A stretch of DNA of 64,000 nt, from assembly GCF_000686885.1 (NCBI RefSeq), contig NZ_JMLU01000004.1, positions 62,001 through 126,000 on the forward strand, given 5' to 3'. Below are positions 1-64,000 of this stretch, in pieces (positions within the stretch are counted from its first letter, which is position 1; every line of letters starts with the position of its first letter). The position numbers were made by a program, and so were the translations under genes. The notes below the pieces were generated by a model. The model saw nothing but the letters and a program-made list of their open reading frames with translations, was not told where the DNA came from and did not search any database. This DNA is from Flavobacterium sasangense DSM 21067. Its GTDB lineage: Bacteria > Bacteroidota > Bacteroidia > Flavobacteriales > Flavobacteriaceae.

Positions 1-687
1 AGCAATGTGGTTTTGAATGGTTTCGATTTGGAACTCTTTGAAGGAGAGAATTTAGTGGTGATGGGAAAATCGGGTTCAGGAAAATCGGTGATGATTAAGT
101 GTGTGATTGGTCTAGAACAACCTGATAGCGGTTCGATTTTAGTCATGAATGAAGAAATCAACAACCTAGAACAAGAAGATTTAGACGAATTACGCACCGA
201 AATCGGGTTTTTATTTCAAGGAAGCGCCTTATACGATTCGATGTCCGTTCGTGAGAATTTAGAATTTCCGTTGCGTCGTCATACTAAAAAATTTGGCGTT
301 ATTGAAGATACTACGCCTTTAGTGATGGAAGCTTTAGAAAGCGTTGGTTTAGCTCATGCAATTGATTTGATGCCGAACGAACTTTCAGGCGGTATGAAAC
401 GAAGAATTGCTTTGGCCAGAACCTTAATTTTAAAACCAAAAATCATCTTATATGACGAACCTACAACCGGTTTAGACCCGATTACATCAAAAGAAATTGT
501 ACTTTTGATGAATTCGATACAAAAACAATACAACACGTCTTCGATTATCATTACACACGATGTGGATTGTGCCAAAGTTATTGCCAATCGCATGATTTTA
601 TTGATTGACGGTGTAAATTATATAGAAGGAACGTTTGACGAATTAGCCAGTTCAACCGATCCAAAAGTGCAAGCATTTTTTAAATAG
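1..687 (+). CDS. MlaF-like ABC transporter ATP-binding protein (5' end outside window)
   Basis: ATPase subunit of an MCE/Mla-type lipid transporter that energises phospholipid movement between the membranes. The frame is open to the first base of the window, so the GTG at 7 is probably internal and the gene starts upstream. Visible motifs in order: Walker A GKSGSGKS, Q-loop FLFQGSALYDSM, signature LSGGMKRR, Walker B IILYDEPTTGLDP and H-loop ITHD. The Q-loop wording and the MCE gene 8 bases downstream favour MlaF over other ABC ATPases. A permease (MlaE) is expected just before the window. Partial gene; family assignment firm, substrate inferred. Confidence 0.9.
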   Translation, partial: SNVVLNGFDLELFEGENLVVMGKSGSGKSVMIKCVIGLEQPDSGSILVMNEEINNLEQEDLDELRTEIGFLFQGSALYDSMSVRENLEFPLRRHTKKFGVIEDTTPLVMEALESVGLAHAIDLMPNELSGGMKRRIALARTLILKPKIILYDEPTTGLDPITSKEIVLLMNSIQKQYNTSSIIITHDVDCAKVIANRMILLIDGVNYIEGTFDELASSTDPKVQAFFK

Positions 688-695
688 TTTTAGTA

Positions 696-1667
696 ATGGA
701 AAAATCAAATTCTCAAAAAATACAACTCGGAATCTTTGTTATCATTGGAACATTAGTGTTCTTAGCCGCGATTTATTTTATTGGAAATAAGCAAAATATG
801 TTTGGTAATACCTCACATTTGAAGGCTGTTTTTGTTAATGTGAATGGATTACAACCAGGAAATAATGTTCGTTATGCAGGAATTGACATTGGTACGGTAA
901 AAGAAATCGAAATGATTAACGATACGACTATTAGTGTTCATATGATTATTGATAACAAAATTATGGAACACATCAAGAAAAATGCGATTGCTACCATTAG
1001 TTCGGATGGTTTGGTGGGCAACATGATTATCAATATTATTCCTGGAAAAGGCGAAGCTCTAAAAGTTAAAAATGGCGATACGATTCAATCCTATAGCCGA
1101 ATTGGAACTGATGCGATGTTAGAAACCTTAAATGTAACGAATGAAAATGCCGCCATGTTAACCGCTGATTTATTAAAAATCACACAAGAAATCACACAAG
1201 GAAAAGGAACGGTTGGAATGTTAATTCGCGATACGATAATGTCGAAAAATCTTCAAGAAACGTTGAATTATTTGCGAATTACGAGTAAAGGAACTTCGGA
1301 ATCAGTGGCTAGTTTGAATAAGTTAATCAATGAATTAAATCGAAAAGACAATGTTATCGGTACATTAAACGATACGGTTGTTGCGAATAGAATGAAGAAA
1401 ATTATAATCAATTTAGAGAAATCGAGTACTGAAATTGATAAAGTAGTGACTAATTTAAATGGTACCATTACCAATGTTAAAGAAGGAAAAGGCGCTTTAA
1501 ATTATCTTTCAAATGATCCGAAATTGGTTAAACAAATTGATTCAACCATTACAAACATCAACAAAGCGAGCATCAAACTAAATGAAGATTTAGAAGCCTT
1601 GAAACACAATTTCTTATTTAGAGGGTATTTTAAGAAACAAGCTAAGGAGAAAGCGAAAGTAAATTAA
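696..1667 (+). CDS. MlaD/MCE-family substrate-binding protein
   Basis: 323-residue membrane-anchored MCE protein, the periplasmic lipid-binding partner of the preceding ATPase. Residues about 11-29 form one N-terminal transmembrane anchor. The MCE domain follows at roughly 38-115, with the typical VNGLQPGNNVRYAGIDIGTV segment. The rest is a long helical tail of the kind seen in single-MCE Bacteroidota proteins. It starts 8 bases after the ATPase stop and is the last gene of the operon, followed at once by a strong terminator. The family is clear; whether it exports or imports lipid cannot be read from the sequence. Confidence 0.88.
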   Translation: MEKSNSQKIQLGIFVIIGTLVFLAAIYFIGNKQNMFGNTSHLKAVFVNVNGLQPGNNVRYAGIDIGTVKEIEMINDTTISVHMIIDNKIMEHIKKNAIATISSDGLVGNMIINIIPGKGEALKVKNGDTIQSYSRIGTDAMLETLNVTNENAAMLTADLLKITQEITQGKGTVGMLIRDTIMSKNLQETLNYLRITSKGTSESVASLNKLINELNRKDNVIGTLNDTVVANRMKKIIINLEKSSTEIDKVVTNLNGTITNVKEGKGALNYLSNDPKLVKQIDSTITNINKASIKLNEDLEALKHNFLFRGYFKKQAKEKAKVN

Positions 1668-1668
1668 A

Positions 1669-1702
1669 AAAAAAGCTGTCATTTTAAAGTGACAGCTTTT
1701 TA
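1669..1702. terminator. bidirectional intrinsic terminator
   Basis: Stem AAAAAGCTGTCA / TGACAGCTTTTT with a short TTTTAAAG loop directly after the MCE stop codon. A-rich and T-rich flanks let it serve both the MCE operon and the convergent lipoprotein gene. Confidence 0.88.
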
Positions 1703-1714
1703 TAATAGGTTATA

Positions 1715-2179
1715 TTATCGGTGATATTCGGAAAAAAGTTCGCCTGTTACACCACTATCGTTAATTAATGTTTTAATTTTCATGTAATTAGCATTCAAAA
1801 CCACAACTTTTGACATTTCTCCGTCGATTTCTAAATTATCTGTTGTTACGTCATAAAAATACTCACCCGTTGTTGTAGCAGCATCAATAGGAGTTGTTTC
1901 AGAATAACTCATTGCTGGAATTGAAATTGTTATATAACCACTAATAATATTACTATCGTAAGTACCATCAGATTTAAATTCCATAGTTCCTTCAGAATCA
2001 CCATCTAAATTTACTCTTGTACCCGAGTAATTAGCAGTTCCGTACATGTTTCCTAATTGCCAAACACCTTCAATATTTGCTGTAGTTTTGTCACTTTCGT
2101 CATCACTACTACATCCATTTAAAAATAAAATTGACATTAATAAAAAAGTCACTTTTAAAGAATTGCTTAAAAATTTCAT
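1715..2179 (-). CDS. small lipoprotein, lipocalin-like
   Basis: 154-residue predicted lipoprotein of unknown function. The N-terminus has a signal peptide and a lipobox ending LFLNGC, followed by SSDDESD, the acidic spacer common in surface lipoproteins of Bacteroidota. The body reads as a small beta-barrel: IEGVWQLGNMYG near residue 36, then GTMEFKSDGTYD. This resembles the W-x-L / F-x-x-D-G-T pattern of lipocalin-like lipoproteins. It lies convergent to the MCE operon and downstream of cmk in the same direction. Lipoprotein export is well supported; the fold is an inference from short motifs. Confidence 0.72.
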   Translation of the reverse strand: MKFLSNSLKVTFLLMSILFLNGCSSDDESDKTTANIEGVWQLGNMYGTANYSGTRVNLDGDSEGTMEFKSDGTYDSNIISGYITISIPAMSYSETTPIDAATTTGEYFYDVTTDNLEIDGEMSKVVVLNANYMKIKTLINDSGVTGELFSEYHR

Positions 2180-2200
2180 GTTGTTATTTGTTTAGGTTAT

Positions 2201-2884
2201 TTATAATTTTTCCTTCACTAAATTCAAAACCAATTCAAATTGCTCTTTTTTAGTCAAGCTTGAATTATCGACTTCAATAGCATCATCTGCTTTCACTAAA
2301 GGAGAATCTTCTCTGTGCGTATCAATATAATCGCGTTCTTCTACGTTTTGAAGTACGTCTTCGAAAGTAATGTGTTGTCCTTTTTCTACTAACTCATCAA
2401 AACGGCGTTGCGCTCTGGTTTTTGAACTTGCGGTCATGAACAATTTCAACTCAGCATCAGGAAAAACTACGGTTCCAATGTCTCTTCCATCCATTACAAT
2501 GCCTTTGTCTTTACCCATAGCTTGTTGTTGCTCTACCAATTTGGCACGAACTTCCGAGATTTCTGCTACTTTACTTACCATACGCGAAACTTCAATAGTT
2601 CTGATTTGGTTTTCGATGTTCTCGTTATTCAAATACATTTCAGCAAATCCTAAAGTAGGATTGAATTGAAAACGCAAATTGATATTCGGTAATTGCGCCA
2701 CCAAACCTGCTGCATCTAAATGCGTTTCAGAAACCAAATTATGTTGCATGGCAAAATAAGCCACTGCACGATACATCGCGCCAGTATCTACATATACATA
2801 ACCTAATGCTGCAGCCAATTGCTTAGCTAATGTACTTTTTCCTGTTGACGAAAAACCGTCTATTGCTATGGTAATTTTTTTCAT
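2201..2884 (-). CDS. cmk: (d)CMP kinase
   Basis: Cytidylate kinase, phosphorylating CMP and dCMP in pyrimidine nucleotide synthesis; 227 residues, the usual length. P-loop GFSSTGKST near the N-terminus, then DTGAMYRAVAY, and the substrate/lid region GRDIGTVVFPDAELK with TRAQRR downstream. I chose ATG 2884 (MKKITIAIDG). The frame extends upstream to 2905 and would add MASSWQH, but those bases are part of a dispersed repeat (GCCACGAAGACGCCAAGGCG) and not protein sequence. porQ lies upstream in the same direction, as is common in Flavobacteria. Confidence 0.95.
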   Translation of the reverse strand: MKKITIAIDGFSSTGKSTLAKQLAAALGYVYVDTGAMYRAVAYFAMQHNLVSETHLDAAGLVAQLPNINLRFQFNPTLGFAEMYLNNENIENQIRTIEVSRMVSKVAEISEVRAKLVEQQQAMGKDKGIVMDGRDIGTVVFPDAELKLFMTASSKTRAQRRFDELVEKGQHITFEDVLQNVEERDYIDTHREDSPLVKADDAIEVDNSSLTKKEQFELVLNLVKEKL

Positions 2885-2972
2885 ATGTTGCCACGAAGAC
2901 GCCAAGGCGCTAAGTTTTTTATTATTAAATCTATTGACTTTTTTTAAACATATAAGTCATATAAGTTTTTCT
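2885..2972. repeat. dispersed intergenic repeat words upstream of cmk
   Basis: Two repeat-like blocks lie between porQ and cmk. GCCACGAAGACGCCAAGGCG (about 2888-2907) is built of near-copies of a GAAGGCGC-like word. AACATATAAGTCATATAAG (about 2947-2965) is a duplicated CATATAAGT word. Other such word-duplications occur between genes elsewhere in the window. They look like short dispersed repeats with no coding role. Confidence 0.6.
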
Positions 2973-3015
2973 TAAGTAATATTTTGTGAATAATTAAGTT
3001 CATTTAAGCTAACCT

Positions 3016-3064
3016 CTTTTTACTTTTTACTTTTTACTTTTTACTTTTTACTTTTTACTTTTCA
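3016..3064. repeat. tandem heptamer repeat (CTTTTTA)x6-7
   Basis: Six perfect copies of CTTTTTA (3016-3057) plus a degenerate seventh (CTTTTCA, 3058-3064) run directly up to the porQ stop codon. On the minus strand this reads TAAAAAG repeated. Copy number could vary by slippage; it sits in the 3' flank of porQ. Confidence 0.9.
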
Positions 3065-4084
3065 CTAATTCAAATCAATCATCAAACCAAACAAACTCGT
3101 ATTGGCAGCAATGGTATATCTTGAATACGAATAATCGAATTTCACTTTTCCAAATCGCAATCCAAAACCAACTGATATTCCAGAGAAATTACGTTTGTCT
3201 ACGATTCGTAATTCTTCGCCTCTTCTAAAGTTATATCCTAATCTTAAGTTGAATCCTTTTTCTGGAAATAATTCGGCTCCTAAAATTACGTGACGTAAAG
3301 CGTTATTGAAAAACGATACTTTTTCTTCTTCCGAACCTCCATCTAAACTTCCTTGTGCTCTGTTGGGATTAGAAAAAGCAATATTCCACTGCTGTAAATT
3401 TTCTAACGTAACATGCCAACGAATCGGTACATGCAGCATCAATTGCGAAATTCCAGCATCAATAGCTAAAGGTAATTTTTCATTCGTATCTTGATAAGGT
3501 TTTATTTGAAATCCTAAATTCCGAACCGTCAATCCGTAATTGATATCATTATCTACATCAACATACAAAAATCCTAAATCAACCGCTGCTCCCCAAGAAT
3601 TATAACTTTCTAAAGTGGAGGAAATTAATTTGGCGTTTGCCCCAACATACATATCGGTCCAAGGTAAATTATAGGCATAACCTAGTGATAATGCAGCTTC
3701 ACTTCCTGTAAAATCAGAAGTTAAATTTCCTAATTCGTCTCTTCCTTCAAATGTTCCGTAATTGATATAACTAATTCCTGCATGAAAAGTTTGCAAATGG
3801 CGGTCATACGTGTAAGCATAAGCAGCAGTTCCATAAGAAACTTCTCCGTAGTAACTTCCATAATTAGCCGATAAACGATTGTGCATTTTTTCATTAATCG
3901 TTGCTGGATTGTAAAACGCTTGGTTGACGTCGTAATCCACAACAGTAACCGTTTTTCCACCCAAAGCCGCTTGTCGAGGTGATTGCGCTAAGTTCAAAAA
4001 CTGATATACTGCTTTACCTCCTATTTGGCTAAAAGATACAGCCGATAGTAGAAATGAGAGTAGTAATACGAGTTTTCTTAGCAT
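3065..4084 (-). CDS. porQ: type IX secretion system protein PorQ
   Basis: 339-residue outer-membrane barrel protein of the type IX secretion system. In the well-studied system PorQ, with PorU, PorV and PorZ, forms the attachment complex that processes secreted cargo. Signal peptide LVLLLSFLLSAVSFSQ, then GGKAVYQFLNLAQSPRQAALGG, the segment shared by PorQ/PorV-type proteins, and alternating beta strands to a C-terminal LFGLMIDLN. It lies between cmk and lon. A cargo protein with a T9SS sorting domain is encoded at 20857-22830. The name rests on family recognition. Confidence 0.85.
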   Translation of the reverse strand: MLRKLVLLLSFLLSAVSFSQIGGKAVYQFLNLAQSPRQAALGGKTVTVVDYDVNQAFYNPATINEKMHNRLSANYGSYYGEVSYGTAAYAYTYDRHLQTFHAGISYINYGTFEGRDELGNLTSDFTGSEAALSLGYAYNLPWTDMYVGANAKLISSTLESYNSWGAAVDLGFLYVDVDNDINYGLTVRNLGFQIKPYQDTNEKLPLAIDAGISQLMLHVPIRWHVTLENLQQWNIAFSNPNRAQGSLDGGSEEEKVSFFNNALRHVILGAELFPEKGFNLRLGYNFRRGEELRIVDKRNFSGISVGFGLRFGKVKFDYSYSRYTIAANTSLFGLMIDLN

Positions 4085-4117
4085 TTTTTGGTGTTAATCT
4101 TACTTATAACGCAACTG

Positions 4118-4148
4118 CGAAGATAAAATTATATCGGTTAGGAAACAA
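4118..4148 (-). promoter_or_regulatory. porQ promoter
   Basis: Minus-strand TTG (4148-4146), 20-base spacer, then TATCTTCG (4125-4118), one mismatch from TAnnTTTG. It lies 33 bases before the porQ ATG. Confidence 0.55.
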
Positions 4149-4151
4149 AAA

Positions 4152-4186
4152 AAGAACTCCCAATAAATGAATTATTGAGAGTTCTT
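4152..4186 (-). terminator. lon terminator
   Basis: 15-bp stem 4152-4166 / 4172-4186 with one G-U pair in the minus-strand RNA and a 5-base loop, followed on the minus strand by a T tract. It separates lon from the porQ promoter. Confidence 0.8.
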
Positions 4187-4213
4187 AAATTAATCGTATT
4201 AAAATTGGAAAAT

Positions 4214-6676
4214 TTAGTTTTTACTTTCCAAGTTTTTAGCATTTTTCACCTTTTGATTGGTAATAGCAATATCTAAAACTTCGCTCATTCTGTCTACGTA
4301 ATGGAACGTTAATCCTTCGATATAATCCGCTTTAATTTCTTCGATATCACGTTTGTTTTCTTTACACAAAATGATTTCTTTGATGTTAGCTCTTTTCGCA
4401 GCTAAAATCTTTTCTTTGATTCCGCCCACTGGCAATACTTTGCCTCGAAGGGTAATTTCTCCCGTCATGGCGATGTGTTTTTTCACTCGTTTTTGAGTAA
4501 AAGAAGATACCATAGAAGTTAGCATCGCAATTCCAGCACTTGGTCCATCTTTTGGCGTTGCTCCTTCTGGAACGTGAATGTGAATGTTATAATTATTCAA
4601 AACCTCTGGATTGATTCCTAAAAATTCAGCGTTAGCACGAATATATTCCAAAGCAATCGTAACCGATTCTTTCATAACCGTTCCTAAATTTCCGGTCATC
4701 GTCATCGCTCCTTTTCCTTTAGAAATTAAAGATTCGATGAATAAAATATCACCACCAACTGATGTCCACGCTAAACCAGTAACTACTCCAGCCACATCGT
4801 TATTTTCGTATTTGTCGCGCTCCATTCGTGGCGATTTCAATACTTCTAAAATATCAGCATCGGAAACTTTTACGTTGTAAGGTTCTTCCATAGCAATCGA
4901 TTTTGCTGCATGTCGCACTACTTGAGCAATTTTTTTCTCTAAACCACGAACACCTGATTCACGTGTATAACCTACTACGATTTTTTCTAATTGTTTTTTA
5001 CCAATTTGTAAATCTTTAGCGGTTAATCCGTGTTCTTTTAATTGTTTTGGCAATAAGTGTGTTTTAGCGATTTCGATTTTTTCTTCAATGGTATAACCTG
5101 TCATTTCAATGATTTCCATACGATCACGAAGCGCTGGCTGAATGGTTGACAAACTATTTGAAGTCGCAATAAACATCACTTTTGATAAATCATATCCTAA
5201 TTCCAAGAAATTATCGTGGAATTCTTTGTTTTGTTCCGGATCTAAAACCTCCAATAAAGCCGAAGATGGATCACCATTATGACTTGATGATAATTTATCA
5301 ATCTCATCCAATACGAAAACTGGATTTGATGTTTTGGCTTTCTTAATATTTTGAAGAATTCGTCCTGGCATCGCACCAATGTAGGTTTTTCTGTGACCGC
5401 GAATTTCCGCTTCATCACGTAAACCACCTAATGACATTCTGATATATTCTCTTCCTAAAGCTTCAGCAATGGATTTTCCAATTGATGTTTTACCAACTCC
5501 CGGAGGTCCGTACAAACATAAAATTGGTGATTTCATATCGTTACGAAGTTTTAAAACTGCCAAATGTTCGACGATACGTTTCTTTACATCTTCTAAACCA
5601 TAATGGTCTCTATCTAGAATTTTTTGAGCACGTTTTAAATCGAAATTGTCTTTGGTAAATTCGTTCCAAGGCAATTCTAAAAACAACTCAATATAATTGC
5701 GTTGAATACCAAAATCTGGCGAATTTGGATTAGTACGTTGCAGCTTAGACAATTCCTTTTCGAAATGTTTTGCTGTTTTATCGTCCCATTTTTTCTTTTT
5801 TCCTTTGGCACGCATTTCTTCAATTTCGGCTTCATACGAAACGCCACCCAATTCTTCTTGAATGGTTTTCATTTGTTGCTGCAAGAAATATTCGCGTTGT
5901 TGTTGGTCTAAATCGAAACGCACTTTAGACTGAATATCGTTGCGAACTTCTAATTTTTGAAGTTCTAAGTTCATGAAACGCAAGGTTTCAAGTGCTCTGT
6001 CTTTTAAATTTGGAATCGATAATAATTGTTGTTTTTCTTCAACCGAAAGATTCATGTTAGAAGAAACAAAATTGATTAAAAACGGATTACTTTCGATGTT
6101 TTTAATAGCAAAAGTAGCTTCTGTAGGGATGTTTGGACTTTCCTTGATAATTTGGATTGCCAATTCTTTAATCGATTCTACAATCGCTTTAAATTCGACA
6201 TTTTTATCATCTGGGCGTTCTTCTGCAACCTCTTTGATTTTGGCTCTCAAATAAGGCTCTTCTTGCGTAAACGCTTCTACTTCAAAACGTTTTTTTCCTT
6301 GAAGGATTACGGTTGTATTTCCATCAGGCATTTTTAAAACACGCATGATACGAGCTACAGTTCCAATATGATGTACATCGTTTGGAGTTGGTTCTTCTAC
6401 ATTTTCATCAATTTGCGCCACTACACCAATGATTTTTCCTTTGGCATTGGCATCATTGATTAATTTAATCGATTTATCTCTTCCTGCAGTAATTGGGATA
6501 ACCACTCCTGGGAATAAAACGGTATTTCGTAAAGGTAAAATGGCAATATCTTCAGGCAAAGCCTCGTTGTTCATTTCTTCTTCATCTTCGGGCGTCATTA
6601 ACGGAATCAATTCCGCTTCTGGATCCATTTCTTGAAGTGACAAATTGTCAAGCGCTAGTATTTTTTGATTCGGCAT
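4214..6676 (-). CDS. lon: endopeptidase La (Lon)
   Basis: ATP-dependent serine protease degrading misfolded and regulatory proteins in the cytoplasm; 820 residues, normal length. N-terminal substrate domain ([18 protein letters not shown]), AAA+ module with Walker [10 protein letters not shown] and Walker [11 protein letters not shown], and a C-terminal protease domain with the Ser in [11 protein letters not shown] and the Lys in [13 protein letters not shown] prefer ATG 6676 ([19 protein letters not shown]). The frame runs to an ATG at 6712, but a TACCTTTG -7 box at 6726-6733 would leave almost no leader for it. Complete and apparently active. Confidence 0.96.
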
Positions 6677-6725
6677 AGTAATATTTATGGTCTTTTTGTC
6701 AGTAATTATCATTTGAAAATGTATT

Positions 6726-6733
6726 CAAAGGTA
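6726..6733 (-). promoter_or_regulatory. -7 box of lon promoter
   Basis: Minus-strand TACCTTTG matches TAnnTTTG exactly. No TTG at ideal spacing is seen upstream. It helps place the lon start at 6676. Confidence 0.5.
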
Positions 6734-6826
6734 CGCATTAAAGCGCTATTTTATTGATAATCAAATCATAAAATAATTTTAAATAGCAATTTCAAGAGTA
6801 TTAGTTCAAGATGTATGCCAAGAACC

Positions 6827-8122
6827 TTACTTTTTAGGAACTCGTAACAAAAGAAGCAATCCAACAACAAAAAATAGGATTAAAAATAAGATGGCATTTT
6901 GAATTTTACCCGTTACATCAGCAATATAACCATAAGTAAACATTCCGATAACAATTCCGATTTTCTCAGCTACATCGTAGAAACTAAAGAACGAAGTTGT
7001 GTCTTTAGAATCTTCAGGAATAAATTTAGAATAAGTAGAACGCGATAACGATTGAATTCCTCCCATTACTAATCCCACAAAAGCGGCAGCAATATAGAAA
7101 TCGTTTGGAGTGATTACAAAATAGGCATAGGTACAAATTAAAATCCAGGAGAAATTTAAACCAATTAAAACGACAATATTTCCATATTTAGCAACCAGTT
7201 TTGATGTAAGCCAAGCACCTAAAACCGCGATTAATTGAATTAATAAAATACTCACAATTAATCCCATTGTACGTTTACTATCACTTCCCCATTGCACTTC
7301 TTTTTCACCAAAATAAGCTGCAATAATCATGATAGTTTGCACTGCCATACTATAAACGAAGAAGGCTCCTAAATAACGTCGTAAGGATTTTAATTCCTTT
7401 ATTTGTTGCCAAACTTTTCGCAACTCTTTAAAACCATTGAATAGTACATTTTTATGCAGTTTGTTTTCGTTTTTATTATTTGGTAAGTAGTAGTAAGTGT
7501 ATTGACTAAAGCCTAACCACCAAATACCTACTAAAAGAAAGGAATAACGCATCATTTGTAGTTTTTGGTTATCCGCTACTGACATAACCATAGCCAAACA
7601 AATCAATAACAAAACAACGCTACCCACATAACCCAAACTAAATCCTTTTGCGCTGATTTTATCTTGTTGTTCTTTGTGAGCGATATCGGGTAAATAGGAA
7701 TTGTAGAAAACTAAACTTCCCCAAAAACCTATTAATGCCAATAAGTAGGAAACCAAACTTAAAACAACCATTTCATCATCTATTGAAAAAAAGTACAATG
7801 ACATACATGAAATCGCCCCAACGTAACAAAAAAGCTTCAAGAAAAACTTTTTGTTTCCCAAATAATCGGCAATTCCTGATAATAATGGCGATATAAAAGC
7901 AATGATTAAAAATCCTAAAGCAGTAACATAACTTATTAAAGCCTCACTTCGAATAGAAAATCCAAACAGAACAATTTCTTCAATATTTTTTTGGCGGAAT
8001 AAAGCTCCGTAATACAATGGAAAAATGGTTGAAGAAATCACCAAAGCATAAACCGAGTTTGCCCAATCGTAAAAAGCCCAAGCATTTAAAAGTTTTGAAT
8101 CTCCTTTTTGAAGTTGTTGCAT
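6827..8122 (-). CDS. MFS transporter, UMF1/Atg22-like
   Basis: 431-residue polytopic inner-membrane protein of the UMF1 (Atg22-like) branch of the major facilitator superfamily, recognisable by the N-terminal NAWAFYDWANSVYALVI segment. About 12 hydrophobic segments follow, and the MGGIQSLSRSTYS loop is typical. The substrate is unknown; eukaryotic Atg22 exports amino acids from the vacuole, but that cannot be transferred here. Start ATG 8122 is chosen. The frame extends to a TTG at 8167, inside the terminator hairpin of the upstream gene, so that start is not credible. Confidence 0.85.
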   Translation of the reverse strand: MQQLQKGDSKLLNAWAFYDWANSVYALVISSTIFPLYYGALFRQKNIEEIVLFGFSIRSEALISYVTALGFLIIAFISPLLSGIADYLGNKKFFLKLFCYVGAISCMSLYFFSIDDEMVVLSLVSYLLALIGFWGSLVFYNSYLPDIAHKEQQDKISAKGFSLGYVGSVVLLLICLAMVMSVADNQKLQMMRYSFLLVGIWWLGFSQYTYYYLPNNKNENKLHKNVLFNGFKELRKVWQQIKELKSLRRYLGAFFVYSMAVQTIMIIAAYFGEKEVQWGSDSKRTMGLIVSILLIQLIAVLGAWLTSKLVAKYGNIVVLIGLNFSWILICTYAYFVITPNDFYIAAAFVGLVMGGIQSLSRSTYSKFIPEDSKDTTSFFSFYDVAEKIGIVIGMFTYGYIADVTGKIQNAILFLILFFVVGLLLLLRVPKK

Positions 8123-8143
8123 AGCAATTGTTTTAAAATAAAA

Positions 8144-8164
8144 AATCCCGACAATGTCGGGATT
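8144..8164 (-). terminator. terminator of the M48 protease gene
   Basis: Perfect 9-bp stem AATCCCGAC / GTCGGGATT with a 3-base loop, followed on the minus strand by TTTTTATTTT. It lies between the M48 gene and the MFS start. Confidence 0.88.
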
Positions 8165-8187
8165 CAAATATAATAGTAATTTTTTAA

Positions 8188-9006
8188 TTATTTAAAAGTT
8201 ACTCCAAACTTAGCCGCTTCTGCTTTAGCCTTTGGAATTAATTCTTTAATTTTAGCAATACGAGTAGCATTACTAGGGTGTGTACTCATAAATTCTGGTG
8301 GTGATTGCCCTCCAGATTGTTGCGCCATTCTTTCCCAAAATGCAACAGCCGTATCAGGATTATAACCTGCAATTGCCATTAACGTTAATCCAATCATATC
8401 TGCTTCACTTTCATGCGCTCTACTAAATGGTAACATTCCACCAAATTGAGTAGTCGCTCCATAAGCTGTCATTGCTATTTGCTGAGTTTCTTGAGATTTA
8501 TTTCCAGTAGCTACTGCTACTCCCGCCGCTCCAGCTTGTTGTAAAACACCAGCACTCATTCGTTGTTGACCGTGATTGGCTAAAGCATGCGCTACCTCAT
8601 GTCCCATTACAGTTGCCATACCCGCATCGTCTTTACAAATTGGCATAATACCCGTGTAAAAAACGATTTTTCCTCCTGGCATACACCAAGCATTTACTTC
8701 TTTGCTATCTACTAATTTATATTCCCAAGCATATCCTTCTAAATAATTAGCATATCCGTTAGCATTTAACCAACGTTCAGCAGCAACTTTAATTTTAGAT
8801 CCAACTGTCTCTACTCTTTTCGCATCACTTGTACCCGTAATTACTTTATTTTCAGATAAAAACTGATTATATTGTTGAAAAGCTGAAGGCAAAATTTCAC
8901 TATTTGGAACTAAAGCCAAAGTACTCTTTCCAGTAAACGGATTTTTAGCACACGATATCACAAGTGCAAAAGCAAGAAGTACTACAATTTTAAATTTCAT
9001 ATTCAT
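8188..9006 (-). CDS. M48-family metalloprotease lipoprotein
   Basis: 272-residue zinc peptidase of the M48 family, probably anchored in the periplasm or outer membrane and acting in envelope protein quality control like LoiP/BepA-type enzymes. Lipobox ALVISC with Cys near residue 20, then NPFTGKSTLALVP, a conserved opening of this family. The zinc site HEVAHALANHG lies near residue 137, with the third ligand in the downstream SRAHESEADMIGL segment. All catalytic residues are present. ATG 9006 and ATG 9000 are both possible; the longer is listed. A -7 box lies at 9024-9031. Confidence 0.9.
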   Translation of the reverse strand: MNMKFKIVVLLAFALVISCAKNPFTGKSTLALVPNSEILPSAFQQYNQFLSENKVITGTSDAKRVETVGSKIKVAAERWLNANGYANYLEGYAWEYKLVDSKEVNAWCMPGGKIVFYTGIMPICKDDAGMATVMGHEVAHALANHGQQRMSAGVLQQAGAAGVAVATGNKSQETQQIAMTAYGATTQFGGMLPFSRAHESEADMIGLTLMAIAGYNPDTAVAFWERMAQQSGGQSPPEFMSTHPSNATRIAKIKELIPKAKAEAAKFGVTFK

Positions 9007-9023
9007 AAGTAATCGATTTTTTA

Positions 9024-9031
9024 CAAAATTA
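9024..9031 (-). promoter_or_regulatory. -7 box of M48 protease gene
   Basis: Minus-strand TAATTTTG, an exact TAnnTTTG match, 17 bases before the ATG; no well-placed -33 TTG. Confidence 0.4.
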
Positions 9032-9154
9032 CATCTTTTTTTAATTTTAAGCTGTTTGTCGGATTCAATTTTTGCATCATTTTTTAACTATATTTTATAA
9101 TCAAATTTTAAACCAAACATCATATAAATTGTAACTTGCACAAAATTTCTGAAC

Positions 9155-10018
9155 ATGTCTAAAAAGAAACAAAAGCAATCGCAAGTTATCGAAACACCTA
9201 AACCTATTTTATATACAGCAAAATTTTTGCAAGCTATTTCTCCTAGTCTAACAACTAAATTTGCGGCTAAACTTTTTACCACTCCTATTCGCCATAAATT
9301 ACCAAAACGTGAATTACATATGGAACGCGAAAGTGTTCAAAAAAGTATTATGGTTCCATCTATAAACAAAGAAATTGTAGTTTATGAATATGGAAAAAGT
9401 GATAAAAAGGTACTTTTAGTTCACGGATGGTCTGGTCGTGGAACACAATTGGTTAAAATTGCGGATGAGTTACTAAAAATGGGCTACATGACGATAAGTT
9501 TCGATGCACCAGCACATGGGAAATCAAAAGGAAATTATTCGATAATGACTGAATTTATTGCTTCAATTTTAGAATTGGAAAAACAATACGGTTCGTTTGA
9601 ATATGCTATTGGACATTCGCTTGGTGGAATGTCGGTTTTAAATGCGATTAAGCAAAATTTGAATGTTAAAAAAGCCGTTACCATTGGAGCTGGTGATATC
9701 ATTCAAGACATCATTGATGATTTTATCAAGAAATTAGAATTAAAACCAGAATACGGAGTCAAATTACGAGATCATTTCGAAAAACGTTTTGTTGGAAAAA
9801 TGGATGATTATTCAGCATACAAAGCTGCTAAAACAATTAAAATCCCAGTTTTAATCATGCACGATAAAGAAGATGATGATGTTTCCGTGAAAGCGGCTTA
9901 TCATATTCATGAACATTTACAAGGTTCAGAATTGGTGATTACGGAAGGTTTAGGTCATCGTAAAATTTTAGGCGATGAAGCAGTAATTGAAAAAATTAAA
10001 GAATTCATTTCAAAATAA
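9155..10018 (+). CDS. alpha/beta hydrolase
   Basis: 287-residue serine hydrolase of the alpha/beta fold. The oxyanion region VLLVHGWSGRG and the nucleophile elbow GHSLGG are clear. A later PVLIMHDKEDDDV carries the likely acid, and GLGHRKIL supplies the catalytic His. There is no signal peptide; a short lysine/glutamine-rich N-terminus suggests a cytoplasmic protein. The natural substrate is unknown (esterase or thioesterase-like). It is transcribed alone, divergent from the M48 gene, and ends in a strong bidirectional terminator. Confidence 0.82.
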   Translation: MSKKKQKQSQVIETPKPILYTAKFLQAISPSLTTKFAAKLFTTPIRHKLPKRELHMERESVQKSIMVPSINKEIVVYEYGKSDKKVLLVHGWSGRGTQLVKIADELLKMGYMTISFDAPAHGKSKGNYSIMTEFIASILELEKQYGSFEYAIGHSLGGMSVLNAIKQNLNVKKAVTIGAGDIIQDIIDDFIKKLELKPEYGVKLRDHFEKRFVGKMDDYSAYKAAKTIKIPVLIMHDKEDDDVSVKAAYHIHEHLQGSELVITEGLGHRKILGDEAVIEKIKEFISK

Positions 10019-10046
10019 AAAAAGTCCTTCGTTTGAAGGACTTTTT
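10019..10046. terminator. bidirectional intrinsic terminator
   Basis: Perfect 12-bp stem AAAAAGTCCTTC / GAAGGACTTTTT with a 4-base loop between two convergent genes (hydrolase and LOG-family gene). Confidence 0.92.
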
Positions 10047-10052
10047 AGTTTT

Positions 10053-10778
10053 TTAGAAGTTTGGTGATAAATTGTATTTTTTATAGAAGTTATCTAACGC
10101 TTCCAATACCTCATCTTCAGTATCAACTACTTTGATTAAGTTCATATCATCTGGATTGGCGTTTTTCATTTTGTCAATCATCACATTTTTAATCCAATCT
10201 AATAAACCTGACCAAAATTCGGTTCCTACTAAAATAATTGGGAATTTTCCGATTTTCTTAGTTTGAATTAAGGTAACCGCTTCGAATAATTCGTCTAATG
10301 TTCCAAAACCTCCTGGCATAACCACGAAACCTTGCGAATATTTTACAAACATTACTTTTCTCACGAAGAAGTAATCAAAGTTTAAGTTTTTATCTTTATC
10401 GATATACGGGTTAAAGTGTTGTTCAAAAGGCAATTCGATGTTTAAACCTACCGAAGTTCCGCCTCCATAATGAGCTCCTTTGTTTCCTGCTTCCATGATA
10501 CCAGGACCACCACCGGTAATTACTCCGTAACCTGCTTTACTAATTTTGTATGCGATTTTTTCAGCTAATAAATAATATTTGTCTTCTGGTTTTGTTCTTG
10601 CTGAACCAAAAATGGAGACACAAGGACCAATTCTTCCCATCGATTCGTAACCATTTACGAATTCTGACATGATTTTAAAAATTGCCCATGAATCATTGGT
10701 TCTTATTTCATTCCAAGTCTTTTGCTTGAATTTCTCTTGAATTCTGTGTTCTTCGTTTTCGTACTGATCTGCTGCCAT
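10053..10778 (-). CDS. LOG-family (TIGR00730) nucleotide phosphoribohydrolase-like protein
   Basis: Cytoplasmic Rossmann-fold protein of the LOG / 'lysine decarboxylase-like' family. Characterised members hydrolyse cytokinin- or purine-nucleoside monophosphates, not lysine. The signature PGGFGTLDELFEAVTLIQ with its catalytic Arg/Glu environment is intact, preceded by GGGPGIMEAGNKGA. The start chosen is ATG 10778 (MAADQYENEEH), giving 241 residues; the frame continues to 10808, where MFTNKLTKIT looks non-conserved. uvrA lies upstream in the same direction. Confidence 0.83.
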   Translation of the reverse strand: MAADQYENEEHRIQEKFKQKTWNEIRTNDSWAIFKIMSEFVNGYESMGRIGPCVSIFGSARTKPEDKYYLLAEKIAYKISKAGYGVITGGGPGIMEAGNKGAHYGGGTSVGLNIELPFEQHFNPYIDKDKNLNFDYFFVRKVMFVKYSQGFVVMPGGFGTLDELFEAVTLIQTKKIGKFPIILVGTEFWSGLLDWIKNVMIDKMKNANPDDMNLIKVVDTEDEVLEALDNFYKKYNLSPNF

Positions 10779-10866
10779 AGTAATTTTAGTTAATTTGTTT
10801 GTAAACAAACTATTACGATTAAATAATAAAGTTTTAGCAGTGTTGTTGTGTGTAGTAATTAGGTTG

Positions 10867-13698
10867 CTAAGATAATTCTTTTTTCAAAAACTGCGCCGTA
10901 TAACTTTTTTTATTTTTCACGATTTCCTCTGGAGTTCCTTTCGCAACGACTTCTCCTCCACCTTTTCCACCTTCGTAACCAATGTCGATAATGTAATCGG
11001 ATAATTTTACAACATCTAAATTATGTTCGATAATTAACACCGTGTTTCCTTTATCCACTAACTTATTGATGACATCCATAAGAACTCTAATATCTTCAAA
11101 ATGTAATCCCGTTGTTGGTTCATCGAGAATATAAAACGTGTTACCAGTATCTTTTTTAGAAAGTTCTGTTGCTAATTTAATACGCTGCGCTTCACCACCG
11201 GAAAGTGTTGTACTTTGCTGTCCTAAGGTAATATAACCTAACCCTACATCTTGAATTGTTTTTACTTTTCGATAAATTTTTGGAATATTTTCAAAGAAAT
11301 CTACCGCTTCATCAACCGTCATGTTCAATACATCCGAAATTGATTTTCCTTTGTAACGAATTTCCAAAGTTTCTCTGTTGAAACGTTTTCCCATACAGGT
11401 TTCACATTCTACATAAACATCAGGCAAAAAGCTCATTTCAATCGTTCTCACACCTGAACCTTCGCAAGTTTCACAACGTCCGCCTTTTACATTAAAACTA
11501 AATCTTCCTGGTTTGTAACCACGAATCATAGCTTCTGGCGTTTGCGTGTATAAACTTCTAATTTCTGAAAAAACATCAGTATAAGTCGCTGGATTCGAAC
11601 GCGGTGTTCTTCCAATCGGACTTTGGTCAATGTCAATTACTTTGTCGATATGTTCTAAACCTTCGATTTTCTTGTAAGGTTGTGGCTTTTTAACAGCATT
11701 GAAAAAATGCGCGTTTAATATCGGATACAAGGTTTCGTTAATCAAAGTCGATTTTCCACTTCCTGAAACTCCGGTAACACAAACCAATTTTCCAAGCGGA
11801 ATTTCAATCGAAACATTTTTTAAGTTATTCCCCGTAGCACCTGATAATTTGATGGATTTACCATTGCCTTCACGACGTGATTTTGGAACTTCAATCTGCA
11901 TTTTACCACTCATGTATTGAGCCGTAATGGTATTTTCTTTCAACAATTCTTTCGGCGTTCCTTTACTGATGATTTGTCCACCAAAACGACCTGCTTTTGG
12001 ACCAATATCAATCACATAATCGGCACGTTCAATCATATCTTTGTCGTGTTCAACAACAATTACGGAATTTCCAATATCGCGCAAACTTTCTAAAGATTTA
12101 ATCAAACGTTCGTTATCTCTTTGGTGCAAACCAATACTTGGCTCATCCAAAATATATAAAACCCCAACCAATTGCGAACCAATTTGCGTTGCCAATCGAA
12201 TACGTTGCGCTTCTCCACCCGATAGTGATTTTGAACTTCGATTTAAGGATAAATAGTTCAGACCTACATCCAATAAAAATTGTAATCTAGCTGTAATTTC
12301 TTTTAAAATTTCAGTTGAAATAACTTGTTGTTTTTCAGAAAGGTGATTTGGTAAATCGGCAAACCATTCGGATAAATCGGCAATATCCATTTGGACTAAT
12401 TCACCTATGTTTTTTCCGTTTAATTTGAAGTATAACGATTCTTTTCTTAAACGTGTTCCTTCACATTCTGGACATTCATTTTCATCCATAAATTCTTTTG
12501 CCCAACGTTTAATGCTTGCCGAATCGGAATTATCGTATTGATTTTTAATGAAGTTAGAAATTCCTTCAAAATCGATTTTATAATCTTTCGTAATTCCCAT
12601 AACCTTTGAAACGACTGAAAATTTTTCGTTTCCACCATACAAAATCATATCCATTGCTTCTTGCGGAATGGTTTCAATGGCATCGGTTATTTTGAAATCA
12701 TATTTTTGTGCGATAATTTCCAATTGCTTGAAAATCCATGAACTTTTATATTCTCCCAAAGGAGCAAAACCACCATTTTTTATTGATGATTTCGGGTTTG
12801 GGATAATTTTTTGAAGGTTGATTTCATTCACAGTTCCTAATCCGTTACAACACGGACAAGCTCCTTTTGGAGAGTTGAATGAAAAGTTATTCGGTTCAGG
12901 ATTTGGATACGAAATTCCAGAAGATGGACACATTAAATTACGACTGTAAAAACGCACTTCTTGGCTTTCTTGTTCAATCACCATCATGACATCTTCGCCA
13001 TGATACATAGCGGTTTTGATGCTTTCTGATAGACGTTTATCAGTATCTTCTTCGTTATCAATTGCCATTCTATCGATTACGATTTCAATGTCATGCGTTT
13101 TATAACGATCGACTTTCATGCCGTATTCTAAATCACGAATTTCGCCATTTACACGAACTTTTAAGAAGCCTTGTTTGGCAATTTGCTCAAATAATTCGCG
13201 ATAATGTCCTTTACGAGAACGAACAACTGGTGCTAAAATATTGATGCGTTTCCCGTTGAAATCCTCTAAAATCAACTGTTTTATTTGCTCATCAGAATAC
13301 GAAACCATTTTTTCTCCCGTATTGTAACTGTAAGCATCAGCGCCACGAGCGTACAATAAACGTAAGAAATCGTAAATTTCGGTAATTGTTCCTACAGTAG
13401 AACGAGGTGATTTACTCGTGGTTTTTTGCTCAATAGCAATCACAGGCGAAAGTCCGTCGATTTTATCTACATCAGGTCGCTCTAGCCCTCCTAAAAACTG
13501 ACGCGCATAAGCTGAAAAGGTTTCGATGTACCTTCTTTGACCTTCAGCGTAAATAGTATCAAAAGCCAATGACGATTTTCCAGAACCCGACAAACCTGTA
13601 ATAACCACAAGTTTTTCGCGTGGAATGGTAACATCTATGTTCTTAAGATTATGAGCTCTCGCTCCAATAATTTCGATTGTTTCTTCTGTGTGTTGCAT
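10867..13698 (-). CDS. uvrA: excinuclease ABC subunit UvrA
   Basis: DNA damage-recognition ATPase of nucleotide excision repair; 943 residues, the standard size. Two ABC modules: Walker [14 protein letters not shown] near the N-terminus and [13 protein letters not shown] in the second half, each with [12 protein letters not shown] / [12 protein letters not shown] signatures. The zinc-binding clusters [27 protein letters not shown] and CETCMGKRF are present. ATG 13698 is chosen; an upstream TTG at 13710 in frame is closer to the -7 box TATCTTTG (13715-13722) and is less likely. No damage to any motif seen. Confidence 0.97.
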
Positions 13699-13714
13699 GT
13701 TTTTTGGCAAAACG

Positions 13715-13722
13715 CAAAGATA
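13715..13722 (-). promoter_or_regulatory. -7 box of uvrA promoter
   Basis: Minus-strand TATCTTTG, exact TAnnTTTG match, 16 bases before ATG 13698. Confidence 0.5.
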
Positions 13723-13828
13723 TGAGTTTGTAGCTTGAATTACTATTTTTTAAATTTGTTTATGTTTAAAAAATAAACTTGTTAATAATTATAACTTATT
13801 GAATACTACTTAAATCATAGGTATTTGT

Positions 13829-13836
13829 TATTTTTG
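13829..13836 (+). promoter_or_regulatory. -7 box before small AT-rich gene
   Basis: TATTTTTG, 20 bases before ATG 13857; the nearest TTG (13799-13801) is too far (27 bases) for a good -33. Confidence 0.35.
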
Positions 13837-13856
13837 ATTATTAAAAATTTATTCAA

Positions 13857-14075
13857 ATGGCAAAATCAACTTTTAAATCTAACTCAGATACAGCAACAAG
13901 TGAATTAGCATATTATATTAAATGTAACTATGATAATATCAATTTGGAGTTAAAAGATAGCAAATTTGGAAAGTCTATCGAAATCTCATTTAGTAATGAA
14001 GAAAAAATGAAAATTTTTAAATCATGGCTTCATCAAAAACTAAATATTGATAAAAATGGATACTATTGCCTTTAA
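13857..14075 (+). CDS. hypothetical protein, 72 aa
   Basis: Not recognised. A 72-residue hydrophilic protein with no signal peptide. Charged residues and a C-terminal FKSWLHQKLNIDKNGYYCL give a mixed alpha/beta look. It opens a patch of small, very AT-rich genes between uvrA and the ClC channel. Its ATG is 20 bases after a TATTTTTG -7 box, and the next gene's promoter overlaps its end, so it is probably a separate unit. Codon use is strongly A/T-biased compared with uvrA. Could be horizontally acquired or a fast-evolving gene; function unknown. Confidence 0.55.
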   Translation: MAKSTFKSNSDTATSELAYYIKCNYDNINLELKDSKFGKSIEISFSNEEKMKIFKSWLHQKLNIDKNGYYCL

Positions 14076-14097
14076 TTTTTTTCTAAATTTACCTTTG
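14066..14097 (+). promoter_or_regulatory. promoter of small lipoprotein gene
   Basis: TTG (14066-14068), 21-base spacer, then TACCTTTG (14090-14097), an exact match to the Bacteroidota TTG / TAnnTTTG pattern; ATG follows 21 bases later at 14119. Confidence 0.65.
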
Positions 14098-14118
14098 TAT
14101 ATAAAAGATATTTTAAAC

Positions 14119-14439
14119 ATGATTAAAAAAACATTCTTATTCTTATTAATTTTTTATTTAGTATCCTGCAACAACAATGAAGATTATGTTGGTGATTGGT
14201 ATCTTGTAGAAAAAAACAAATTTAGCAACTCCGAAAAAATAAATATTAAGAAGGCAGGAGATAATGGTTTTATAATAAATTATGTTTATTTTTCAGATTG
14301 GAGATGGGGAAAAAAAACATATTATTGTGAATATGAAAATGGATGTTTTGTTTACAAGGATAAAAATAAAATATGGTTATGCTCTTCTGAGGATAGCTTA
14401 ATTTCAGCATTAAATGGTAAAGTTTATAGAAAAAAATAA
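14119..14439 (+). CDS. small lipoprotein, unknown function
   Basis: 106-residue predicted lipoprotein not recognised as a known family. MIKKTFLFLLIFYLVSC is a typical signal peptide and lipobox, followed by NNNEDYVGDWYLVEK, the 'GxW' opening of small lipocalin-like barrels. The frame begins upstream at 14047, but ATG 14119 is clearly the start, since it places the signal peptide at the N-terminus and lies 21 bases after a perfect -7 box. Aromatic- and Lys-rich, very AT-rich coding. Likely an envelope protein; role unknown. Confidence 0.68.
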   Translation: MIKKTFLFLLIFYLVSCNNNEDYVGDWYLVEKNKFSNSEKINIKKAGDNGFIINYVYFSDWRWGKKTYYCEYENGCFVYKDKNKIWLCSSEDSLISALNGKVYRKK

Positions 14440-14459
14440 CCCCAAATGAAATCATCTTA

Positions 14460-14780
14460 ATGAGAAAGATTTTTTACAAAGGTTTAAGTGAAAATGAAGA
14501 AATTAATAAAAATATTGTTAATTTTTTTTACACTAGGTTATTTTATAAATCGGATGAAGAAATTGTTAGAGTCTACAATAAAGAGTATGATATTAATTGT
14601 GAAAATGAAAAAATACAATTTCTTTTATTCTTTATGATTGATAGAATTTTTAGAAATAGATTTGATTATAGTCCTATCATTGTTGACTCTAAAAATGATG
14701 AAATAGAATTACTTGGCAAAGTAAAATTCATAAAACCCAATAAGCTCCTATTAATTAATGACTTCATGAGAAAAGTTTAA
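14460..14780 (+). CDS. hypothetical protein, 106 aa
   Basis: Not recognised. A 106-residue soluble-looking protein, rich in Asn, Lys, Ile and Phe, with no signal peptide or obvious motif. It begins 20 bases after the lipoprotein stop and may be co-transcribed with it. The first 60 bases hold about 11 G+C, far below the flanking core genes. No terminator is visible between it and the next gene. A real gene is likely because the frame is open throughout and spacing is operon-like, but the function is unknown. Confidence 0.5.
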   Translation: MRKIFYKGLSENEEINKNIVNFFYTRLFYKSDEEIVRVYNKEYDINCENEKIQFLLFFMIDRIFRNRFDYSPIIVDSKNDEIELLGKVKFIKPNKLLLINDFMRKV

Positions 14781-14853
14781 AACTTTTTATACTATTTAAA
14801 TTTAATTCACGTTAATCTTTAAAGGTTCAATTTAAAAATTTAAATGATTTAGT

Positions 14854-15228
14854 ATGAAAAAGTTATTATTTATTCTCTTTTTATTTCCTGCAGTAAGCTT
14901 TTCTCAAATACTTATTAAAGATGTTTCAAGAATGTCTTATTTAGATACTCCAAAGAATATTCATAAGACTACAGAGGTTTTGTCTAATATGAGCATTTAT
15001 ATTGAATCTGGTTATTTGTTTATTAAAGACGACATAGAAACTTTAAAATACAAAGTAATAGATACTTATCTTTCTGATATTAATGGAAAAGAAACAACTG
15101 TTTACGAAATATTTATTAAAAACGAAAAATATGTTGCTTATGTTGATTCTGTAAGAGATTCAAGATTTTTATTTTTAAGATCTGTTGATGATACCGATGT
15201 AAGCTTTTTTTATGAAAAAAGAAGCTAA
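14854..15228 (+). CDS. secreted hypothetical protein, 124 aa
   Basis: Unknown 124-residue protein with a clear Sec signal peptide (MKKLLFILFLFPAVSFSQ, ending in the SFSQ cleavage region typical of flavobacterial exported proteins). The mature part alternates polar and hydrophobic residues (YKVIDTYLSDINGKETTVYE, YVAYVDSVRDSRFLF), suggesting a small beta-sheet protein in the periplasm. It lies within the AT-rich patch of small genes downstream of uvrA. No family assigned. Confidence 0.6.
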   Translation: MKKLLFILFLFPAVSFSQILIKDVSRMSYLDTPKNIHKTTEVLSNMSIYIESGYLFIKDDIETLKYKVIDTYLSDINGKETTVYEIFIKNEKYVAYVDSVRDSRFLFLRSVDDTDVSFFYEKRS

Positions 15229-15303
15229 TTTTTTTTAACATAGTCAAAAGGATGCTTTAAAAATTTTATAATTAAATATTTAAAAAAATAAAGTTCAAAT
15301 TTT

Positions 15304-15594
15304 ATGAGTGAAATTTTAAAAAAATTTGATTTTTTAAAAAAGTTGTTTAAACGGCTTGGTTATATTTTTCTTTTATTAGGGAATATTGAATTTGTTTTAA
15401 TGTTTGTTTTAAAAGACAAATCGTTAAGTCAGGTAATCTACCAAAATTATGGTGAAAATTTTTTAGCACTATATTTTAGTTCATTTTTTTGTTTTTCATT
15501 ATTCTGTTTTTGGATTAAGAAAAAAATATCAGATTTAGAACTAAATGTATTTGCTAATCATTTAGATTTAATAGATGAATTGCACAACAATTGA
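15304..15594 (+). CDS. small membrane protein, 96 aa
   Basis: Not recognised. Two predicted transmembrane helices (about residues 18-36, LGYIFLLLGNIEFVLMFVL, and 54-70, LYFSSFFCFSLFCFWI) separated by a short loop, with a charged N-terminus containing KKFDFLKKLFKR and an acidic C-terminal tail ending DLIDELHNN. Last gene of the AT-rich patch; convergent with the ClC channel gene. About 20% G+C in its first 60 bases by hand count. Function unknown. Confidence 0.5.
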   Translation: MSEILKKFDFLKKLFKRLGYIFLLLGNIEFVLMFVLKDKSLSQVIYQNYGENFLALYFSSFFCFSLFCFWIKKKISDLELNVFANHLDLIDELHNN

Positions 15595-15672
15595 TCTTTC
15601 AATAAAATTAATTTTGCAATATTATTGTATATATATTGATATAAAAACTTGACTTTATTTTATATTAGTTAA

Positions 15673-17490
15673 CTACTCAATAATCATTGATTTTAAACGC
15701 ATTCTGTATTTTTCAAGAATAAGTTGTTTGTATATAAATCCAAGGAAGATGCCATCTTTTAAAACCGGTAACACTTTACAACCCGACGAATCAAACTTTT
15801 CCATGATGGTTTCTAAAGTTTCATCATAGAAAATAATTTCATTTGGTGGTTGCATTATTTCGTCAGTTGAAGTGTATTTTACTTTGAATTGCGAGAAAAC
15901 TATTGGTCGAATTTCATCTAGTAATATCAAACCTAACAACTTATTTTTTTCATCCAAAACAGGAAAAACATCGATATCCGATTGCTGGATTTTCTCAACT
16001 AATTCTTCCAAATTATCACTAACCGAAATAGGTTTGAAATCAGTTTGAATTAATTTAGCTACATCAATAGAATTCAAAATATTAGCATCACGATTATCTG
16101 TAAAAACTTCGCCTTTATCGGCTAAATTTTTAATATCAAACGAATACGGTTCAAAACGTTTAGAAATTGCAAAACTTACCGAAGAAACTATCATCAATGG
16201 AACCATCAAATTATAACCTCCAGTAATTTCAGCAATAAGGAAAATTGCGGTTAGTGGTGCGTGAAATAATCCGCTCAATATTCCAGCCATTCCAACAAGA
16301 GTAAAGTTTCCAATTGGCAACTTAGCGAAACCGATTATATTGAAAAAATAAGCCACACAAAATCCTAAATACGAACCTACGAAAAGTGAAGGAGCAAAAT
16401 TTCCACCATTTCCACCAGCACCTAATGTCAAACTTGTAGCATAAACTTTTATCAACATCGTTGCACCAACAAACAACAACAAAATCCATTTTGAATCTTC
16501 AAAGCGTTCAAAAACGGTATTTTGGACTAATCGTTCAGGATTACTGTCGGCTAATAGCTTGATGCTTTCATAACCTTCACCAAATAAAGAAGGAAATAAG
16601 AAAATCAGAACGCCCAAAATTCCAGCTCCAAACAACGCTTTATTGATGATATTAAATTTTAATCCGCTGAAATAATGTTCTATTTTTCTGAAAGTTCTCG
16701 CATAATTTATCGAAACTAATCCACTTAAAACGCCTAATAAAATATAATAGGGTAAATTGTGATAATCGAAAAACTGGACTTTTTTAAACGAAAACAAGAT
16801 GTCTTCATTTAACATTACCGTTGAAACCAAAGCACCAGTAGCCGCGCTAATCATAATCGGAATAAAGGCTGTAATACTAATTTCAGCTAGTACCACTTCA
16901 ATGGCAAACAATACTCCTGCGATTGGAGCGTTGAAAGCGGCTCCAATTCCGGCAGCGACACCACAAGCTAATAAAAGCGTTCTATCTTTGTAACTTAAAC
17001 GATAATTTTGTGCATAATTACTCCCAAAAGCAGCTCCCGTAACGGTAATTGGCGACTCTAAACCCGCACTTCCCCCCATACCTACCGTAAAGGAACTCGT
17101 GATGATTTGGGCAAACATTTGCTTTCTAGGCATGATTCCGCGCTTTTTAGCGACAGCATACATAATTTGAGAAGTTCCTTTTTCAATAGAACCATCCAAA
17201 ACCTTTTTAACAATGAGTACTGTAATAATAATACCAATGATTGGCAGCGTACTATTACTGTAAGGAAGATGGAATACATCATCTAATCTTTGAGCCGATT
17301 TATAAACCCAATGCGCAAACGTTTTTAGAATAATTACGGCTAAAGCTGAAGAAATTCCGACTAAAACGCACGAAAAATATATAAACTGCCGTGGTGTTAG
17401 TAACGATTTTAAAAGAAAAACAAATCGCTCTAAACGTCGGAAGGTTTTGTGTGTAAACGTTTTTAAGGAAAAAGATTTCTTTCTTGGCAT
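15673..17490 (-). CDS. ClC-family chloride channel/antiporter with CBS domains
   Basis: 605-residue inner-membrane ClC protein. The N-terminal two thirds form the channel with the anion-selectivity segments GMGGSAGLESP (carrying the gating-type Glu) and GAGGNGGNFAPSLFVGSYLG. Two C-terminal CBS domains (from about residue 470) likely bind adenine nucleotides and regulate the pore: PISVSDNLEELVEKIQQSDIDVFPV and EIIFYDETLETIMEKFDSSGCKVLPV. Whether it is a Cl-/H+ antiporter or a channel cannot be decided by eye. A possible promoter TTG-N23-TACCTTCG lies at 17508-17541. Monocistronic. Confidence 0.92.
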   Translation of the reverse strand: MPRKKSFSLKTFTHKTFRRLERFVFLLKSLLTPRQFIYFSCVLVGISSALAVIILKTFAHWVYKSAQRLDDVFHLPYSNSTLPIIGIIITVLIVKKVLDGSIEKGTSQIMYAVAKKRGIMPRKQMFAQIITSSFTVGMGGSAGLESPITVTGAAFGSNYAQNYRLSYKDRTLLLACGVAAGIGAAFNAPIAGVLFAIEVVLAEISITAFIPIMISAATGALVSTVMLNEDILFSFKKVQFFDYHNLPYYILLGVLSGLVSINYARTFRKIEHYFSGLKFNIINKALFGAGILGVLIFLFPSLFGEGYESIKLLADSNPERLVQNTVFERFEDSKWILLLFVGATMLIKVYATSLTLGAGGNGGNFAPSLFVGSYLGFCVAYFFNIIGFAKLPIGNFTLVGMAGILSGLFHAPLTAIFLIAEITGGYNLMVPLMIVSSVSFAISKRFEPYSFDIKNLADKGEVFTDNRDANILNSIDVAKLIQTDFKPISVSDNLEELVEKIQQSDIDVFPVLDEKNKLLGLILLDEIRPIVFSQFKVKYTSTDEIMQPPNEIIFYDETLETIMEKFDSSGCKVLPVLKDGIFLGFIYKQLILEKYRMRLKSMIIE

Positions 17491-17507
17491 TGTCTTGAAG
17501 TATTTTA

Positions 17508-17541
17508 CGAAGGTAAATCTTTAATCTGAAAAATGAAACAA
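17508..17541 (-). promoter_or_regulatory. ClC gene promoter
   Basis: Minus-strand TTG (17541-17539), 23-base spacer, TACCTTCG (one mismatch to TAnnTTTG), 17 bases before the ATG. Confidence 0.4.
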
Positions 17542-17543
17542 AA

Positions 17544-18209
17544 TTAGAGTAAACGTAAGGCTTCTCTTCTACTTAAAGGTTTCAAATTGGTTGAATTCAC
17601 ATAAGCTTCGACTCCTTTTGGATTAAATCTACTATAATCACGTAAAGCCCAACCAATTGCTTTTTGAATGAAGAATTCGTTGGAATCTTTATGCTTTTCG
17701 CATTCCGATTTTAAAATTTCAAAATTGGTTTTTTCTTTATAACTCAATTGAAATAAAATAGCGCTTCGGTTTAACCACATGTTTTCAGAATTTGAAAAAC
17801 GTTCAACTACATTTAAAGTCTCAGAAGGAAATTGCAACAAGTAACCTCCTAAAATATATTTCGCAATCGTATCAACTGAATCCCACCAAAAATTAGTAAT
17901 AATTAATTTTTCAATCAATTGAATATCTTCTAAAACATATTTCTTCTTGAACTCTTTTAGTAATAAATCTATTGCTGTTTGATGAAACTCGCGTTCTTTC
18001 ATTTGGAACAATTCCCAAGCAATTGCTCTAAAGTTAGATTTGACTTCCGATTTATTTTGTTCGTAGTTTGATTTGAAAATTGCACGTCTTTTCTCGGTTT
18101 TAATTCCAAAATAGGTAAAATTATTCTTCATGTAATTTTCCATTGGAATTGCTAATTCGCTATTGGATGCTTTTCGAAAATCAGCTTCTAGATCACTACA
18201 AAATTTCAT
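17544..18209 (-). CDS. DNA alkylation repair protein, AlkD-like
   Basis: 221-residue all-helical HEAT-repeat DNA glycosylase of the AlkD/AlkC type, which removes N3/N7-alkylated purines. Landmarks: NFTYFGIKTEKRRAIF near residue 30; TNFWWDSVDTIAKYILGG (the Trp and Asp that contact DNA in characterised AlkD); NMWLNRSAILFQL; and FFIQKAIGWALRDYSRFNP. Its start overlaps the end of the upstream ACP phosphodiesterase gene by 14 bases, so the two are translationally linked. No functional connection between them is obvious. Confidence 0.88.
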   Translation of the reverse strand: MKFCSDLEADFRKASNSELAIPMENYMKNNFTYFGIKTEKRRAIFKSNYEQNKSEVKSNFRAIAWELFQMKEREFHQTAIDLLLKEFKKKYVLEDIQLIEKLIITNFWWDSVDTIAKYILGGYLLQFPSETLNVVERFSNSENMWLNRSAILFQLSYKEKTNFEILKSECEKHKDSNEFFIQKAIGWALRDYSRFNPKGVEAYVNSTNLKPLSRREALRLL

Positions 18210-18792
18210 TGAGTTCCTTTAATTTTTGTTGGCACGAAAGTACTAATTCTTCAAAAAACTGAAAAAATTCCGATTCAAATTCAGTATAAAAATCTTGAAT
18301 TTCAACAATCGCCTCTTGCATGTGTGCGCGATGCTTGGTTTTATAATCCATCTGAAAAAGAATCATTTCCAACCCTGCGATTGTTGCATAACTGACAAGC
18401 CAATTTCTTCCAATCATATAGGGCAACATTCCTTTTGTTCTTTCGGTTAGGATTTCGTAATTGTCTTGCATCAATTTGTAAAAATCAGCAGCGTAATCTT
18501 CTAATTTTTCATTGGAATATTTACTCCAATTTTTCGCTAAGAAATGATCGTAAGCAATATCCATAATCACACCCGAATAATGTCCGTATTTTTCGTGCAA
18601 ACGATGTTTACTTTTGCGATAAATGGGATGCGCATCGGTAAAACTATCAATATGACGGTGTAATAAAATACCCTTTTGAAGGGAATTTGGATAATCCAAA
18701 TACTGAGAACCTCGAATACTATCTGCCATGAAATTGCCAATTTTGACAAAATCATCATCACCCGACAAATAGATATGAGCTAAAAAATTCAT
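18196..18792 (-). CDS. acpH: acyl carrier protein phosphodiesterase
   Basis: 198-residue cytoplasmic enzyme of the AcpH family, which removes the 4'-phosphopantetheine group from holo-ACP. The opening MNFLAHIYLSGDDDFVKIGNFMADS and the helical HRHIDSFTDAHP motif with metal-binding His and Asp residues are characteristic. Length agrees with the family. It overlaps the downstream AlkD-like gene by 14 bases and is divergent from glmM, with only about 100 bases between the two start codons. Confidence 0.88.
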   Translation of the reverse strand: MNFLAHIYLSGDDDFVKIGNFMADSIRGSQYLDYPNSLQKGILLHRHIDSFTDAHPIYRKSKHRLHEKYGHYSGVIMDIAYDHFLAKNWSKYSNEKLEDYAADFYKLMQDNYEILTERTKGMLPYMIGRNWLVSYATIAGLEMILFQMDYKTKHRAHMQEAIVEIQDFYTEFESEFFQFFEELVLSCQQKLKELNEIL

Positions 18793-18829
18793 TTTGTAAG
18801 TTATTTTCGTAAATATATAAAAAAATATT

Positions 18830-18852
18830 TTGCGACTTTGCGACTTTGCGAG
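18830..18852. repeat. short tandem repeat (GACTTTGC)
   Basis: TTTGCGAC is repeated almost perfectly in TTGCGACTTTGCGACTTTGC, just upstream of glmM. The TTG units fall at distances where a -33 element could be (15 or 23 bases before the -7 box). Confidence 0.7.
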
Positions 18853-18863
18853 CTACATCTTAA

Positions 18864-18871
18864 TATATTTG
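18864..18871 (+). promoter_or_regulatory. -7 box of glmM promoter
   Basis: TATATTTG exact match, 21 bases before ATG 18893. TTG at 18838-18840 (23-base spacer) inside the tandem repeat may be the -33. Confidence 0.5.
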
Positions 18872-18892
18872 TATTTCAAATTTCAATTCATC

Positions 18893-20281
18893 ATGACATT
18901 AATAAAATCAATATCAGGAATTCGTGGAACCATTGGCGGAAAAGTGGGTGATAACCTAACTCCAGTTGACGCTGTAAAATTTGCTTCTGCTTACGGAACC
19001 TTTCTAAAACAAAACATTGCAAAAGATAAACTAAAAGTAGTAATTGGTCGAGATGCGAGAATTTCGGGACCCATGATTCATAATTTAGTGGTGAATACAT
19101 TAGTTGGATTAGGAATTGATGTTATCGATCTAGGCTTATCCACTACTCCAACGGTTGAAATTGCAGTTCCTGTGGAAAAAGCAGATGGTGGAATTATCCT
19201 GACGGCTTCTCACAATCCAAAACAATGGAACGCTTTAAAATTATTAAATTCAAAAGGCGAATTTTTAAGCGGTGCCGATGGAGCAAAAATTCTAGAAATT
19301 GCGGAAGCCGAAGCCTTTGATTTTGCCGATGTGGACTCGCTAGGAGAAGTTACTGAAAACAATGCTTACATGGATATTCACATTGATGAAGTATTAGAAT
19401 TGCCTTTGGTTAATGCTGATTTGGTAAAGACTAAAAAATTCAAAGTAGTTGTTGATGGAGTAAATTCATCGGGTGGAATTATTATCCCAAATCTATTAGA
19501 ACAAATGGGCGTTGAAGTAGTAAAATTATATTGCAATCCAAACGGTCATTTTCCTCACAATCCAGAGCCTTTAAAAGAACACTTAGGTGATATTTGTAAA
19601 TTAGTTGTAGAAGAAAAAGCGGATTTCGGAATTGTAGTTGACCCAGATGTGGATCGATTAGCTTTCATTTCTAATGATGGTGAAATGTTTGGTGAAGAAT
19701 ATACTTTAGTAGCTGTTGCCGATTATGTTTTATCGAAAACTCTTGGAAATACGGTTTCTAATATGTCATCTTCTCGTGCTTTACGCGATATTACTGAAAA
19801 ACACGGCGGAACATATCAAGCAAGTGCTGTAGGAGAAGTAAATGTGGTAGAATTAATGAAGAAAACCAACGCTATCATTGGTGGCGAAGGAAATGGCGGA
19901 ATTATTTATCCATCATCGCACTATGGTAGAGATAGTATTGTTGGAGCAGCTTTATTTTTAACGTATTTGGCTAACCAAGATAAAACGGTTGCTGAAATTA
20001 GAGCAAGTTTTCCTCAATATTATATGAGTAAAAACAAAATTGAGTTAACACCTCAAATCGATGTTGATACTGTTTTAGCTGCGTTAACCGAAAAATATAA
20101 ATCAGAGAATATCTCAACTATTGACGGAGTAAAAATTGATTTCCCAACCGAATGGGTGCATTTAAGAAAATCAAACACCGAACCAATTATTAGAATTTAC
20201 ACGGAAGCTCCAACACAATCAGAAGCTGATGTTTTAGCAGAAAGATTTGTTAAAGAACTCAAAGAAATAGCAGGAATATAA
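18893..20281 (+). CDS. glmM: phosphoglucosamine mutase
   Basis: Phosphohexomutase converting glucosamine-6-phosphate to glucosamine-1-phosphate for UDP-GlcNAc, peptidoglycan and lipid A. 462 residues, normal. The four domain loops are present: TASHNPKQWNALK (phosphoserine), DPDVDRLAF (Mg2+), GEGNGGIIYP (sugar specificity) and RKSNTEPIIRIYTE (phosphate binding). The ATG 18893 start gives MTLIKSISGIRGTIGG; the frame runs on to 18830, but that adds repeat-derived residues. Bacteroidota usually annotate this family as GlmM; phosphomannomutase activity is an alternative. Confidence 0.92.
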   Translation: MTLIKSISGIRGTIGGKVGDNLTPVDAVKFASAYGTFLKQNIAKDKLKVVIGRDARISGPMIHNLVVNTLVGLGIDVIDLGLSTTPTVEIAVPVEKADGGIILTASHNPKQWNALKLLNSKGEFLSGADGAKILEIAEAEAFDFADVDSLGEVTENNAYMDIHIDEVLELPLVNADLVKTKKFKVVVDGVNSSGGIIIPNLLEQMGVEVVKLYCNPNGHFPHNPEPLKEHLGDICKLVVEEKADFGIVVDPDVDRLAFISNDGEMFGEEYTLVAVADYVLSKTLGNTVSNMSSSRALRDITEKHGGTYQASAVGEVNVVELMKKTNAIIGGEGNGGIIYPSSHYGRDSIVGAALFLTYLANQDKTVAEIRASFPQYYMSKNKIELTPQIDVDTVLAALTEKYKSENISTIDGVKIDFPTEWVHLRKSNTEPIIRIYTEAPTQSEADVLAERFVKELKEIAGI

Positions 20282-20286
20282 ATAAT

Positions 20287-20319
20287 AAAAAAGGTTAGAT
20301 TTTAAATCTGACCTTTTTT
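20287..20319. terminator. bidirectional intrinsic terminator
   Basis: AAAAAAGGTTAGATTT / AAATCTGACCTTTTTT nearly perfect palindrome (one G-U pair) between glmM and the convergent secreted-protein gene. Confidence 0.9.
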
Positions 20320-20320
20320 A

Positions 20321-20746
20321 TTATTTACCGTGGCCTTTTCCATGGCCTTTCCCTGGGTGACCATTACCTTTATTGTGTTTATGGTCGTGATGGTGTTTTT
20401 TTACTTTATATTTTGTTTTATGCGAGTAATTATAGCGTTGTGGGCTATCGCCATAAAAATCTAATTCTATTTGAGTACTTTTTCCTAAATTAATACCCAC
20501 AAAAATTGAAGGAACTTTTACACTTACCGACCATTTTCCGTTGTTGAAATAAATATAATTTCCTCTTTGAATGTCATAATACATATTTTGGTCAGGAAAA
20601 TAAATATGTCTTGTTTTTGCTCTATATCCATGAGCAGGAGCCCAAGGCGGTGGTCCTTGCGAAAAAACGTCTGTTGGCACTACCAACATAAATACTAAAA
20701 TTAATACCCCAAAAAGCGTTGCTATTCTGTTTTTACTAGTTTCCAT
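20321..20746 (-). CDS. secreted protein with His/Gly/Lys-rich C-terminal tail
   Basis: 141-residue exported protein not recognised as a named family. Signal peptide to about residue 30 (LFGVLILVFMLVVPTDVFSQ), then GPPPWAPAHGYRAKTRHIYFPDQNMYYD, a Pro/aromatic segment found in many flavobacterial exported proteins. The central part has beta character. The last 35 residues are low-complexity, with KKHHHDHKHNKGNG and HGKGHGK repeats. The histidines could bind metal, and the strong positive charge suggests interaction with anionic surface polymers; both are guesses. Transcribed alone, downstream of glmM and convergent with it. Confidence 0.75.
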   Translation of the reverse strand: METSKNRIATLFGVLILVFMLVVPTDVFSQGPPPWAPAHGYRAKTRHIYFPDQNMYYDIQRGNYIYFNNGKWSVSVKVPSIFVGINLGKSTQIELDFYGDSPQRYNYSHKTKYKVKKHHHDHKHNKGNGHPGKGHGKGHGK

Positions 20747-20856
20747 AGTGATTAAATTTAATAGTTATTTGTATTAATAAACCAATAATACTGCCAAAAA
20801 TTATGTTTTTAGAAATTTTTAACTTTTTTTAACATTTTTTAAAAACAGAAAAAAGT

Positions 20857-22830
20857 CTATTTAACAATAATTTTTTTTGTGGTACTTTGAACGCCATTTG
20901 TAACTTTAACCAAGTACATTCCGGCATTTAAATCTAACTTGACACGTATTTCGTTTTCAAAATTTTCTGTCTTAAGTAACTGTCCTGTAATGGTATAAAT
21001 TTCCACTTTTGAAGTTCCTTCTAAACCAGAAACAATTAAGTATTCAGAAGCTGGATTTGGATAAACAACTACTCTATTATCAATTGGAGTTTGAGTCGAT
21101 AAAGTAGAAAACCATGGCTGACCAAAATTAGCTCCAAAAATATAATCAGCTAAACTAGGATAATCTATAAATGGATTACGATTCATTTGCCAAGTATATA
21201 TGTAATTATTACGATTCATTTCAAAATCGTCTCTTGGGTCGGTTGTATTCCAAGTTAGTAAAGTAGCTAAATCACCTAATATTTGGTTTCCTGAAATATC
21301 TGATGGATTACCATTAACTAAACTTAATGCGTTATATCTAACAGCCATATAAAACAATGATCTTGCTACATCTCCTTTCCATTTTCCTTGTGTTCCCAAT
21401 GGTCCATTATAATCTCCTAAACCAAAATCTTTATTACTTTTAATAATATTTTCTTGTCCATCTTCAGCGTGTAAGTGATGTGCATCTGAATGAGCAGATA
21501 AAATATCATTTGCATTTGTTGGCAACCAAATATTGATTCCATCTGCAGTAGAGGATGTTCCTCCAGAAAAACCTCCTCTTGCTTGCGCAAAAACATGTTC
21601 TCTTACCCATTTTCCTACACCACTACTTCCAACTTGCTGATCTAATTTTGGTTTTGGTGACTCAACATAATACATCCAAACTTGATTACTATTTTCAGGA
21701 TTTATATCAGCACTTTTGAGTATTTCCCAAATATCACCATAACTATGTGCTCGAACAACCGCTGGATTTGCAATTATATCTTGTAGCGCTTGCTTTAATG
21801 CATTACCAGATAGACCTTCTAAAGAATCGTAATACCCAGCAGGAATAGTTGGTGTTACTAGACCATAAGTAGGGTTTAAAGGAGTTCCATAAGATTGAAC
21901 TATAAAATCGTTATCGTAAACTCTTACTATGATATTATTATTATTTGAAACATAGCCTAAAGCTAAAGGCTGAACACTAATCAACATTTCTTCATCTCCC
22001 TCATCAAAATTATCGTCTGTTAGAGTGATACTTGTTTGTGTTGAACTTTGACCTATTGGAATTGTAACTGATAAAGTTCCTAAATAATCACTACTATTAA
22101 AATTTCCATTGTTAAGAGCGAAATTTATATCTAGATTAGCATTTGTAACAGGTTGGCTTGTCGTAAAAATAATATTAAAAATATCACCTTCATTATAACT
22201 TACTTGAGAAGTTGAAACCGTTACATAATTTAAAACTATTCCACTTCCATCATTGTTAACACCAGGAGTCGGGGGCTTTACTTCATAAGTTCCATCATTT
22301 TTTCTTTGAATTGATTTTGAAACCGAAGTTGATGTTTCAATATCAGCAGAACTTACTGATAAATTTAAAATCGACATTAAATTTGTTGCCACTAGAGTAT
22401 TACTATTTGAATAAGCAACCGCATCAATTAAATTTGTTAGAGTTGCCAAAGTTCCTGTAGTAGTTGTATATGGAAAATCAGAACCGTTTCCAAGATATAG
22501 TGCTACTACATCTGGTCCGTTTTGAATTTTACTATTCGGAATATTACCTGCTGGAGAAGGCTCTACCATAACATTTCCAAAATGAATAATTCCATTTATG
22601 TCAGTTATAAAACCATCTAAATCATAGGTGTAATAGCTAGAAGAATTTGATTCATTAAAAAAAACGAGTACATAACCATCCAAAGGAAAATTTGGTGTAG
22701 ATGATTTTAATTCAATAAATTCCTTAACATCACTTCCAGGATTATCTGCATCTACCTCGTTAATAACAACTTGAGAGTAGTTAAACATTCCTAACATAAG
22801 GAATAATAGGGTAAGTAATTTTTGGAGCAT
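20857..22830 (-). CDS. T9SS-exported endonuclease I family protein (multidomain)
   Basis: 657-residue secreted nuclease. Order: signal peptide; a lamin-tail-like domain opening with VVINEVDADNPGSDVKEFIEL; a Calx-beta-like segment (VSYNEGDIFNIIFTTSQPV ... DDNFDEGDEEMLISV); an endonuclease I domain (GLSGNALKQALQ, REHVFAQARGGF, DAHHLHAEDGQENIIKSN, GDVARSLFYMAVRY) with the His-Asn type catalytic features; and a T9SS type-A sorting domain near the C-terminus (VVYPNPASEYLIV ... GMYLVKVTNG...KKIIVK). ATG 22830 (MLQKLLTLLFLM) is chosen over 22890. Likely degrades extracellular DNA for nutrients. Confidence 0.9.
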   Translation of the reverse strand: MLQKLLTLLFLMLGMFNYSQVVINEVDADNPGSDVKEFIELKSSTPNFPLDGYVLVFFNESNSSSYYTYDLDGFITDINGIIHFGNVMVEPSPAGNIPNSKIQNGPDVVALYLGNGSDFPYTTTTGTLATLTNLIDAVAYSNSNTLVATNLMSILNLSVSSADIETSTSVSKSIQRKNDGTYEVKPPTPGVNNDGSGIVLNYVTVSTSQVSYNEGDIFNIIFTTSQPVTNANLDINFALNNGNFNSSDYLGTLSVTIPIGQSSTQTSITLTDDNFDEGDEEMLISVQPLALGYVSNNNNIIVRVYDNDFIVQSYGTPLNPTYGLVTPTIPAGYYDSLEGLSGNALKQALQDIIANPAVVRAHSYGDIWEILKSADINPENSNQVWMYYVESPKPKLDQQVGSSGVGKWVREHVFAQARGGFSGGTSSTADGINIWLPTNANDILSAHSDAHHLHAEDGQENIIKSNKDFGLGDYNGPLGTQGKWKGDVARSLFYMAVRYNALSLVNGNPSDISGNQILGDLATLLTWNTTDPRDDFEMNRNNYIYTWQMNRNPFIDYPSLADYIFGANFGQPWFSTLSTQTPIDNRVVVYPNPASEYLIVSGLEGTSKVEIYTITGQLLKTENFENEIRVKLDLNAGMYLVKVTNGVQSTTKKIIVK

Positions 22831-22845
22831 AAAAACTAATTTTAT

Positions 22846-22853
22846 CAAAAATA
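22846..22853 (-). promoter_or_regulatory. -7 box of endonuclease gene
   Basis: Minus-strand TATTTTTG, exact match, 15 bases before ATG 22830. Confidence 0.45.
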
Positions 22854-22904
22854 CGAATATAAAAATGAAAGTACCTTCATTTTTTAACAATACTTATTAA
22901 TTTT

Positions 22905-25826
22905 ATGCATTTTTTAAGGCTATTGTACGAGTATTTTTATATTTTGCAGTCGTTAAGCAACTTTTTGCTTTGTTTGCCATCTAACAATAAAACTGATAAA
23001 TCAATTTTGAAATTTATTATTAAAATAATTGTTTTCTTATTTCCAATTCTTGTTATCTCTCAACATTCTACTAGAATGATTGTTAGAGTTAATTCAGAAG
23101 AAAAAACGCTATTGATTAAACAAATTTTAACTTACAATAACACTAGTAATGATACCTTAAATCATATCATTCTTAACGATTGGAACAATGCTTTTTCATC
23201 AAAATCTTCTGCATTAGCAAAAAAATATTCCGATGAATTTGTGAGAGCCTTTCATTTAGCAACAGAAAAAGAAAGAGGTTTCACAGAAATTAAAAATATA
23301 GTAGACAACGATTTTCAAATAATAAATTGGAACCGACCTAAGGGCAAAGTAGATTTAATAAAACTAGAACTCAATCAGCCTATTTTACCTTGTTCGAAAC
23401 AAACCTTCACATTGGTTTATATCGTTAAAATTCCAGATTCAAAATTTACCAAATACGGTTACAATAATGACGGACGAATCGTATTAAAAAACTGGTATTT
23501 AAATCCCGCTCGATTTGAGCATAAAAAATTCATACAATATAGTAATGAAAATCTAGATGATATTCCAAATGCTTTTTCTGATTTTGAAATTGAATTTGAA
23601 CTTCCAAAAGACTATGCTTTATCAAGTAACCTACAAGAAATCAATTCTATTGAACTTATTGATACTAAAAAGGTTCTTCTAAATTCTAAAAACAAAAATG
23701 AAGTTGTCATTACAATAGAACCTAAAAACACCTATCAAACTTACCGAAATGAAATTATTGAAGTAAGTTGTGGAATTGAAGATGCTAGAGTAAAAGAAAT
23801 TGACAAAGCGATAATCTTTGATAAAGTAAGCCGTTTTACAGCTTCAAAATTAGGATTACCTCTAACTTCTAAAATTATAATTACTCAGGAAGACTACGCG
23901 CGTCAGCCGTTTTATGGTTTAAATCAATTGCCTAGCTTTTTGAGTCCGTTTTCTAATGAATTGATGTTTGAGTTGAAATTTTTAAAAACCTATTTAAACA
24001 ACTACTTAAAAGAGAATCTTAATCTAAATCAAAGACGTGATTATTGGATTGCAGATGGAATTCAAATGTTCTTAATGATGCAATATGCTGATGAGTATTT
24101 TCCTGAATTAAAAATGACTGGAAATGTTGCCCACCTAAAAATTTTAAAACCGTATCATTTTATCAATCTAGATTTCAACCAACAATATAACTATTTGTAT
24201 ATGTTAATGGCTCGTAAAAATTTAGATCAACCTCTTAACGAACCCAAAAATCGCCTAATAAAATTCAACGAACAAATTGCAAGCAAATACAGAGCTGGCT
24301 TAAGTTTAAAATATTTAGATAGCTATTTAGGAAACGATATTGTTCATAAAAGCATTCAAGAATACATTCAAGAAAATCAGTTTTTTGGAACAAATTCTCG
24401 TCAGTTTGAAACCGTTCTTATAAAAAATAGTCCAAAAGACATTAATTGGTTTTTTAGAACTGTTATTGAAACTCGTGATTTAATCGATTATAAATTTGGA
24501 AAAGTTACCAAAACAGAAGATTCTATAACGGTAAATATCATTAATAAAACCAATACCAACGTGCCCATTTCTCTATATCAATTAAAAAATAATGAAGTGG
24601 TTAATAAAATGTGGTTGACCGAAATTAAAACCGATTCAACTATTGTAATACCAAGATTGGGTGCCGATAAAATAACACTAAATTACAACAACGAAGTTCC
24701 AGAATACAATTTAAGAAACAATTGGAAATCTTTAAAAGGTTTCTTCTTTAACAATCGTCCTTTAAAATTCATATTTTTTAAAGATTTAGAAGAACCTTAT
24801 TACAATCAAATCTTTTATGTTCCAGAGGCCGAATTCAATATTTATGATGGTATTGCTTTAGGAATGCGAATTAATAATAAATCCATGCTGAACAAACCGT
24901 TCTCTTTCAGCATGACACCAATGTATTCAAGTAATACAGGATCAATCGTAGGGAAATTTTCTGCTTTTGTAGATGATAATATTCGCGAAAAAGGCAAGTT
25001 ATATAACATCCGATACATGGTAGCTGGTAGTCGTTTCCATTACACAAAAGATGCTTTTTATACCAATTTTACACCAGTTGTTCAATTTAGATTTAGGGAT
25101 GAAAATTTTAGAGTAAACAAAAATGAATTCATTCAACTAAGACAGGTCTATGTCAATAGGGACAAATCGCCATTTGTAACGGATGCTAATACACAAAACT
25201 ATAATATTTTCAATGCTAAATACGGAAATTATCAATCAGAAGGAACGAAGCATTTTTCACTATTAAACGATTTACAAATTGCTAATTCATTTGGAAAAAT
25301 TTCCACAGAAATCCATTACCGAAAATTATTTGAAAACAATAGACAAATTAGTCTTCGTTTTTTCGCAGGAGCTTTTATGTACAGAAGTGTAAATACTGAC
25401 TTTTTTAGTTTTGGACTAGACCGACCAAACGATTACATGTTCGATTACAATCTATTAGGAAGAAGTGAAACCACTGGGATTTACAGCCAACAATACGTTT
25501 ATGCAGAAGGTGGTTTCAAATCTAAATTAGATACAAGATTTGCGAACCAATGGATGACAACAATAAATGGAACCTTCAATATTTGGAACTGGATTCAAAT
25601 ATATGGCGATGCCGGAATGTTTAAAAATCAATACACTAGTCCAAAATTTGTATACGATTCTGGATTACACCTTAATCTTGTTCCTGATTATTTTGAACTT
25701 TTTTTACCTGTTTATTCTTCAAATGGTTTTGAACTTAATTCAAATAATTATGGCGAAAAAATCCGTTTTGTAGTAACCTTAAGTCCAAAAATATTAGTTT
25801 CTCTATTTACAAGAAAATGGTTTTAA
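22905..25826 (+). CDS. M1-like metallopeptidase homologue with degenerate zinc site, fused to a putative outer-membrane beta-barrel
   Basis: 973-residue protein. A signal-like helix (IIKIIVFLFPILVISQ) precedes an M1 aminopeptidase-like N-terminal region. Where M1 enzymes have HExxH and a downstream Glu in WLNEG, this protein has FELKF (residues 355-359) and WIADG (381-385), so both zinc histidines are absent. From about residue 640 the sequence is alternating aromatic beta strands ending in TRKWF, like an outer-membrane barrel. The annotated ATG adds 34 odd residues; TTG 23007 (LKFIIKIIVFLFPIL) may be the real start. Probably a surface binding or structural protein. Divergent from the endonuclease gene. 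Confidence 0.68.
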   Translation: MHFLRLLYEYFYILQSLSNFLLCLPSNNKTDKSILKFIIKIIVFLFPILVISQHSTRMIVRVNSEEKTLLIKQILTYNNTSNDTLNHIILNDWNNAFSSKSSALAKKYSDEFVRAFHLATEKERGFTEIKNIVDNDFQIINWNRPKGKVDLIKLELNQPILPCSKQTFTLVYIVKIPDSKFTKYGYNNDGRIVLKNWYLNPARFEHKKFIQYSNENLDDIPNAFSDFEIEFELPKDYALSSNLQEINSIELIDTKKVLLNSKNKNEVVITIEPKNTYQTYRNEIIEVSCGIEDARVKEIDKAIIFDKVSRFTASKLGLPLTSKIIITQEDYARQPFYGLNQLPSFLSPFSNELMFELKFLKTYLNNYLKENLNLNQRRDYWIADGIQMFLMMQYADEYFPELKMTGNVAHLKILKPYHFINLDFNQQYNYLYMLMARKNLDQPLNEPKNRLIKFNEQIASKYRAGLSLKYLDSYLGNDIVHKSIQEYIQENQFFGTNSRQFETVLIKNSPKDINWFFRTVIETRDLIDYKFGKVTKTEDSITVNIINKTNTNVPISLYQLKNNEVVNKMWLTEIKTDSTIVIPRLGADKITLNYNNEVPEYNLRNNWKSLKGFFFNNRPLKFIFFKDLEEPYYNQIFYVPEAEFNIYDGIALGMRINNKSMLNKPFSFSMTPMYSSNTGSIVGKFSAFVDDNIREKGKLYNIRYMVAGSRFHYTKDAFYTNFTPVVQFRFRDENFRVNKNEFIQLRQVYVNRDKSPFVTDANTQNYNIFNAKYGNYQSEGTKHFSLLNDLQIANSFGKISTEIHYRKLFENNRQISLRFFAGAFMYRSVNTDFFSFGLDRPNDYMFDYNLLGRSETTGIYSQQYVYAEGGFKSKLDTRFANQWMTTINGTFNIWNWIQIYGDAGMFKNQYTSPKFVYDSGLHLNLVPDYFELFLPVYSSNGFELNSNNYGEKIRFVVTLSPKILVSLFTRKWF

Positions 25827-25846
25827 TAGCTTTTTGACTATTTTTT

Positions 25847-25934
25847 TGATAATTTAATAATTAAAAATCGTTTTTTAATAGATTCATTGCGTTTTTCAAA
25901 TCAAAACTATTGATAATTTAATAATAATTAAAAA
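25847..25934. repeat. direct repeat in AT-rich intergenic DNA
   Basis: TTGATAATTTAATAATTAAAA (about 25847-25866) recurs as TTGATAATTTAATAATAATT (about 25910-25930) upstream of the fused E1 gene. Significance is uncertain in such AT-rich sequence. Confidence 0.5.
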
Positions 25935-25950
25935 AATATTACTCCTTGTA

Positions 25951-25980
25951 TTGTTTTATAAGTCGTTTTAATTAAATTTG
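25951..25980 (+). promoter_or_regulatory. promoter of fused E1 gene
   Basis: TTG (25951-25953), 19-base spacer, then TAAATTTG (25973-25980): a near-ideal Bacteroidota housekeeping promoter, 29 bases before ATG 26010. Confidence 0.75.
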
Positions 25981-26009
25981 TTGAATTATCAATTTCGTAC
26001 AAACGGCTT

Positions 26010-28412
26010 ATGAAAACAGCAACAACATCGGAAGTAGTTTCTTTTGAAGATTTCAAAAAAGAAGTCATTAACGATTATAAAATCGCCCGAATTAGTAGAG
26101 AATGTAGTCTTCTTGGAAGAAAAGAAGTACTTACAGGTAAAGCCAAATTCGGAATTTTTGGCGATGGTAAAGAAGTACCTCAATTAGCTTTAGCAAAAGC
26201 GTTTCAAAACGGAGATTTCCGTTCAGGATACTACCGAGACCAAACGTTTATGATGGCAATTGGTGCTATGAATATCGAGCAATTCTTCGCTGGATTGTAC
26301 GGCCATACCGATATTAATTTTGATCCAATGAGTGCCGGTCGTCAAATGGGCGGACATTTTGCAACACATTCATTAGACGAAAACGGAAATTGGAAAAACT
26401 TAACCCAACAAAAAAATTCGAGTTCTGACATCTCTCCTACTGCTGGGCAAATGCCGCGTTTGTTAGGATTAGCTCAGGCTTCAAAAATATACAGAAATGT
26501 TTCAGGAATCAACCAAACCAACTTCTCTGAAAACGGAAACGAAGTGGCTTGGGGAACTATCGGAAATGCTTCTACTTCTGAAGGTTTATTCTTCGAAACC
26601 ATCAATGCTGCTGGTGTTTTACAAGTACCAATGGTAATGAGCGTTTGGGACGACGAATACGGAATTTCAGTTCACGCACGTCATCAAACAACTAAAGAAA
26701 ACATCTCAGAAATTTTAAAAGGTTTCCAACGTGATGAAGAAAATAACGGTTACGAAATCTTACGTGTTAAAGGTTGGGATTACCCAGCTTTAGTAGAAAC
26801 CTATCAAAAAGCATCGCAAATTGCGCGTGAAGAACACGTTCCTGTTTTAGTGCACGTAAGCGAATTAACGCAACCGCAAGGTCACTCAACTTCTGGAAGT
26901 CACGAACGTTACAAAAATGCAGAACGTTTGGCTTGGGAAACAGAATTCGACTGTGTAGCTAAAATGAAAACTTGGTTAATTGAAAACAATATCGCTACTT
27001 CTGAAGAATTAGATGAGATTGATAGCCAAGCTAAAAAAGACGTTTTAGAAGGTAAAAAAACAGCTTGGATAAACTTTACAGCTCCAATTAAAGCTGAGCA
27101 ACAAGAGTTGGTTGGTTTGTTAAATACCATCGCTTCACAAAGTGAAAACAAAGTATTCATCGAGAAAATTGCTAACGATGTTGCTTCAATAAAAGAACCT
27201 ATTCGTAAAGATATTTTAGTAGCAGCTCGTAAAGTGTTGCGCATGATTATCAAAGAAAATTCGCGTGCGACTTTAGCTACTTGGATTGAAAACTATACGG
27301 AAAAAATCCAACCAAAATTCAGTTCACACCTATTTTCGCAATCGGATAAAACGGTTTTAAAAACGAAAGAAGTTGCTCCAACTTACGATGCAACTGCGGA
27401 AGATGTGGATGCACGTTTGGTTTTAAGAGATAACTTTGATGCTATCTTCTCAAAATATCCAGAAACCTTAATTTTTGGTGAAGATTCAGGAAACATTGGT
27501 GACGTAAACCAAGGTTTAGAAGGCATGCAAGAAAAATACGGAGAATTACGTGTTGCCGATGTGGGAATTCGTGAAGCTACGATTTTAGGTCAAGGAATTG
27601 GAATGGCAATGAGAGGATTACGTCCAATTGCTGAAATTCAATATTTAGATTATTTGTTGTACGCTATCCAAATCATGAGTGATGATTTAGCAACATTACA
27701 ATACAGAACAGCGGGGCGTCAAAAAGCACCGTTAATCATCAGAACTCGTGGTCACCGTTTAGAAGGCGTTTGGCATTCAGGTTCTCCAATGGGAATGATT
27801 ATCAATGCGATTAGAGGAATTCACGTTTTAGTTCCAAGAAATATGACCAAAGCAGCTGGTTTTTATAACACATTGTTAGAAACTGATGAGCCTGCATTAG
27901 TTGTAGAATGTTTGAACGGTTACCGTTTGAAAGAAAAAATGCCAATCAACTTAGGTGAATTCAAAACACCTATCGGAGTAGTTGAAACAATTAAAACTGG
28001 AACTGATATTACTTTAGTTTCTTACGGATCAACATTACGTTTAGTAGAACAAGCAGCAAATGAGTTAGAATCGGTTGGAATTAGCGCTGAAATTATTGAT
28101 ATTCAATCTCTATTACCTTTCGATATCAATCACGATATTGTAAAATCGGTTGCGAAAACGAATCGATTATTAGTAATTGACGAAGACGTTCCTGGTGGAG
28201 CAAGTGCTTATATTTTACAAGAAATTGTAGAAAATCAAAATGCGTATAAACATTTAGATAGCGCACCACAAACATTAGCTTCAAAAGCGCATAGACCGGC
28301 TTATGGAACGGATGGAGATTACTTCTCAAAACCTTCAGCTGAAGACATTTTTGAGAAAGTATATGCCATGATGAATGAGGCTAATCCAACAAAATATCCA
28401 AGTTTATATTAA
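26010..28412 (+). CDS. fused E1 alpha/beta 2-oxoacid dehydrogenase component
   Basis: 800-residue fusion of E1 alpha (about 1-380) and E1 beta (from about 470; LVLRDNFDAIFSKYPETLIFGED). It is the thiamine-diphosphate decarboxylase of a 2-oxoacid dehydrogenase complex, probably branched-chain 2-oxoacid. The beta part has EAQIQ-like AEIQYLDYLLYAIQ and RTRGHRLEGVWHSGSPMG. The ThDP/Mg motif region reads GNASTSEG (185-192) and later VWDDEYGIS, where usual enzymes have GDGxxSEG ... NNxYGIS. E2 and E3 are not in the window. Single gene, strong promoter upstream and the trp leader directly downstream. Confidence 0.88.
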   Translation: MKTATTSEVVSFEDFKKEVINDYKIARISRECSLLGRKEVLTGKAKFGIFGDGKEVPQLALAKAFQNGDFRSGYYRDQTFMMAIGAMNIEQFFAGLYGHTDINFDPMSAGRQMGGHFATHSLDENGNWKNLTQQKNSSSDISPTAGQMPRLLGLAQASKIYRNVSGINQTNFSENGNEVAWGTIGNASTSEGLFFETINAAGVLQVPMVMSVWDDEYGISVHARHQTTKENISEILKGFQRDEENNGYEILRVKGWDYPALVETYQKASQIAREEHVPVLVHVSELTQPQGHSTSGSHERYKNAERLAWETEFDCVAKMKTWLIENNIATSEELDEIDSQAKKDVLEGKKTAWINFTAPIKAEQQELVGLLNTIASQSENKVFIEKIANDVASIKEPIRKDILVAARKVLRMIIKENSRATLATWIENYTEKIQPKFSSHLFSQSDKTVLKTKEVAPTYDATAEDVDARLVLRDNFDAIFSKYPETLIFGEDSGNIGDVNQGLEGMQEKYGELRVADVGIREATILGQGIGMAMRGLRPIAEIQYLDYLLYAIQIMSDDLATLQYRTAGRQKAPLIIRTRGHRLEGVWHSGSPMGMIINAIRGIHVLVPRNMTKAAGFYNTLLETDEPALVVECLNGYRLKEKMPINLGEFKTPIGVVETIKTGTDITLVSYGSTLRLVEQAANELESVGISAEIIDIQSLLPFDINHDIVKSVAKTNRLLVIDEDVPGGASAYILQEIVENQNAYKHLDSAPQTLASKAHRPAYGTDGDYFSKPSAEDIFEKVYAMMNEANPTKYPSLY

Positions 28413-28417
28413 AAAAT

Positions 28418-28449
28418 TTGTTTATTCAAAAAATATTTAGAAACATTTG
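28418..28449 (+). promoter_or_regulatory. possible trp operon promoter
   Basis: TTG (28418-28420), 21-base spacer, then AACATTTG (28442-28449), one mismatch from TAnnTTTG, 18 bases before the leader-peptide ATG. It starts just after the fused E1 stop codon. Confidence 0.5.
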
Positions 28450-28467
28450 CAACATACAATTAAGAAA

Positions 28468-28524
28468 ATGATTTCAATTTTAAACAATACTTGGTGGTGG
28501 TCTAACTTACGTCAAACGTCGTGA
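28468..28524 (+). CDS. trpL: trp operon leader peptide (18 aa, Trp-Trp-Trp)
   Basis: A short frame ATG 28468 to TGA 28522-28524 encodes MISILNNTWWWSNLRQTS with three consecutive TGG codons (28492-28500). It lies between the fused E1 gene and trpE and is followed by an intrinsic terminator. This is the classical layout of attenuation control: a ribosome stalled at the Trp codons when charged tRNA-Trp is scarce frees downstream RNA to block the terminator. The Trp codons are highly unlikely by chance in AT-rich DNA immediately before a trp operon. Too short for most gene callers. Confidence 0.88.
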   Translation: MISILNNTWWWSNLRQTS

Positions 28525-28525
28525 G
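28506..28525 (+). promoter_or_regulatory. candidate attenuator pause hairpin (1:2 arm) and antiterminator strand
   Basis: Bases 28506-28511 (CTTACG) can pair with 28520-28525 (CGTGAG), one G-U pair, loop 8: the 1:2 hairpin. The overlapping GTCGTGA (28518-28524) is perfectly complementary to TCACGAC (28578-28584) in the loop and descending arm of the terminator, an alternative antiterminator pairing. The two pairings are mutually exclusive. Confidence 0.55.
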
Positions 28526-28563
28526 CGAAACCTGCTATAGTATAATTTAAAACCAATACATAG

Positions 28564-28598
28564 AAAAGGCTTGTCAATCACGACAAGCCTTTTTTTAT
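28564..28598 (+). terminator. trp attenuator terminator
   Basis: 11-bp stem AAAGGCTTGTC / GACAAGCCTTT (28565-28575 / 28582-28592), 6-base loop, then a run of T to 28597, 20 bases before the trpE ATG. Confidence 0.92.
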
Positions 28599-28617
28599 TG
28601 CCAAAAATTCAAATCAC

Positions 28618-30018
28618 ATGAAAAAATATAAATTACATACCAACTACAAACAAATTCTTGCCGACACCATTACGCCGGTGAGTGTTTATTTAAAAATTCG
28701 CGATAAATTCCCGAATAGCATTTTATTGGAAAGTTCGGATTATCATGCAAATGAAAACAGTTTTTCGTACATCTGTTTCAATCCGATTGCTTCTATCAAA
28801 GTGGAAAATCAAAAAATTGAAACGAATTTTCCAGATGGCTTTTCAGAGATAATTCCAATTGATTCCAATGTAAACGTAGCGAAAGAAATCGAAAATTTTT
28901 CAAACCAATTCCAAACCGAAAAGTCAGATTTTAAATTCATTACACAAGGATTATTTGGTTATTTAGCTTACGATGCAATTAAGTATTTTGAGAAAGTTTC
29001 GATTGCTAAAAAATCAACAGAAAACGAAATTCCCGAAATCTTTTATGCTGTTTACCAGAATATCATCGCGATCAATCATTTCAAAAATGAAGCATATTTA
29101 TTCTGTCATAGCTTTGACGGAAGCAACAATATCGCTGAAATCGAACAATTATTGCAAGCGAGAAATTTTGCTTCATTTTCCTTCCAAAAATCAGGAAGCG
29201 GAACGTCAAACTTAACTGATGACGAATTCAAAAACTATGTTGCTTTAGCCAAAAAACATTGTTTACGTGGCGATGTCTTCCAATTGGTCTTATCTAGAAG
29301 ATTTTCACAAGGTTTTAAAGGTGACGAATTCAATGTTTATAGAGCTTTACGAAGCGTAAATCCTTCTCCCTATTTGTTTTATTTCGACTATGGAAATTTC
29401 AAAATATTTGGTTCATCGCCCGAAGCACAATTGGTAATCAAAAACAATTTTGCTGAAATTCATCCCATCGCAGGCACATTCAAACGCACCGGAAACGACG
29501 AACAAGATGCCGAATTAGCTAAAAAATTAGGTGAAGATACCAAAGAAAACAGCGAACATGTAATGTTAGTCGATTTAGCAAGAAATGATTTAAGCCGAAG
29601 TTGCTACGATGTGAAAGTAGAAAAATACAAAGAAGTGCAGTTTTTCTCTCACGTGATTCATTTGGTTTCAAAAGTATCCGGAAAATTAAAAGAAAATCAT
29701 ACTTTTATGGAATTAGTTGCGAAGACATTCCCAGCAGGGACATTAACCGGAGCACCAAAAGTAAAAGCCATGCAATTGATTGAAAACATAGAAAAAACCA
29801 GCCGAAGTTTCTACGGTGGAGCCATCGGAGTGTTAGATTTTGAAGGTAATTTCAATCATGCCATTATGATTCGTTCCTTTTTGAGTAAAAATCACACCTT
29901 ACATTTTCAAGCTGGAGCCGGAATAGTTGAAAGTTCCTCCGAAGAAAACGAAATGCAAGAAGTGTATAATAAATTAGGTGCTTTACAAAAAGCTTTAGAT
30001 TTAGCAGAAAACATTTAG
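28618..30018 (+). CDS. trpE: anthranilate synthase component I
   Basis: 466-residue chorismate-binding enzyme; with TrpG it makes anthranilate, the first committed step of tryptophan synthesis. The N-terminal Trp feedback motif is visible as ILLESSDY. The catalytic half has PEAQL, HPIAGTFKRTG, DLARNDLSRSC and PAGTLTGAPKVKAMQLI. First structural gene of the seven-gene trp operon, downstream of the leader and attenuator. Aminodeoxychorismate synthase is unlikely given the complete trp context. Confidence 0.96.
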   Translation: MKKYKLHTNYKQILADTITPVSVYLKIRDKFPNSILLESSDYHANENSFSYICFNPIASIKVENQKIETNFPDGFSEIIPIDSNVNVAKEIENFSNQFQTEKSDFKFITQGLFGYLAYDAIKYFEKVSIAKKSTENEIPEIFYAVYQNIIAINHFKNEAYLFCHSFDGSNNIAEIEQLLQARNFASFSFQKSGSGTSNLTDDEFKNYVALAKKHCLRGDVFQLVLSRRFSQGFKGDEFNVYRALRSVNPSPYLFYFDYGNFKIFGSSPEAQLVIKNNFAEIHPIAGTFKRTGNDEQDAELAKKLGEDTKENSEHVMLVDLARNDLSRSCYDVKVEKYKEVQFFSHVIHLVSKVSGKLKENHTFMELVAKTFPAGTLTGAPKVKAMQLIENIEKTSRSFYGGAIGVLDFEGNFNHAIMIRSFLSKNHTLHFQAGAGIVESSSEENEMQEVYNKLGALQKALDLAENI

Positions 30019-30031
30019 ACAGAAAAACATC

Positions 30032-30595
30032 ATGAAAATAGCAGTTATAGACAATTACGATAGTTTTACCTACAATTTAGTCCACTATTTAGAGGATTTG
30101 AATGCGAATGTAACCGTTTTTAGAAACGATGAATTTGAGTTGAATGAATTGGAAAAATTCGATAAAATTCTTCTTTCTCCAGGGCCAGGAATTCCAGACG
30201 AAGCGGGTTTGTTGAAAGAAGTTATCAAAAAATATGCTGCTACTAAAAGTATTTTTGGAGTTTGCCTAGGCTTGCAAGCTATCGGAGAAGTTTTTGGTGG
30301 AACTTTAACCAACCTAGAAAAAGTGTATCACGGTGTGGCAACCAAAGTCACAAAAACGGAAGATGATTTTATTTTCAACGATTTACCAAACGAATTCGAA
30401 GTGGGTCGCTACCATTCTTGGGTCGTTTCCAATGAAAATCTTCCTACCGATTTAATCGTAACTTCTACTGATGAAAACGATCAAATCATGTCGATGAAAC
30501 ACGCACATTTTGATATTCGAGGCGTTCAATATCATCCTGAAAGTGTTTTAACTCCTTTCGGAAAAAAAATCCTAGAAAATTGGCTTAGCCATTAA
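30032..30595 (+). CDS. trpG: anthranilate synthase component II (glutamine amidotransferase)
   Basis: 187-residue class I glutamine amidotransferase that supplies ammonia to TrpE. The catalytic Cys lies in GVCLGLQAIGE and the His/Glu pair in QYHPESVLTPFG. Starts 13 bases after trpE. In many organisms this subunit is shared with folate synthesis, but the operon position points to tryptophan. Confidence 0.95.
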   Translation: MKIAVIDNYDSFTYNLVHYLEDLNANVTVFRNDEFELNELEKFDKILLSPGPGIPDEAGLLKEVIKKYAATKSIFGVCLGLQAIGEVFGGTLTNLEKVYHGVATKVTKTEDDFIFNDLPNEFEVGRYHSWVVSNENLPTDLIVTSTDENDQIMSMKHAHFDIRGVQYHPESVLTPFGKKILENWLSH

Positions 30596-30689
30596 TTAAC
30601 AACAACATACACGCTTAATTTATTGCTTCACTAACACAAAATAAGTGAAGTACAGCCCAACTTATGTCCAATTTTAAAATTCGAAACAC

Positions 30690-31682
30690 ATGAAAAATAT
30701 ATTAAATCGTTTAATTCAACATGAAATCCTAACCAAAGAAGAAGCTAAAGATGTTTTGGTCAATATTTCTTCAGGAAGTTATAATCCAAGTCAAATAGCT
30801 GCTTTTATGACAGTTTACATGATGCGATCCATTACTATTGAAGAATTAGCAGGTTTCCGAGAAGCTTTGTTAGAATTGTGCATTCCTGTTGATTTTTCCG
30901 CTTACAATACGATCGATTTGTGTGGAACTGGTGGTGATGGAAAAGACACCTTTAATATTTCAACTTTAGCTTCTTTCATACTAGCTGGAGCTGGAATTAA
31001 AGTCGCAAAACATGGAAATTATGGGGTTTCTTCGATTTCAGGATCTAGCAATGTGATGGAAAAAATGGGCGTAAAATTCACTAATGACTCCGATTTCTTA
31101 ACCAAATCCATTGAAGAAACGAATATCGCTATTTTACACGCACCACTCTTCCACCCTGCCATGAAAAATGTGGGTCCGATTCGAAAAGAGTTAGGCGTGA
31201 AAACGTTTTTTAATATGTTGGGACCGATGGTAAATCCGTCGTTTCCAAAAAATCAAATGGTGGGGGTTTTTAGTTTGGAATTGGCTCGAATGTATGCGTA
31301 TTTATACCAAAACACATCTACCAACTACTCCATTTTACATGGATTAAGTGGTTTTGACGAAGTTTCATTAACCGATGAAGTAAAAATCATTTCCAACGCA
31401 TCCGAACAAATTTTAAAACCATCCGATTTCAAATTACCTGAATGTAAACTTGAAACCATCAAAGGAGGAATAACCGTAGACGAATCTGCAAAAATATTCT
31501 TCGATGTGATTTCTGGAAGAGGAACCACGGCTCAAAACAATGTGGTTTGTGCTAATGCTGCAATCGCAATTCAAACCGTTGAAAAATCGAATTATGAAGA
31601 AGCTTTAGCTAAAGCGCAAGAAAGTTTAGAAAGTGGAAAAGCATTGGAAAAATTGAAAAAATTAATCGCAATAAGTAATTAA
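30690..31682 (+). CDS. trpD: anthranilate phosphoribosyltransferase
   Basis: 330-residue enzyme transferring phosphoribose from PRPP to anthranilate. The glycine-rich PRPP site LCGTGGDGKDTFNISTLAS and the anthranilate-site stretch KHGNYGVSSISGSSNVMEKMG are intact. Separated from trpG by about 94 bases, the largest gap in the operon, containing a small inverted repeat (CTTCACT / AGTGAAG, 30626-30650) but no convincing terminator. Confidence 0.95.
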   Translation: MKNILNRLIQHEILTKEEAKDVLVNISSGSYNPSQIAAFMTVYMMRSITIEELAGFREALLELCIPVDFSAYNTIDLCGTGGDGKDTFNISTLASFILAGAGIKVAKHGNYGVSSISGSSNVMEKMGVKFTNDSDFLTKSIEETNIAILHAPLFHPAMKNVGPIRKELGVKTFFNMLGPMVNPSFPKNQMVGVFSLELARMYAYLYQNTSTNYSILHGLSGFDEVSLTDEVKIISNASEQILKPSDFKLPECKLETIKGGITVDESAKIFFDVISGRGTTAQNNVVCANAAIAIQTVEKSNYEEALAKAQESLESGKALEKLKKLIAISN

Positions 31683-31684
31683 TC

Positions 31685-32470
31685 ATGAACATTTTAGATA
31701 AAATCATCACCGACAAAAAACGAGAAGTCGAATTAAAGAAAAACATTATTCCAGTTTCACAATTAGAAACTTCAGTTTTGTTCAACTCACGAACCTATTC
31801 ATTAAGTAAACTTTTGAAAAATAGTGTTTCTGGAATTATTGCAGAGCATAAACGTCGTTCACCATCAAAAGCTATTATAAACAACAATCATTCTGTAGAA
31901 GATGTAGTTTTAGGGTACCAAAATGCTGGAGTTTGTGGAATTTCTGTTTTAACCGATGCTAAATATTTTGGTGGGAGTTTGGAAGATTTGTTATTAGCAA
32001 AAGCTTCGGTTAATATTCCGTTATTAAGAAAAGAATTCATTGTTGACGAATACCAAATCTTGGAAGCCAAAGCGCACGGAGCCGATGTAATATTACTAAT
32101 TGCAGCGGTTTTAACTCGAGAAGAAATCAAACAACTTTCTGAATTTTCTCAAAGTTTAGGATTGGAAGTATTATTGGAAGTTCACAATTTGGAGGAATTG
32201 GAAAAATCGATTATGTCAAGTTTAGATATGATCGGCGTGAACAATCGCAATTTAAAAACCTTCGAAGTGAGTTTGAATTACAGCAAAGAATTAGCTACAA
32301 AAATTCCAGATGAATTTGTAAAAGTTTCAGAAAGTGGCATTAGTTCTATTGATGCAGTTAAAGAATTACAACAATATGGTTATCAAGGCTTTTTAATGGG
32401 AGAACATTTCATGAAAACCGAAAATCCGGGTTTGGAAGCTAAACGATTCATTCAAAAATTAATGTCATGA
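31685..32470 (+). CDS. trpC: indole-3-glycerol phosphate synthase
   Basis: 261-residue TIM-barrel enzyme closing the indole ring. Motifs: IIAEHKRRSPSK (catalytic Lys), VLTDAKYFGGSLEDL, LLRKEFIVDEYQI, VNNRNLKTFEV and SESGISSIDAV. Begins 2 bases after the trpD stop and overlaps trpF by 4 bases (ATGA), typical translational coupling. Confidence 0.96.
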   Translation: MNILDKIITDKKREVELKKNIIPVSQLETSVLFNSRTYSLSKLLKNSVSGIIAEHKRRSPSKAIINNNHSVEDVVLGYQNAGVCGISVLTDAKYFGGSLEDLLLAKASVNIPLLRKEFIVDEYQILEAKAHGADVILLIAAVLTREEIKQLSEFSQSLGLEVLLEVHNLEELEKSIMSSLDMIGVNNRNLKTFEVSLNYSKELATKIPDEFVKVSESGISSIDAVKELQQYGYQGFLMGEHFMKTENPGLEAKRFIQKLMS

Positions 32471-33102
32471 AAAACATAAAACTAAAAATTTGTGGTATGA
32501 AAGATTCGGAAAACATCACGGAAATTTCGACTTTACAACCTGATTATCTTGGTTTAATCTTTTGGGAAAATTCAAAACGAAATATGACTTTAGACGCTAT
32601 TCCTGAACTTTCTGAAACCACAAAAAAAGTTGGAGTTTTTGTAGATGCTTCCATACAAGAAATTGCTGCAAAAATTAATCAATATCAATTAGACGTCATT
32701 CAATTACATGGAAATGAGTCGGTTATTTTTTGTAAAAACGTAAAAAAACTCGGTGTTGAAGTCATCAAAGTTTTTTCTATGGATTCGACATTCAATTTTT
32801 CAAAATTAAAAGAATATGTATTTACTGTCGATTATTTTCTCTTTGATACCAAAGGAAAATTACCAGGAGGAAACGGAATTACTTTCGATTGGAATGTTTT
32901 GGAAAACTATCACTACACTATTCCTTACTTTTTAAGTGGTGGAATTGGAAATACAGAAATTGACGGATTAAAAGAATTTCTAAAATCATCCGCTGCAAAT
33001 AAGTGCTATGGAATTGATGTTAACAGTCGTTTTGAAAAAAAACCTGGAATCAAAAATAAAATCAAATTACAAAAATTTAAAAAATTGCTATATGAAAACT
33101 AA
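32467..33102 (+). CDS. trpF: phosphoribosylanthranilate isomerase
   Basis: 211-residue TIM-barrel isomerase. Opening [12 protein letters not shown] (catalytic Cys) and later [22 protein letters not shown] with the catalytic Asp; C-terminal FLSGGIGN phosphate loop. Overlaps trpC by 4 bases and trpB by 11 bases. Confidence 0.95.
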
Positions 33103-34285
33103 GTATAATGTTGATGAAAACGGATTTTACGGCCAATTTGGAGGCGCATTTATTCCCGAAATGTTATACCCCAATGTTGAGGAATTAAAAGAAAACTACT
33201 TAAAAATCATGGCCGAACCTTCTTTTAAAGAGGAGTTTAACGACTTATTACAACAATTTGTGGGTCGTCCAACGCCTTTGTATTTTGCCAAACGTTTATC
33301 CAAAAAATACAACACCAAAATCTACTTGAAGCGAGAAGATTTATGTCACACTGGAGCACACAAAATCAACAACACCATCGGTCAAATTTTAGTCGCCAAA
33401 CGTTTAGGCAAAAGCCGAATTATTGCCGAAACTGGCGCTGGTCAACACGGTGTAGCAACAGCAACGGTTTGCTCTTTAATGGGATTAGAATGCATTGTAT
33501 ACATGGGTGAAGTCGATGTCAAAAGACAAGCACCAAACGTAGCTCGCATGAAAATGTTGGGCGCAGAAGTTCGTCCAGCAACATCGGGTTCGAAAACTTT
33601 GAAAGATGCTACTAATGAAGCGATTCGCGATTGGATTAATAATCCGATTGATACGTTTTACATCATTGGCTCTGTAGTGGGACCTCATCCTTATCCCGAT
33701 ATGGTGGCACGATTTCAAAGTGTGATTTCTAAAGAAATTAAATCCCAACTATTAGCTCAAGAAGGGAAAGAAAATCCTGATTACGTTATCGCTTGTGTTG
33801 GTGGCGGAAGCAATGCTGCTGGAGCTTTTTACGAATTTTTAGACGAAGAATCGGTGAAATTAATTGCTGTGGAAGCGGCTGGGCATGGAGTTGAATCGGG
33901 AGAAAGTGCTGCGACTTCTGTTTTAGGGAAAATCGGAATCATTCACGGAAGTAAAACTTTATTAATGCAAACTGAGGATGGTCAAATAACAGAACCTTAC
34001 TCTATTTCCGCTGGATTGGATTACCCAGGAGTTGGTCCGCTTCATGCTCATTTACACGATACCAAAAGAGCGGAATTCATCGCAATAACAGATTCCGAAG
34101 CCATGCAATCTGGATTAGATTTATCAAAAACAGAAGGGATTATTCCAGCAATTGAAACGGCTCATGCTTTTTCAGTTTTGGATAAAAAACAATTCCAACC
34201 TAATGATATTGTTGTTATCAACTTATCTGGAAGAGGCGATAAAGATTTGAATACGTATATCGATTATTTTAAGTTTAGCGAATAG
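33092..34285 (+). CDS. trpB: tryptophan synthase beta chain
   Basis: 397-residue PLP enzyme joining indole and serine. PLP lysine in [36 protein letters not shown], ammonia/phosphate loop GGGSNAAG, and the C-terminal [13 protein letters not shown] 33092 ([18 protein letters not shown]) is the proper start; the longer frame from 33008 lies within trpF. TrpB overlaps trpF by 11 bases. Confidence 0.97.
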
Positions 34286-34290
34286 TAATA

Positions 34291-34306
34291 AGTGAAAAGT
34301 GATTAG
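34291..34306. repeat. dispersed repeat word between trpB and trpA
   Basis: AGTGAAAAGTGATTAG here matches AGTAAAAAGTGATTAG at 59618-59633 in 15 of 16 bases, 25 kb away. Both are intergenic. Confidence 0.6.
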
Positions 34307-34321
34307 CCTAAAACAAATAAT

Positions 34322-35098
34322 ATGAACAGAATCAACCAAAAATTACAAGAAGATAGAAAACTGCTTTCCATTTATTTCACAGCAGGATTTCCGCAAATAA
34401 ACGACACTGTTTCCATTATTCAGGAATTGGAAAAAAATGGTGTCGACATGATTGAAATTGGGTTACCTTTTTCTGATCCATTAGCCGATGGACCAACCAT
34501 TCAAGAAAGTTCTACAATTGCTATCGAAAACGGCATGACGACTTCACTCCTATTCGAACAATTGAAAGACATTAGAAAAACCGTTCAAATTCCTTTAATC
34601 ATCATGGGTTATTTTAATCCGATGATGCAATTTGGAATAGAGAAATTTTGTCAAAAATGTGCTGAAGTTGGGATTGATGGCTTAATTATTCCCGATTTAC
34701 CACTATTCGTTTACGAAACAGAATACAAAGCGATTTTTGAACAGTACAATTTAAAAAACATCTTTTTGATTTCGCCACAAAATTCGGAAGAAAGGATTCA
34801 ACAAATCGATGCGATTTCCGATAGTTTTATTTATATGGTGAGTTCGGCTGCCGTTACTGGAAGTCAATCAGGATTTGGTTCGGCGCAAATGGATTATTTC
34901 AAACGAATTTCAAATTTAAACTTGAAAAATCCTCAAATTGTTGGTTTTGGAATTAAAGATGAAGAAACGTTTGAACAAGCGACGAAATATCAAAAAGGTG
35001 CTATAATTGGAAGTGCATTTATCAACTTTTTGAAGGAAAATCCGATTTCAGACATTTCAAAATTTATAGATAGCATAATTAAAAAATCCCGAGCCTAA
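34322..35098 (+). CDS. trpA: tryptophan synthase alpha chain
   Basis: 258-residue TIM-barrel subunit releasing indole from indole-3-glycerol phosphate. Catalytic Glu and Asp regions: YFTAGFPQINDT, MIEIGLPFSDPLADGPTIQ; phosphate sites IGFGI-like VGFGIKDEETF and GAIIGSAFI. Last gene of the trp operon; its stop codon sits inside the loop of the operon terminator. Confidence 0.96.
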   Translation: MNRINQKLQEDRKLLSIYFTAGFPQINDTVSIIQELEKNGVDMIEIGLPFSDPLADGPTIQESSTIAIENGMTTSLLFEQLKDIRKTVQIPLIIMGYFNPMMQFGIEKFCQKCAEVGIDGLIIPDLPLFVYETEYKAIFEQYNLKNIFLISPQNSEERIQQIDAISDSFIYMVSSAAVTGSQSGFGSAQMDYFKRISNLNLKNPQIVGFGIKDEETFEQATKYQKGAIIGSAFINFLKENPISDISKFIDSIIKKSRA

Positions 35099-35108
35099 CT
35101 CGGGATTT
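35084..35108. terminator. bidirectional terminator of trpA and yaaA
   Basis: 10-bp stem AAATCCCGAG / CTCGGGATTT, loop CCTAA containing the trpA stop TAA. T tracts on both sides make it work in both directions. Confidence 0.9.
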
Positions 35109-35110
35109 GT

Positions 35111-35869
35111 TTATCTTGTAAAAACTAAAGTATTTCCTTTACTCAAATTCGCATCAAAAGCATAACCTTCATAGTTAAAACCTTTTAAATCTTCAATGGT
35201 TTCTGCATTGGTATCGATAATATAACGTACCATCAAACCTCTTGCTTTTTTGGCGAAGAAACTTATCATTTTTAGTTTTCCGTCTTTATAATCTTTGAAT
35301 TCTGGCGTAATTACTGGAACTTTTAATGCTTTGGTGTCAACTGCACTAAAATATTCATTACTTGCTAAATTTAGAAACAATTCATCTTTTGTAAGTTCTT
35401 TGTTTAAAGTATCTGTGATAGTCTTTTTCCAAAATTCGTAAAGATTTTTCTTGGTTCCGATAGCAATAGAAGTTCCCATTTCTAAGCGATAGGGTTGCAT
35501 TAAATCTAAAGGTTTTAGAAGTCCGTACAAACCTGAAAGAATGCGTAATTTTTCTTGTAAAACAGCTACTTTTTCTGTTGGTAACGAATATACGTCTAAT
35601 CCTGTATAAACATCACCATCAAAAGCATAAATAGCAGGACGAGCATTTTCAGGTGTAAAAGGAACACTCCATTCTTGATTACGTTGCCAATTTAATTCGG
35701 CCAACTTCTCAGAAATATCCATAAGCTCCATTAATTGCTTCGGTTTTTTCTTTTTTAACGTTTTTTGAATGGTTTCCGATTTCGATAAAAAAGCAGGTTC
35801 CGTGTAATTAGAAAATGGTAACGGACTTTCGTAATTCAAAGATTTAGCTGGTGATATAACAATTTTCAT
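35111..35869 (-). CDS. yaaA: YaaA-family peroxide stress protein
   Basis: 252-residue protein of the YaaA/DUF328 family. In E. coli YaaA limits intracellular iron and DNA damage under hydrogen peroxide. Family landmarks: MKIVISPAKSLNYESPLP at the N-terminus, GDVYTGLDVYSL, LSGLYGLLKPLDLMQPYRLEMGT and FFAKKARGLMVRYIID. Length typical. Preceded by a TACTTTTG -7 box (35890-35897). The biochemical activity is not settled in the family. Confidence 0.92.
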   Translation of the reverse strand: MKIVISPAKSLNYESPLPFSNYTEPAFLSKSETIQKTLKKKKPKQLMELMDISEKLAELNWQRNQEWSVPFTPENARPAIYAFDGDVYTGLDVYSLPTEKVAVLQEKLRILSGLYGLLKPLDLMQPYRLEMGTSIAIGTKKNLYEFWKKTITDTLNKELTKDELFLNLASNEYFSAVDTKALKVPVITPEFKDYKDGKLKMISFFAKKARGLMVRYIIDTNAETIEDLKGFNYEGYAFDANLSKGNTLVFTR

Positions 35870-35889
35870 AGTTTATTCTTTCTGTTTTT

Positions 35890-35897
35890 CAAAAGTA
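35890..35897 (-). promoter_or_regulatory. -7 box of yaaA promoter
   Basis: Minus-strand TACTTTTG, exact TAnnTTTG match, 20 bases before the ATG; no clear -33. Confidence 0.4.
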
Positions 35898-35979
35898 CGA
35901 AAATAAGTAAATGTTAGTTTATCGCTTTTATAAGATTTTATTATAGTATTATAACTAAGAATGTATTCAAACTTATTTG

Positions 35980-35987
35980 TATATTTG
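35980..35987 (+). promoter_or_regulatory. -7 box of propeller lipoprotein gene
   Basis: TATATTTG exact match, 25 bases before ATG 36013. Confidence 0.45.
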
Positions 35988-36012
35988 ACTATACTCATAC
36001 AAATTCAGTAAA

Positions 36013-37143
36013 ATGAAAAATTCAAAATCAGTTTTAGCACAAATAAGTGAATTTTCTATTTTACTTCTTTTTCTAATTTTTACTTCTTGCAACGGACAAA
36101 ATAAAAACGAAAAAGATTCTAAAAACGAAACCGTTCAAAACGTAATTACTAATGATAAATTCAATATTAGTTCATTTAAAAACAATATTGTTAGCGAAAT
36201 AGATAAAAGTATTCGCAGCATTTATCAAGATAAAACCGGTGCTTATTGGTTTGGAACGAATGATGCTGGAGTATTTCGTTATGATGGAAAAACTATTATT
36301 CAATTTACTACGAATGACGGACTTTCAAACAATCAAATACTAACTATTCAAGAAGATAATTTGGGAAATATTTGGTTTGGAACCGGTTTATTTGGCGTTA
36401 GTCGTTTTGATGGAAAAACTTTCACCTCTTTTACTTCTAAAGAAAATTTAAAACTAAACCAACTTTCCATCAACGATTGGAAAAAAGAACCAAATGATTT
36501 ATGGTTTTATACTGGTGGTGGAGCCTATCGATACGACGAAAATTCAATTTCCTATTTACCTCTAAGTTATGAAAGCAAACATTTACAAAGCTCTCCTTTT
36601 AACTTGAGTCGCTATGCTGTTTATTGCATTTTAAAAGATTCTAAAGGTAATCTTTGGTTTGGAACACAAGCACAAGGCGTTTGTCGCTACGATGGAAAAT
36701 CATTTACTTGGTTTACTGATAAAGGATTACAAGGTCCTGCTGTTCTGGCATTATTTGAAGATAGTAAAGGAAATATATGGTTTGGGAATAATGGAGCTGG
36801 ATTGTTCAAATATGATGGAACTTCGTTAGTTAACTTTTCAGAAGAAAAAAACCTAAGCAATTCCGAATTTAGAGTAGCCGGAAAATCTAATCCAAATACA
36901 TTGGCGCGTGTATATTCGATAAACGAAGATAATAATGGAAATCTTTGGATTGGAACCGTCGATGCAGGTGTTTGGAAATACGATGGAAATAATTTAATCA
37001 ACTTTACCACTAAAGAGGGTTTAACAAGTAATGCTATTAACACTATTTACAAAGATGTAAACGGTGAACTTTGGTTTGGAACCGATGCAGATGGAATTTG
37101 TAAATTCAATGGAAAAACCTTTACAAAATTTGAAGTTAAATAG
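36013..37143 (+). CDS. lipoprotein with two-component-regulator propeller repeats
   Basis: 376-residue lipoprotein (lipobox ending LIFTSC, Cys near residue 27) followed by a Lys/Asn-rich linker and about seven propeller repeats. Each repeat has the pattern ...IYQDKTGAYWFGTNDAGVFRYDGK or ...EDSKGNIWFGNNGAGLFKYDG. Such repeats normally form the periplasmic sensor of hybrid two-component proteins, but here no membrane helix, kinase or DNA-binding domain follows. It probably folds as a free-standing surface beta-propeller for binding glycans or proteins. Monogenic, ending at a terminator shared with rluD. Confidence 0.85.
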   Translation: MKNSKSVLAQISEFSILLLFLIFTSCNGQNKNEKDSKNETVQNVITNDKFNISSFKNNIVSEIDKSIRSIYQDKTGAYWFGTNDAGVFRYDGKTIIQFTTNDGLSNNQILTIQEDNLGNIWFGTGLFGVSRFDGKTFTSFTSKENLKLNQLSINDWKKEPNDLWFYTGGGAYRYDENSISYLPLSYESKHLQSSPFNLSRYAVYCILKDSKGNLWFGTQAQGVCRYDGKSFTWFTDKGLQGPAVLALFEDSKGNIWFGNNGAGLFKYDGTSLVNFSEEKNLSNSEFRVAGKSNPNTLARVYSINEDNNGNLWIGTVDAGVWKYDGNNLINFTTKEGLTSNAINTIYKDVNGELWFGTDADGICKFNGKTFTKFEVK

Positions 37144-37154
37144 TATTTATAATA

Positions 37155-37180
37155 AAAAAAGCCTCTAATTGAGGCTTTTT
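37155..37180. terminator. bidirectional intrinsic terminator
   Basis: 10-bp stem AAAAAGCCTC / GAGGCTTTTT with loop TAATT between the propeller lipoprotein and the convergent rluD. Confidence 0.92.
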
Positions 37181-37181
37181 A

Positions 37182-38219
37182 TTATTCTTCTGAAAATGTT
37201 TGTGCTTTTGAATAAACCCTCCATTTATCAATACATTCTTGTAAATCTTGTGGAATTGGAGAATCAAAACGTAAAAATTCTTTTGTGATGGGATGTTCAA
37301 ATCCTAATGTTTTGGCATGAAGTGCTTGTCTAGGCAACACTTTGAAACAATTCTCAACAAACTGTTTATATTTCGTAAAAGTCGTTCCTTTTAAAATGGA
37401 ATCACCTCCATAGCGTTCATCATTAAAAAGTGTGTGACCAATGTGTTTCATGTGCACACGAATTTGATGTGTTCTTCCTGTTTCTAATTGACATGAAACT
37501 AAAGTTACATATCCAAATCGTTCTAAAACTTTATAGTGTGTTACTGCGTGTTTTCCTTTTTCATCACTTTCATGAACCGCCATTCGCATTCGATTTGTAT
37601 CATGACGACCGATATTACCTTCCACAGTTCCTTCGTCTTCTTCAATATTTCCCCAAACTAAGGCAATGTATTCTCTTTCCGAAGTTTTTTCAGCAAATTG
37701 TTTCGTCAAATAAGCCATTGCGTGTTCGGTTTTTGCAACTACTAATAAGCCTGTGGTATCTTTATCGATTCTGTGAACCAAACCTGGTCTTTCCGAACTA
37801 TTCATTGGTAAATTCTTAAAATGATATGCCAAAGCATTCACCAAAGTTCCCGAATAATTTCCATGACCTGGATGCACTACCATTCCAGCTGGTTTATTAA
37901 TCACCAACAATTGATCATCTTCATATACAATATCCAAAGGAATATTTTCAGGTGTTAGCAATTGTTCGTAAGTTGGATGTGCTAAAACTAAACGCACCAC
38001 ATCACCTGCTTTTACTTTGTAATTGGATTTTACCGCTACATCGTTCACTAAAATGGAACCATTTTCTGCTGCTTGTTGTATTTTATTTCGGGTGGTATTT
38101 TCAATCATGTTCATCAAAAATTTATCCACACGCAAAGCCGATTGTCCTTTACTTGCTTCAAAACGATGATGTTCGTATAACTCGTCTTCGAGTTCAGTTC
38201 CTACATTATAATCCGCCAT
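37182..38219 (-). CDS. rluD: RluD-type 23S rRNA pseudouridine synthase
   Basis: 345-residue RluA-family pseudouridine synthase. N-terminal S4 RNA-binding domain (LRVDKFLMNMIENTTRNKIQ ... VNDVAVKSNYKVKAGD) and catalytic domain with the Asp in HRIDKDTTGLLVVAK and RTHQIRVHMKHIGHTL. RluD modifies helix 69 of 23S rRNA; other RluA members are possible. Its start overlaps the PASTA gene by 14 bases (ATGGCGGATTATAA). Confidence 0.93.
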   Translation of the reverse strand: MADYNVGTELEDELYEHHRFEASKGQSALRVDKFLMNMIENTTRNKIQQAAENGSILVNDVAVKSNYKVKAGDVVRLVLAHPTYEQLLTPENIPLDIVYEDDQLLVINKPAGMVVHPGHGNYSGTLVNALAYHFKNLPMNSSERPGLVHRIDKDTTGLLVVAKTEHAMAYLTKQFAEKTSEREYIALVWGNIEEDEGTVEGNIGRHDTNRMRMAVHESDEKGKHAVTHYKVLERFGYVTLVSCQLETGRTHQIRVHMKHIGHTLFNDERYGGDSILKGTTFTKYKQFVENCFKVLPRQALHAKTLGFEHPITKEFLRFDSPIPQDLQECIDKWRVYSKAQTFSEE

Positions 38220-38865
38220 TCTCTTCTTTAAATTCTACTGGTTCTGTTACTCCTTCTTCCACAGGTGGTAAAGTATCTGCTGGTTCTTCTGAACTAAATG
38301 TTTCTTCATTAAACACTTCTTTTCCATCACCTAATACAAAATCCAATGTTGAACTTTTCTTTACCTTATCTCCTGCTCTTAAACGTCTTCCATTTTGGTA
38401 GATTTGTAATACCACATCTTTCGCAATATGCGGTTTGTAAGTAATTTTTCCTTCTTTTAAAGTTAACGATTTTATAGTAGCCGAAATTTGTCGGAACGTT
38501 TTATCTTTAAATTCAGGAATCGTGATATCAGTAAATTCACCTGCATTTAATTTCACATAGACTTTACGACCGTCTTTTACCAAACTTCCTGCTTTTGGAT
38601 CTTGCTCTAAAATCGTAAAAGGAGGAAAATCAGCATTAAATTCAACTGTATCTAACAAAAAAACCTCTAAATCTAATTCGTTTAGTTTTTCTTCAGCTAC
38701 TTCTAGTTTCATTTTAGATAAATCAGGCACTTTGATTTCCTGACCATGATTGGTTCTAAAATCTAAAAACTGAATCACTAAAAAAGTAAAACCCACAACT
38801 ATTGCAGCGGCTAAAAAAACTTGAGTAAAAAATGTTCTACTAGTTAAATATTTAAATAAACTCAT
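38206..38865 (-). CDS. PASTA domain membrane protein
   Basis: 219-residue protein: one N-terminal transmembrane helix (VFLAAAIVVGFTFLVIQFL), then about three PASTA repeats (IKVPDLSKMKLEVAEEKLNEL; FTILEQDPKAGSLVKDGRKVYVKL; ITIPEFKDKTFRQIS) and an acidic Glu/Pro C-terminal tail. PASTA domains bind peptidoglycan fragments, usually on Ser/Thr kinases or PBPs; here no kinase or transpeptidase is attached. Located between ddl (divergent) and rluD, which it overlaps by 14 bases; a cell-wall role is inferred. Confidence 0.88.
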   Translation of the reverse strand: MSLFKYLTSRTFFTQVFLAAAIVVGFTFLVIQFLDFRTNHGQEIKVPDLSKMKLEVAEEKLNELDLEVFLLDTVEFNADFPPFTILEQDPKAGSLVKDGRKVYVKLNAGEFTDITIPEFKDKTFRQISATIKSLTLKEGKITYKPHIAKDVVLQIYQNGRRLRAGDKVKKSSTLDFVLGDGKEVFNEETFSSEEPADTLPPVEEGVTEPVEFKEENGGL

Positions 38866-38882
38866 ACAAAATGATATTTTGA

Positions 38883-38890
38883 CAAAGATA
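38883..38890 (-). promoter_or_regulatory. -7 box of PASTA/rluD unit
   Basis: Minus-strand TATCTTTG exact match, 17 bases before the PASTA ATG. Confidence 0.45.
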
Positions 38891-39013
38891 TAAAATTCAA
38901 AAAGAATTTACGAAGCAATTCATTTTGATTTCTTCACCCATTTAAAACGAATGAATTGCAAAAATATTTCTTTGGTAATCGAATAAAAGAACGTAAAATC
39001 TCAATAAATAATG

Positions 39014-39021
39014 TAATTTTG
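39014..39021 (+). promoter_or_regulatory. -7 box of ddl promoter
   Basis: TAATTTTG exact match, 23 bases before ATG 39045; divergent from the PASTA/rluD promoter. Confidence 0.45.
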
Positions 39022-39044
39022 TGTATCACTTTTAGAATTTCAAA

Positions 39045-40019
39045 ATGAAAAACGTTGCCATTATCATGGGAGGTTACTCTAGCGAGTACAAAATTTCGTT
39101 AACTAGCGGAAATGTTGTGTTTAACAATATTAATCGTGCTAAATTCAATCCATATCGCATTCATATTTTCAAGGAAAAATGGGTGTATGTTGACGAAAAT
39201 GATGCCGAATTCCCAGTGGATAAAAACGATTTTTCAGTAACCGTAAATGGAACGAAAATCAATTTTGATGTGGTTTTTAATGCAATTCACGGAACGCCAG
39301 GTGAAGATGGTTTGATGCAAGCTTATTTTGAATTATTGAATATTCCTCAAACTTCTTGTGATTATTATCAAGCAGCTTTAACGTTCAACAAACGCGATAT
39401 GTTATCGGTTTTAAAACCTTACGGAATCAAAACGGCGGAATCTTATTATTTGAATTTAGGTGATGAAATTAACGTTGATTCAATTTTAGCAAAAGTTGGA
39501 TTACCTTGCTTCGTAAAACCAAATAAATCAGGATCCAGTTTCGGAATTTCGAAAGTAAAAACTAAAGAAGAATTTCTTCCAGCTATTGAAAACGCTTACA
39601 AAGAAGACGACGAAATCATCATTGAAAGTTTCCTTGACGGAACTGAAGTTTCTGTTGGAGTTATCAATTATAAGGGAAATGTTACGGTTTTACCTATTAC
39701 CGAAATCGTATCGGAAAACGACTTTTTTGATTACGAAGCGAAATATTTAGGCAAATCGAAAGAAATTACACCTGCAAGAATTTCGGATGAATTGAAAGTA
39801 AAAATTGAGACGGTTGCCAAAAGAGCTTACGAAGTATTAAAAATGAAAGGTTTTTCGAGAAGTGAATTCATTATAGTTAATGATGAACCTCATATGTTAG
39901 AAATGAACACGATTCCAGGTTTAACTACTGAAAGTATTCTACCGCAACAAGCTCGCGAAGCAGGAATTTCATTACCAGAATTATTTGAAAATGCTATTGA
40001 ATTGGCTTTAAAGAAGTAA
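39045..40019 (+). CDS. ddl: D-alanine--D-alanine ligase
   Basis: 324-residue ATP-grasp ligase producing D-Ala-D-Ala for peptidoglycan. Opening VAIIMGGYSSEYKISLTSG, ATP-grasp loop CFVKPNKSGSSFGISKV, LDGTEVSVGV, and the metal/product site FIIVNDEPHMLEMNTIPGLT. Normal length. It is followed after 3 bases by a zinc-ribbon membrane protein and then coaD, apparently one transcript. Confidence 0.95.
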   Translation: MKNVAIIMGGYSSEYKISLTSGNVVFNNINRAKFNPYRIHIFKEKWVYVDENDAEFPVDKNDFSVTVNGTKINFDVVFNAIHGTPGEDGLMQAYFELLNIPQTSCDYYQAALTFNKRDMLSVLKPYGIKTAESYYLNLGDEINVDSILAKVGLPCFVKPNKSGSSFGISKVKTKEEFLPAIENAYKEDDEIIIESFLDGTEVSVGVINYKGNVTVLPITEIVSENDFFDYEAKYLGKSKEITPARISDELKVKIETVAKRAYEVLKMKGFSRSEFIIVNDEPHMLEMNTIPGLTTESILPQQAREAGISLPELFENAIELALKK

Positions 40020-40022
40020 TAT

Positions 40023-40628
40023 ATGGTTGAAATTCAAGTTCATCATGAACTTCTTCAAACTGGAAAAATTAAAAATGTAATTTGTCCAAATTGTAAGAAT
40101 AGAGAAAATTTAGAATATAGAGTTTACGGTGGGATAAGTCGAATTTTAATTGTTCCAACAGCTCCTTTAAGAAGACTAACAAAAGTGTTTTGTAATTCAT
40201 GTCAAAAAGAATTTAAATTAAAAGAACTTAGTGACGATATAAAACAAGCCGTTAAATATGAGAGAAGTAAAAACCCAATAAAAACACCTATTTGGCAATT
40301 TACAGGGATAATTATTTTACTCTCCATATTATTTTTTGGAATCTATACTGGTATAGAAATGACAAAACTTGAGAAAGAATATATAAAATTACCTTTGAAA
40401 AACGATATTTATAAAACAAATATTAAAGGCAAATATTCAACTTTAAAAGTTTATAAGGTTACAAAAGATAGTGTATATATATTATTGAATAAATTTTCTT
40501 TAGATAGTTACAAAGGTCTTGAAGAAATTAATATTGAAGAAAATTATTCAGAAATAAAAGTTTTATCAAAAAGAGAGTTACAGAAATTATACGATGAAAA
40601 TCTGATTTACGAGGTTAATAGAGAGTAA
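40023..40628 (+). CDS. zinc-ribbon membrane protein, unknown
   Basis: 201-residue protein not recognised as a named family. Two CxxC pairs (VICPNCKNRENL near residue 20 and VFCNSCQKEFKL near 56) form a zinc ribbon, followed by one transmembrane helix (about 95-115, FTGIIILLSILFFGIYTGIEM) and a charged C-terminal domain of about 85 residues. It sits in a tight operon between ddl (3 bases upstream) and coaD (2 bases downstream). Much more AT-rich than its neighbours, so it may be a later insertion into this operon. Confidence 0.7.
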   Translation: MVEIQVHHELLQTGKIKNVICPNCKNRENLEYRVYGGISRILIVPTAPLRRLTKVFCNSCQKEFKLKELSDDIKQAVKYERSKNPIKTPIWQFTGIIILLSILFFGIYTGIEMTKLEKEYIKLPLKNDIYKTNIKGKYSTLKVYKVTKDSVYILLNKFSLDSYKGLEEINIEENYSEIKVLSKRELQKLYDENLIYEVNRE

Positions 40629-40630
40629 TT

Positions 40631-41089
40631 ATGAAAAAAGCAATATTTCCAGGTTCGTTTGACCCAATTACCAACGGACATTTCGATATTATCAAAAGAG
40701 GCGTTTCTTTATTTGATGAAGTCATTGTGGCGATTGGCGTTAATGCCGAAAAAAAATACATGTTTTCGTTAGAAGATAGAAAACGTTTCATCGAAGAAGC
40801 TTTCAAAGACGAACCTAAAGTTAAAGTCATCACCTACTCTGGCTTAACAATCGATTTATGTAAAAAAGAAAAAGCGGATTTCATTTTACGTGGATTACGA
40901 AATCCAGCTGATTTTGAGTTTGAAAAAGCTATTGCGCATACCAACCGTGTCATGTCGAAAATAGAAACGGTTTTCTTGTTGACAGCCGCTCGAACTTCAT
41001 TTATTTCTTCAAGTATTGTTCGTGATGTGTTGAGAAATGGTGGCGATATTACACAATTAGTTCCTGAATCGGTTTTAGATAAGAAATAA
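40631..41089 (+). CDS. coaD: phosphopantetheine adenylyltransferase
   Basis: 152-residue nucleotidyltransferase of coenzyme A synthesis, forming dephospho-CoA from phosphopantetheine. (T/S)xGH-type motif in IFPGSFDPITNGHFDII and the C-terminal ISSSIVRDVLRNGGD motif are intact. Third gene of the ddl operon; start ATG is 2 bases after the preceding stop. Confidence 0.96.
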   Translation: MKKAIFPGSFDPITNGHFDIIKRGVSLFDEVIVAIGVNAEKKYMFSLEDRKRFIEEAFKDEPKVKVITYSGLTIDLCKKEKADFILRGLRNPADFEFEKAIAHTNRVMSKIETVFLLTAARTSFISSSIVRDVLRNGGDITQLVPESVLDKK

Positions 41090-41095
41090 TTCTAA

Positions 41096-41149
41096 CACGA
41101 ATTTCACGAATTGACACAAAAAGATTAGTGTAAATTCTTGAAATTCGTG
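41096..41149. repeat. inverted repeat, dispersed-repeat type
   Basis: CACGAATTTCACGAATT (41096-41112) and AATTCTTGAAATTCGTG (41133-41149) are inverted copies with one mismatch, flanking a 20-base loop. It lies between convergent coaD and methyltransferase genes and could act as a terminator. AACACGAATT also occurs at 54254-54263. Confidence 0.8.
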
Positions 41150-41151
41150 CT

Positions 41152-41787
41152 TTATTTCTCAAACACAATCAACTTCTCTTTTATAATTAAATTCGAAAAG
41201 TGAAATTCGGATTTTATCCATTCTAAAGTTTTGGGTTGGTAAATGAAAACATGGGTAAAATCATCTTTGTAATACCAATTCTCAAAAGGTTTCTGATTGT
41301 TGAAAACTTCTGTTTTACAGTATAATTTTCCTTTCGGAAGAAGTAAACTTTTCAGCAATTCAAATTCTTTATAAGGTTGATGAAAATGCTCCATTACTTC
41401 GCAACACGAAACGTAATCGTATTTTTGATTTAAAAGTGACACATCATTCGCAAAAAACAAATCGTAATTCTGCACTTGATAGCCTTTATCCATCAACATT
41501 TTAGCAATCACCGGTCCCGTTCCTGAACCAAAATCCAAACCTTTAGCTTCTGGAGAAAAATCTTGTAAAACAGCATTTACGATTGGAGAAACAAAGTTTT
41601 GATAGCGTTCATCAAAAACATCATTATTGTGCTTTTCGTAATGTGCTTTTTCTTCTACAGCAGTTAAAAAAGTATGTTTTGGTCTGAAAATCCCATAGCA
41701 AGTATCACATTTATAAAACAAATGCTTGGGTTTATCGCAAAAAAGCGTTGCAGCGGAATTACAAAGTGGACAGGTTGGAGAATTCAT
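41152..41787 (-). CDS. class I SAM-dependent methyltransferase with N-terminal zinc finger
   Basis: 211-residue protein. N-terminal CPLCN ... CDTCYGIF four-Cys zinc site, then a Rossmann methyltransferase with motif I GLDFGSGTGPVI, the acidic motif II end DLFF, and VSCCEVMEHFHQP. This pattern (zinc ribbon plus methyltransferase) occurs in small bacterial methyltransferases of unknown target. Stop overlaps no neighbour; the small membrane gene lies 17 bases upstream. Target unknown. Confidence 0.82.
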   Translation of the reverse strand: MNSPTCPLCNSAATLFCDKPKHLFYKCDTCYGIFRPKHTFLTAVEEKAHYEKHNNDVFDERYQNFVSPIVNAVLQDFSPEAKGLDFGSGTGPVIAKMLMDKGYQVQNYDLFFANDVSLLNQKYDYVSCCEVMEHFHQPYKEFELLKSLLLPKGKLYCKTEVFNNQKPFENWYYKDDFTHVFIYQPKTLEWIKSEFHFSNLIIKEKLIVFEK

Positions 41788-41803
41788 GATTGTAAATTTA
41801 TAA

Positions 41804-42034
41804 TCACATTTTATTTTTCATAAAAATTTGATAAAAGATTACCAATAATGGAATCCAAACAAGGATAGGAAATAATGTTCCCTTTATTTTATATTTCAAA
41901 TTGTCTTTTGAAAACCAAATATGATACAATCCTGGTACTATAAATAACATACTAATAATATAAAACCAAGGATTTATGAGAATAAACAAACCAATAGAAA
42001 ATAGTATTACTCCCTTTTTTAAAGTTCTATTCAT
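41804..42034 (-). CDS. small membrane protein, 76 aa
   Basis: Not recognised. 76 residues with two to three hydrophobic segments (GVILFSIGLFILINPWFYIISMLF at the N-terminus; GTLFPILVWIPLLVIFYQIF at the C-terminus) and a short charged loop FSKDNLKYKIK. Lies between the methyltransferase and the helicase in the same direction. Probably a real small inner-membrane protein; function unknown. Confidence 0.55.
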   Translation of the reverse strand: MNRTLKKGVILFSIGLFILINPWFYIISMLFIVPGLYHIWFSKDNLKYKIKGTLFPILVWIPLLVIFYQIFMKNKM

Positions 42035-42058
42035 CTCTATTTTAATTAAAATAAATTC

Positions 42059-43453
42059 TTATTTTCTATTATTCTCTTTACGTGACGTAAATTTTGGATG
42101 ATTTTCTTCCTCCTCCTCTTTCTTAATCACCTTTCTTGCTACTTCAATTTTATATTTCTTTCCTTTCATTTTTTCGTCTTTGATGTTTTGCAATAGCGAT
42201 TTCACTTTTGGATATTTCACTGCTACAAACGAAATAAAATCTTTAACTTCGATTAAGCCTAAATCGTCTTTTTCTAATTTGCCTTTTTGCGAAAAGAAAC
42301 CTACAATATCAATTTTATTCAGCTTATTTTTCTTTCCTCCGCTAATGTAAAGCGTTTGATATAAAGGTGCTTTGGGCAACGATTTCGCATTGGAAACATC
42401 TAATCTACGTTTACCATAATCAAAATAATCGGCTTTCTTTTCGGTTTCGTTTACCAAAACATAAGCGGTTCCAGTGGCTAACATACGAGCCGTTCTTCCG
42501 TTTCTGTGGGTGAATTCGTCTTCTTTGGCTGGTAAATGGTAATGAATTACGTGATTCATTTCTGGAATATCCAAACCTCTCGCACCTAAATCGGTTGTAA
42601 TCAAATAAGAAACACTACCATTTCTGAACTGAATTAAAGCTCTTTCACGTTCGTCTTGGTCTAATCCACCATGATAAAACGTGGAAATAATGCCTTTTTG
42701 AGTCAACATATCATGAATACGTTCTACTGCTTCTCTATGATTGCAAAAAATAATCGCAGCTTCGGAATTTAACGAACAAATTAATTGAAACAACGAATCA
42801 ATTTTATCTTTCGATTTCGAAAATACGATGCGAATATCTAAATTGTCATTTTGCTTCTCTTTCGGAATAAAATCCAACACTTTCGGATTAACCACCTTTG
42901 TATATTTCGGAATTTCAACACCTGAAGTCGCAGAAACTAAAACGTGTTTGTTTGCTTTTGTAATTTTTCCAATGATATACGACATTTCTTCATGGAAACC
43001 CAATTGTAACGACTTGTCAAACTCGTCTAAAACATAGGTTTTGATGTTATCCGTAGCAAAACTTCCTCGTTCTATATGATCGGCAATTCTTCCTGGTGTT
43101 CCAATTAACAACGCTGGCGGATTGCTTAAATTTTTGAATTCAGTTTCTATCGAGTGACCTCCATAACACGTGTTGACTTTATAATGCGTTCCCATTTTTT
43201 TCCAAACTTGCTCAATTTGTAAACCTAATTCGCGTGAAGGTACTAAAATTAAGCACTGTACACCTTTTACGTCTTCTTCTAATAATTGAAAAATTGGCAA
43301 CAAAAAGGCTAACGTTTTCCCCGAACCTGTTGGAGAAAGCAATAAAATATTATCTTCATTCAAAATAGCCTTTTGGGCTGCTTCTTGCATTTTGTTTAAA
43401 CTTTGAATACCAAGATTCAATAGTACATTGTTGGAATATGGATTTTGACTCAT
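42059..43453 (-). CDS. DbpA-like DEAD-box RNA helicase (motif II DEFD)
   Basis: 464-residue ATP-dependent RNA helicase. Motif I SPTGSGKT, Ia PSRELGLQ, II VLDEFD (DEFD in place of DEAD), III SATSG, V TDLGARGLD, VI HRNGRTARM. The C-terminal region TLYISGGKKNKLNKIDIVGFF...LIEVKDFISFVAV matches the DbpA RNA-binding domain, which binds hairpin 92 of 23S rRNA, so a role in large-subunit assembly is likely. A TATCTTTG -7 box ends 4 bases before the ATG, suggesting a leaderless mRNA. Confidence 0.88.
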   Translation of the reverse strand: MSQNPYSNNVLLNLGIQSLNKMQEAAQKAILNEDNILLLSPTGSGKTLAFLLPIFQLLEEDVKGVQCLILVPSRELGLQIEQVWKKMGTHYKVNTCYGGHSIETEFKNLSNPPALLIGTPGRIADHIERGSFATDNIKTYVLDEFDKSLQLGFHEEMSYIIGKITKANKHVLVSATSGVEIPKYTKVVNPKVLDFIPKEKQNDNLDIRIVFSKSKDKIDSLFQLICSLNSEAAIIFCNHREAVERIHDMLTQKGIISTFYHGGLDQDERERALIQFRNGSVSYLITTDLGARGLDIPEMNHVIHYHLPAKEDEFTHRNGRTARMLATGTAYVLVNETEKKADYFDYGKRRLDVSNAKSLPKAPLYQTLYISGGKKNKLNKIDIVGFFSQKGKLEKDDLGLIEVKDFISFVAVKYPKVKSLLQNIKDEKMKGKKYKIEVARKVIKKEEEEENHPKFTSRKENNRK

Positions 43454-43457
43454 GCGG

Positions 43458-43465
43458 CAAAGATA
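43458..43465 (-). promoter_or_regulatory. -7 box of helicase gene, 4 nt before ATG
   Basis: Minus-strand TATCTTTG, exact match; only GCGG/CCGC (4 bases) separates it from ATG 43453, so transcription would start at or near the A of the ATG. Confidence 0.5.
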
Positions 43466-43519
43466 AAGCCAATTAATTAAAAATTACGAATTATAAAATT
43501 CTACCTCAAAAAGATTCTT

Positions 43520-43527
43520 TATTTTTG
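43520..43527 (+). promoter_or_regulatory. -7 box of M14 peptidase gene
   Basis: TATTTTTG exact match, 21 bases before ATG 43549. It overlaps the apparent upstream start of the open frame, ruling that start out. Confidence 0.5.
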
Positions 43528-43548
43528 AAAATCAAATACAATTCTGCT

Positions 43549-45273
43549 ATGCGTTTTTTACAAATAAGTTTACTTTTCTTCTCGATTTCTGCGTTTTCAC
43601 AAAACAATTTCATTACACCTTTTGAACGTGGTAATGGCAATCAAACGACTACTTATGAGGAATGTATTGCGTTTTATGAAAAATTAGACGAAAGTTTTGC
43701 CAACATCCAAATGATTTACAAAGGCACCACCGATAGCGGAAAACCTTTGCATTTAGTACTTTTTTCAAGTGAAGGCAAATTTGATTTTGACGAATATTTT
43801 ACTAAAAATAAAGCTGTAATTTTAATCAACAACGGCATTCACGCAGGTGAACCTGACGGAATTGACGCTACCATGATGTTGATGCGCGATTTGGCTATGG
43901 GAAAAATAAAAACAGCTAAAAACACTTTAATTGCTGCAATTCCCGTTTATAGTGTTGGCGGTATGTTGAACCGAAATTCGCATTCCAGAGCCAATCAAAA
44001 TGGTCCCGAAGAATATGGATTTAGAGGAAATGCTCGAAATTATGATTTGAATCGTGATTTTATTAAATCGGACACTAAAAATTCAAGAAGTTTTCAAAAG
44101 TTGTTTACCGAATTAAATCCTGATATTTTCTTGGACAATCACGTTTCTAATGGGGCGGATTATCAATATACGTTTACATGCATTGCAACCCAACACGAAC
44201 GTTTAGGAAATACATTAGGCAATTATTTCATCAACGAATTATATCCTTCGGTGGTGAAAGACATGAACAAAAAGAAAATCGATGTGGTTCCGTATGTTAA
44301 TGTACACAGCACCACGCCTGATAAAGGTTTTGAACAGTTTACCGATACTCCAAGATATGCCACTGGTTATTCGACTTTGTTTCATACCTTAGGATTTGTT
44401 CCAGAAACGCACATGTTAAAAGTGTACAAAGAACGTGTGAAAGTGACGTATGAATTTATGGTAAGCACTATTAATTTCGCCGACGCTAATTGGCAAAAAA
44501 TCAAACAAATGCGAAAAAATGCTTTGAACGAATACCAAGCTGGAATGCCATATCCATTAGATTGGGCAATTGATTCAACGAAAGTGTCATATATTGATTT
44601 TAAAGGCTATCAAGGTGGTTACAAACCAAGTGATATTTCAGGAAAAGACCGCTTATTTTACGATAAAAGCAAACCATTTACCAAGAAAATTCCGTTTTAT
44701 GGGAATTATAAACCTACGAAATTCGTAAACATTCCGAAAGCGTATGTTATTCCGCAATCGCAATGGCAAGTTTTGGATATTTTGAAATTGAACAATATTA
44801 ATGCACATCGTTTTCAAAAAGACACAATTATTGAAGTAGAATCGTATAAAATTGAAAATTATCAAACCTCAAAATCGCCTTACGAAGGGCATTACGCGCA
44901 TTACAATACGAAAGTCTCCAAATCGACTCAAAAAGTGAAATTTTTCATGGGAGATTATGTGTTTTACACGAATCAACCTGGAGTAAAATACTTAGTAGAA
45001 ACTTTGGAACCTGAAGCAGTAGACAGTTATTTCAATTGGAACTTCTTTGATCCTATTTTACAACAAAAAGAATATTTTTCAAGTTATGTTTTTGAAGATT
45101 TAGCCAAAGAATTCTTAGATAAAAATCCAAAAATCAAAGCCGAATTAGAACAAAAGAAACAAAACGACAAAGCTTTCGCTGAAAATGGAGCTGCACAATT
45201 AGATTGGGTGTACAGACAATCGCCTTACTATGAGAAAGCGCATTTGCAGTATCCGGTTTATCGAGTGAATTAA
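43549..45273 (+). CDS. secreted M14-family zinc carboxypeptidase
   Basis: 574-residue exported zinc peptidase. Signal peptide MRFLQISLLFFSISAFSQ, then an M14 domain with the zinc residues in NNGIHAGEPDGIDA (HxxE) and DNHVSNGADYQYT (His), plus RNYDLNRDF for substrate binding. The C-terminal third is of unknown fold. The start ATG 43549 is chosen since the longer frame begins inside the -7 box. The TAA stop overlaps the patatin stop codon on the opposite strand. Confidence 0.87.
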   Translation: MRFLQISLLFFSISAFSQNNFITPFERGNGNQTTTYEECIAFYEKLDESFANIQMIYKGTTDSGKPLHLVLFSSEGKFDFDEYFTKNKAVILINNGIHAGEPDGIDATMMLMRDLAMGKIKTAKNTLIAAIPVYSVGGMLNRNSHSRANQNGPEEYGFRGNARNYDLNRDFIKSDTKNSRSFQKLFTELNPDIFLDNHVSNGADYQYTFTCIATQHERLGNTLGNYFINELYPSVVKDMNKKKIDVVPYVNVHSTTPDKGFEQFTDTPRYATGYSTLFHTLGFVPETHMLKVYKERVKVTYEFMVSTINFADANWQKIKQMRKNALNEYQAGMPYPLDWAIDSTKVSYIDFKGYQGGYKPSDISGKDRLFYDKSKPFTKKIPFYGNYKPTKFVNIPKAYVIPQSQWQVLDILKLNNINAHRFQKDTIIEVESYKIENYQTSKSPYEGHYAHYNTKVSKSTQKVKFFMGDYVFYTNQPGVKYLVETLEPEAVDSYFNWNFFDPILQQKEYFSSYVFEDLAKEFLDKNPKIKAELEQKKQNDKAFAENGAAQLDWVYRQSPYYEKAHLQYPVYRVN

Positions 45274-46118
45274 ATTTTAGATTGAATTTCAGGAATTGAA
45301 TTTATAAAATGTTCTTTTCCTGAATTTATTATTGTTTTCGCATTGTAAAACTCAAAAATTCCAGCGCCATTTCTTGGAATTTCGACTAAAACATCGGGTG
45401 GATATTTTTCTAAAATTAAATTAGAAATATGATTGGTCATCGTTACCAAACTGTTATTAACTAAAAAAAAGTAATTGACGTTTTTATTCATTCTGTGTGA
45501 AGTTTTATTAGTGCCTTTATCTTGTTTTGTAAGTTGCTCTATTTCTGAAAAATACACAACGTCATCTGCTACTCCAGCATTTACATTAACCGCGATTACT
45601 ATGTCGTTTTGAACTCTTTTTGCTGTGTTAATCGGAATATTATTAACAACACCACCATCAACAAAAACAGAATCTCCTAAAGTTAATGGTGTAAAAATGG
45701 TTGGAATAGAAATAGAAGCTCTAATTGCATTGTATAAACTTCCTTTATCAAAAACAACTTCTCTCCCATTTGCAATATCAAAAGCGGTTGCTGTATATTT
45801 AATGGGTAAATCTTCAATATTTACATCGGTAATAAATTCTTTAATTTCGTTAAAAATTCGCTCCCCTTTCACCAAACCTTGAGTTGAAAAACTAAAATCG
45901 ATTAACTTAAAAATTTTAGTTCGATTTACCTTTAACATCCATTGCTTGAATTCCTCTAGCTTACCTACTGCATAGATTCCGCCAATTAAAGCGCCCATAG
46001 AAGTTCCAGAAATGGAAGCAATATTTACATTTAACTTTACTAATTCTTCAATAACACCAATATGTGCTATGCCTCTTGCACCACCACCGGAAAGAACTAA
46101 AGTAATATCTTTTTTCAT
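45270..46118 (-). CDS. patatin-like phospholipase
   Basis: 282-residue lipid hydrolase with the patatin Ser-Asp dyad: oxyanion loop SGGGARGIAHIGVI, nucleophile GTSMGALIGG, and Asp in VDGGVVNNIPI. Cytoplasmic, no signal peptide, similar to RssA-type proteins. Convergent with the M14 peptidase gene, with stop codons sharing TTAA. Transcribed alone; the RND operon terminator lies upstream. Confidence 0.92.
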   Translation of the reverse strand: MKKDITLVLSGGGARGIAHIGVIEELVKLNVNIASISGTSMGALIGGIYAVGKLEEFKQWMLKVNRTKIFKLIDFSFSTQGLVKGERIFNEIKEFITDVNIEDLPIKYTATAFDIANGREVVFDKGSLYNAIRASISIPTIFTPLTLGDSVFVDGGVVNNIPINTAKRVQNDIVIAVNVNAGVADDVVYFSEIEQLTKQDKGTNKTSHRMNKNVNYFFLVNNSLVTMTNHISNLILEKYPPDVLVEIPRNGAGIFEFYNAKTIINSGKEHFINSIPEIQSKI

Positions 46119-46193
46119 TGTGTTGAAAATCTTATTATTGAAAAACTTGTATTAAAAATAGTAAATAAATTTTAGAAATAGAAGTGCAATAAA

Positions 46194-46219
46194 AAAAGTC
46201 ATCTTTTCAGATGACTTTT
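46194..46219 (-). terminator. terminator of RND efflux operon
   Basis: 10-bp stem AAAAGTCATC / GATGACTTTT with a 6-base loop; the minus-strand RNA continues into TTTTTTT. It ends the adaptor-RND-TolC operon. Confidence 0.85.
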
Positions 46220-46246
46220 CATTTACAATTACATTACAAAAAAATA

Positions 46247-47683
46247 TTAATTCCATCCCCCACCAAGCGCTTTGTATAAATTAATTACTGTAAGCATTTG
46301 GTTTTTACGAGTTTCAATTAAATCTGTTTTGGCTTCCAAAGCATCGCGCTGAGTAAGTAAAACTTCCATATAATCAGCTCTAGCTGATTGAAATAATTGA
46401 TTCGCAATTTCAATAGATTGATTTAAAGCATCCACTTGATTGTTTTTTAAATTAAATGAATTTTGTAGATTTTCAATCTTCGACATTTGATTTATAACTT
46501 CGGTATAAGCTCTTAAAATGGTTTGCTCATATTCATAAACCGCTTGAATTTGTTTTGCAGAAGCTGTTTTATAAGTCGCTTTAATAGCATTTCTGTTTAC
46601 TAATGGCATAATAGCATCTCCAACGATAGAATACAATAGCGATTCTGGAGAGTTTAATAGATATTTAGCATTAAATGCTTCATAACCTATACCTGCTTTT
46701 AATCCAAACTGTGGATAAAAATTAGCTTTTGCAACTTTAATATTTAATTTAGCAGCTTCCAACTCCAATTGTGCTTGTTTGATATCGGGTCTGTTTTCTA
46801 ATAAATCTGAAGGTAAACCTACACTTACAAACTTAGGAGTTGTTGCCATAAAACTACTAGCATCTCTTAAAACAGGTTGCGGTGTTCTACCTACTAAAAA
46901 ATTAATTTTATTTTCAATCTCTACTATTTCCTGTTTAAGATTGTAAATTTCGCTCTGATTTTTTTGAACCTCAGCTTCAAAACGTTTAACTGCCAAAAGG
47001 GTTGTTCTAGCCGACTCTTTTAATAATTTTACAATATCCAAAGCATTTTTTTGAATCTCGATGTTTTGCTCTAAGTTTTTCAATTGGGCATCTAATGCAA
47101 TTAATTCATAATACGAATTAGCCACTTCCGCTACCAAATTCGTAACTAAATAATTCTTACCTTCTTGAGAAGCCATATATTCCATTACAGCTGCTTTTTT
47201 AGAATTACGAAGTTTTTTCCAAACGTCTAATTCCCAAGTACTGTATAAACCGAATTTGTAGTTTGTTAGTGGTTCTGGAAATTTCTCATCTTCTCTGATG
47301 TTTAAATTCTCTTCAATTGCACCATTTCTAGTAAACTTACCCACTTTATCTAAATCGGCACCAGCACTTAATCCAACACTTGGTAAATATTCCCCTTTTT
47401 TAGCTTGAATTTCGTTTTGAGCCATATTTACCTTTTGCATCAAAATATTCAATTCTTTATTATTAACTAAAGTAGAATCGATTAAATTTTGCAAATAAGG
47501 ATCTTCAAAAAAGTCTTTCCATTTTACTTTACCAGAATTAGTACTTTCAGTTGTTTTTTCTGTATAATTTGTTGGTAAAGTCACTTTACTTTCTTGTGTA
47601 GCTACCTTTGGAATTCCACAAGAATGTAGTATTAGGATGGTGCATCCTAATACTACTGATTTTATAAAATTATTTCTTTTCAT
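46247..47683 (-). CDS. TolC/NodT-family outer-membrane efflux lipoprotein
   Basis: 478-residue outer-membrane factor of a tripartite RND pump. Lipobox ILHSC (Cys near residue 22), then two repeated outer-membrane efflux domains (long helices; e.g. ELNILMQKVNMAQNEIQAKKGEYLPSVGL and LLENRPDIKQAQLELEAAKLNIKVAKANFYPQ). NodT-type lipidated members are usual in Bacteroidota. Overlaps the upstream RND permease by 14 bases (ATGAAAAGAAATAA); last gene before the terminator. Confidence 0.93.
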   Translation of the reverse strand: MKRNNFIKSVVLGCTILILHSCGIPKVATQESKVTLPTNYTEKTTESTNSGKVKWKDFFEDPYLQNLIDSTLVNNKELNILMQKVNMAQNEIQAKKGEYLPSVGLSAGADLDKVGKFTRNGAIEENLNIREDEKFPEPLTNYKFGLYSTWELDVWKKLRNSKKAAVMEYMASQEGKNYLVTNLVAEVANSYYELIALDAQLKNLEQNIEIQKNALDIVKLLKESARTTLLAVKRFEAEVQKNQSEIYNLKQEIVEIENKINFLVGRTPQPVLRDASSFMATTPKFVSVGLPSDLLENRPDIKQAQLELEAAKLNIKVAKANFYPQFGLKAGIGYEAFNAKYLLNSPESLLYSIVGDAIMPLVNRNAIKATYKTASAKQIQAVYEYEQTILRAYTEVINQMSKIENLQNSFNLKNNQVDALNQSIEIANQLFQSARADYMEVLLTQRDALEAKTDLIETRKNQMLTVINLYKALGGGWN

Positions 47684-50600
47684 TTTTTTCTTTATGAGAA
47701 TCTAGATATTTGTAATCTTCCGTTAACGGAGTAAAGTCTTCGTTTTTAATCATTTTTCTGCCTTCAGCTAATTTGGCAAAAATGTAGTATAATCCAGGAA
47801 TTAATAAAACCCCGAAAATGGTTCCAAACAACATACCTCCAAGCGCAGCTGTACCAATAGTTCTATTTCCAATAGCTCCTGCACCAGTTGCTTTAACTAA
47901 TGGAATTAATCCTGCAATAAAAGCAAATGAAGTCATTAAGATAGGTCTAAAACGAACTTTAGCGCCTTCAATAGCTGCCTCTAAAATAGACATTCCTTGC
48001 TGCGTTTTCTGGACGGCAAATTCTACAATTAAAACGGCATTCTTACCCAGTAATCCAACAAGCATTACTAAACCTACTTGTGCATAAATATCGTTTGCTA
48101 AACCAAAAAGTTTCAACATGAAGAATGTTCCGAAAATTCCGGCTGGCAAAGAAAGTATAACTGCAAATGGCAAAATAAAACTTTCATACTGAGCTGCTAA
48201 TACAAAATAAACGAAGACTAATACAATTCCAAAAATTAGAATGGCTTCATTACCTCTTTGAGCTTCATCAAAAGTTAATCCTTCCCATGCTACATCGTAT
48301 CCATTTGGAAGCGTTTTTTTAGCTACTTCGTTAATAACCTTAATGGATTCTCCTGTTGTATATCCTTTAGCAGGAATTGCTCTAATGGTTGCTGAATTGT
48401 ATAAATTATAGCGCGTAATTTCGTTTGGCCCTTGTCGTTTTTTTAGCGTCATAAAAGCAGAATAAGGAACCATTTCGCCTTTATCATTTTTAACGTAGTA
48501 TTTTAATAAATCATTTGGGTTTCTTCTAAAAGATGGATCTGCTTGCGTGTATACTCTAAAATAATTATTAAATCGAATAAACCCTTGTTCAAAAGTACTA
48601 CCAACCAAAATATTTAAATTTTCCATTGCTGCTCCAATAGAAACTCCTTTTTGCATGGCTTTTTGGTTATCAATGATAATTTCATATTGCGGATAATTTG
48701 CTGCGTAAAAAGTAAACAATCCTGTTAACTCTTTACGTTTTCCTAAATCTTCCATAAATTGTTTATTGATTTTATCAAAAGAATAATAATCTCCACTATT
48801 TGTTTTATCCAATAAACGGAAAGATAATCCTCCAGCCGCACCATAGCCAGGAACTGCTGGTGGTTCAAAATATTCAATTACAGCTCCAAAGTTTTTAGTT
48901 TCTTTCTCTAATTCTTCAATAACTTCATGTACCGAATTTTTTCTGTCTGACCATGGTTTTAGATTGATTATACAAGTACCGGCATTAGAACCCCTACCTT
49001 CTGTAAGAATTTCATAACCTGCCAATGATGATACCGATTGTACTCCTTCCACATGTTCTGCAATTGATTGTAATTTTCTAGAAACAGCATTAGTTGTTTC
49101 TAAGGTTGAACCCGGAGGCGTTTGAATAATAGCATAAATCATCCCTTGATCTTCACCTGGAATAAATCCTGAAGGTAATGTTTCATTTACAAAAATAGTT
49201 GCAACGGCAAATCCACCTAAGGCCAAAAAAGTAACAATTCGTCTATCAACAATCTTAGTCAGAATGTTAGTATACTTTCCTGTTAATTTTTCAAACAATC
49301 TATTGAATGCATCAATAAATTTATTAATTGGTGTTTTCTTTCTAGGTTTTCCATGCGTATTTTTAAGAATCATAGCGCATAAAACTGGAGTTAAAGTAAG
49401 CGCCACAACACCAGACAGTACGATAGATGATGCCATGGTTATTGCAAACTGTCGATAGAATACCCCAACAGGACCCGACATAAAAGCTACTGGAATAAAT
49501 ACGGATGTCATTAACAAAGTAATTGCAACAACAGCGCCTCCAATTTCTCCTAATACCCTTTGAACAGCTTTAAATGGACCAATATGATCTTCCTCCATCT
49601 TGAGGTGGACGGCCTCGACGACGACAATAGCATCATCTACTACGACCCCAATGGCTAATACTAAAGCAAATAAGGTAATCAAGTTAATGGTAAGTCCAAA
49701 CATCTTCATAAAGATAAAGGCTCCAATTAACGAAATAGGTACAGCAATAATTGGAATCAGTGTTGAACGCCAATCTCCAAGGAAAATGAAAACAACAATT
49801 GCTACTAATACAAATGCTTCCCCCAAAGTATGTACTACTTTTTCTATTGAGGCATCTAAGAAACTTGAAACATCATAACTGACTTCATATTTCATTCCTG
49901 GTGGAAATGAGCCTTTTAATTCTTCTAATTTTTGTTTAACTCCTTCAATTACTTCTGTTGCATTACTTCCATAAACTTGCTTTAATTGAATTGCTGCAGA
50001 TGGATGCCCATCTTTATTTGAATAGATATCAAAAAATTCGCTTCCAAATTGTACCTTTCCAATATCTTTAATCTTGATAATCTCCCCTTCTGGATTGGCA
50101 CGAACTATAATATTTTCATATTCTTCGGGCTTATTAAACCTTCCTTTATAAACCAATACATATTCTAAAGATTGCGCTTTTATACCCGTAGCTTGGCCTA
50201 AACGTCCTGGTCTACCAATAAGACTTTGCTCAGCCATCGCTTTCATAACTTCATCTGTAGAAACATTGTAAGCACGCATTCTGTCTGGATTTAACCAAAT
50301 ACGCATAGCATAATTACGGTTTCCTAAAATTTGTGCTGTTGAAATCCCTTTTATACGCTGGATTTCAGGGATAATATTCACATTCGCATAGTTATATAAG
50401 AACTTTTCATCAGCATGTTTGTCTTCACTATACACGTTGATGTACATTAACATACTAGGTTGCACGACTTGTACAATAACACCCTCTAACTGAACTAGTT
50501 CCGGCAATGTGTTAATTACTTTATCTACCCGGTTCTTAACATTAACTACAGCTTCATTAGGATCTGTTCCTAAATCAAATAAAACCTGAATCGTTGCTTC

Positions 50601-50858
50601 ACCCGCACTTGTTGCGTCTGAAACAATATATCGCATTCCTGGCACACCATTAATTGCTCTTTCTAAAGGAATTAATGAAGATTTTTCTAATACTTCAGCA
50701 CTTGCCCCTGGATAAGCTAAGGTAATTAAAACCCTTGGTGGTGCAATCTCTGGGAATTGAGATATGGGTAATGTTTTAATAGACAATAACCCTAAAAATA
50801 TGATTATAAGCGATACAACAATCGCCATAACCGGTCTTTTAATAAAATTCTTAAACAT
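47670..50858 (-). CDS. RND multidrug efflux permease (HAE1/AcrB-like)
   Basis: 1062-residue inner-membrane proton-driven pump, 12 transmembrane helices with two large periplasmic loops. TM4 carries the proton-relay Asp pair in GVVVDDAIVVVEA; RPVMAIVVSLIIIFLG at the N-terminus and the IPVAFMSGPVG / PIAVPISLIGAF loops match HAE1-type exporters of hydrophobic compounds rather than metal (HME) pumps. Second gene of the operon, 18 bases after the adaptor and overlapping TolC by 14 bases. Confidence 0.95.
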   Translation of the reverse strand: MFKNFIKRPVMAIVVSLIIIFLGLLSIKTLPISQFPEIAPPRVLITLAYPGASAEVLEKSSLIPLERAINGVPGMRYIVSDATSAGEATIQVLFDLGTDPNEAVVNVKNRVDKVINTLPELVQLEGVIVQVVQPSMLMYINVYSEDKHADEKFLYNYANVNIIPEIQRIKGISTAQILGNRNYAMRIWLNPDRMRAYNVSTDEVMKAMAEQSLIGRPGRLGQATGIKAQSLEYVLVYKGRFNKPEEYENIIVRANPEGEIIKIKDIGKVQFGSEFFDIYSNKDGHPSAAIQLKQVYGSNATEVIEGVKQKLEELKGSFPPGMKYEVSYDVSSFLDASIEKVVHTLGEAFVLVAIVVFIFLGDWRSTLIPIIAVPISLIGAFIFMKMFGLTINLITLFALVLAIGVVVDDAIVVVEAVHLKMEEDHIGPFKAVQRVLGEIGGAVVAITLLMTSVFIPVAFMSGPVGVFYRQFAITMASSIVLSGVVALTLTPVLCAMILKNTHGKPRKKTPINKFIDAFNRLFEKLTGKYTNILTKIVDRRIVTFLALGGFAVATIFVNETLPSGFIPGEDQGMIYAIIQTPPGSTLETTNAVSRKLQSIAEHVEGVQSVSSLAGYEILTEGRGSNAGTCIINLKPWSDRKNSVHEVIEELEKETKNFGAVIEYFEPPAVPGYGAAGGLSFRLLDKTNSGDYYSFDKINKQFMEDLGKRKELTGLFTFYAANYPQYEIIIDNQKAMQKGVSIGAAMENLNILVGSTFEQGFIRFNNYFRVYTQADPSFRRNPNDLLKYYVKNDKGEMVPYSAFMTLKKRQGPNEITRYNLYNSATIRAIPAKGYTTGESIKVINEVAKKTLPNGYDVAWEGLTFDEAQRGNEAILIFGIVLVFVYFVLAAQYESFILPFAVILSLPAGIFGTFFMLKLFGLANDIYAQVGLVMLVGLLGKNAVLIVEFAVQKTQQGMSILEAAIEGAKVRFRPILMTSFAFIAGLIPLVKATGAGAIGNRTIGTAALGGMLFGTIFGVLLIPGLYYIFAKLAEGRKMIKNEDFTPLTEDYKYLDSHKEKNEKK

Positions 50859-50876
50859 GATTACTCTTTTTAGGGG

Positions 50877-51965
50877 TTATTCTGCGTAAAGATTTAAGTT
50901 GGAAAACACCTTATTAGGCGCTTGATAGTCAATATGAATTTTTTGACCATTCTTCACTTTTCGTAATCCATCTAAAAGAATCTTATCTCCTATAGAAAGT
51001 CCACTTTTAACAATAAACAAATAGGGAATCTCTTCCTCGGCTACTGTTATTTCTCTCTGTTTAACTGTATTGTCTTTATCAATAACAAAAACAAATTTCT
51101 TATCTAAAACTTCAAAAGTTGCTTTTTGAGGAATCAATAGCGCTTTTTTGTAATTGTTTCTAACTATTACATTTCCAGTTTCGCCATGCCTCAATATTTT
51201 ATCTGGATTGTTAAAAGTTGCTCTAAAAGCAATATTCCCTGTTTCGTTATTAAACTCTCCTTCGATAGTTTCAACTACTCCTTCTTGGCTAAAAATTGAA
51301 CCATTAGCCATTTCTAAGTTTACTTTAATCATTTCTCCTTTAGCCTTTTTGGTAACGTAGTTCAAATACTCAGCTTCGGGAACATTGAAATAAACCCACA
51401 TTTTGCTATTATCAGAAAGTGTAGTTAATAAATCTCCTTCATCTAATAAACTACCTTCTCTGGCTTCTAAATGATTCATAATTCCAGAAAAAGGAGCTCT
51501 TATATCGGTAAAACCTAAATGAGTTTGCGCCAAACTAACTTCGGCATTAGCTTTTGCTAATCTTGCTTTTGCTAGTGCCAATTCATTTTTAGAAACCACA
51601 TTCTTTTCAGCTAAAGCCTTTGTGTTTTGGTATTCTATTAATGCAGATTGTGCTTCAGCTTTTGATTTAGATAATTCTGCTTCATAAACATTAGGCATAA
51701 TTCTAAACATTTTTTGTCCTTTAGAAACAAATTGCCCTTCATCTACAAAAATGTTTTGCAAATAACCACGCTCTAAAGCTCTTAATTCAATGTGACGAAT
51801 TGAGTGAATTTGGGCAACATATTTTCTATCAACAACGGTATCTTTTTCAAGCGGATTTGAAACTAAAAACTTTGCTTCTTCTTCCTTTGTTTCTTCTTTG
51901 TGTCCACAACTAGATAGTAATAAAATACCACCTAAGCTTAAAAGCATAAAAATTCTTTTAGCCAT
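50877..51965 (-). CDS. RND periplasmic adaptor (membrane fusion protein)
   Basis: 362-residue periplasmic adaptor lipoprotein of the AcrA type, linking pump and outer-membrane channel. Lipobox LLLSSC near residue 20, barrel-sandwich half GYLQNIFVDEGQFVSKGQ, helical hairpin (LSKSKAEAQSALIEYQNTKALAEKNVVS), and second lipoyl half DIRAPFSGIMNH. First gene of the three-gene efflux operon, preceded 106 bases upstream by a small secreted protein gene. Confidence 0.93.
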   Translation of the reverse strand: MAKRIFMLLSLGGILLLSSCGHKEETKEEEAKFLVSNPLEKDTVVDRKYVAQIHSIRHIELRALERGYLQNIFVDEGQFVSKGQKMFRIMPNVYEAELSKSKAEAQSALIEYQNTKALAEKNVVSKNELALAKARLAKANAEVSLAQTHLGFTDIRAPFSGIMNHLEAREGSLLDEGDLLTTLSDNSKMWVYFNVPEAEYLNYVTKKAKGEMIKVNLEMANGSIFSQEGVVETIEGEFNNETGNIAFRATFNNPDKILRHGETGNVIVRNNYKKALLIPQKATFEVLDKKFVFVIDKDNTVKQREITVAEEEIPYLFIVKSGLSIGDKILLDGLRKVKNGQKIHIDYQAPNKVFSNLNLYAE

Positions 51966-52020
51966 TTTTTTTATTTTAAAATTGAATAAATATTTTTTTT
52001 GTAATGAAATGTAAAATCTC

Positions 52021-52045
52021 CAGAAATCGTAAGTATTGATTTCTG
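52021..52045. other. hairpin before RND operon
   Basis: CAGAAATC / GATTTCTG perfect 8-bp inverted repeat downstream of the 138-residue gene. No T tract directly follows; role (operator, weak terminator) unknown. Confidence 0.4.
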
Positions 52046-52071
52046 TTTAGTAACTAAAAAAAAATATTAAA

Positions 52072-52488
52072 TCAAATTCTAAAAACACAATAGAATATAT
52101 TGCGGGAAGGAATTGTAGATAAATAATCTATATACTTGCAAGGAGCAAGTCTGTTTTGAATAAATTGTGAATGGTTAGCGCATACATTAGTATCAAAATA
52201 TGCAGAAAAGAAATTAAAATAATTATCAAATATAGAATATTCAGTATCTTCTTGCTCTAGTTCAGATTCTGATATTTCTATTTTATCATGATGAGTCTCG
52301 TAGTTAGCATCTGTTTGTTTGTAAAATACAACTAGCTTTTCTAATTCCTGTAAATGGAATTCTTCATCAGAGGAAATTGTTTTTGAAAAAGAATTTGCAC
52401 TAAAATCTATATTGGAATTTGCAAATACAATATTCCCAATGAATGTTAGTACTACTAAATAAAAGTATTTTAATAATTTCTTTTTCAT
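52072..52488 (-). CDS. secreted protein upstream of RND operon, unknown
   Basis: 138-residue exported protein not recognised. Signal peptide MKKKLLKYFYLVVLTFIGNIVFANS, then acidic stretches (DKIEISESELEQEDTEYSIF), a single Cys-containing middle and a C-terminal CKYIDYLSTIPSRNIFYCVFRI. It is transcribed in the same direction as, and just before, the efflux operon, so it could be an accessory or sensor protein of that pump. A TAATTTTG -7 box lies 7 bases before the ATG. Confidence 0.65.
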   Translation of the reverse strand: MKKKLLKYFYLVVLTFIGNIVFANSNIDFSANSFSKTISSDEEFHLQELEKLVVFYKQTDANYETHHDKIEISESELEQEDTEYSIFDNYFNFFSAYFDTNVCANHSQFIQNRLAPCKYIDYLSTIPSRNIFYCVFRI

Positions 52489-52495
52489 TTGAGTA

Positions 52496-52503
52496 CAAAA
52501 TTA
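52496..52503 (-). promoter_or_regulatory. -7 box of secreted-protein/RND unit
   Basis: Minus-strand TAATTTTG exact match, 7 bases before the ATG; very short leader. Confidence 0.4.
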
Positions 52504-52537
52504 TAGAATGAATTTAATCTTGTATCACAAAATAGTG

Positions 52538-53146
52538 TTAAATGCTATTATTAACCAATTCCGTCTCAAACAACAACTTAATATTCTCGTACGAGTTCTC
52601 TAATAAAAACTTTATATCCTTAGGATTTACCCATTCCACACGTTCAATTCCTTCATCGGCTTGACCTTGTGGTGTGCCTTCATATTTGGTGCGCATTTCA
52701 AACCATTGCGTAATTTTTAGTTTGTAGCGACCGTTACGTTTGAAAATATGGTAGGTTCTTTGTAGTTTTTCGGTAATAGCTAATCCTGTAACGCCAGTTT
52801 CTTCCTCCACTTCTCGGATAGCGGTTTCTTCAATGGTTTCGTTTTTTTCTGTACCGCCTTTTGGTAAATCCCATTTGCCGTTTCTGAAAATAAAAAGCAC
52901 ATCGCCGTCATTGTTATAAACCAATCCACCACCTGCTTTTTCAACGGGTAATTTCGCACGAAGCGTTTTCATTATCAATTTTTCATCAGGATGATACAGA
53001 AAGGCTTTCTGAATTTTATTCTGAAAAATTTTAACGATTAACTTTTTGATATCAACACTTTCCAATAAAAAAAGTTTGAAATCGGTTTCTTTTTGAACCT
53101 GATTTGTCAAAAAAAGTGGCTTATCGTTCACAAAAACTTTATACAT
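52538..53146 (-). CDS. NUDIX hydrolase
   Basis: 202-residue nucleotide-diphosphate hydrolase. The Nudix box GGTEKNETIEETAIREVEEETGV is intact, preceded by DVLFIFRNGKWDLPKG. The first 70 residues form a separate N-terminal extension (MYKVFVNDKPLFLTNQV). Substrate unknown. The ATG 53146 is chosen because the longer frame to 53173 would run into pyrE. It is divergent from pyrE with only 7 bases between the two start codons. Confidence 0.87.
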   Translation of the reverse strand: MYKVFVNDKPLFLTNQVQKETDFKLFLLESVDIKKLIVKIFQNKIQKAFLYHPDEKLIMKTLRAKLPVEKAGGGLVYNNDGDVLFIFRNGKWDLPKGGTEKNETIEETAIREVEEETGVTGLAITEKLQRTYHIFKRNGRYKLKITQWFEMRTKYEGTPQGQADEGIERVEWVNPKDIKFLLENSYENIKLLFETELVNNSI

Positions 53147-53149
53147 TTG
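53142..53149 (+). promoter_or_regulatory. -7 box of pyrE overlapping the NUDIX start codon
   Basis: TACATTTG exact match to TAnnTTTG; its CAT is the complement of the NUDIX ATG (53144-53146). It ends 4 bases before the pyrE ATG (53154). Confidence 0.55.
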
Positions 53150-53153
53150 CAAT

Positions 53154-53801
53154 ATGATTTTTAATAACAACACAGCACAACAAACAGCCGAATTGCTTTT
53201 ACAAATAAACGCAATTAAATTAAATTCTAAAAATCCTTTTACGTGGGCTTCAGGCTGGAAGTCACCGATTTATTGCGACAACCGCATAATACTTTCATTT
53301 CCAGCGGTTAGAAATTATATTCGCGATGAATTTGCCAAACATATTGAAGAAAAATTTGGCAAACCAGATGTGATTGCAGGCGTTGCAACAGGTGCTATTG
53401 GTATCGGAATTCTAGTTGCCGAAACCATGGGATTACCTTTTGTATACGTTCGTCCAGAGCCAAAAAAACACGGAAGACAAAACCAAGTAGAAGGTTTCTT
53501 GCAAAAAGGACAAAACGTAGTAGTTGTAGAAGATTTGATTTCGACTGGCGGAAGCAGTTTGTTAGCTGTTGAAGCTTTACGCAACGAAGGTGCTAATGTA
53601 AAAGGAATGGCAGCGATTTTCACCTATGGCTTTCCAGTTTCAAAAGAACGTTTTGAAGAGGCTAATTTAGATGTTTTTACTTTAAGTAATTACGAAAATT
53701 TATTGCAAAAAGCAGTTGACAAACAATATGTTTCAGAAAACGAATTGGAAACATTAAGCGCTTGGAACGCCAATCCTTCTGAATGGAATGTAGAAGTTTA
53801 A
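53154..53801 (+). CDS. pyrE: orotate phosphoribosyltransferase
   Basis: 215-residue enzyme converting orotate and PRPP to OMP in pyrimidine synthesis. PRPP-binding motif VVVVEDLISTGGSS and the dimer-loop GRQNQVEG are intact. Divergent from NUDIX with a 7-base gap; likely leaderless transcript, since the -7 box ends 4 bases before the ATG. The SRPBCC gene follows 40 bases downstream, probably co-transcribed. Confidence 0.95.
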   Translation: MIFNNNTAQQTAELLLQINAIKLNSKNPFTWASGWKSPIYCDNRIILSFPAVRNYIRDEFAKHIEEKFGKPDVIAGVATGAIGIGILVAETMGLPFVYVRPEPKKHGRQNQVEGFLQKGQNVVVVEDLISTGGSSLLAVEALRNEGANVKGMAAIFTYGFPVSKERFEEANLDVFTLSNYENLLQKAVDKQYVSENELETLSAWNANPSEWNVEV

Positions 53802-53841
53802 ATCACAAATAATAAAACATCAACAATAAACAAAAAAACAT

Positions 53842-54234
53842 ATGAACTTAGAAAGTCCAAAAGTAAACGTAGCAAAATCAGCTGAATATTTATTCAACGC
53901 TTTGAACGACGTTAAGAATTTCGAAAAATTAATGCCTGAAAATATCGCAAAATTTGAAGTAATCGACGAAAATTGCTTTGAATTCGGCTTAAAAGGAATG
54001 CCAGAAATTAAATTGGTAAAAAAAGGAGGAACTCCAAATTCGCAAATCGTTTTAGGAGCAGCTTCAAGTAAATTGCCTTTTACATTAACTGGAAACTTAA
54101 ACGCAATTGATGCTGATAACACAGAAGTGCAATTAGCTTTTGAAGGCGATTTCAATCCAATGATGGCCATGATGATCAAAGGACCAATCACAAAATTTAT
54201 TGAGACATTGGCTCAGAATATGGGGAAATTATAG
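53842..54234 (+). CDS. SRPBCC-family (CoxG-like) protein
   Basis: 130-residue START/SRPBCC-like protein with a hydrophobic ligand cavity. Opening SPKVNVAKSAEYLFNALNDVKNFEKLMPENIAKFEV and closing ITKFIETLAQNMGKL are typical of small ligand-binding or CoxG-like members. It follows pyrE on the same strand and is probably co-transcribed, as often seen in Flavobacteria. Function unknown. Confidence 0.78.
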   Translation: MNLESPKVNVAKSAEYLFNALNDVKNFEKLMPENIAKFEVIDENCFEFGLKGMPEIKLVKKGGTPNSQIVLGAASSKLPFTLTGNLNAIDADNTEVQLAFEGDFNPMMAMMIKGPITKFIETLAQNMGKL

Positions 54235-54253
54235 TTTCCTGATTAACTTATTG

Positions 54254-54291
54254 AACACGAATTGCATGGTTTATGTAATTCGTGTTTTTTT
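54254..54291 (+). terminator. terminator of pyrE operon
   Basis: 14-bp stem AACACGAATTGCAT / ATGTAATTCGTGTT (one G-U), loop GGTTT, then a T tract. AACACGAATT also occurs in the inverted repeat at 41094-41103. Confidence 0.8.
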
Positions 54292-54316
54292 ATGTTTCAA
54301 ATCGAAATTCCACTAA

Positions 54317-54470
54317 CGTCACTTCGAGTGTTTTGTGTTTGGAAAGCCTCAGATTTCCAAATACAAAATGCATCGAGAACTGAAGAAGGAAAATCGTTGC
54401 TATAGTTCTCGATACAATTTTTAAAAGCAAAAATTAGCATTTTTTCTTTTAAAAATCACTCGAAGTGACG
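54317..54470. repeat. 154-bp palindromic element (MITE- or REP-like)
   Basis: Perfect 14-base terminal inverted repeats CGTCACTTCGAGTG (54317-54330) and CACTCGAAGTGACG (54457-54470) enclose two more hairpins: TTTGGAAA / TTTCCAAA (54338-54345 / 54354-54361) and ATCGAGAACT / AGTTCTCGAT (54372-54381 / 54404-54413). No open frame. It lies between the convergent SRPBCC and cysteine desulfurase genes. A structured, non-coding mobile or RNA element. Confidence 0.75.
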
Positions 54471-54477
54471 GTAATAG

Positions 54478-55599
54478 TTATGCTTGTTTCAAAGCCTCAA
54501 CCAAGAAATCAATATCTTCTTTTGTATTAAAATGACTAAATGAAATGCGTAAACTTGGTTTTTTGGTCTCTTCTGGTGATAGAAATTCGGCTAAAACGTG
54601 CGATGGCTTGATACTTCCACTTTGACAAGCACTTCCGCGTGAAACGGCAATTCCTTTCATATCCAACGTAAATAACAACATTGAAGTCTTTTCTTCCGAT
54701 AAAGGCAACTGGATGTTTAAAAGGTTATAAAACGTATTTTCTCCGTTGATTTTTACTTCTGGAAACACTTTTTTTAATTCTGAAAAGCAATAGTTTTTTA
54801 AATCGGAAATATATTGTTCATCGTTTTCTAAATTCGCGTAAGCTAATTCTAAAGCTTTTGCCATTCCTACGACTTGATGTACCGCTTCGGTTCCGGCACG
54901 CATGCCTTTTTCTTGCTCGCCTCCGAAAATCATAGGTTGTAACATGGAATTCTTTTTAATGTAGGCAAAACCTACTCCTTTTGGACCATGAAATTTATGT
55001 GCAGAAGCTACTAAAAAATCAATTCCCGACTCTTGTACATCTAAATTCGTTTTTCCAATAGATTGCACAGTATCGCAATGAAAAAGTGCTTTTGCATACT
55101 TACATAAGCCTGAAACACGTTTGATGTCTAAAATCGTTCCTATTTCGTTATTTACGTGGATTAATGATACTAATGTTGGAACTTCTGAATGCAATTTATC
55201 AGCTAAATCATGATAATCAATATTTCCATTAGGTAAAATCGTTACATATTCAACTTGAATTCCGAACTCTTTTGCTAGATGTTCGACAGTATGTAACGTA
55301 GCGTGATGTTCGATTTTAGTTGTAATGATGCGTTTAATTCCCAAATCCTTAACAGCACTAGTCAGAATCCAGTTTGTGGCTTCTGTAGCACTTGATGTGA
55401 AAATAATTTCAGAAGCTTGTGCATTAAGCAATTTCGCAATGGATTTTCGGGATGATTCCAATAAAGTCTTGGCACTTCGACCAAAACTGTGGGTGGAAGA
55501 TGGGTTTCCAAAATCGTTTTGAAGCACGTTCATCATCGCAGTAATCACTTCTGGATGAATTGGCGTAGTTGCGGCGTTATCTAAATACACTTTTTTCAT
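54478..55599 (-). CDS. cysteine desulfurase (NifS/IscS family)
   Basis: 373-residue PLP enzyme releasing sulfur from cysteine. YLDNAATTPIHPEV opening, PLP lysine in SAHKFHGPKGVGF, and the catalytic Cys loop SRGSACQSGS. Start ATG 55599 is chosen over 55614. TATCTTTG ends 4 bases before the ATG, so the mRNA may be leaderless. Role: Fe-S cluster or tRNA thiolation; which is not clear from context. Confidence 0.9.
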   Translation of the reverse strand: MKKVYLDNAATTPIHPEVITAMMNVLQNDFGNPSSTHSFGRSAKTLLESSRKSIAKLLNAQASEIIFTSSATEATNWILTSAVKDLGIKRIITTKIEHHATLHTVEHLAKEFGIQVEYVTILPNGNIDYHDLADKLHSEVPTLVSLIHVNNEIGTILDIKRVSGLCKYAKALFHCDTVQSIGKTNLDVQESGIDFLVASAHKFHGPKGVGFAYIKKNSMLQPMIFGGEQEKGMRAGTEAVHQVVGMAKALELAYANLENDEQYISDLKNYCFSELKKVFPEVKINGENTFYNLLNIQLPLSEEKTSMLLFTLDMKGIAVSRGSACQSGSIKPSHVLAEFLSPEETKKPSLRISFSHFNTKEDIDFLVEALKQA

Positions 55600-55603
55600 A
55601 AGG

Positions 55604-55611
55604 CAAAGATA
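55604..55611 (-). promoter_or_regulatory. -7 box of cysteine desulfurase gene, 4 nt before ATG
   Basis: Minus-strand TATCTTTG, exact match; 4-base gap to ATG 55599, as at pyrE and the helicase gene. Confidence 0.5.
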
Positions 55612-55692
55612 CAAATCATTTTATTTTAGAAATCTTAAAATCAATTCGTATTGAAATTAACAAAGTTTAGCAAATTAATAAATTAAAACCTT

Positions 55693-55700
55693 TATTTTTG
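55693..55700 (+). promoter_or_regulatory. -7 box of lipoprotein gene
   Basis: TATTTTTG exact match, 21 bases before ATG 55722. Confidence 0.45.
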
Positions 55701-55721
55701 TTGCACAAATTAGATGAATAC

Positions 55722-56225
55722 ATGAAAAAACTTATAGTTTTAGTAGCCTCGGTTTTTATGCTACAAGCTTGTGATGATGGCGATATTACGCTAGAATCTT
55801 TCAATTTTGATACGGTTAATATTCAAGAATGCCCTGATAATAATTTGATTTTCAAAATTAATGGAGATGAAATGTTATTAATTAATATTCCCGAATCGAG
55901 TTTTGCCAACGTTGAAACTCCTGATGGAAGCCCACGAATAATAAATGTAAGTACATCGAATCAGATTATCTATAGAATATATTCAGACAATGTAAGTGCT
56001 AATAATATTTGTGCAACTATTCCACCTGCTACACCAGTAGTAAAAAAAGAATGGAATGCTACAGGAGGAACAATTGAAATCATTACAGATGCACTTTACG
56101 CTTCAGATGGAATTACAATAACTGGATATAATCATAACATTAAATTTGTTAATGTAAACTTTTCCGGAAGTTCGAATTCGTTTAGTTTTACGGAATATAA
56201 TTTTGGTAATTACGAAACGAATTAG
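55722..56225 (+). CDS. lipoprotein, unknown function
   Basis: 167-residue predicted lipoprotein. Lipobox VFMLQAC (Cys near residue 17), then acidic DDGDITLE and a beta-rich body with two Cys (QECPDNN; NICATIPP) and an Asn/Ser-rich C-terminus. The frame starts at 55698, but ATG 55722 puts the signal peptide at the N-terminus and is 21 bases after a -7 box. No family recognised. Confidence 0.68.
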   Translation: MKKLIVLVASVFMLQACDDGDITLESFNFDTVNIQECPDNNLIFKINGDEMLLINIPESSFANVETPDGSPRIINVSTSNQIIYRIYSDNVSANNICATIPPATPVVKKEWNATGGTIEIITDALYASDGITITGYNHNIKFVNVNFSGSSNSFSFTEYNFGNYETN

Positions 56226-56246
56226 ATAAAAATATTCAAAAAAATA

Positions 56247-56284
56247 AAAGGACTATTCAAATTCGAGTAGTCCTTTTTTTATTT
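56247..56284. terminator. intrinsic terminator
   Basis: 9-bp stem AAAGGACTA / TAGTCCTTT with a 12-base loop and flanking T tract after the lipoprotein gene; convergent with the Smr gene. Confidence 0.85.
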
Positions 56285-56322
56285 CTAGAAGTGAAATGGG
56301 AGTGAAATTATCATCCAAAATC

Positions 56323-56883
56323 TTACTTCACATTTTGCTTAATATACACTTCAGTTGCTCCTAAACCATATTTTTGATAGTTCGCATCTTGGAATGAAAT
56401 GTTGTCATAACGTCCCAACATAAAATCCAATTCGGCTTTCAAAACACCTTCACCAACGCCGTGAATAAACACCACTTTTGGCATCCTATTTTTGATAGCA
56501 AAATCGAGTTGGCGTTTTGCAGTTTCCATTTGCAAAGTTAAAATATCATAGTTGCTCATTCCGCGTTTTGAAGGTACTAATTTTTCGATATGCAAATCTA
56601 CTTCTAAGACAAATTCATCCTTACGAGAACGCTTTTCTTTGACAAAACTGCGTTTTTTTGGCTCTTCTTTATCTTTTAAAACAGAACTTAAACTTTGAGT
56701 GGAGAAAAAACCACTTAAATCATTGGAATTGTTTATTTTAACCAATTCGTTGACAAAAAATGTCATCACAAAATTATGAGTAGTTTCCACTGAAATCTCA
56801 TCATTTTGAACCTTAATTACTACTCCCGAAATGTTGTCGTCTAAAACCGCAACCTTATCTCCTATTTCAAATTTCTGTATCAT
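56323..56883 (-). CDS. Smr-domain protein with N-terminal DUF2027-like region
   Basis: 186-residue protein. N-terminal beta domain (IGDKVAVLDDNISGVVIKVQ ... ISVETTHNFVMTFF) followed by a basic linker and a C-terminal Smr domain (EVDLHIEKL...; FIHGVGEGVLKAEL). Smr domains nick or bind branched nucleic acids in MutS2-like proteins; here it stands alone. ATG 56883 (MIQKFEIGD) is preferred over 56907. It overlaps the upstream small membrane gene by 17 bases. Confidence 0.85.
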   Translation of the reverse strand: MIQKFEIGDKVAVLDDNISGVVIKVQNDEISVETTHNFVMTFFVNELVKINNSNDLSGFFSTQSLSSVLKDKEEPKKRSFVKEKRSRKDEFVLEVDLHIEKLVPSKRGMSNYDILTLQMETAKRQLDFAIKNRMPKVVFIHGVGEGVLKAELDFMLGRYDNISFQDANYQKYGLGATEVYIKQNVK

Positions 56884-57064
56884 TTTCTTCTTCGTTTTCT
56901 CCATCATTTTTAGATGGAATTTTCTTCATCAATCTAAATAATCCAAACATAAAAACAGCCATTGCTCCTATCATGATAAATCGATTTGGAGCTGGTTTTG
57001 ATTGCTCAATCATGGCAAAAATTCCAACTGCAGCAAACATCAAAATGTATAAAAATTGCTTCAT
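56867..57064 (-). CDS. small membrane protein, 65 aa
   Basis: 65 residues with two hydrophobic segments (FLYILMFAAVGIFAM and FIMIGAMAVFMFGLF), then a basic/acidic tail KKIPSKNDGENEEENDTEI. The preferred start is ATG 57064. It overlaps the Smr gene by 17 bases, so the two are translationally linked. Family unknown; probably an inner-membrane protein. Confidence 0.6.
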   Translation of the reverse strand: MKQFLYILMFAAVGIFAMIEQSKPAPNRFIMIGAMAVFMFGLFRLMKKIPSKNDGENEEENDTEI

Positions 57065-57228
57065 AATTTTTTCTTTAAAATACAATTTTCAAAAGTAGTC
57101 TTTTAAAAGTCAACAAAAAAAGTCAATCTCATTTTTAATAAAAAAGTCCTATTAAAATTTGAAATTATTAACGCGTTAAAATTAATAACAACTCATTAAC
57201 AAATCGTTTACAACACTTTTTTTGAGTT

Positions 57229-57243
57229 TGGCACAGCAATTGA
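57229..57243 (+). promoter_or_regulatory. candidate sigma-54 (-24/-12) promoter
   Basis: TGGCACAGCAATTGA matches TGGCACG-N4-TTGC in the -24 element (TGGCAC), has the exact 11-base GG-to-G spacing, and has TTGA for TTGC at -12. It lies 75 bases upstream of the repeat-protein gene; the leader contains an AGCAAC / GTTGCT stem. Confidence 0.5.
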
Positions 57244-57317
57244 AAATACCTAATCAAGCAACAAGTTTTAGAAACGAGTTTTAAAATTGAGTTGCTAAAT
57301 TTTTAAATTGTTGTATC

Positions 57318-58010
57318 ATGAAAAAAATTACACTTTTAGTAGTAGCCAGTATCCTTCTGGTAGGGAACATGGCTTTAGCGTCAGAAAATCCTGTTTTTTC
57401 TGACAACACAAACAGAAGAGGATATTACATCGATTATAGAGATGCAGAGCCTATTATCTTCAGAGAGCGCGGAATTGAGTTTATGTTGTTTCCAAATGGA
57501 GAATTCGACTTCAACACAAGACCATCAGGACCAAGATATGCAGTAAACGGTACAAATGGAGCTCCTGGCACAAGAGGTTATTACGGAACTTCTGAAAGAG
57601 GAATTCGAGTTGAGCATGATAACTTTGGTAGAGTAAGACGTGTAGGGAATGTTTACATTAACTACGACGCTTTTGGAAGAGTAAAACGCATTGGAACTAT
57701 CTACATGAGCTATAATAGTTTTGCAGTAACTAGAGTTGGAAATATGCGAATTATGTACGACAGAAGAGGAAGAATTGTAGATGTATATGGCTTTATCAAC
57801 TATGCAAACAGCGGATATGTTTACAACCCAAGAGGAGAGCATTATTCTGGAGGAAATGGTGGTTATGGCTACGATGACGATTATGATGATGATTACGAAA
57901 GTGATGATGACTTTTACTACTATAGAAAAGATGGCTCTAAAGCCAAAATGTCTGAAGATGACGTAAAAGAAATCAAAAGAGAAACTTTAGAAATGAAAAA
58001 AGATAAATAA
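57318..58010 (+). CDS. secreted repeat protein with acidic tail
   Basis: 230-residue exported protein. Signal peptide to about residue 21 (MKKITLLVVASILLVGNMALA), then a region with four related 18-20 residue repeats (VEHDNFGRVRRVGNVYINYD, AFGRVKRIGTIYMSYN, FAVTRVGNMRIMYD, RRGRIVDVYGFINYA). After that come Gly/Tyr-rich stretches, an Asp-rich YDDDYDDDYESDDD block and a basic C-terminus. Repeats of F-G-R-V type resemble short RHS/YD-like strands. No family assigned. Possible sigma-54 promoter upstream suggests conditional expression. Confidence 0.75.
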   Translation: MKKITLLVVASILLVGNMALASENPVFSDNTNRRGYYIDYRDAEPIIFRERGIEFMLFPNGEFDFNTRPSGPRYAVNGTNGAPGTRGYYGTSERGIRVEHDNFGRVRRVGNVYINYDAFGRVKRIGTIYMSYNSFAVTRVGNMRIMYDRRGRIVDVYGFINYANSGYVYNPRGEHYSGGNGGYGYDDDYDDDYESDDDFYYYRKDGSKAKMSEDDVKEIKRETLEMKKDK

Positions 58011-58034
58011 TAATTGGTTGGTTAGTTTGTTTTT

Positions 58035-58075
58035 AAATCCTGCGGATTCTGGGAAGATGAAGCAGGATTTTTTGT
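58035..58075 (+). terminator. intrinsic terminator
   Basis: 9-bp stem AAATCCTGC / GCAGGATTT with an 18-base loop, followed by TTTGTTTTT after the repeat-protein gene. Confidence 0.75.
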
Positions 58076-58102
58076 TTTTAAATTTTAAAAAAATTTATTT
58101 GG

Positions 58103-58112
58103 AACACAGATT
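58103..58112. repeat. dispersed repeat word AACACAGATT
   Basis: AACACAGATT here occurs in inverted orientation at 61010-61019 (AATCTGTGTT). Both are intergenic in the flippase/glycosyltransferase/YfhO region. Confidence 0.5.
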
Positions 58113-58143
58113 GAATTAATCAAAGAAATTAAAAAAATCTTTA

Positions 58144-59610
58144 TTATTTCTTCAGAATTCTCTTGAAAACAGAGTTCATCACAAAATTGATATCAGAAGA
58201 AATTTTTAAATAATAACTCAATCCTAAGTAGAAAATGGTTACTAAAATAGATTTCAAGATAATATTTACGAAAGGATGAAAGCTAAAATCCCAATAATAA
58301 AATACTCCAAAACTTACTATTGCTAAAACTAAAGCTACGATTGTATTTTTTGTAAACGGAAATAACTTCATTTTAAGCACTACAAAAAGTAGTTTAGCTA
58401 AACTATATAACGTAATCGAAATTAACGTTGCTATTGCTGCTCCATTCAAGCCATAAAGCGGAATGAAAATCATATTTAGAGAAACCGTTAGAAAGACTAA
58501 GAACAATCCTAAAAATAAAACCGCTTTATAATACTTCGAATTAAAAATGATCGAATTATTATTTCCTAAAATCAAATCGAAATACTTTGAAATTCCAATT
58601 AGGAAAACGACAGCAATTCCTTCTTTATATCCAGCTGGCAAAACACCATATAATTCATTGATATTCACTAAAATACCTATCAAAATTAATCCACCAATAA
58701 CTTGTAGCGTAATTGAAGACTTTTTATACAATTCATTTAATTCATCGTGTTTATTTTCGCTCATTAATTTAGCCGTAATAGGATACGTAATTTGATGCAT
58801 CGCACGACTAGGAACCGCAATAACCGTCGCAATAAATATAGCAACCGAATAAAAAGCGATATTATCAATGTTGATGTAAAAATTCAGCATGAATTTATCG
58901 ACATCTAACAACATATTTGCTACACTTCCTGATAAGATGATAAAAAAACAATAGGTTAAAATTGCTTTATAATTATCTGGAAAAACTAGCTTAAAATGAG
59001 GTAATTTCACTTTCATCGCATAAAAAAACATCGTTAAAAGCAATAAAAAGTAAATTCCCATCAAAGTAAAAACGAATTGTTGTGGCGAAATCACATCAAA
59101 ATAAACCGCAAATAAGAATATGGAAATCAGAATCCGAAGCAAAACTTCTTTTACAAAGCTACCATAAACCGATTGCAAATGCACTTTTACCCAGGCATAA
59201 AAAATCTCGAAATACCCCATACACAATCCAATCACAGGAATTTGCCACACATAATCGTAAACAATTTGATTTTTTTGAGACAATAAACTCGCTATTTGGT
59301 GGTAACCAAAAAACCCGATTAAACTTACCGGAAGCACTATCAATAAAGGCAAAACCAATACAAAAGTTAGAAATTGTGCTTTTTTTTCTTCTGTTTCGTA
59401 TTCGTTATAAAATTTCACCAAAGTATTATGAACTCCAAACGCCATTAAAGGCATCATAATGTTAGCAGCGGATAGTATAAATCCCACCAAACCATAATAA
59501 GTATCACCTAGAAATTGTCCGTACATGAACAACGTATTAATCGCACCAATTCCAAAACCAATGTAAGTAATGATGGTGTTTTTAATCGATTGTTTGATGA
59601 CGATTCCCAT
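58144..59610 (-). CDS. polysaccharide flippase (Wzx/MATE-like)
   Basis: 488-residue membrane protein with about 12-14 helices, of the oligosaccharide flippase family that moves lipid-linked glycan across the inner membrane. Opening SIKNTIITYIGFGIGAINTLFMYGQ, central AIFIATVIAVPSRAMHQITYPITAKLMSENKHDE and LNGAAIATLIS near the C-terminus are typical. Downstream of a glycosyltransferase gene in the same direction, so it likely exports a surface glycan. Confidence 0.88.
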   Translation of the reverse strand: MGIVIKQSIKNTIITYIGFGIGAINTLFMYGQFLGDTYYGLVGFILSAANIMMPLMAFGVHNTLVKFYNEYETEEKKAQFLTFVLVLPLLIVLPVSLIGFFGYHQIASLLSQKNQIVYDYVWQIPVIGLCMGYFEIFYAWVKVHLQSVYGSFVKEVLLRILISIFLFAVYFDVISPQQFVFTLMGIYFLLLLTMFFYAMKVKLPHFKLVFPDNYKAILTYCFFIILSGSVANMLLDVDKFMLNFYINIDNIAFYSVAIFIATVIAVPSRAMHQITYPITAKLMSENKHDELNELYKKSSITLQVIGGLILIGILVNINELYGVLPAGYKEGIAVVFLIGISKYFDLILGNNNSIIFNSKYYKAVLFLGLFLVFLTVSLNMIFIPLYGLNGAAIATLISITLYSLAKLLFVVLKMKLFPFTKNTIVALVLAIVSFGVFYYWDFSFHPFVNIILKSILVTIFYLGLSYYLKISSDINFVMNSVFKRILKK

Positions 59611-59616
59611 ATTTTT

Positions 59617-59648
59617 AGTAAAAAGTGATTAGTGACTAGTGATTAGCA
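59617..59648. repeat. dispersed repeat between flippase and glycosyltransferase
   Basis: GTGATTAGTGACTAGTGATT repeats a GTGAYTAG word. The glycosyltransferase stop codon (59629-59631) and its last codons lie inside it. Its first part (59618-59633) matches the trpB-trpA repeat in 15 of 16 bases. Confidence 0.65.
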
Positions 59649-60951
59649 GTTTGGCTAATTTTTCTGTCAATGATTTTCTGCTGTATTGTTGCAAACCTAC
59701 TGGATATACTTTTAAATTATTTTGCTGAAATTGCTCGAAATAGGTCAGAATTTGTGCTTTTAAAGCTTCTAATTCGTCATATTTGAAGAAAGTTCCCGTA
59801 TTGGTTTCTTTAATAATTTGAGCGAAATCAGCATGTTCTGGTCCGATAGCCACAATTGGTCGTTCTGAAACCATATATTCAAATAATTTTCCAGGAATAA
59901 TGCATTTGGTTTCTTCCGAATCAATTTCGATAAGCAATAAAACTTGTGAACTTCTTTGTTCGATTATGGCTTCATCGTGTGGCAAATAGCCCAAATGATT
60001 CACATATTTTTCTAACTTAAATTCTTTAATCGCCTGAAGTACCTCAGCACTCACCGCTCCAATCAATTTTAATTGAAAATGATTTTTAAAATGTGGGTTT
60101 TCTTTGGTCAATTCTTTCAAAGCTTTCCATAAAATTCTTGGATTTCTTGCAGATAAAAACGAACCAATATGTGCTAAAGTAAATTTTTCATCCAAAGATT
60201 TTTTATCCACTTGTTCCACATCATATCCATTGGTAATCACTTCAATTGGTTTTGAAGTAATGGCTTCAAATTCTGTTTTTGTGGTTGGAGAAGTAACTAA
60301 AAGTCGGTCACAAGTCGTCATGACTTCTTTTTCCAAATCTTTGTGTTTTTTGGCTGCCCAAGAACTTAATTTTAGTTGTTTGTGATAGCCAATAGTTGTC
60401 CAAGGATCACGAAAATCGGCCAACCAAGTAATATTGAGTTCTCTTTTTAATTGCAAACCAATCAAATGCAAACTATGTGGTGGACCCGTTGTAATTATCG
60501 TATCGATTTGATTTTCTTGAAGATATTGTTTCAAGAATTTAACCGAAGGTTTCACCCAAAATACTCTTGCATCTGGAATAAAAACGTTGCCACGAATCCA
60601 AAGCATTGCTTTTTCTATAAACGATTGCTTTTTTTGATTCGGAATAATTCCGGAACTGATTTTTTTGGTCTTATTTTTTGAAAAAACAGAAGCTAATCCG
60701 TAAGGTTCAAAAATCGGTTTTTTGATAATAATAGCTTTATCCGAAACTTCACTCAATAATTTCTCATCAACCAACGGATAAGTTGGATTTTCAGGAATAT
60801 AAACGTGAGGTTCGATATTAAAATCGGGTAAATATTTGACAAATTTCAACCAACGCTGTACACCTGGACCTCCTGCTGGTGGCCAGTAATACGATATAAT
60901 GAGTATTTTTTTGGTTGGTTGCAACTTTATATTTTTTAAACACATAGACAC
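59629..60951 (-). CDS. glycosyltransferase family protein
   Basis: 440-residue cytoplasmic glycosyltransferase of the GT4-like kind. Nucleotide-sugar/acceptor N-domain ILIISYYWPPAGGPGVQRW, then TIITTGPPHSLHLIGL, DFRDPWTTIG, C-domain HIGSFLSARNPRILW, LGYLPHDEAIIEQRS and IIPGKLFEYMVSERPIVAIGP with the conserved Glu. The first codons (MSMCLKN) read through a CACATAGACACATAG repeat and the last codons (ITSH-stop) through a GTGATTAG repeat, so ends may have been altered. Alternative starts: ATG 60945 or TTG 60924. Likely builds the glycan exported by the downstream flippase. Confidence 0.88.
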   Translation of the reverse strand: MSMCLKNIKLQPTKKILIISYYWPPAGGPGVQRWLKFVKYLPDFNIEPHVYIPENPTYPLVDEKLLSEVSDKAIIIKKPIFEPYGLASVFSKNKTKKISSGIIPNQKKQSFIEKAMLWIRGNVFIPDARVFWVKPSVKFLKQYLQENQIDTIITTGPPHSLHLIGLQLKRELNITWLADFRDPWTTIGYHKQLKLSSWAAKKHKDLEKEVMTTCDRLLVTSPTTKTEFEAITSKPIEVITNGYDVEQVDKKSLDEKFTLAHIGSFLSARNPRILWKALKELTKENPHFKNHFQLKLIGAVSAEVLQAIKEFKLEKYVNHLGYLPHDEAIIEQRSSQVLLLIEIDSEETKCIIPGKLFEYMVSERPIVAIGPEHADFAQIIKETNTGTFFKYDELEALKAQILTYFEQFQQNNLKVYPVGLQQYSRKSLTEKLAKLLITSH

Positions 60952-61022
60952 ATAGGTCTACTTTAATAATTTATAGAAAAGCGTTTCACTTAACATAGTA
61001 AACAGAGAAAATCTGTGTTTTC
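60938..61022. repeat. dispersed repeat words upstream of the glycosyltransferase
   Basis: AAACACATAGACACATAGGT (about 60939-60958) duplicates ACACATAG, and AATCTGTGTT (61010-61019) is the inverted AACACAGATT word of 58103-58112. Non-coding apart from the glycosyltransferase N-terminal codons. Confidence 0.55.
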
Positions 61023-61033
61023 CACGTTCCAAA

Positions 61034-63550
61034 CTAATTATGCTTTTTCTTATTCTCAAAATAAACTCCAGCTCCAATTAATAAAAGCATTCCGATTGAA
61101 CTCATTAATGCGATTGTACTTCCTGTTTTTATCACTTCTGGTTCAAATTTGAATTCGATAGTATGTTTTCCTGCTGGAATTTGTAAACCTCTTAAGACGT
61201 AATTTACATTCAAAATTTCAGCCTCTTTTCCATCTATCGTTGCTTTCCAACCGTTCTTATAATACATTTCAGAGAAAACCGCGAAGCCTTCACTGCTGTT
61301 ATTTGAAACGTATTTCAAATGATTTGGTTTGTAGGCAACTAAATTTATTGATGAAATAGAATCTTTTTCATATTCTAAATTTGAAATAGGAAGTGCAGGT
61401 GCTTTTAAATATTTTGTAGCATCAATAGTTCTAAAAATAGCCACTCTTTTTGTATCCAAAGTATCCAACGCTTTGATTTCTTCATTGGCAGATTTTACAA
61501 GCTTAATTTCTTCTACAAACCATGCATTTCCATTAGCAAAAGGATTGGTAACGGGAACGTCGCCATTGCCAGTAGGAACAATTACATATTTTACATTTAA
61601 CATATCCAAAACTGGATTGCTTTTTGTAAAACTATAGGTTTGCATATCTATTGAACTTGCTAATTTTTCAATATTTTTCTCAATGTTATATTCAAATAAC
61701 TGGTCAACTCTTCTTGGGCGAACAGCGCTATAACCTCCAACTGCTTTATGGAAATAAGACGTTCTTCCTTGCAATCTTCCTTGAATTTCGTATACTCTGT
61801 AATTTGACGTGTCTTGTAAAATTTGCTTATCAGCTTCTGTTGGTTCAAAAGGCATATCTACTTCGCGGGCACTTCTAAATTGACTTGGATTGTTATTCAA
61901 ATAACGTTTATCGACCATAAATAAATCGGAAACCATAAAGAATCCAACCAATACAACAGCTGTAGTTTGTGCCAATTTTTTTTGGATATACAACCATAAA
62001 ACAATCGCTACAGCTAACATGAATAAACCTGAACGCATTAAATCGCTAGTATAGAAATTTATTCTATCTTCTTTTAAGGCGTTTATAAAATTGATTCCGA
62101 ATGATTTATCTTGGCTTTCACCAAACATTTGCATCAATTGTTGGTCGATTGGAGCTGAAAAATTAAAGAATCCTTTTGCTAAGTATAATACAACTACTAA
62201 TCCTAAACTAGTAGCAGCAGCTTTCCATAAACTTGTCCATTGTGCTTCTTTTTCCGAAGTAAAAAAAGATTGAAGTCCCATAATGGCTAATACTGGAAAA
62301 CATAACTCCAACACTACCTGAATAGAAGAAACCGCACGGAATTTATCATACAAAGGCACGAAATCAACAAAGAATCTCGTCAAAGCATCAAAATTTTTAC
62401 CCCATGAAAGCAATAAAGAAAGAATGGCTCCAGCTAGGAATAAATATTTAACTTTTCGCTTATCGTGATATAATCCTAAAACCGCTAAGAAAAACACAAT
62501 TGCTCCAATGTAAGCTGGTGCTTCAACAATTGGTTGTTCTCCCCAATATGTTTTCCCGTAATATTGAACCGTTTGTAAGGCTTCTGGTGGTGTAGCGCCA
62601 TAATTCAATAAAAACTCATATAAAGCTGATTTTTCGTCTAATTCTTCTCCATTTCCACCTCCAAAAAGTCTTGGTGCAATTAAGTTAAAACTTTCCGTAA
62701 CACCATAACTATATTCCGTTATGTATTCATACTTCATGGATGAATCTTCGGTGTTTTTGGAACCATCGGCATTAAAAGTTAATTCGCTTTTCCCGCGGAT
62801 ACTGTGATTGGCATATTCTGAAGTTGCCATTAAATTAGTAGCATTGGCACCTATGGCTAAAATTCCTGCAACAGCAAATACTCCAATAATTTTTCCTAAT
62901 TCTTTAAATTCCTTATTCTTAACTGCAATTACCACATAATACACTCCGATTATCGCTAATAAGAGTAATAAGTAATACGTCATTTGGAAGTGATTCGCAT
63001 TAATTTCTAATGCTGCTGCGACCATAGTAAGCAAACCTCCAATTACATATTTTCGTTGGAAAACCAATAAAACTCCTGCAATTACCATTGGCATATAAGC
63101 GATGGCGTGAGCTTTAGCATTGTGTCCAACTCCTAAAATAATAATCAAATACGTTGAAAATCCAAAGGCTAACGCTCCGAAAAATGCTTTTAACGGATCT
63201 ACTTTTAACACCATCAACAACACATAAAACCCTAAGAAATAAAGGAATAAATAATCCGCAGGGCGAGGTAAAAATCGTAACCCATCATCTACCATTCCAA
63301 TAACATCATTTGGATATTTTGCACCTAACTGATAGGTTGGCATTCCTCCAAAAGCACTATTTGTCCAATACGGCTCTTCACCCGTTTCATTTCTAAAGTC
63401 ATTTTGTTCTTTAGCCATTCCGGTATATTGAACAATATCGGATTGGAAAATTTTATTTCCTTGTAAAACTGGGTAAAAATAAATTAGGGAAACCAAAATA
63501 AACCCTACTAAAACCAATAAATGAGGATATAATGCTTTGATATTTTTCAT
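61034..63550 (-). CDS. YfhO-family membrane protein
   Basis: 838-residue polytopic membrane protein of the YfhO family. Members are related to GT-C glycosyltransferases and, in Gram-positives, modify lipoteichoic acid; the substrate here is unknown. About 12 helices including VFLYFLGFYVLLMVLKVDPL, and a large soluble C-terminal domain (NNSSEGFAVFSEMYYKNGWKATIDGK ... YVLRGLQIPAGKHTIEFKFEP) with a terminal helix. Located between the glycosyltransferase and a DUF4834 gene, as seen in many flavobacteria. Confidence 0.87.
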   Translation of the reverse strand: MKNIKALYPHLLVLVGFILVSLIYFYPVLQGNKIFQSDIVQYTGMAKEQNDFRNETGEEPYWTNSAFGGMPTYQLGAKYPNDVIGMVDDGLRFLPRPADYLFLYFLGFYVLLMVLKVDPLKAFFGALAFGFSTYLIIILGVGHNAKAHAIAYMPMVIAGVLLVFQRKYVIGGLLTMVAAALEINANHFQMTYYLLLLLAIIGVYYVVIAVKNKEFKELGKIIGVFAVAGILAIGANATNLMATSEYANHSIRGKSELTFNADGSKNTEDSSMKYEYITEYSYGVTESFNLIAPRLFGGGNGEELDEKSALYEFLLNYGATPPEALQTVQYYGKTYWGEQPIVEAPAYIGAIVFFLAVLGLYHDKRKVKYLFLAGAILSLLLSWGKNFDALTRFFVDFVPLYDKFRAVSSIQVVLELCFPVLAIMGLQSFFTSEKEAQWTSLWKAAATSLGLVVVLYLAKGFFNFSAPIDQQLMQMFGESQDKSFGINFINALKEDRINFYTSDLMRSGLFMLAVAIVLWLYIQKKLAQTTAVVLVGFFMVSDLFMVDKRYLNNNPSQFRSAREVDMPFEPTEADKQILQDTSNYRVYEIQGRLQGRTSYFHKAVGGYSAVRPRRVDQLFEYNIEKNIEKLASSIDMQTYSFTKSNPVLDMLNVKYVIVPTGNGDVPVTNPFANGNAWFVEEIKLVKSANEEIKALDTLDTKRVAIFRTIDATKYLKAPALPISNLEYEKDSISSINLVAYKPNHLKYVSNNSSEGFAVFSEMYYKNGWKATIDGKEAEILNVNYVLRGLQIPAGKHTIEFKFEPEVIKTGSTIALMSSIGMLLLIGAGVYFENKKKHN

Positions 63551-63592
63551 GTGTAGTAAATAATGAATATAAGGCGCTAAAGTAATTAAAAA

Positions 63593-63615
63593 AAGGATAT
63601 TGTTAAAATATCCTT
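63593..63615 (-). terminator. terminator of DUF4834 gene
   Basis: 8-bp stem AAGGATAT / ATATCCTT, 7-base loop, minus-strand T tract; lies between the DUF4834 and YfhO genes. Confidence 0.75.
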
Positions 63616-63640
63616 GGGAGTAATCTTGTTAAACTAACAA

Positions 63641-63895
63641 TTATTTCACTTCTTCGTAATCAATGTATTCACCCACTTCTTTTTTAGGTTTTGGGGCTGG
63701 AGCACTTGCTTGAGAAGTTCTATTTTGTTGTTCTTGTTGTTGTCTGTACTGTTCCTGCATTTGTTCTTGCATTTTATTTACGGCCTTTTGCATTAAAATT
63801 GGAGCAAAAATTCGCATTAAAAACTTAAACAAATAATAAAAGAGTATAATATAAAATATAACCTTTATTGTTCCTGTAAGAGAAGCCATTTCCAT
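63641..63895 (-). CDS. DUF4834 family protein
   Basis: 84-residue protein: one transmembrane helix (VIFYIILFYYLFKFLMRIFAPIL), then a Gln/Glu-rich amphipathic helix (QKAVNKMQEQMQEQYRQQQEQQ) and an Ala/Pro-rich tail ending VGEYIDYEEVK. Matches the DUF4834 pattern, commonly next to YfhO genes in Flavobacteria. Function unknown; the terminator suggests it is transcribed on its own. Confidence 0.8.
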   Translation of the reverse strand: MEMASLTGTIKVIFYIILFYYLFKFLMRIFAPILMQKAVNKMQEQMQEQYRQQQEQQNRTSQASAPAPKPKKEVGEYIDYEEVK

Positions 63896-63914
63896 GCTAA
63901 TAAAATTTAAAATT

Positions 63915-63947
63915 CAAAAATACAGATATTGGTTGGGAAAACTTCAA
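63915..63947 (-). promoter_or_regulatory. DUF4834 promoter
   Basis: Minus-strand TTG (63947-63945), 22-base spacer, TATTTTTG (63922-63915), exact TAnnTTTG match; 19 bases before the ATG. Confidence 0.55.
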
Positions 63948-64000
63948 AATTGTTTCATAAAATTATGATAAAATAACTATTTTTGGAGATAAATCTTTTT

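Follow-up and report, generated by a model that had tools for sequence, protein, structure and literature searches.

A putative trp attenuator of Bacteroidota in which the antiterminator strand is complementary to the loop and descending arm of the terminator

The trp leader and its surroundings

The window, by which we mean the whole stretch of 64,000 nt analysed here, contains the genes trpEGDCFBA, which are preceded by a short ORF with three consecutive Trp codons and by an intrinsic terminator (Table 1). Both elements had been pointed out in an initial annotation, and direct reading of the sequence confirmed them together with a hairpin between segments 1 and 2, which appears in the minimum free energy (MFE) fold with six base pairs and a local energy of -5.9 kcal/mol. 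The best NCBIfam match of trpE is TIGR00564 (trpE_most) with 424 bits, below the cut-off of 517.7 of this model. The ORFs from trpG to trpA also served as tblastn queries for the downstream trp genes of relatives. Directly upstream of the leader, at 26010-28412, lies a gene for a fused E1 dehydrogenase with the alpha and beta parts in one protein of 800 aa; such a gene precedes the trp leader in four of the first 78 loci mentioned below (L003, which is the copy of the window, L001, L007 and L009).

Table 1. Features of the trp leader region, with positions in the window.
Feature	Position	Strand	Basis and remarks
Promoter-like sequence	28417..28449	+	TTTG at 28417-28420 and AACATTTG at 28442-28449; imperfect TAnnTTTG
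Match to Rfam RF01692 (Bacteroid-trp)	28448..28575	+	80.7 bits, gathering threshold 49
Leader peptide ORF, MISILNNTWWWSNLRQTS and stop TGA	28468..28524	+	Read directly; ATG at 28468
Long outer stem, 5' strand	28478..28484	+	MFE fold; pairs with 28546-28552
Three Trp codons (sensor)	28492..28500	+	Read directly
Segment 1, CTTACG	28506..28511	+	MFE fold, covariation of outermost pair; pairs with 28520-28525
Segment 2, GTCGTGAG, antiterminator strand	28518..28525	+	Complementarity, anchored alignment, covariation; 28518-28524 complementary to the terminator, 28520-28525 to segment 1
Stop codon of the leader, TGA	28522-28524	+	Read directly
Long outer stem, 3' strand	28546..28552	+	MFE fold
Terminator, ascending arm	28564..28575	+	Read directly, fold, terminator covariation
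Terminator loop AATCAC, target of segment 2	28576..28581	+	Anchored alignment, covariation, folding
Terminator, descending arm	28582..28593	+	First three nt (GAC) also pair with segment 2
Terminator, T run	28590..28596	+	Read directly
trpE (anthranilate synthase component I), first controlled gene	28618..30018	+	ORF and NCBIfam
trpG, trpD, trpC, trpF, trpB, trpA	30032..35098	+	ORFs; named from sequence and gene order

The Bacteroidetes promoter consensus is TAnnTTTG. Of 165 distinct upstream stretches, 132 contain TANNTTTG within the last 60 nt ahead of the leader start codon, compared to 167 of 3300 mononucleotide shuffles; the copy in the window deviates from it by one base.

Bacteroid-trp elements contain a small ORF in which at least two Trp codons occur. 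The element of the window scores above the gathering threshold of RF01692, has trp genes downstream and contains a short ORF with WWW. RF01692 is the sole Rfam match at the gathering threshold in the whole window, which therefore holds no T-box match at this threshold; a match to RF00513 (Trp_leader) was likewise not obtained. In the ribosome-free MFE fold, the long outer stem, with 28478-28484/28546-28552 as its outermost part, encloses the Trp codons and pairs them, and the RF01692 model likewise draws a long stem over the Trp codons. The family identity and this stem are additions to the initial annotation. The consensus of the model stops at the end of the ascending arm and its last 27 positions are unpaired. 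Thus, the element resembles RF01692 in its score, in its position as a Trp leader before Bacteroidetes trp genes and in the conserved stem with the Trp codons, but it differs from the Rfam model (with which the comparison was made) in that the model contains neither the terminator nor the pairing between leader and loop.

The source of RF01692, PMC2864571, lists it in its Table 1 as a probable cis-regulator of Bacteroidetes and uses the term once in the main text, while PMC6414381, in the parts considered, compares an element ahead of the Flavobacterium psychrophilum trp operon with the E. coli attenuator. Since these sources cover it, the attenuator as such is already known. A description of the pairing between leader and loop was not found in the openly accessible literature searched.

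At E values up to 0.001, RF01692 was found in 25 of 60 relatives. Among 299 genomes from the family of the window (f1, which we take to be Flavobacteriaceae) 208 gave a match, and among 395 genomes of its class 27 did so, 13 of these 27 belonging to its own family. All 78 loci found with RF01692 have a leader with WW or WWW plus a terminator. When 164 Trp leaders were counted by a script that accepted leaders with at least WW only, the Trp run was three codons long in 152, two in ten and four in two. A trp gene is located 3' of the leader in 78 of 78 loci; in most cases it is trpE, in the families f47, f71 and f92 and in L024 it is trpB, and in f55 it is trpD. In the latter family (L072, L073, L075, L076, L136 and L138-L142) the Trp leader thus precedes trpD instead of trpE, which suggests a split operon. 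Two Trp leaders and two terminators are arranged in tandem before trpE in L025 (positions 75-360), the second leader having a 7-bp match to its loop (TGCGGGA/TTCCGCA). In two more distant families, Trp-run leaders precede a gene for a TrpB-like enzyme (NF009057; L163, with the leader read in L129, and L164, with the leader in L160), and the L129 leader shows a 9-bp pairing wholly inside the terminator loop.

The antiterminator strand and its partner in relatives

In the textbook trp layout the antiterminator strand pairs with the ascending arm of the terminator. The element of the window resembles the E. coli-type trp attenuator (RF00513) in having a leader peptide with tandem Trp codons, a 1:2 hairpin, an antiterminator that excludes the terminator, and the terminator itself. 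The difference lies in the strand GTCGTGA at 28518-28524, which overlaps the leader stop codon. It is the exact complement of TCACGAC at 28578-28584 (duplex energy -11.4 kcal/mol), and this target comprises the terminator loop and the start of the descending arm instead of the ascending arm. In other words, the leader strand of the window mimics the ascending arm, whereas the textbook leader strand mimics the descending arm.

The fold as a whole is more stable than all of 200 shuffles (z of -6.4). The 7-bp complement alone is mildly unusual in the copy of the window, as one of 100 dinucleotide shuffles of the leader segment was as good, and in the same test over 63 f1 loci this fraction ranged from 0.00 to 0.22. 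The reason for considering the complement not to be due to chance is the comparative evidence (covariation, permutation and helix survey) and not shuffles of single sequences.

Anchoring at CGTRA was possible in 73 of the 78 loci (L025, L070, L071, L072 and L078 were left out, while three f55 rows with another layout, L073, L075 and L076, were kept), and the six core pairs of the leader with the loop and descending arm are formed in 71, 73, 72, 73, 69 and 66 of these 73. In f1 the two strands show almost no variation, GTCGTGA opposite TCACGAC being the usual combination. The loop is ATTCAC in a sub-clade with TTCGTGAA, by which one pair is lost at one end and one is gained at the other. Because the paired strands hardly vary, covariation within the family of the window is thin. 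The conservation predicted by the initial annotation was found for the Trp run and for the leader-terminator pairing; compensatory changes are scarce within f1 and are seen across families.

Covariation was analysed in 42 sequences, which were hand-picked from the 78 for the loop/descending layout. The leader-terminator helix of eight pairs is formed in 88.6% of the cells and contains 15 doubly changed cells in comparison to 4.6 after shuffling (0 of 500 shuffles as good); its covariation score is 0.154 vs 0.117 for shuffles (0 of 500), and slid versions reached at most 0.092. However, double changes occur in two pairs, a number that shuffles also reach in 345 of 500 cases (mean 1.8). In the terminator 97.6% of the cells are paired and 7 of 12 pairs show double changes. 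The outermost pair of the 1:2 hairpin occurs as C-G, U-A and A-U, with 12 doubly changed cells among the 42 sequences; for this hairpin the slid control scored higher (0.263 vs 0.180).

For a wider set, a model named R1 was built here and searched over the phylum and the family f5, which is probably the Chryseobacterium family, judging from the Lys leaders that it has in common with named Chryseobacterium records. The matching stretches were fetched. The script was given 194 loci; it called both a leader and a terminator in 175, and the other 19 were discarded. Among the weak R1 matches with E > 1e-6, most of those in 20 fetched stretches turned out to be ordinary terminators without a Trp leader. 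When leaders were matched with their own terminators (44 clusters), the summed duplex energy was -667.9 kcal/mol, while the best of 20,000 permutations reached -581.8, so that none was as good as the observed matching; this set retains the miscalled or doubtful L227, L144, L160, L025 and L224 as well as L129 and L132 with their terminators misplaced, all of which makes the test less sharp.

We then classified the best helix in 158 distinct leader-terminator pairs, from which L227 had been removed by hand since it is the end of a protein and not a leader. The partner is the loop plus the descending arm in 106, the ascending side in 46, both in five and the loop only in one. These counts include L144 (wrong frame, wrong terminator) as loop plus descending arm, the doubtful L160 and L224 as ascending, and only the first of the two leaders of L025; L071, L147 and L180 have an uncertain best helix at the far end of the descending arm, and five of the 158 helices are shorter than 6 bp. 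In f1 the best helix involves the loop and descending arm in 66 of 68 distinct leaders, with L144 miscalled and L071 and L147 doubtful. The same geometry is built from unrelated sequences in other families, namely GGGATG/CATCCC in f82, TCGCTGTGA/TCACAGCGG in f50 and TCTCGGTGA/TCACTGAGA in f97, and a compensatory change from GTTGGTTC/GAACCGAC to GTTGATTC/GAATCGAC was found inside one genus label (g585 of f5; L186, L192). In line with the initial annotation, the leader-terminator pairing co-varies across families, and its unusual register is borne out by covariation, permutation and helix survey.

The loop-plus-descending layout predicted from the sequences is not universal in the RNA family. 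The ascending layout was found in ten of ten distinct f55 leaders, in 28 of 52 distinct Trp leaders of f5 and, in the genus label of the window itself, in G1019 (L148), where GTGAACAGC/GCTGTTCAC form 9 bp in the textbook register. Similarly, the coverage of the leader stop codon noted in the initial annotation is found in 46 of 70 distinct f1 leaders, but not as a requirement: in 12 the conserved strand has its TGA past the leader stop, in 10 this TGA is in another frame, and two leaders, one of them the miscalled L144, yielded no such strand. Going by these sequences, the overlap is common and not essential, as 22 of the 70 keep a CGTGA or AGTGA strand with the stop elsewhere.

The his attenuator of the same genome (L090:189-305, G000 C13) also combines a leader with a codon run (MFLNQLHHHHHTSAQAK, five His codons) and a terminator, located before hisG, but it uses the textbook register. 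Its CTCAAGCG pairs with CGTTTGAG, with 7-8 pairs in the ascending arm and 1-2 in the loop. The ascending side is used in the own genome and in seven of seven relatives (L089, L276-L282), which were picked among genomes with loop-plus-descending trp leaders. The his leader region L090 gave no Rfam match at the gathering threshold. In a search with PF01371, no TrpR match was obtained in the own genome, while E. coli and B. subtilis were matched among 14 controls. Another motif considered for comparison, the fhsA motif, is listed in PMC11109978 among weak riboswitch candidates and has 7 of 52 representatives in Leptotrichia; it differs in that no leader peptide is mentioned for it in the excerpts of that paper.

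Leaders with Lys codons before aspartokinase genes

In f5 we found leaders of the type MILSNLKK(A/S/G)KKQ(N/Y/S)LR.. with minor variants, which end in NLRRTS like the trp leaders and carry the same terminator core, while four Lys codons replace the Trp codons. Some of them share a stretch of 22 nt, AACTTACGTCGAACGTCGTGAG, with the f1 trp leaders L012 and L047. Model R2, which was made from 11 Lys leaders, detected them in 25 of 246 f5 genomes, which belong to 3 of 33 genera, and yielded no weaker matches at E up to 1e-4. In 25 of 25 cases an aspartokinase gene starts 150-162 nt after the start of the Lys leader, and all 15 peptide variants have an intact KK.KK. The protein of L161 is an aspartate kinase according to TIGR00657 (over cut-off), its best match being lysine-sensitive aspartokinase 3 (under the cut-off of that model). 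The Lys leaders were read in L122, L123, L205, L211, L212, L214, L245, L246, L248-L272, L167, L169 and L170, some of which are the same places, and named records include Chryseobacterium candidae, aquifrigidense and flavum.

A pattern search for Lys leaders matched 26 of 236 f5 genomes; 23 remained after removal of other sequences (G1246, G1231, G1247 and the second match of G1201 carry another sequence), and all 23 were also found by R2. The lone match in the family of the window (L273, one of 239 genomes) is not a leader. A pattern scan of contigs yielded 12 loci, comprising three Lys leaders, four trp leaders of Myroides and five matches that look like chance. Five genomes with a Lys leader also hold a separate trp leader of the ascending layout (L208, L209, L213, L215, L244), and therefore the Lys copy appears to be an f1-type capture module in which the sensor codons have been exchanged. 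The two Lys loci that were scanned, L122 and L123, have no Rfam match at E up to 0.1, and a Lys leader before aspartokinase in Bacteroidetes was not described in the literature searched, within the same scope as above. A Shewanella paper (PMC2659441) reportedly concerns aspartokinase and a leader peptide.

Predicted folding, mechanism and meaning

In the folding predictions all RNA from 13 nt downstream of the first A-site base onwards was treated as free, in agreement with the ribosome footprint. With the ribosome stalled at the second or third Trp codon, the probability of pairing between segment 2 and the loop is at least 0.84 for transcripts ending at 28581-28588. When the first Trp codon occupies the A site, this pairing dominates only for ends from 28582 to 28586 (0.54 at 28587), and stalling there works less well because segment 1 stays uncovered. 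The probability is 0 with the ribosome at the stop codon and at most 0.12 without ribosome, and in both cases the terminator wins. According to these predictions, the position of the ribosome thus decides between mutually exclusive structures. Since the complete terminator is more stable than the antiterminator by 4.5 kcal/mol (-21.5 vs -17.0), the decision must be kinetic, by trapped folding or polymerase pausing.

The same calculation was extended to 111 leaders with a helix leaning to the loop or the descending arm (spanning and loop-only cases included) and to 43 ascending leaders; L227, L144, L160, L025 and L224 were excluded since their leader or terminator was wrongly or doubtfully called. 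The median capture window is 8 nt in the former and 17 nt in the latter. A capture window of at least 3 nt is predicted for 105 of the 111 when the ribosome is stalled, for 27 when it is absent and for three when it is at the stop; the corresponding numbers for the 43 ascending leaders are 42, 20 and 0. In six of the 111, capture is not predicted even in the stalled state. Capture windows of at least 7 nt were seen in 40 of 175 trials with shuffled leader segments (35 of the 111 leaders, five shuffles each), compared to 99 of 111 observed.

We propose, at a probability of roughly 0.8, that the region attenuates transcription of the trp operon under the control of the ribosome and is a member of RF01692 in a 'loop-capture' version. 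The DNA itself reveals a Trp leader, a 1:2 hairpin and an intrinsic terminator; in addition, segment 2 is complementary to the loop and to the first part of the descending arm, and this match is conserved and co-varies. The Trp-codon attenuator claimed initially is supported by this anatomy, by the location ahead of trpE and by the conservation. Control would be exerted by the charging of tRNA-Trp. When charged tRNA-Trp is scarce, the ribosome would stall on the Trp codons and cover segment 1. The freed segment 2 would then seize the terminator loop while this emerges from the polymerase and the descending arm is still incomplete, the terminator hairpin would fail to nucleate and trpEGDCFBA would be transcribed. 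When Trp is plentiful, the ribosome would reach the stop codon and cover segment 2, and the terminator would form; in the absence of a ribosome, segment 2 would be locked in the 1:2 hairpin with the same outcome.

The alternative that survives best is that the leader-loop helix does not replace the hairpin and forms a pseudoknot or kissing complex with the outer terminator stem, by which termination is weakened or timed. Segment 2 consumes only three of the 12 stem pairs, therefore the nine outer pairs could still form, and targets located mostly in the loop do exist (nine of nine pairs in L129 of f97, five of six in f82). Such a complex lies outside what the nested folding used here can represent, so that the predictions do not distinguish it from hairpin replacement; we regard it as unlikely, at about one chance in four. 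Far less probable is a textbook attenuator with a working antiterminator directed against the ascending arm and an incidental loop complement. Although the ascending side is used by the his leaders of the same genomes (8 of 8) and by many trp leaders (46 of 158), the helix survey in f1 stands against it, as do the permutation test and the retention of the strand in the 22 f1 leaders in which it does not provide the stop codon. These 22 leaders, with the strand out of frame or past the stop, also speak against conservation of GTCGTGA for the last codons and stop of the leader or as a protein-binding site; this reading, which could draw on the 46 leaders in which its TGA is the stop, is very improbable, as the partner strands change jointly in other families. 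Finally, sensing of Trp by a T-box, TRAP or a riboswitch instead of a translating ribosome can hardly be maintained, for no point in its favour was found in the Rfam scan of the window, which gave RF01692 alone at the gathering threshold, the Trp run is present in 78 of 78 loci found by RNA score and not by peptide, and the copies before aspartokinase have Lys codons.

In its predicted function, the element is unremarkable within a known family, but the register of its antiterminator, favoured here as loop capture, is a real, conserved variant, which the initial annotation rightly pointed out. We think it somewhat probable that this represents a second attenuation architecture of Bacteroidota, with a leader strand that mimics the ascending arm, a loop that serves as a toehold and a decision that falls within approximately 8 nt of transcription; lineages would have switched between the registers, also within one genus label, and the architecture would be a portable module, sensing lysine before aspartokinase in relatives of Chryseobacterium. 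Since the textbook antiterminator is directed against the ascending arm, which is transcribed first, it has an advantage in time. The target of loop capture is made later, and therefore the switch should depend sharply on polymerase speed, pausing and close coupling between ribosome and polymerase. The trp and his layouts differ in one cell and related genomes hold both trp layouts, which offers a ready comparison. Last but not least, the Lys leader points to lysine control of aspartokinase, for which nothing comparable was found in the Rfam models or papers searched, and suggests that the RNA switch can be combined with other sensor codons.
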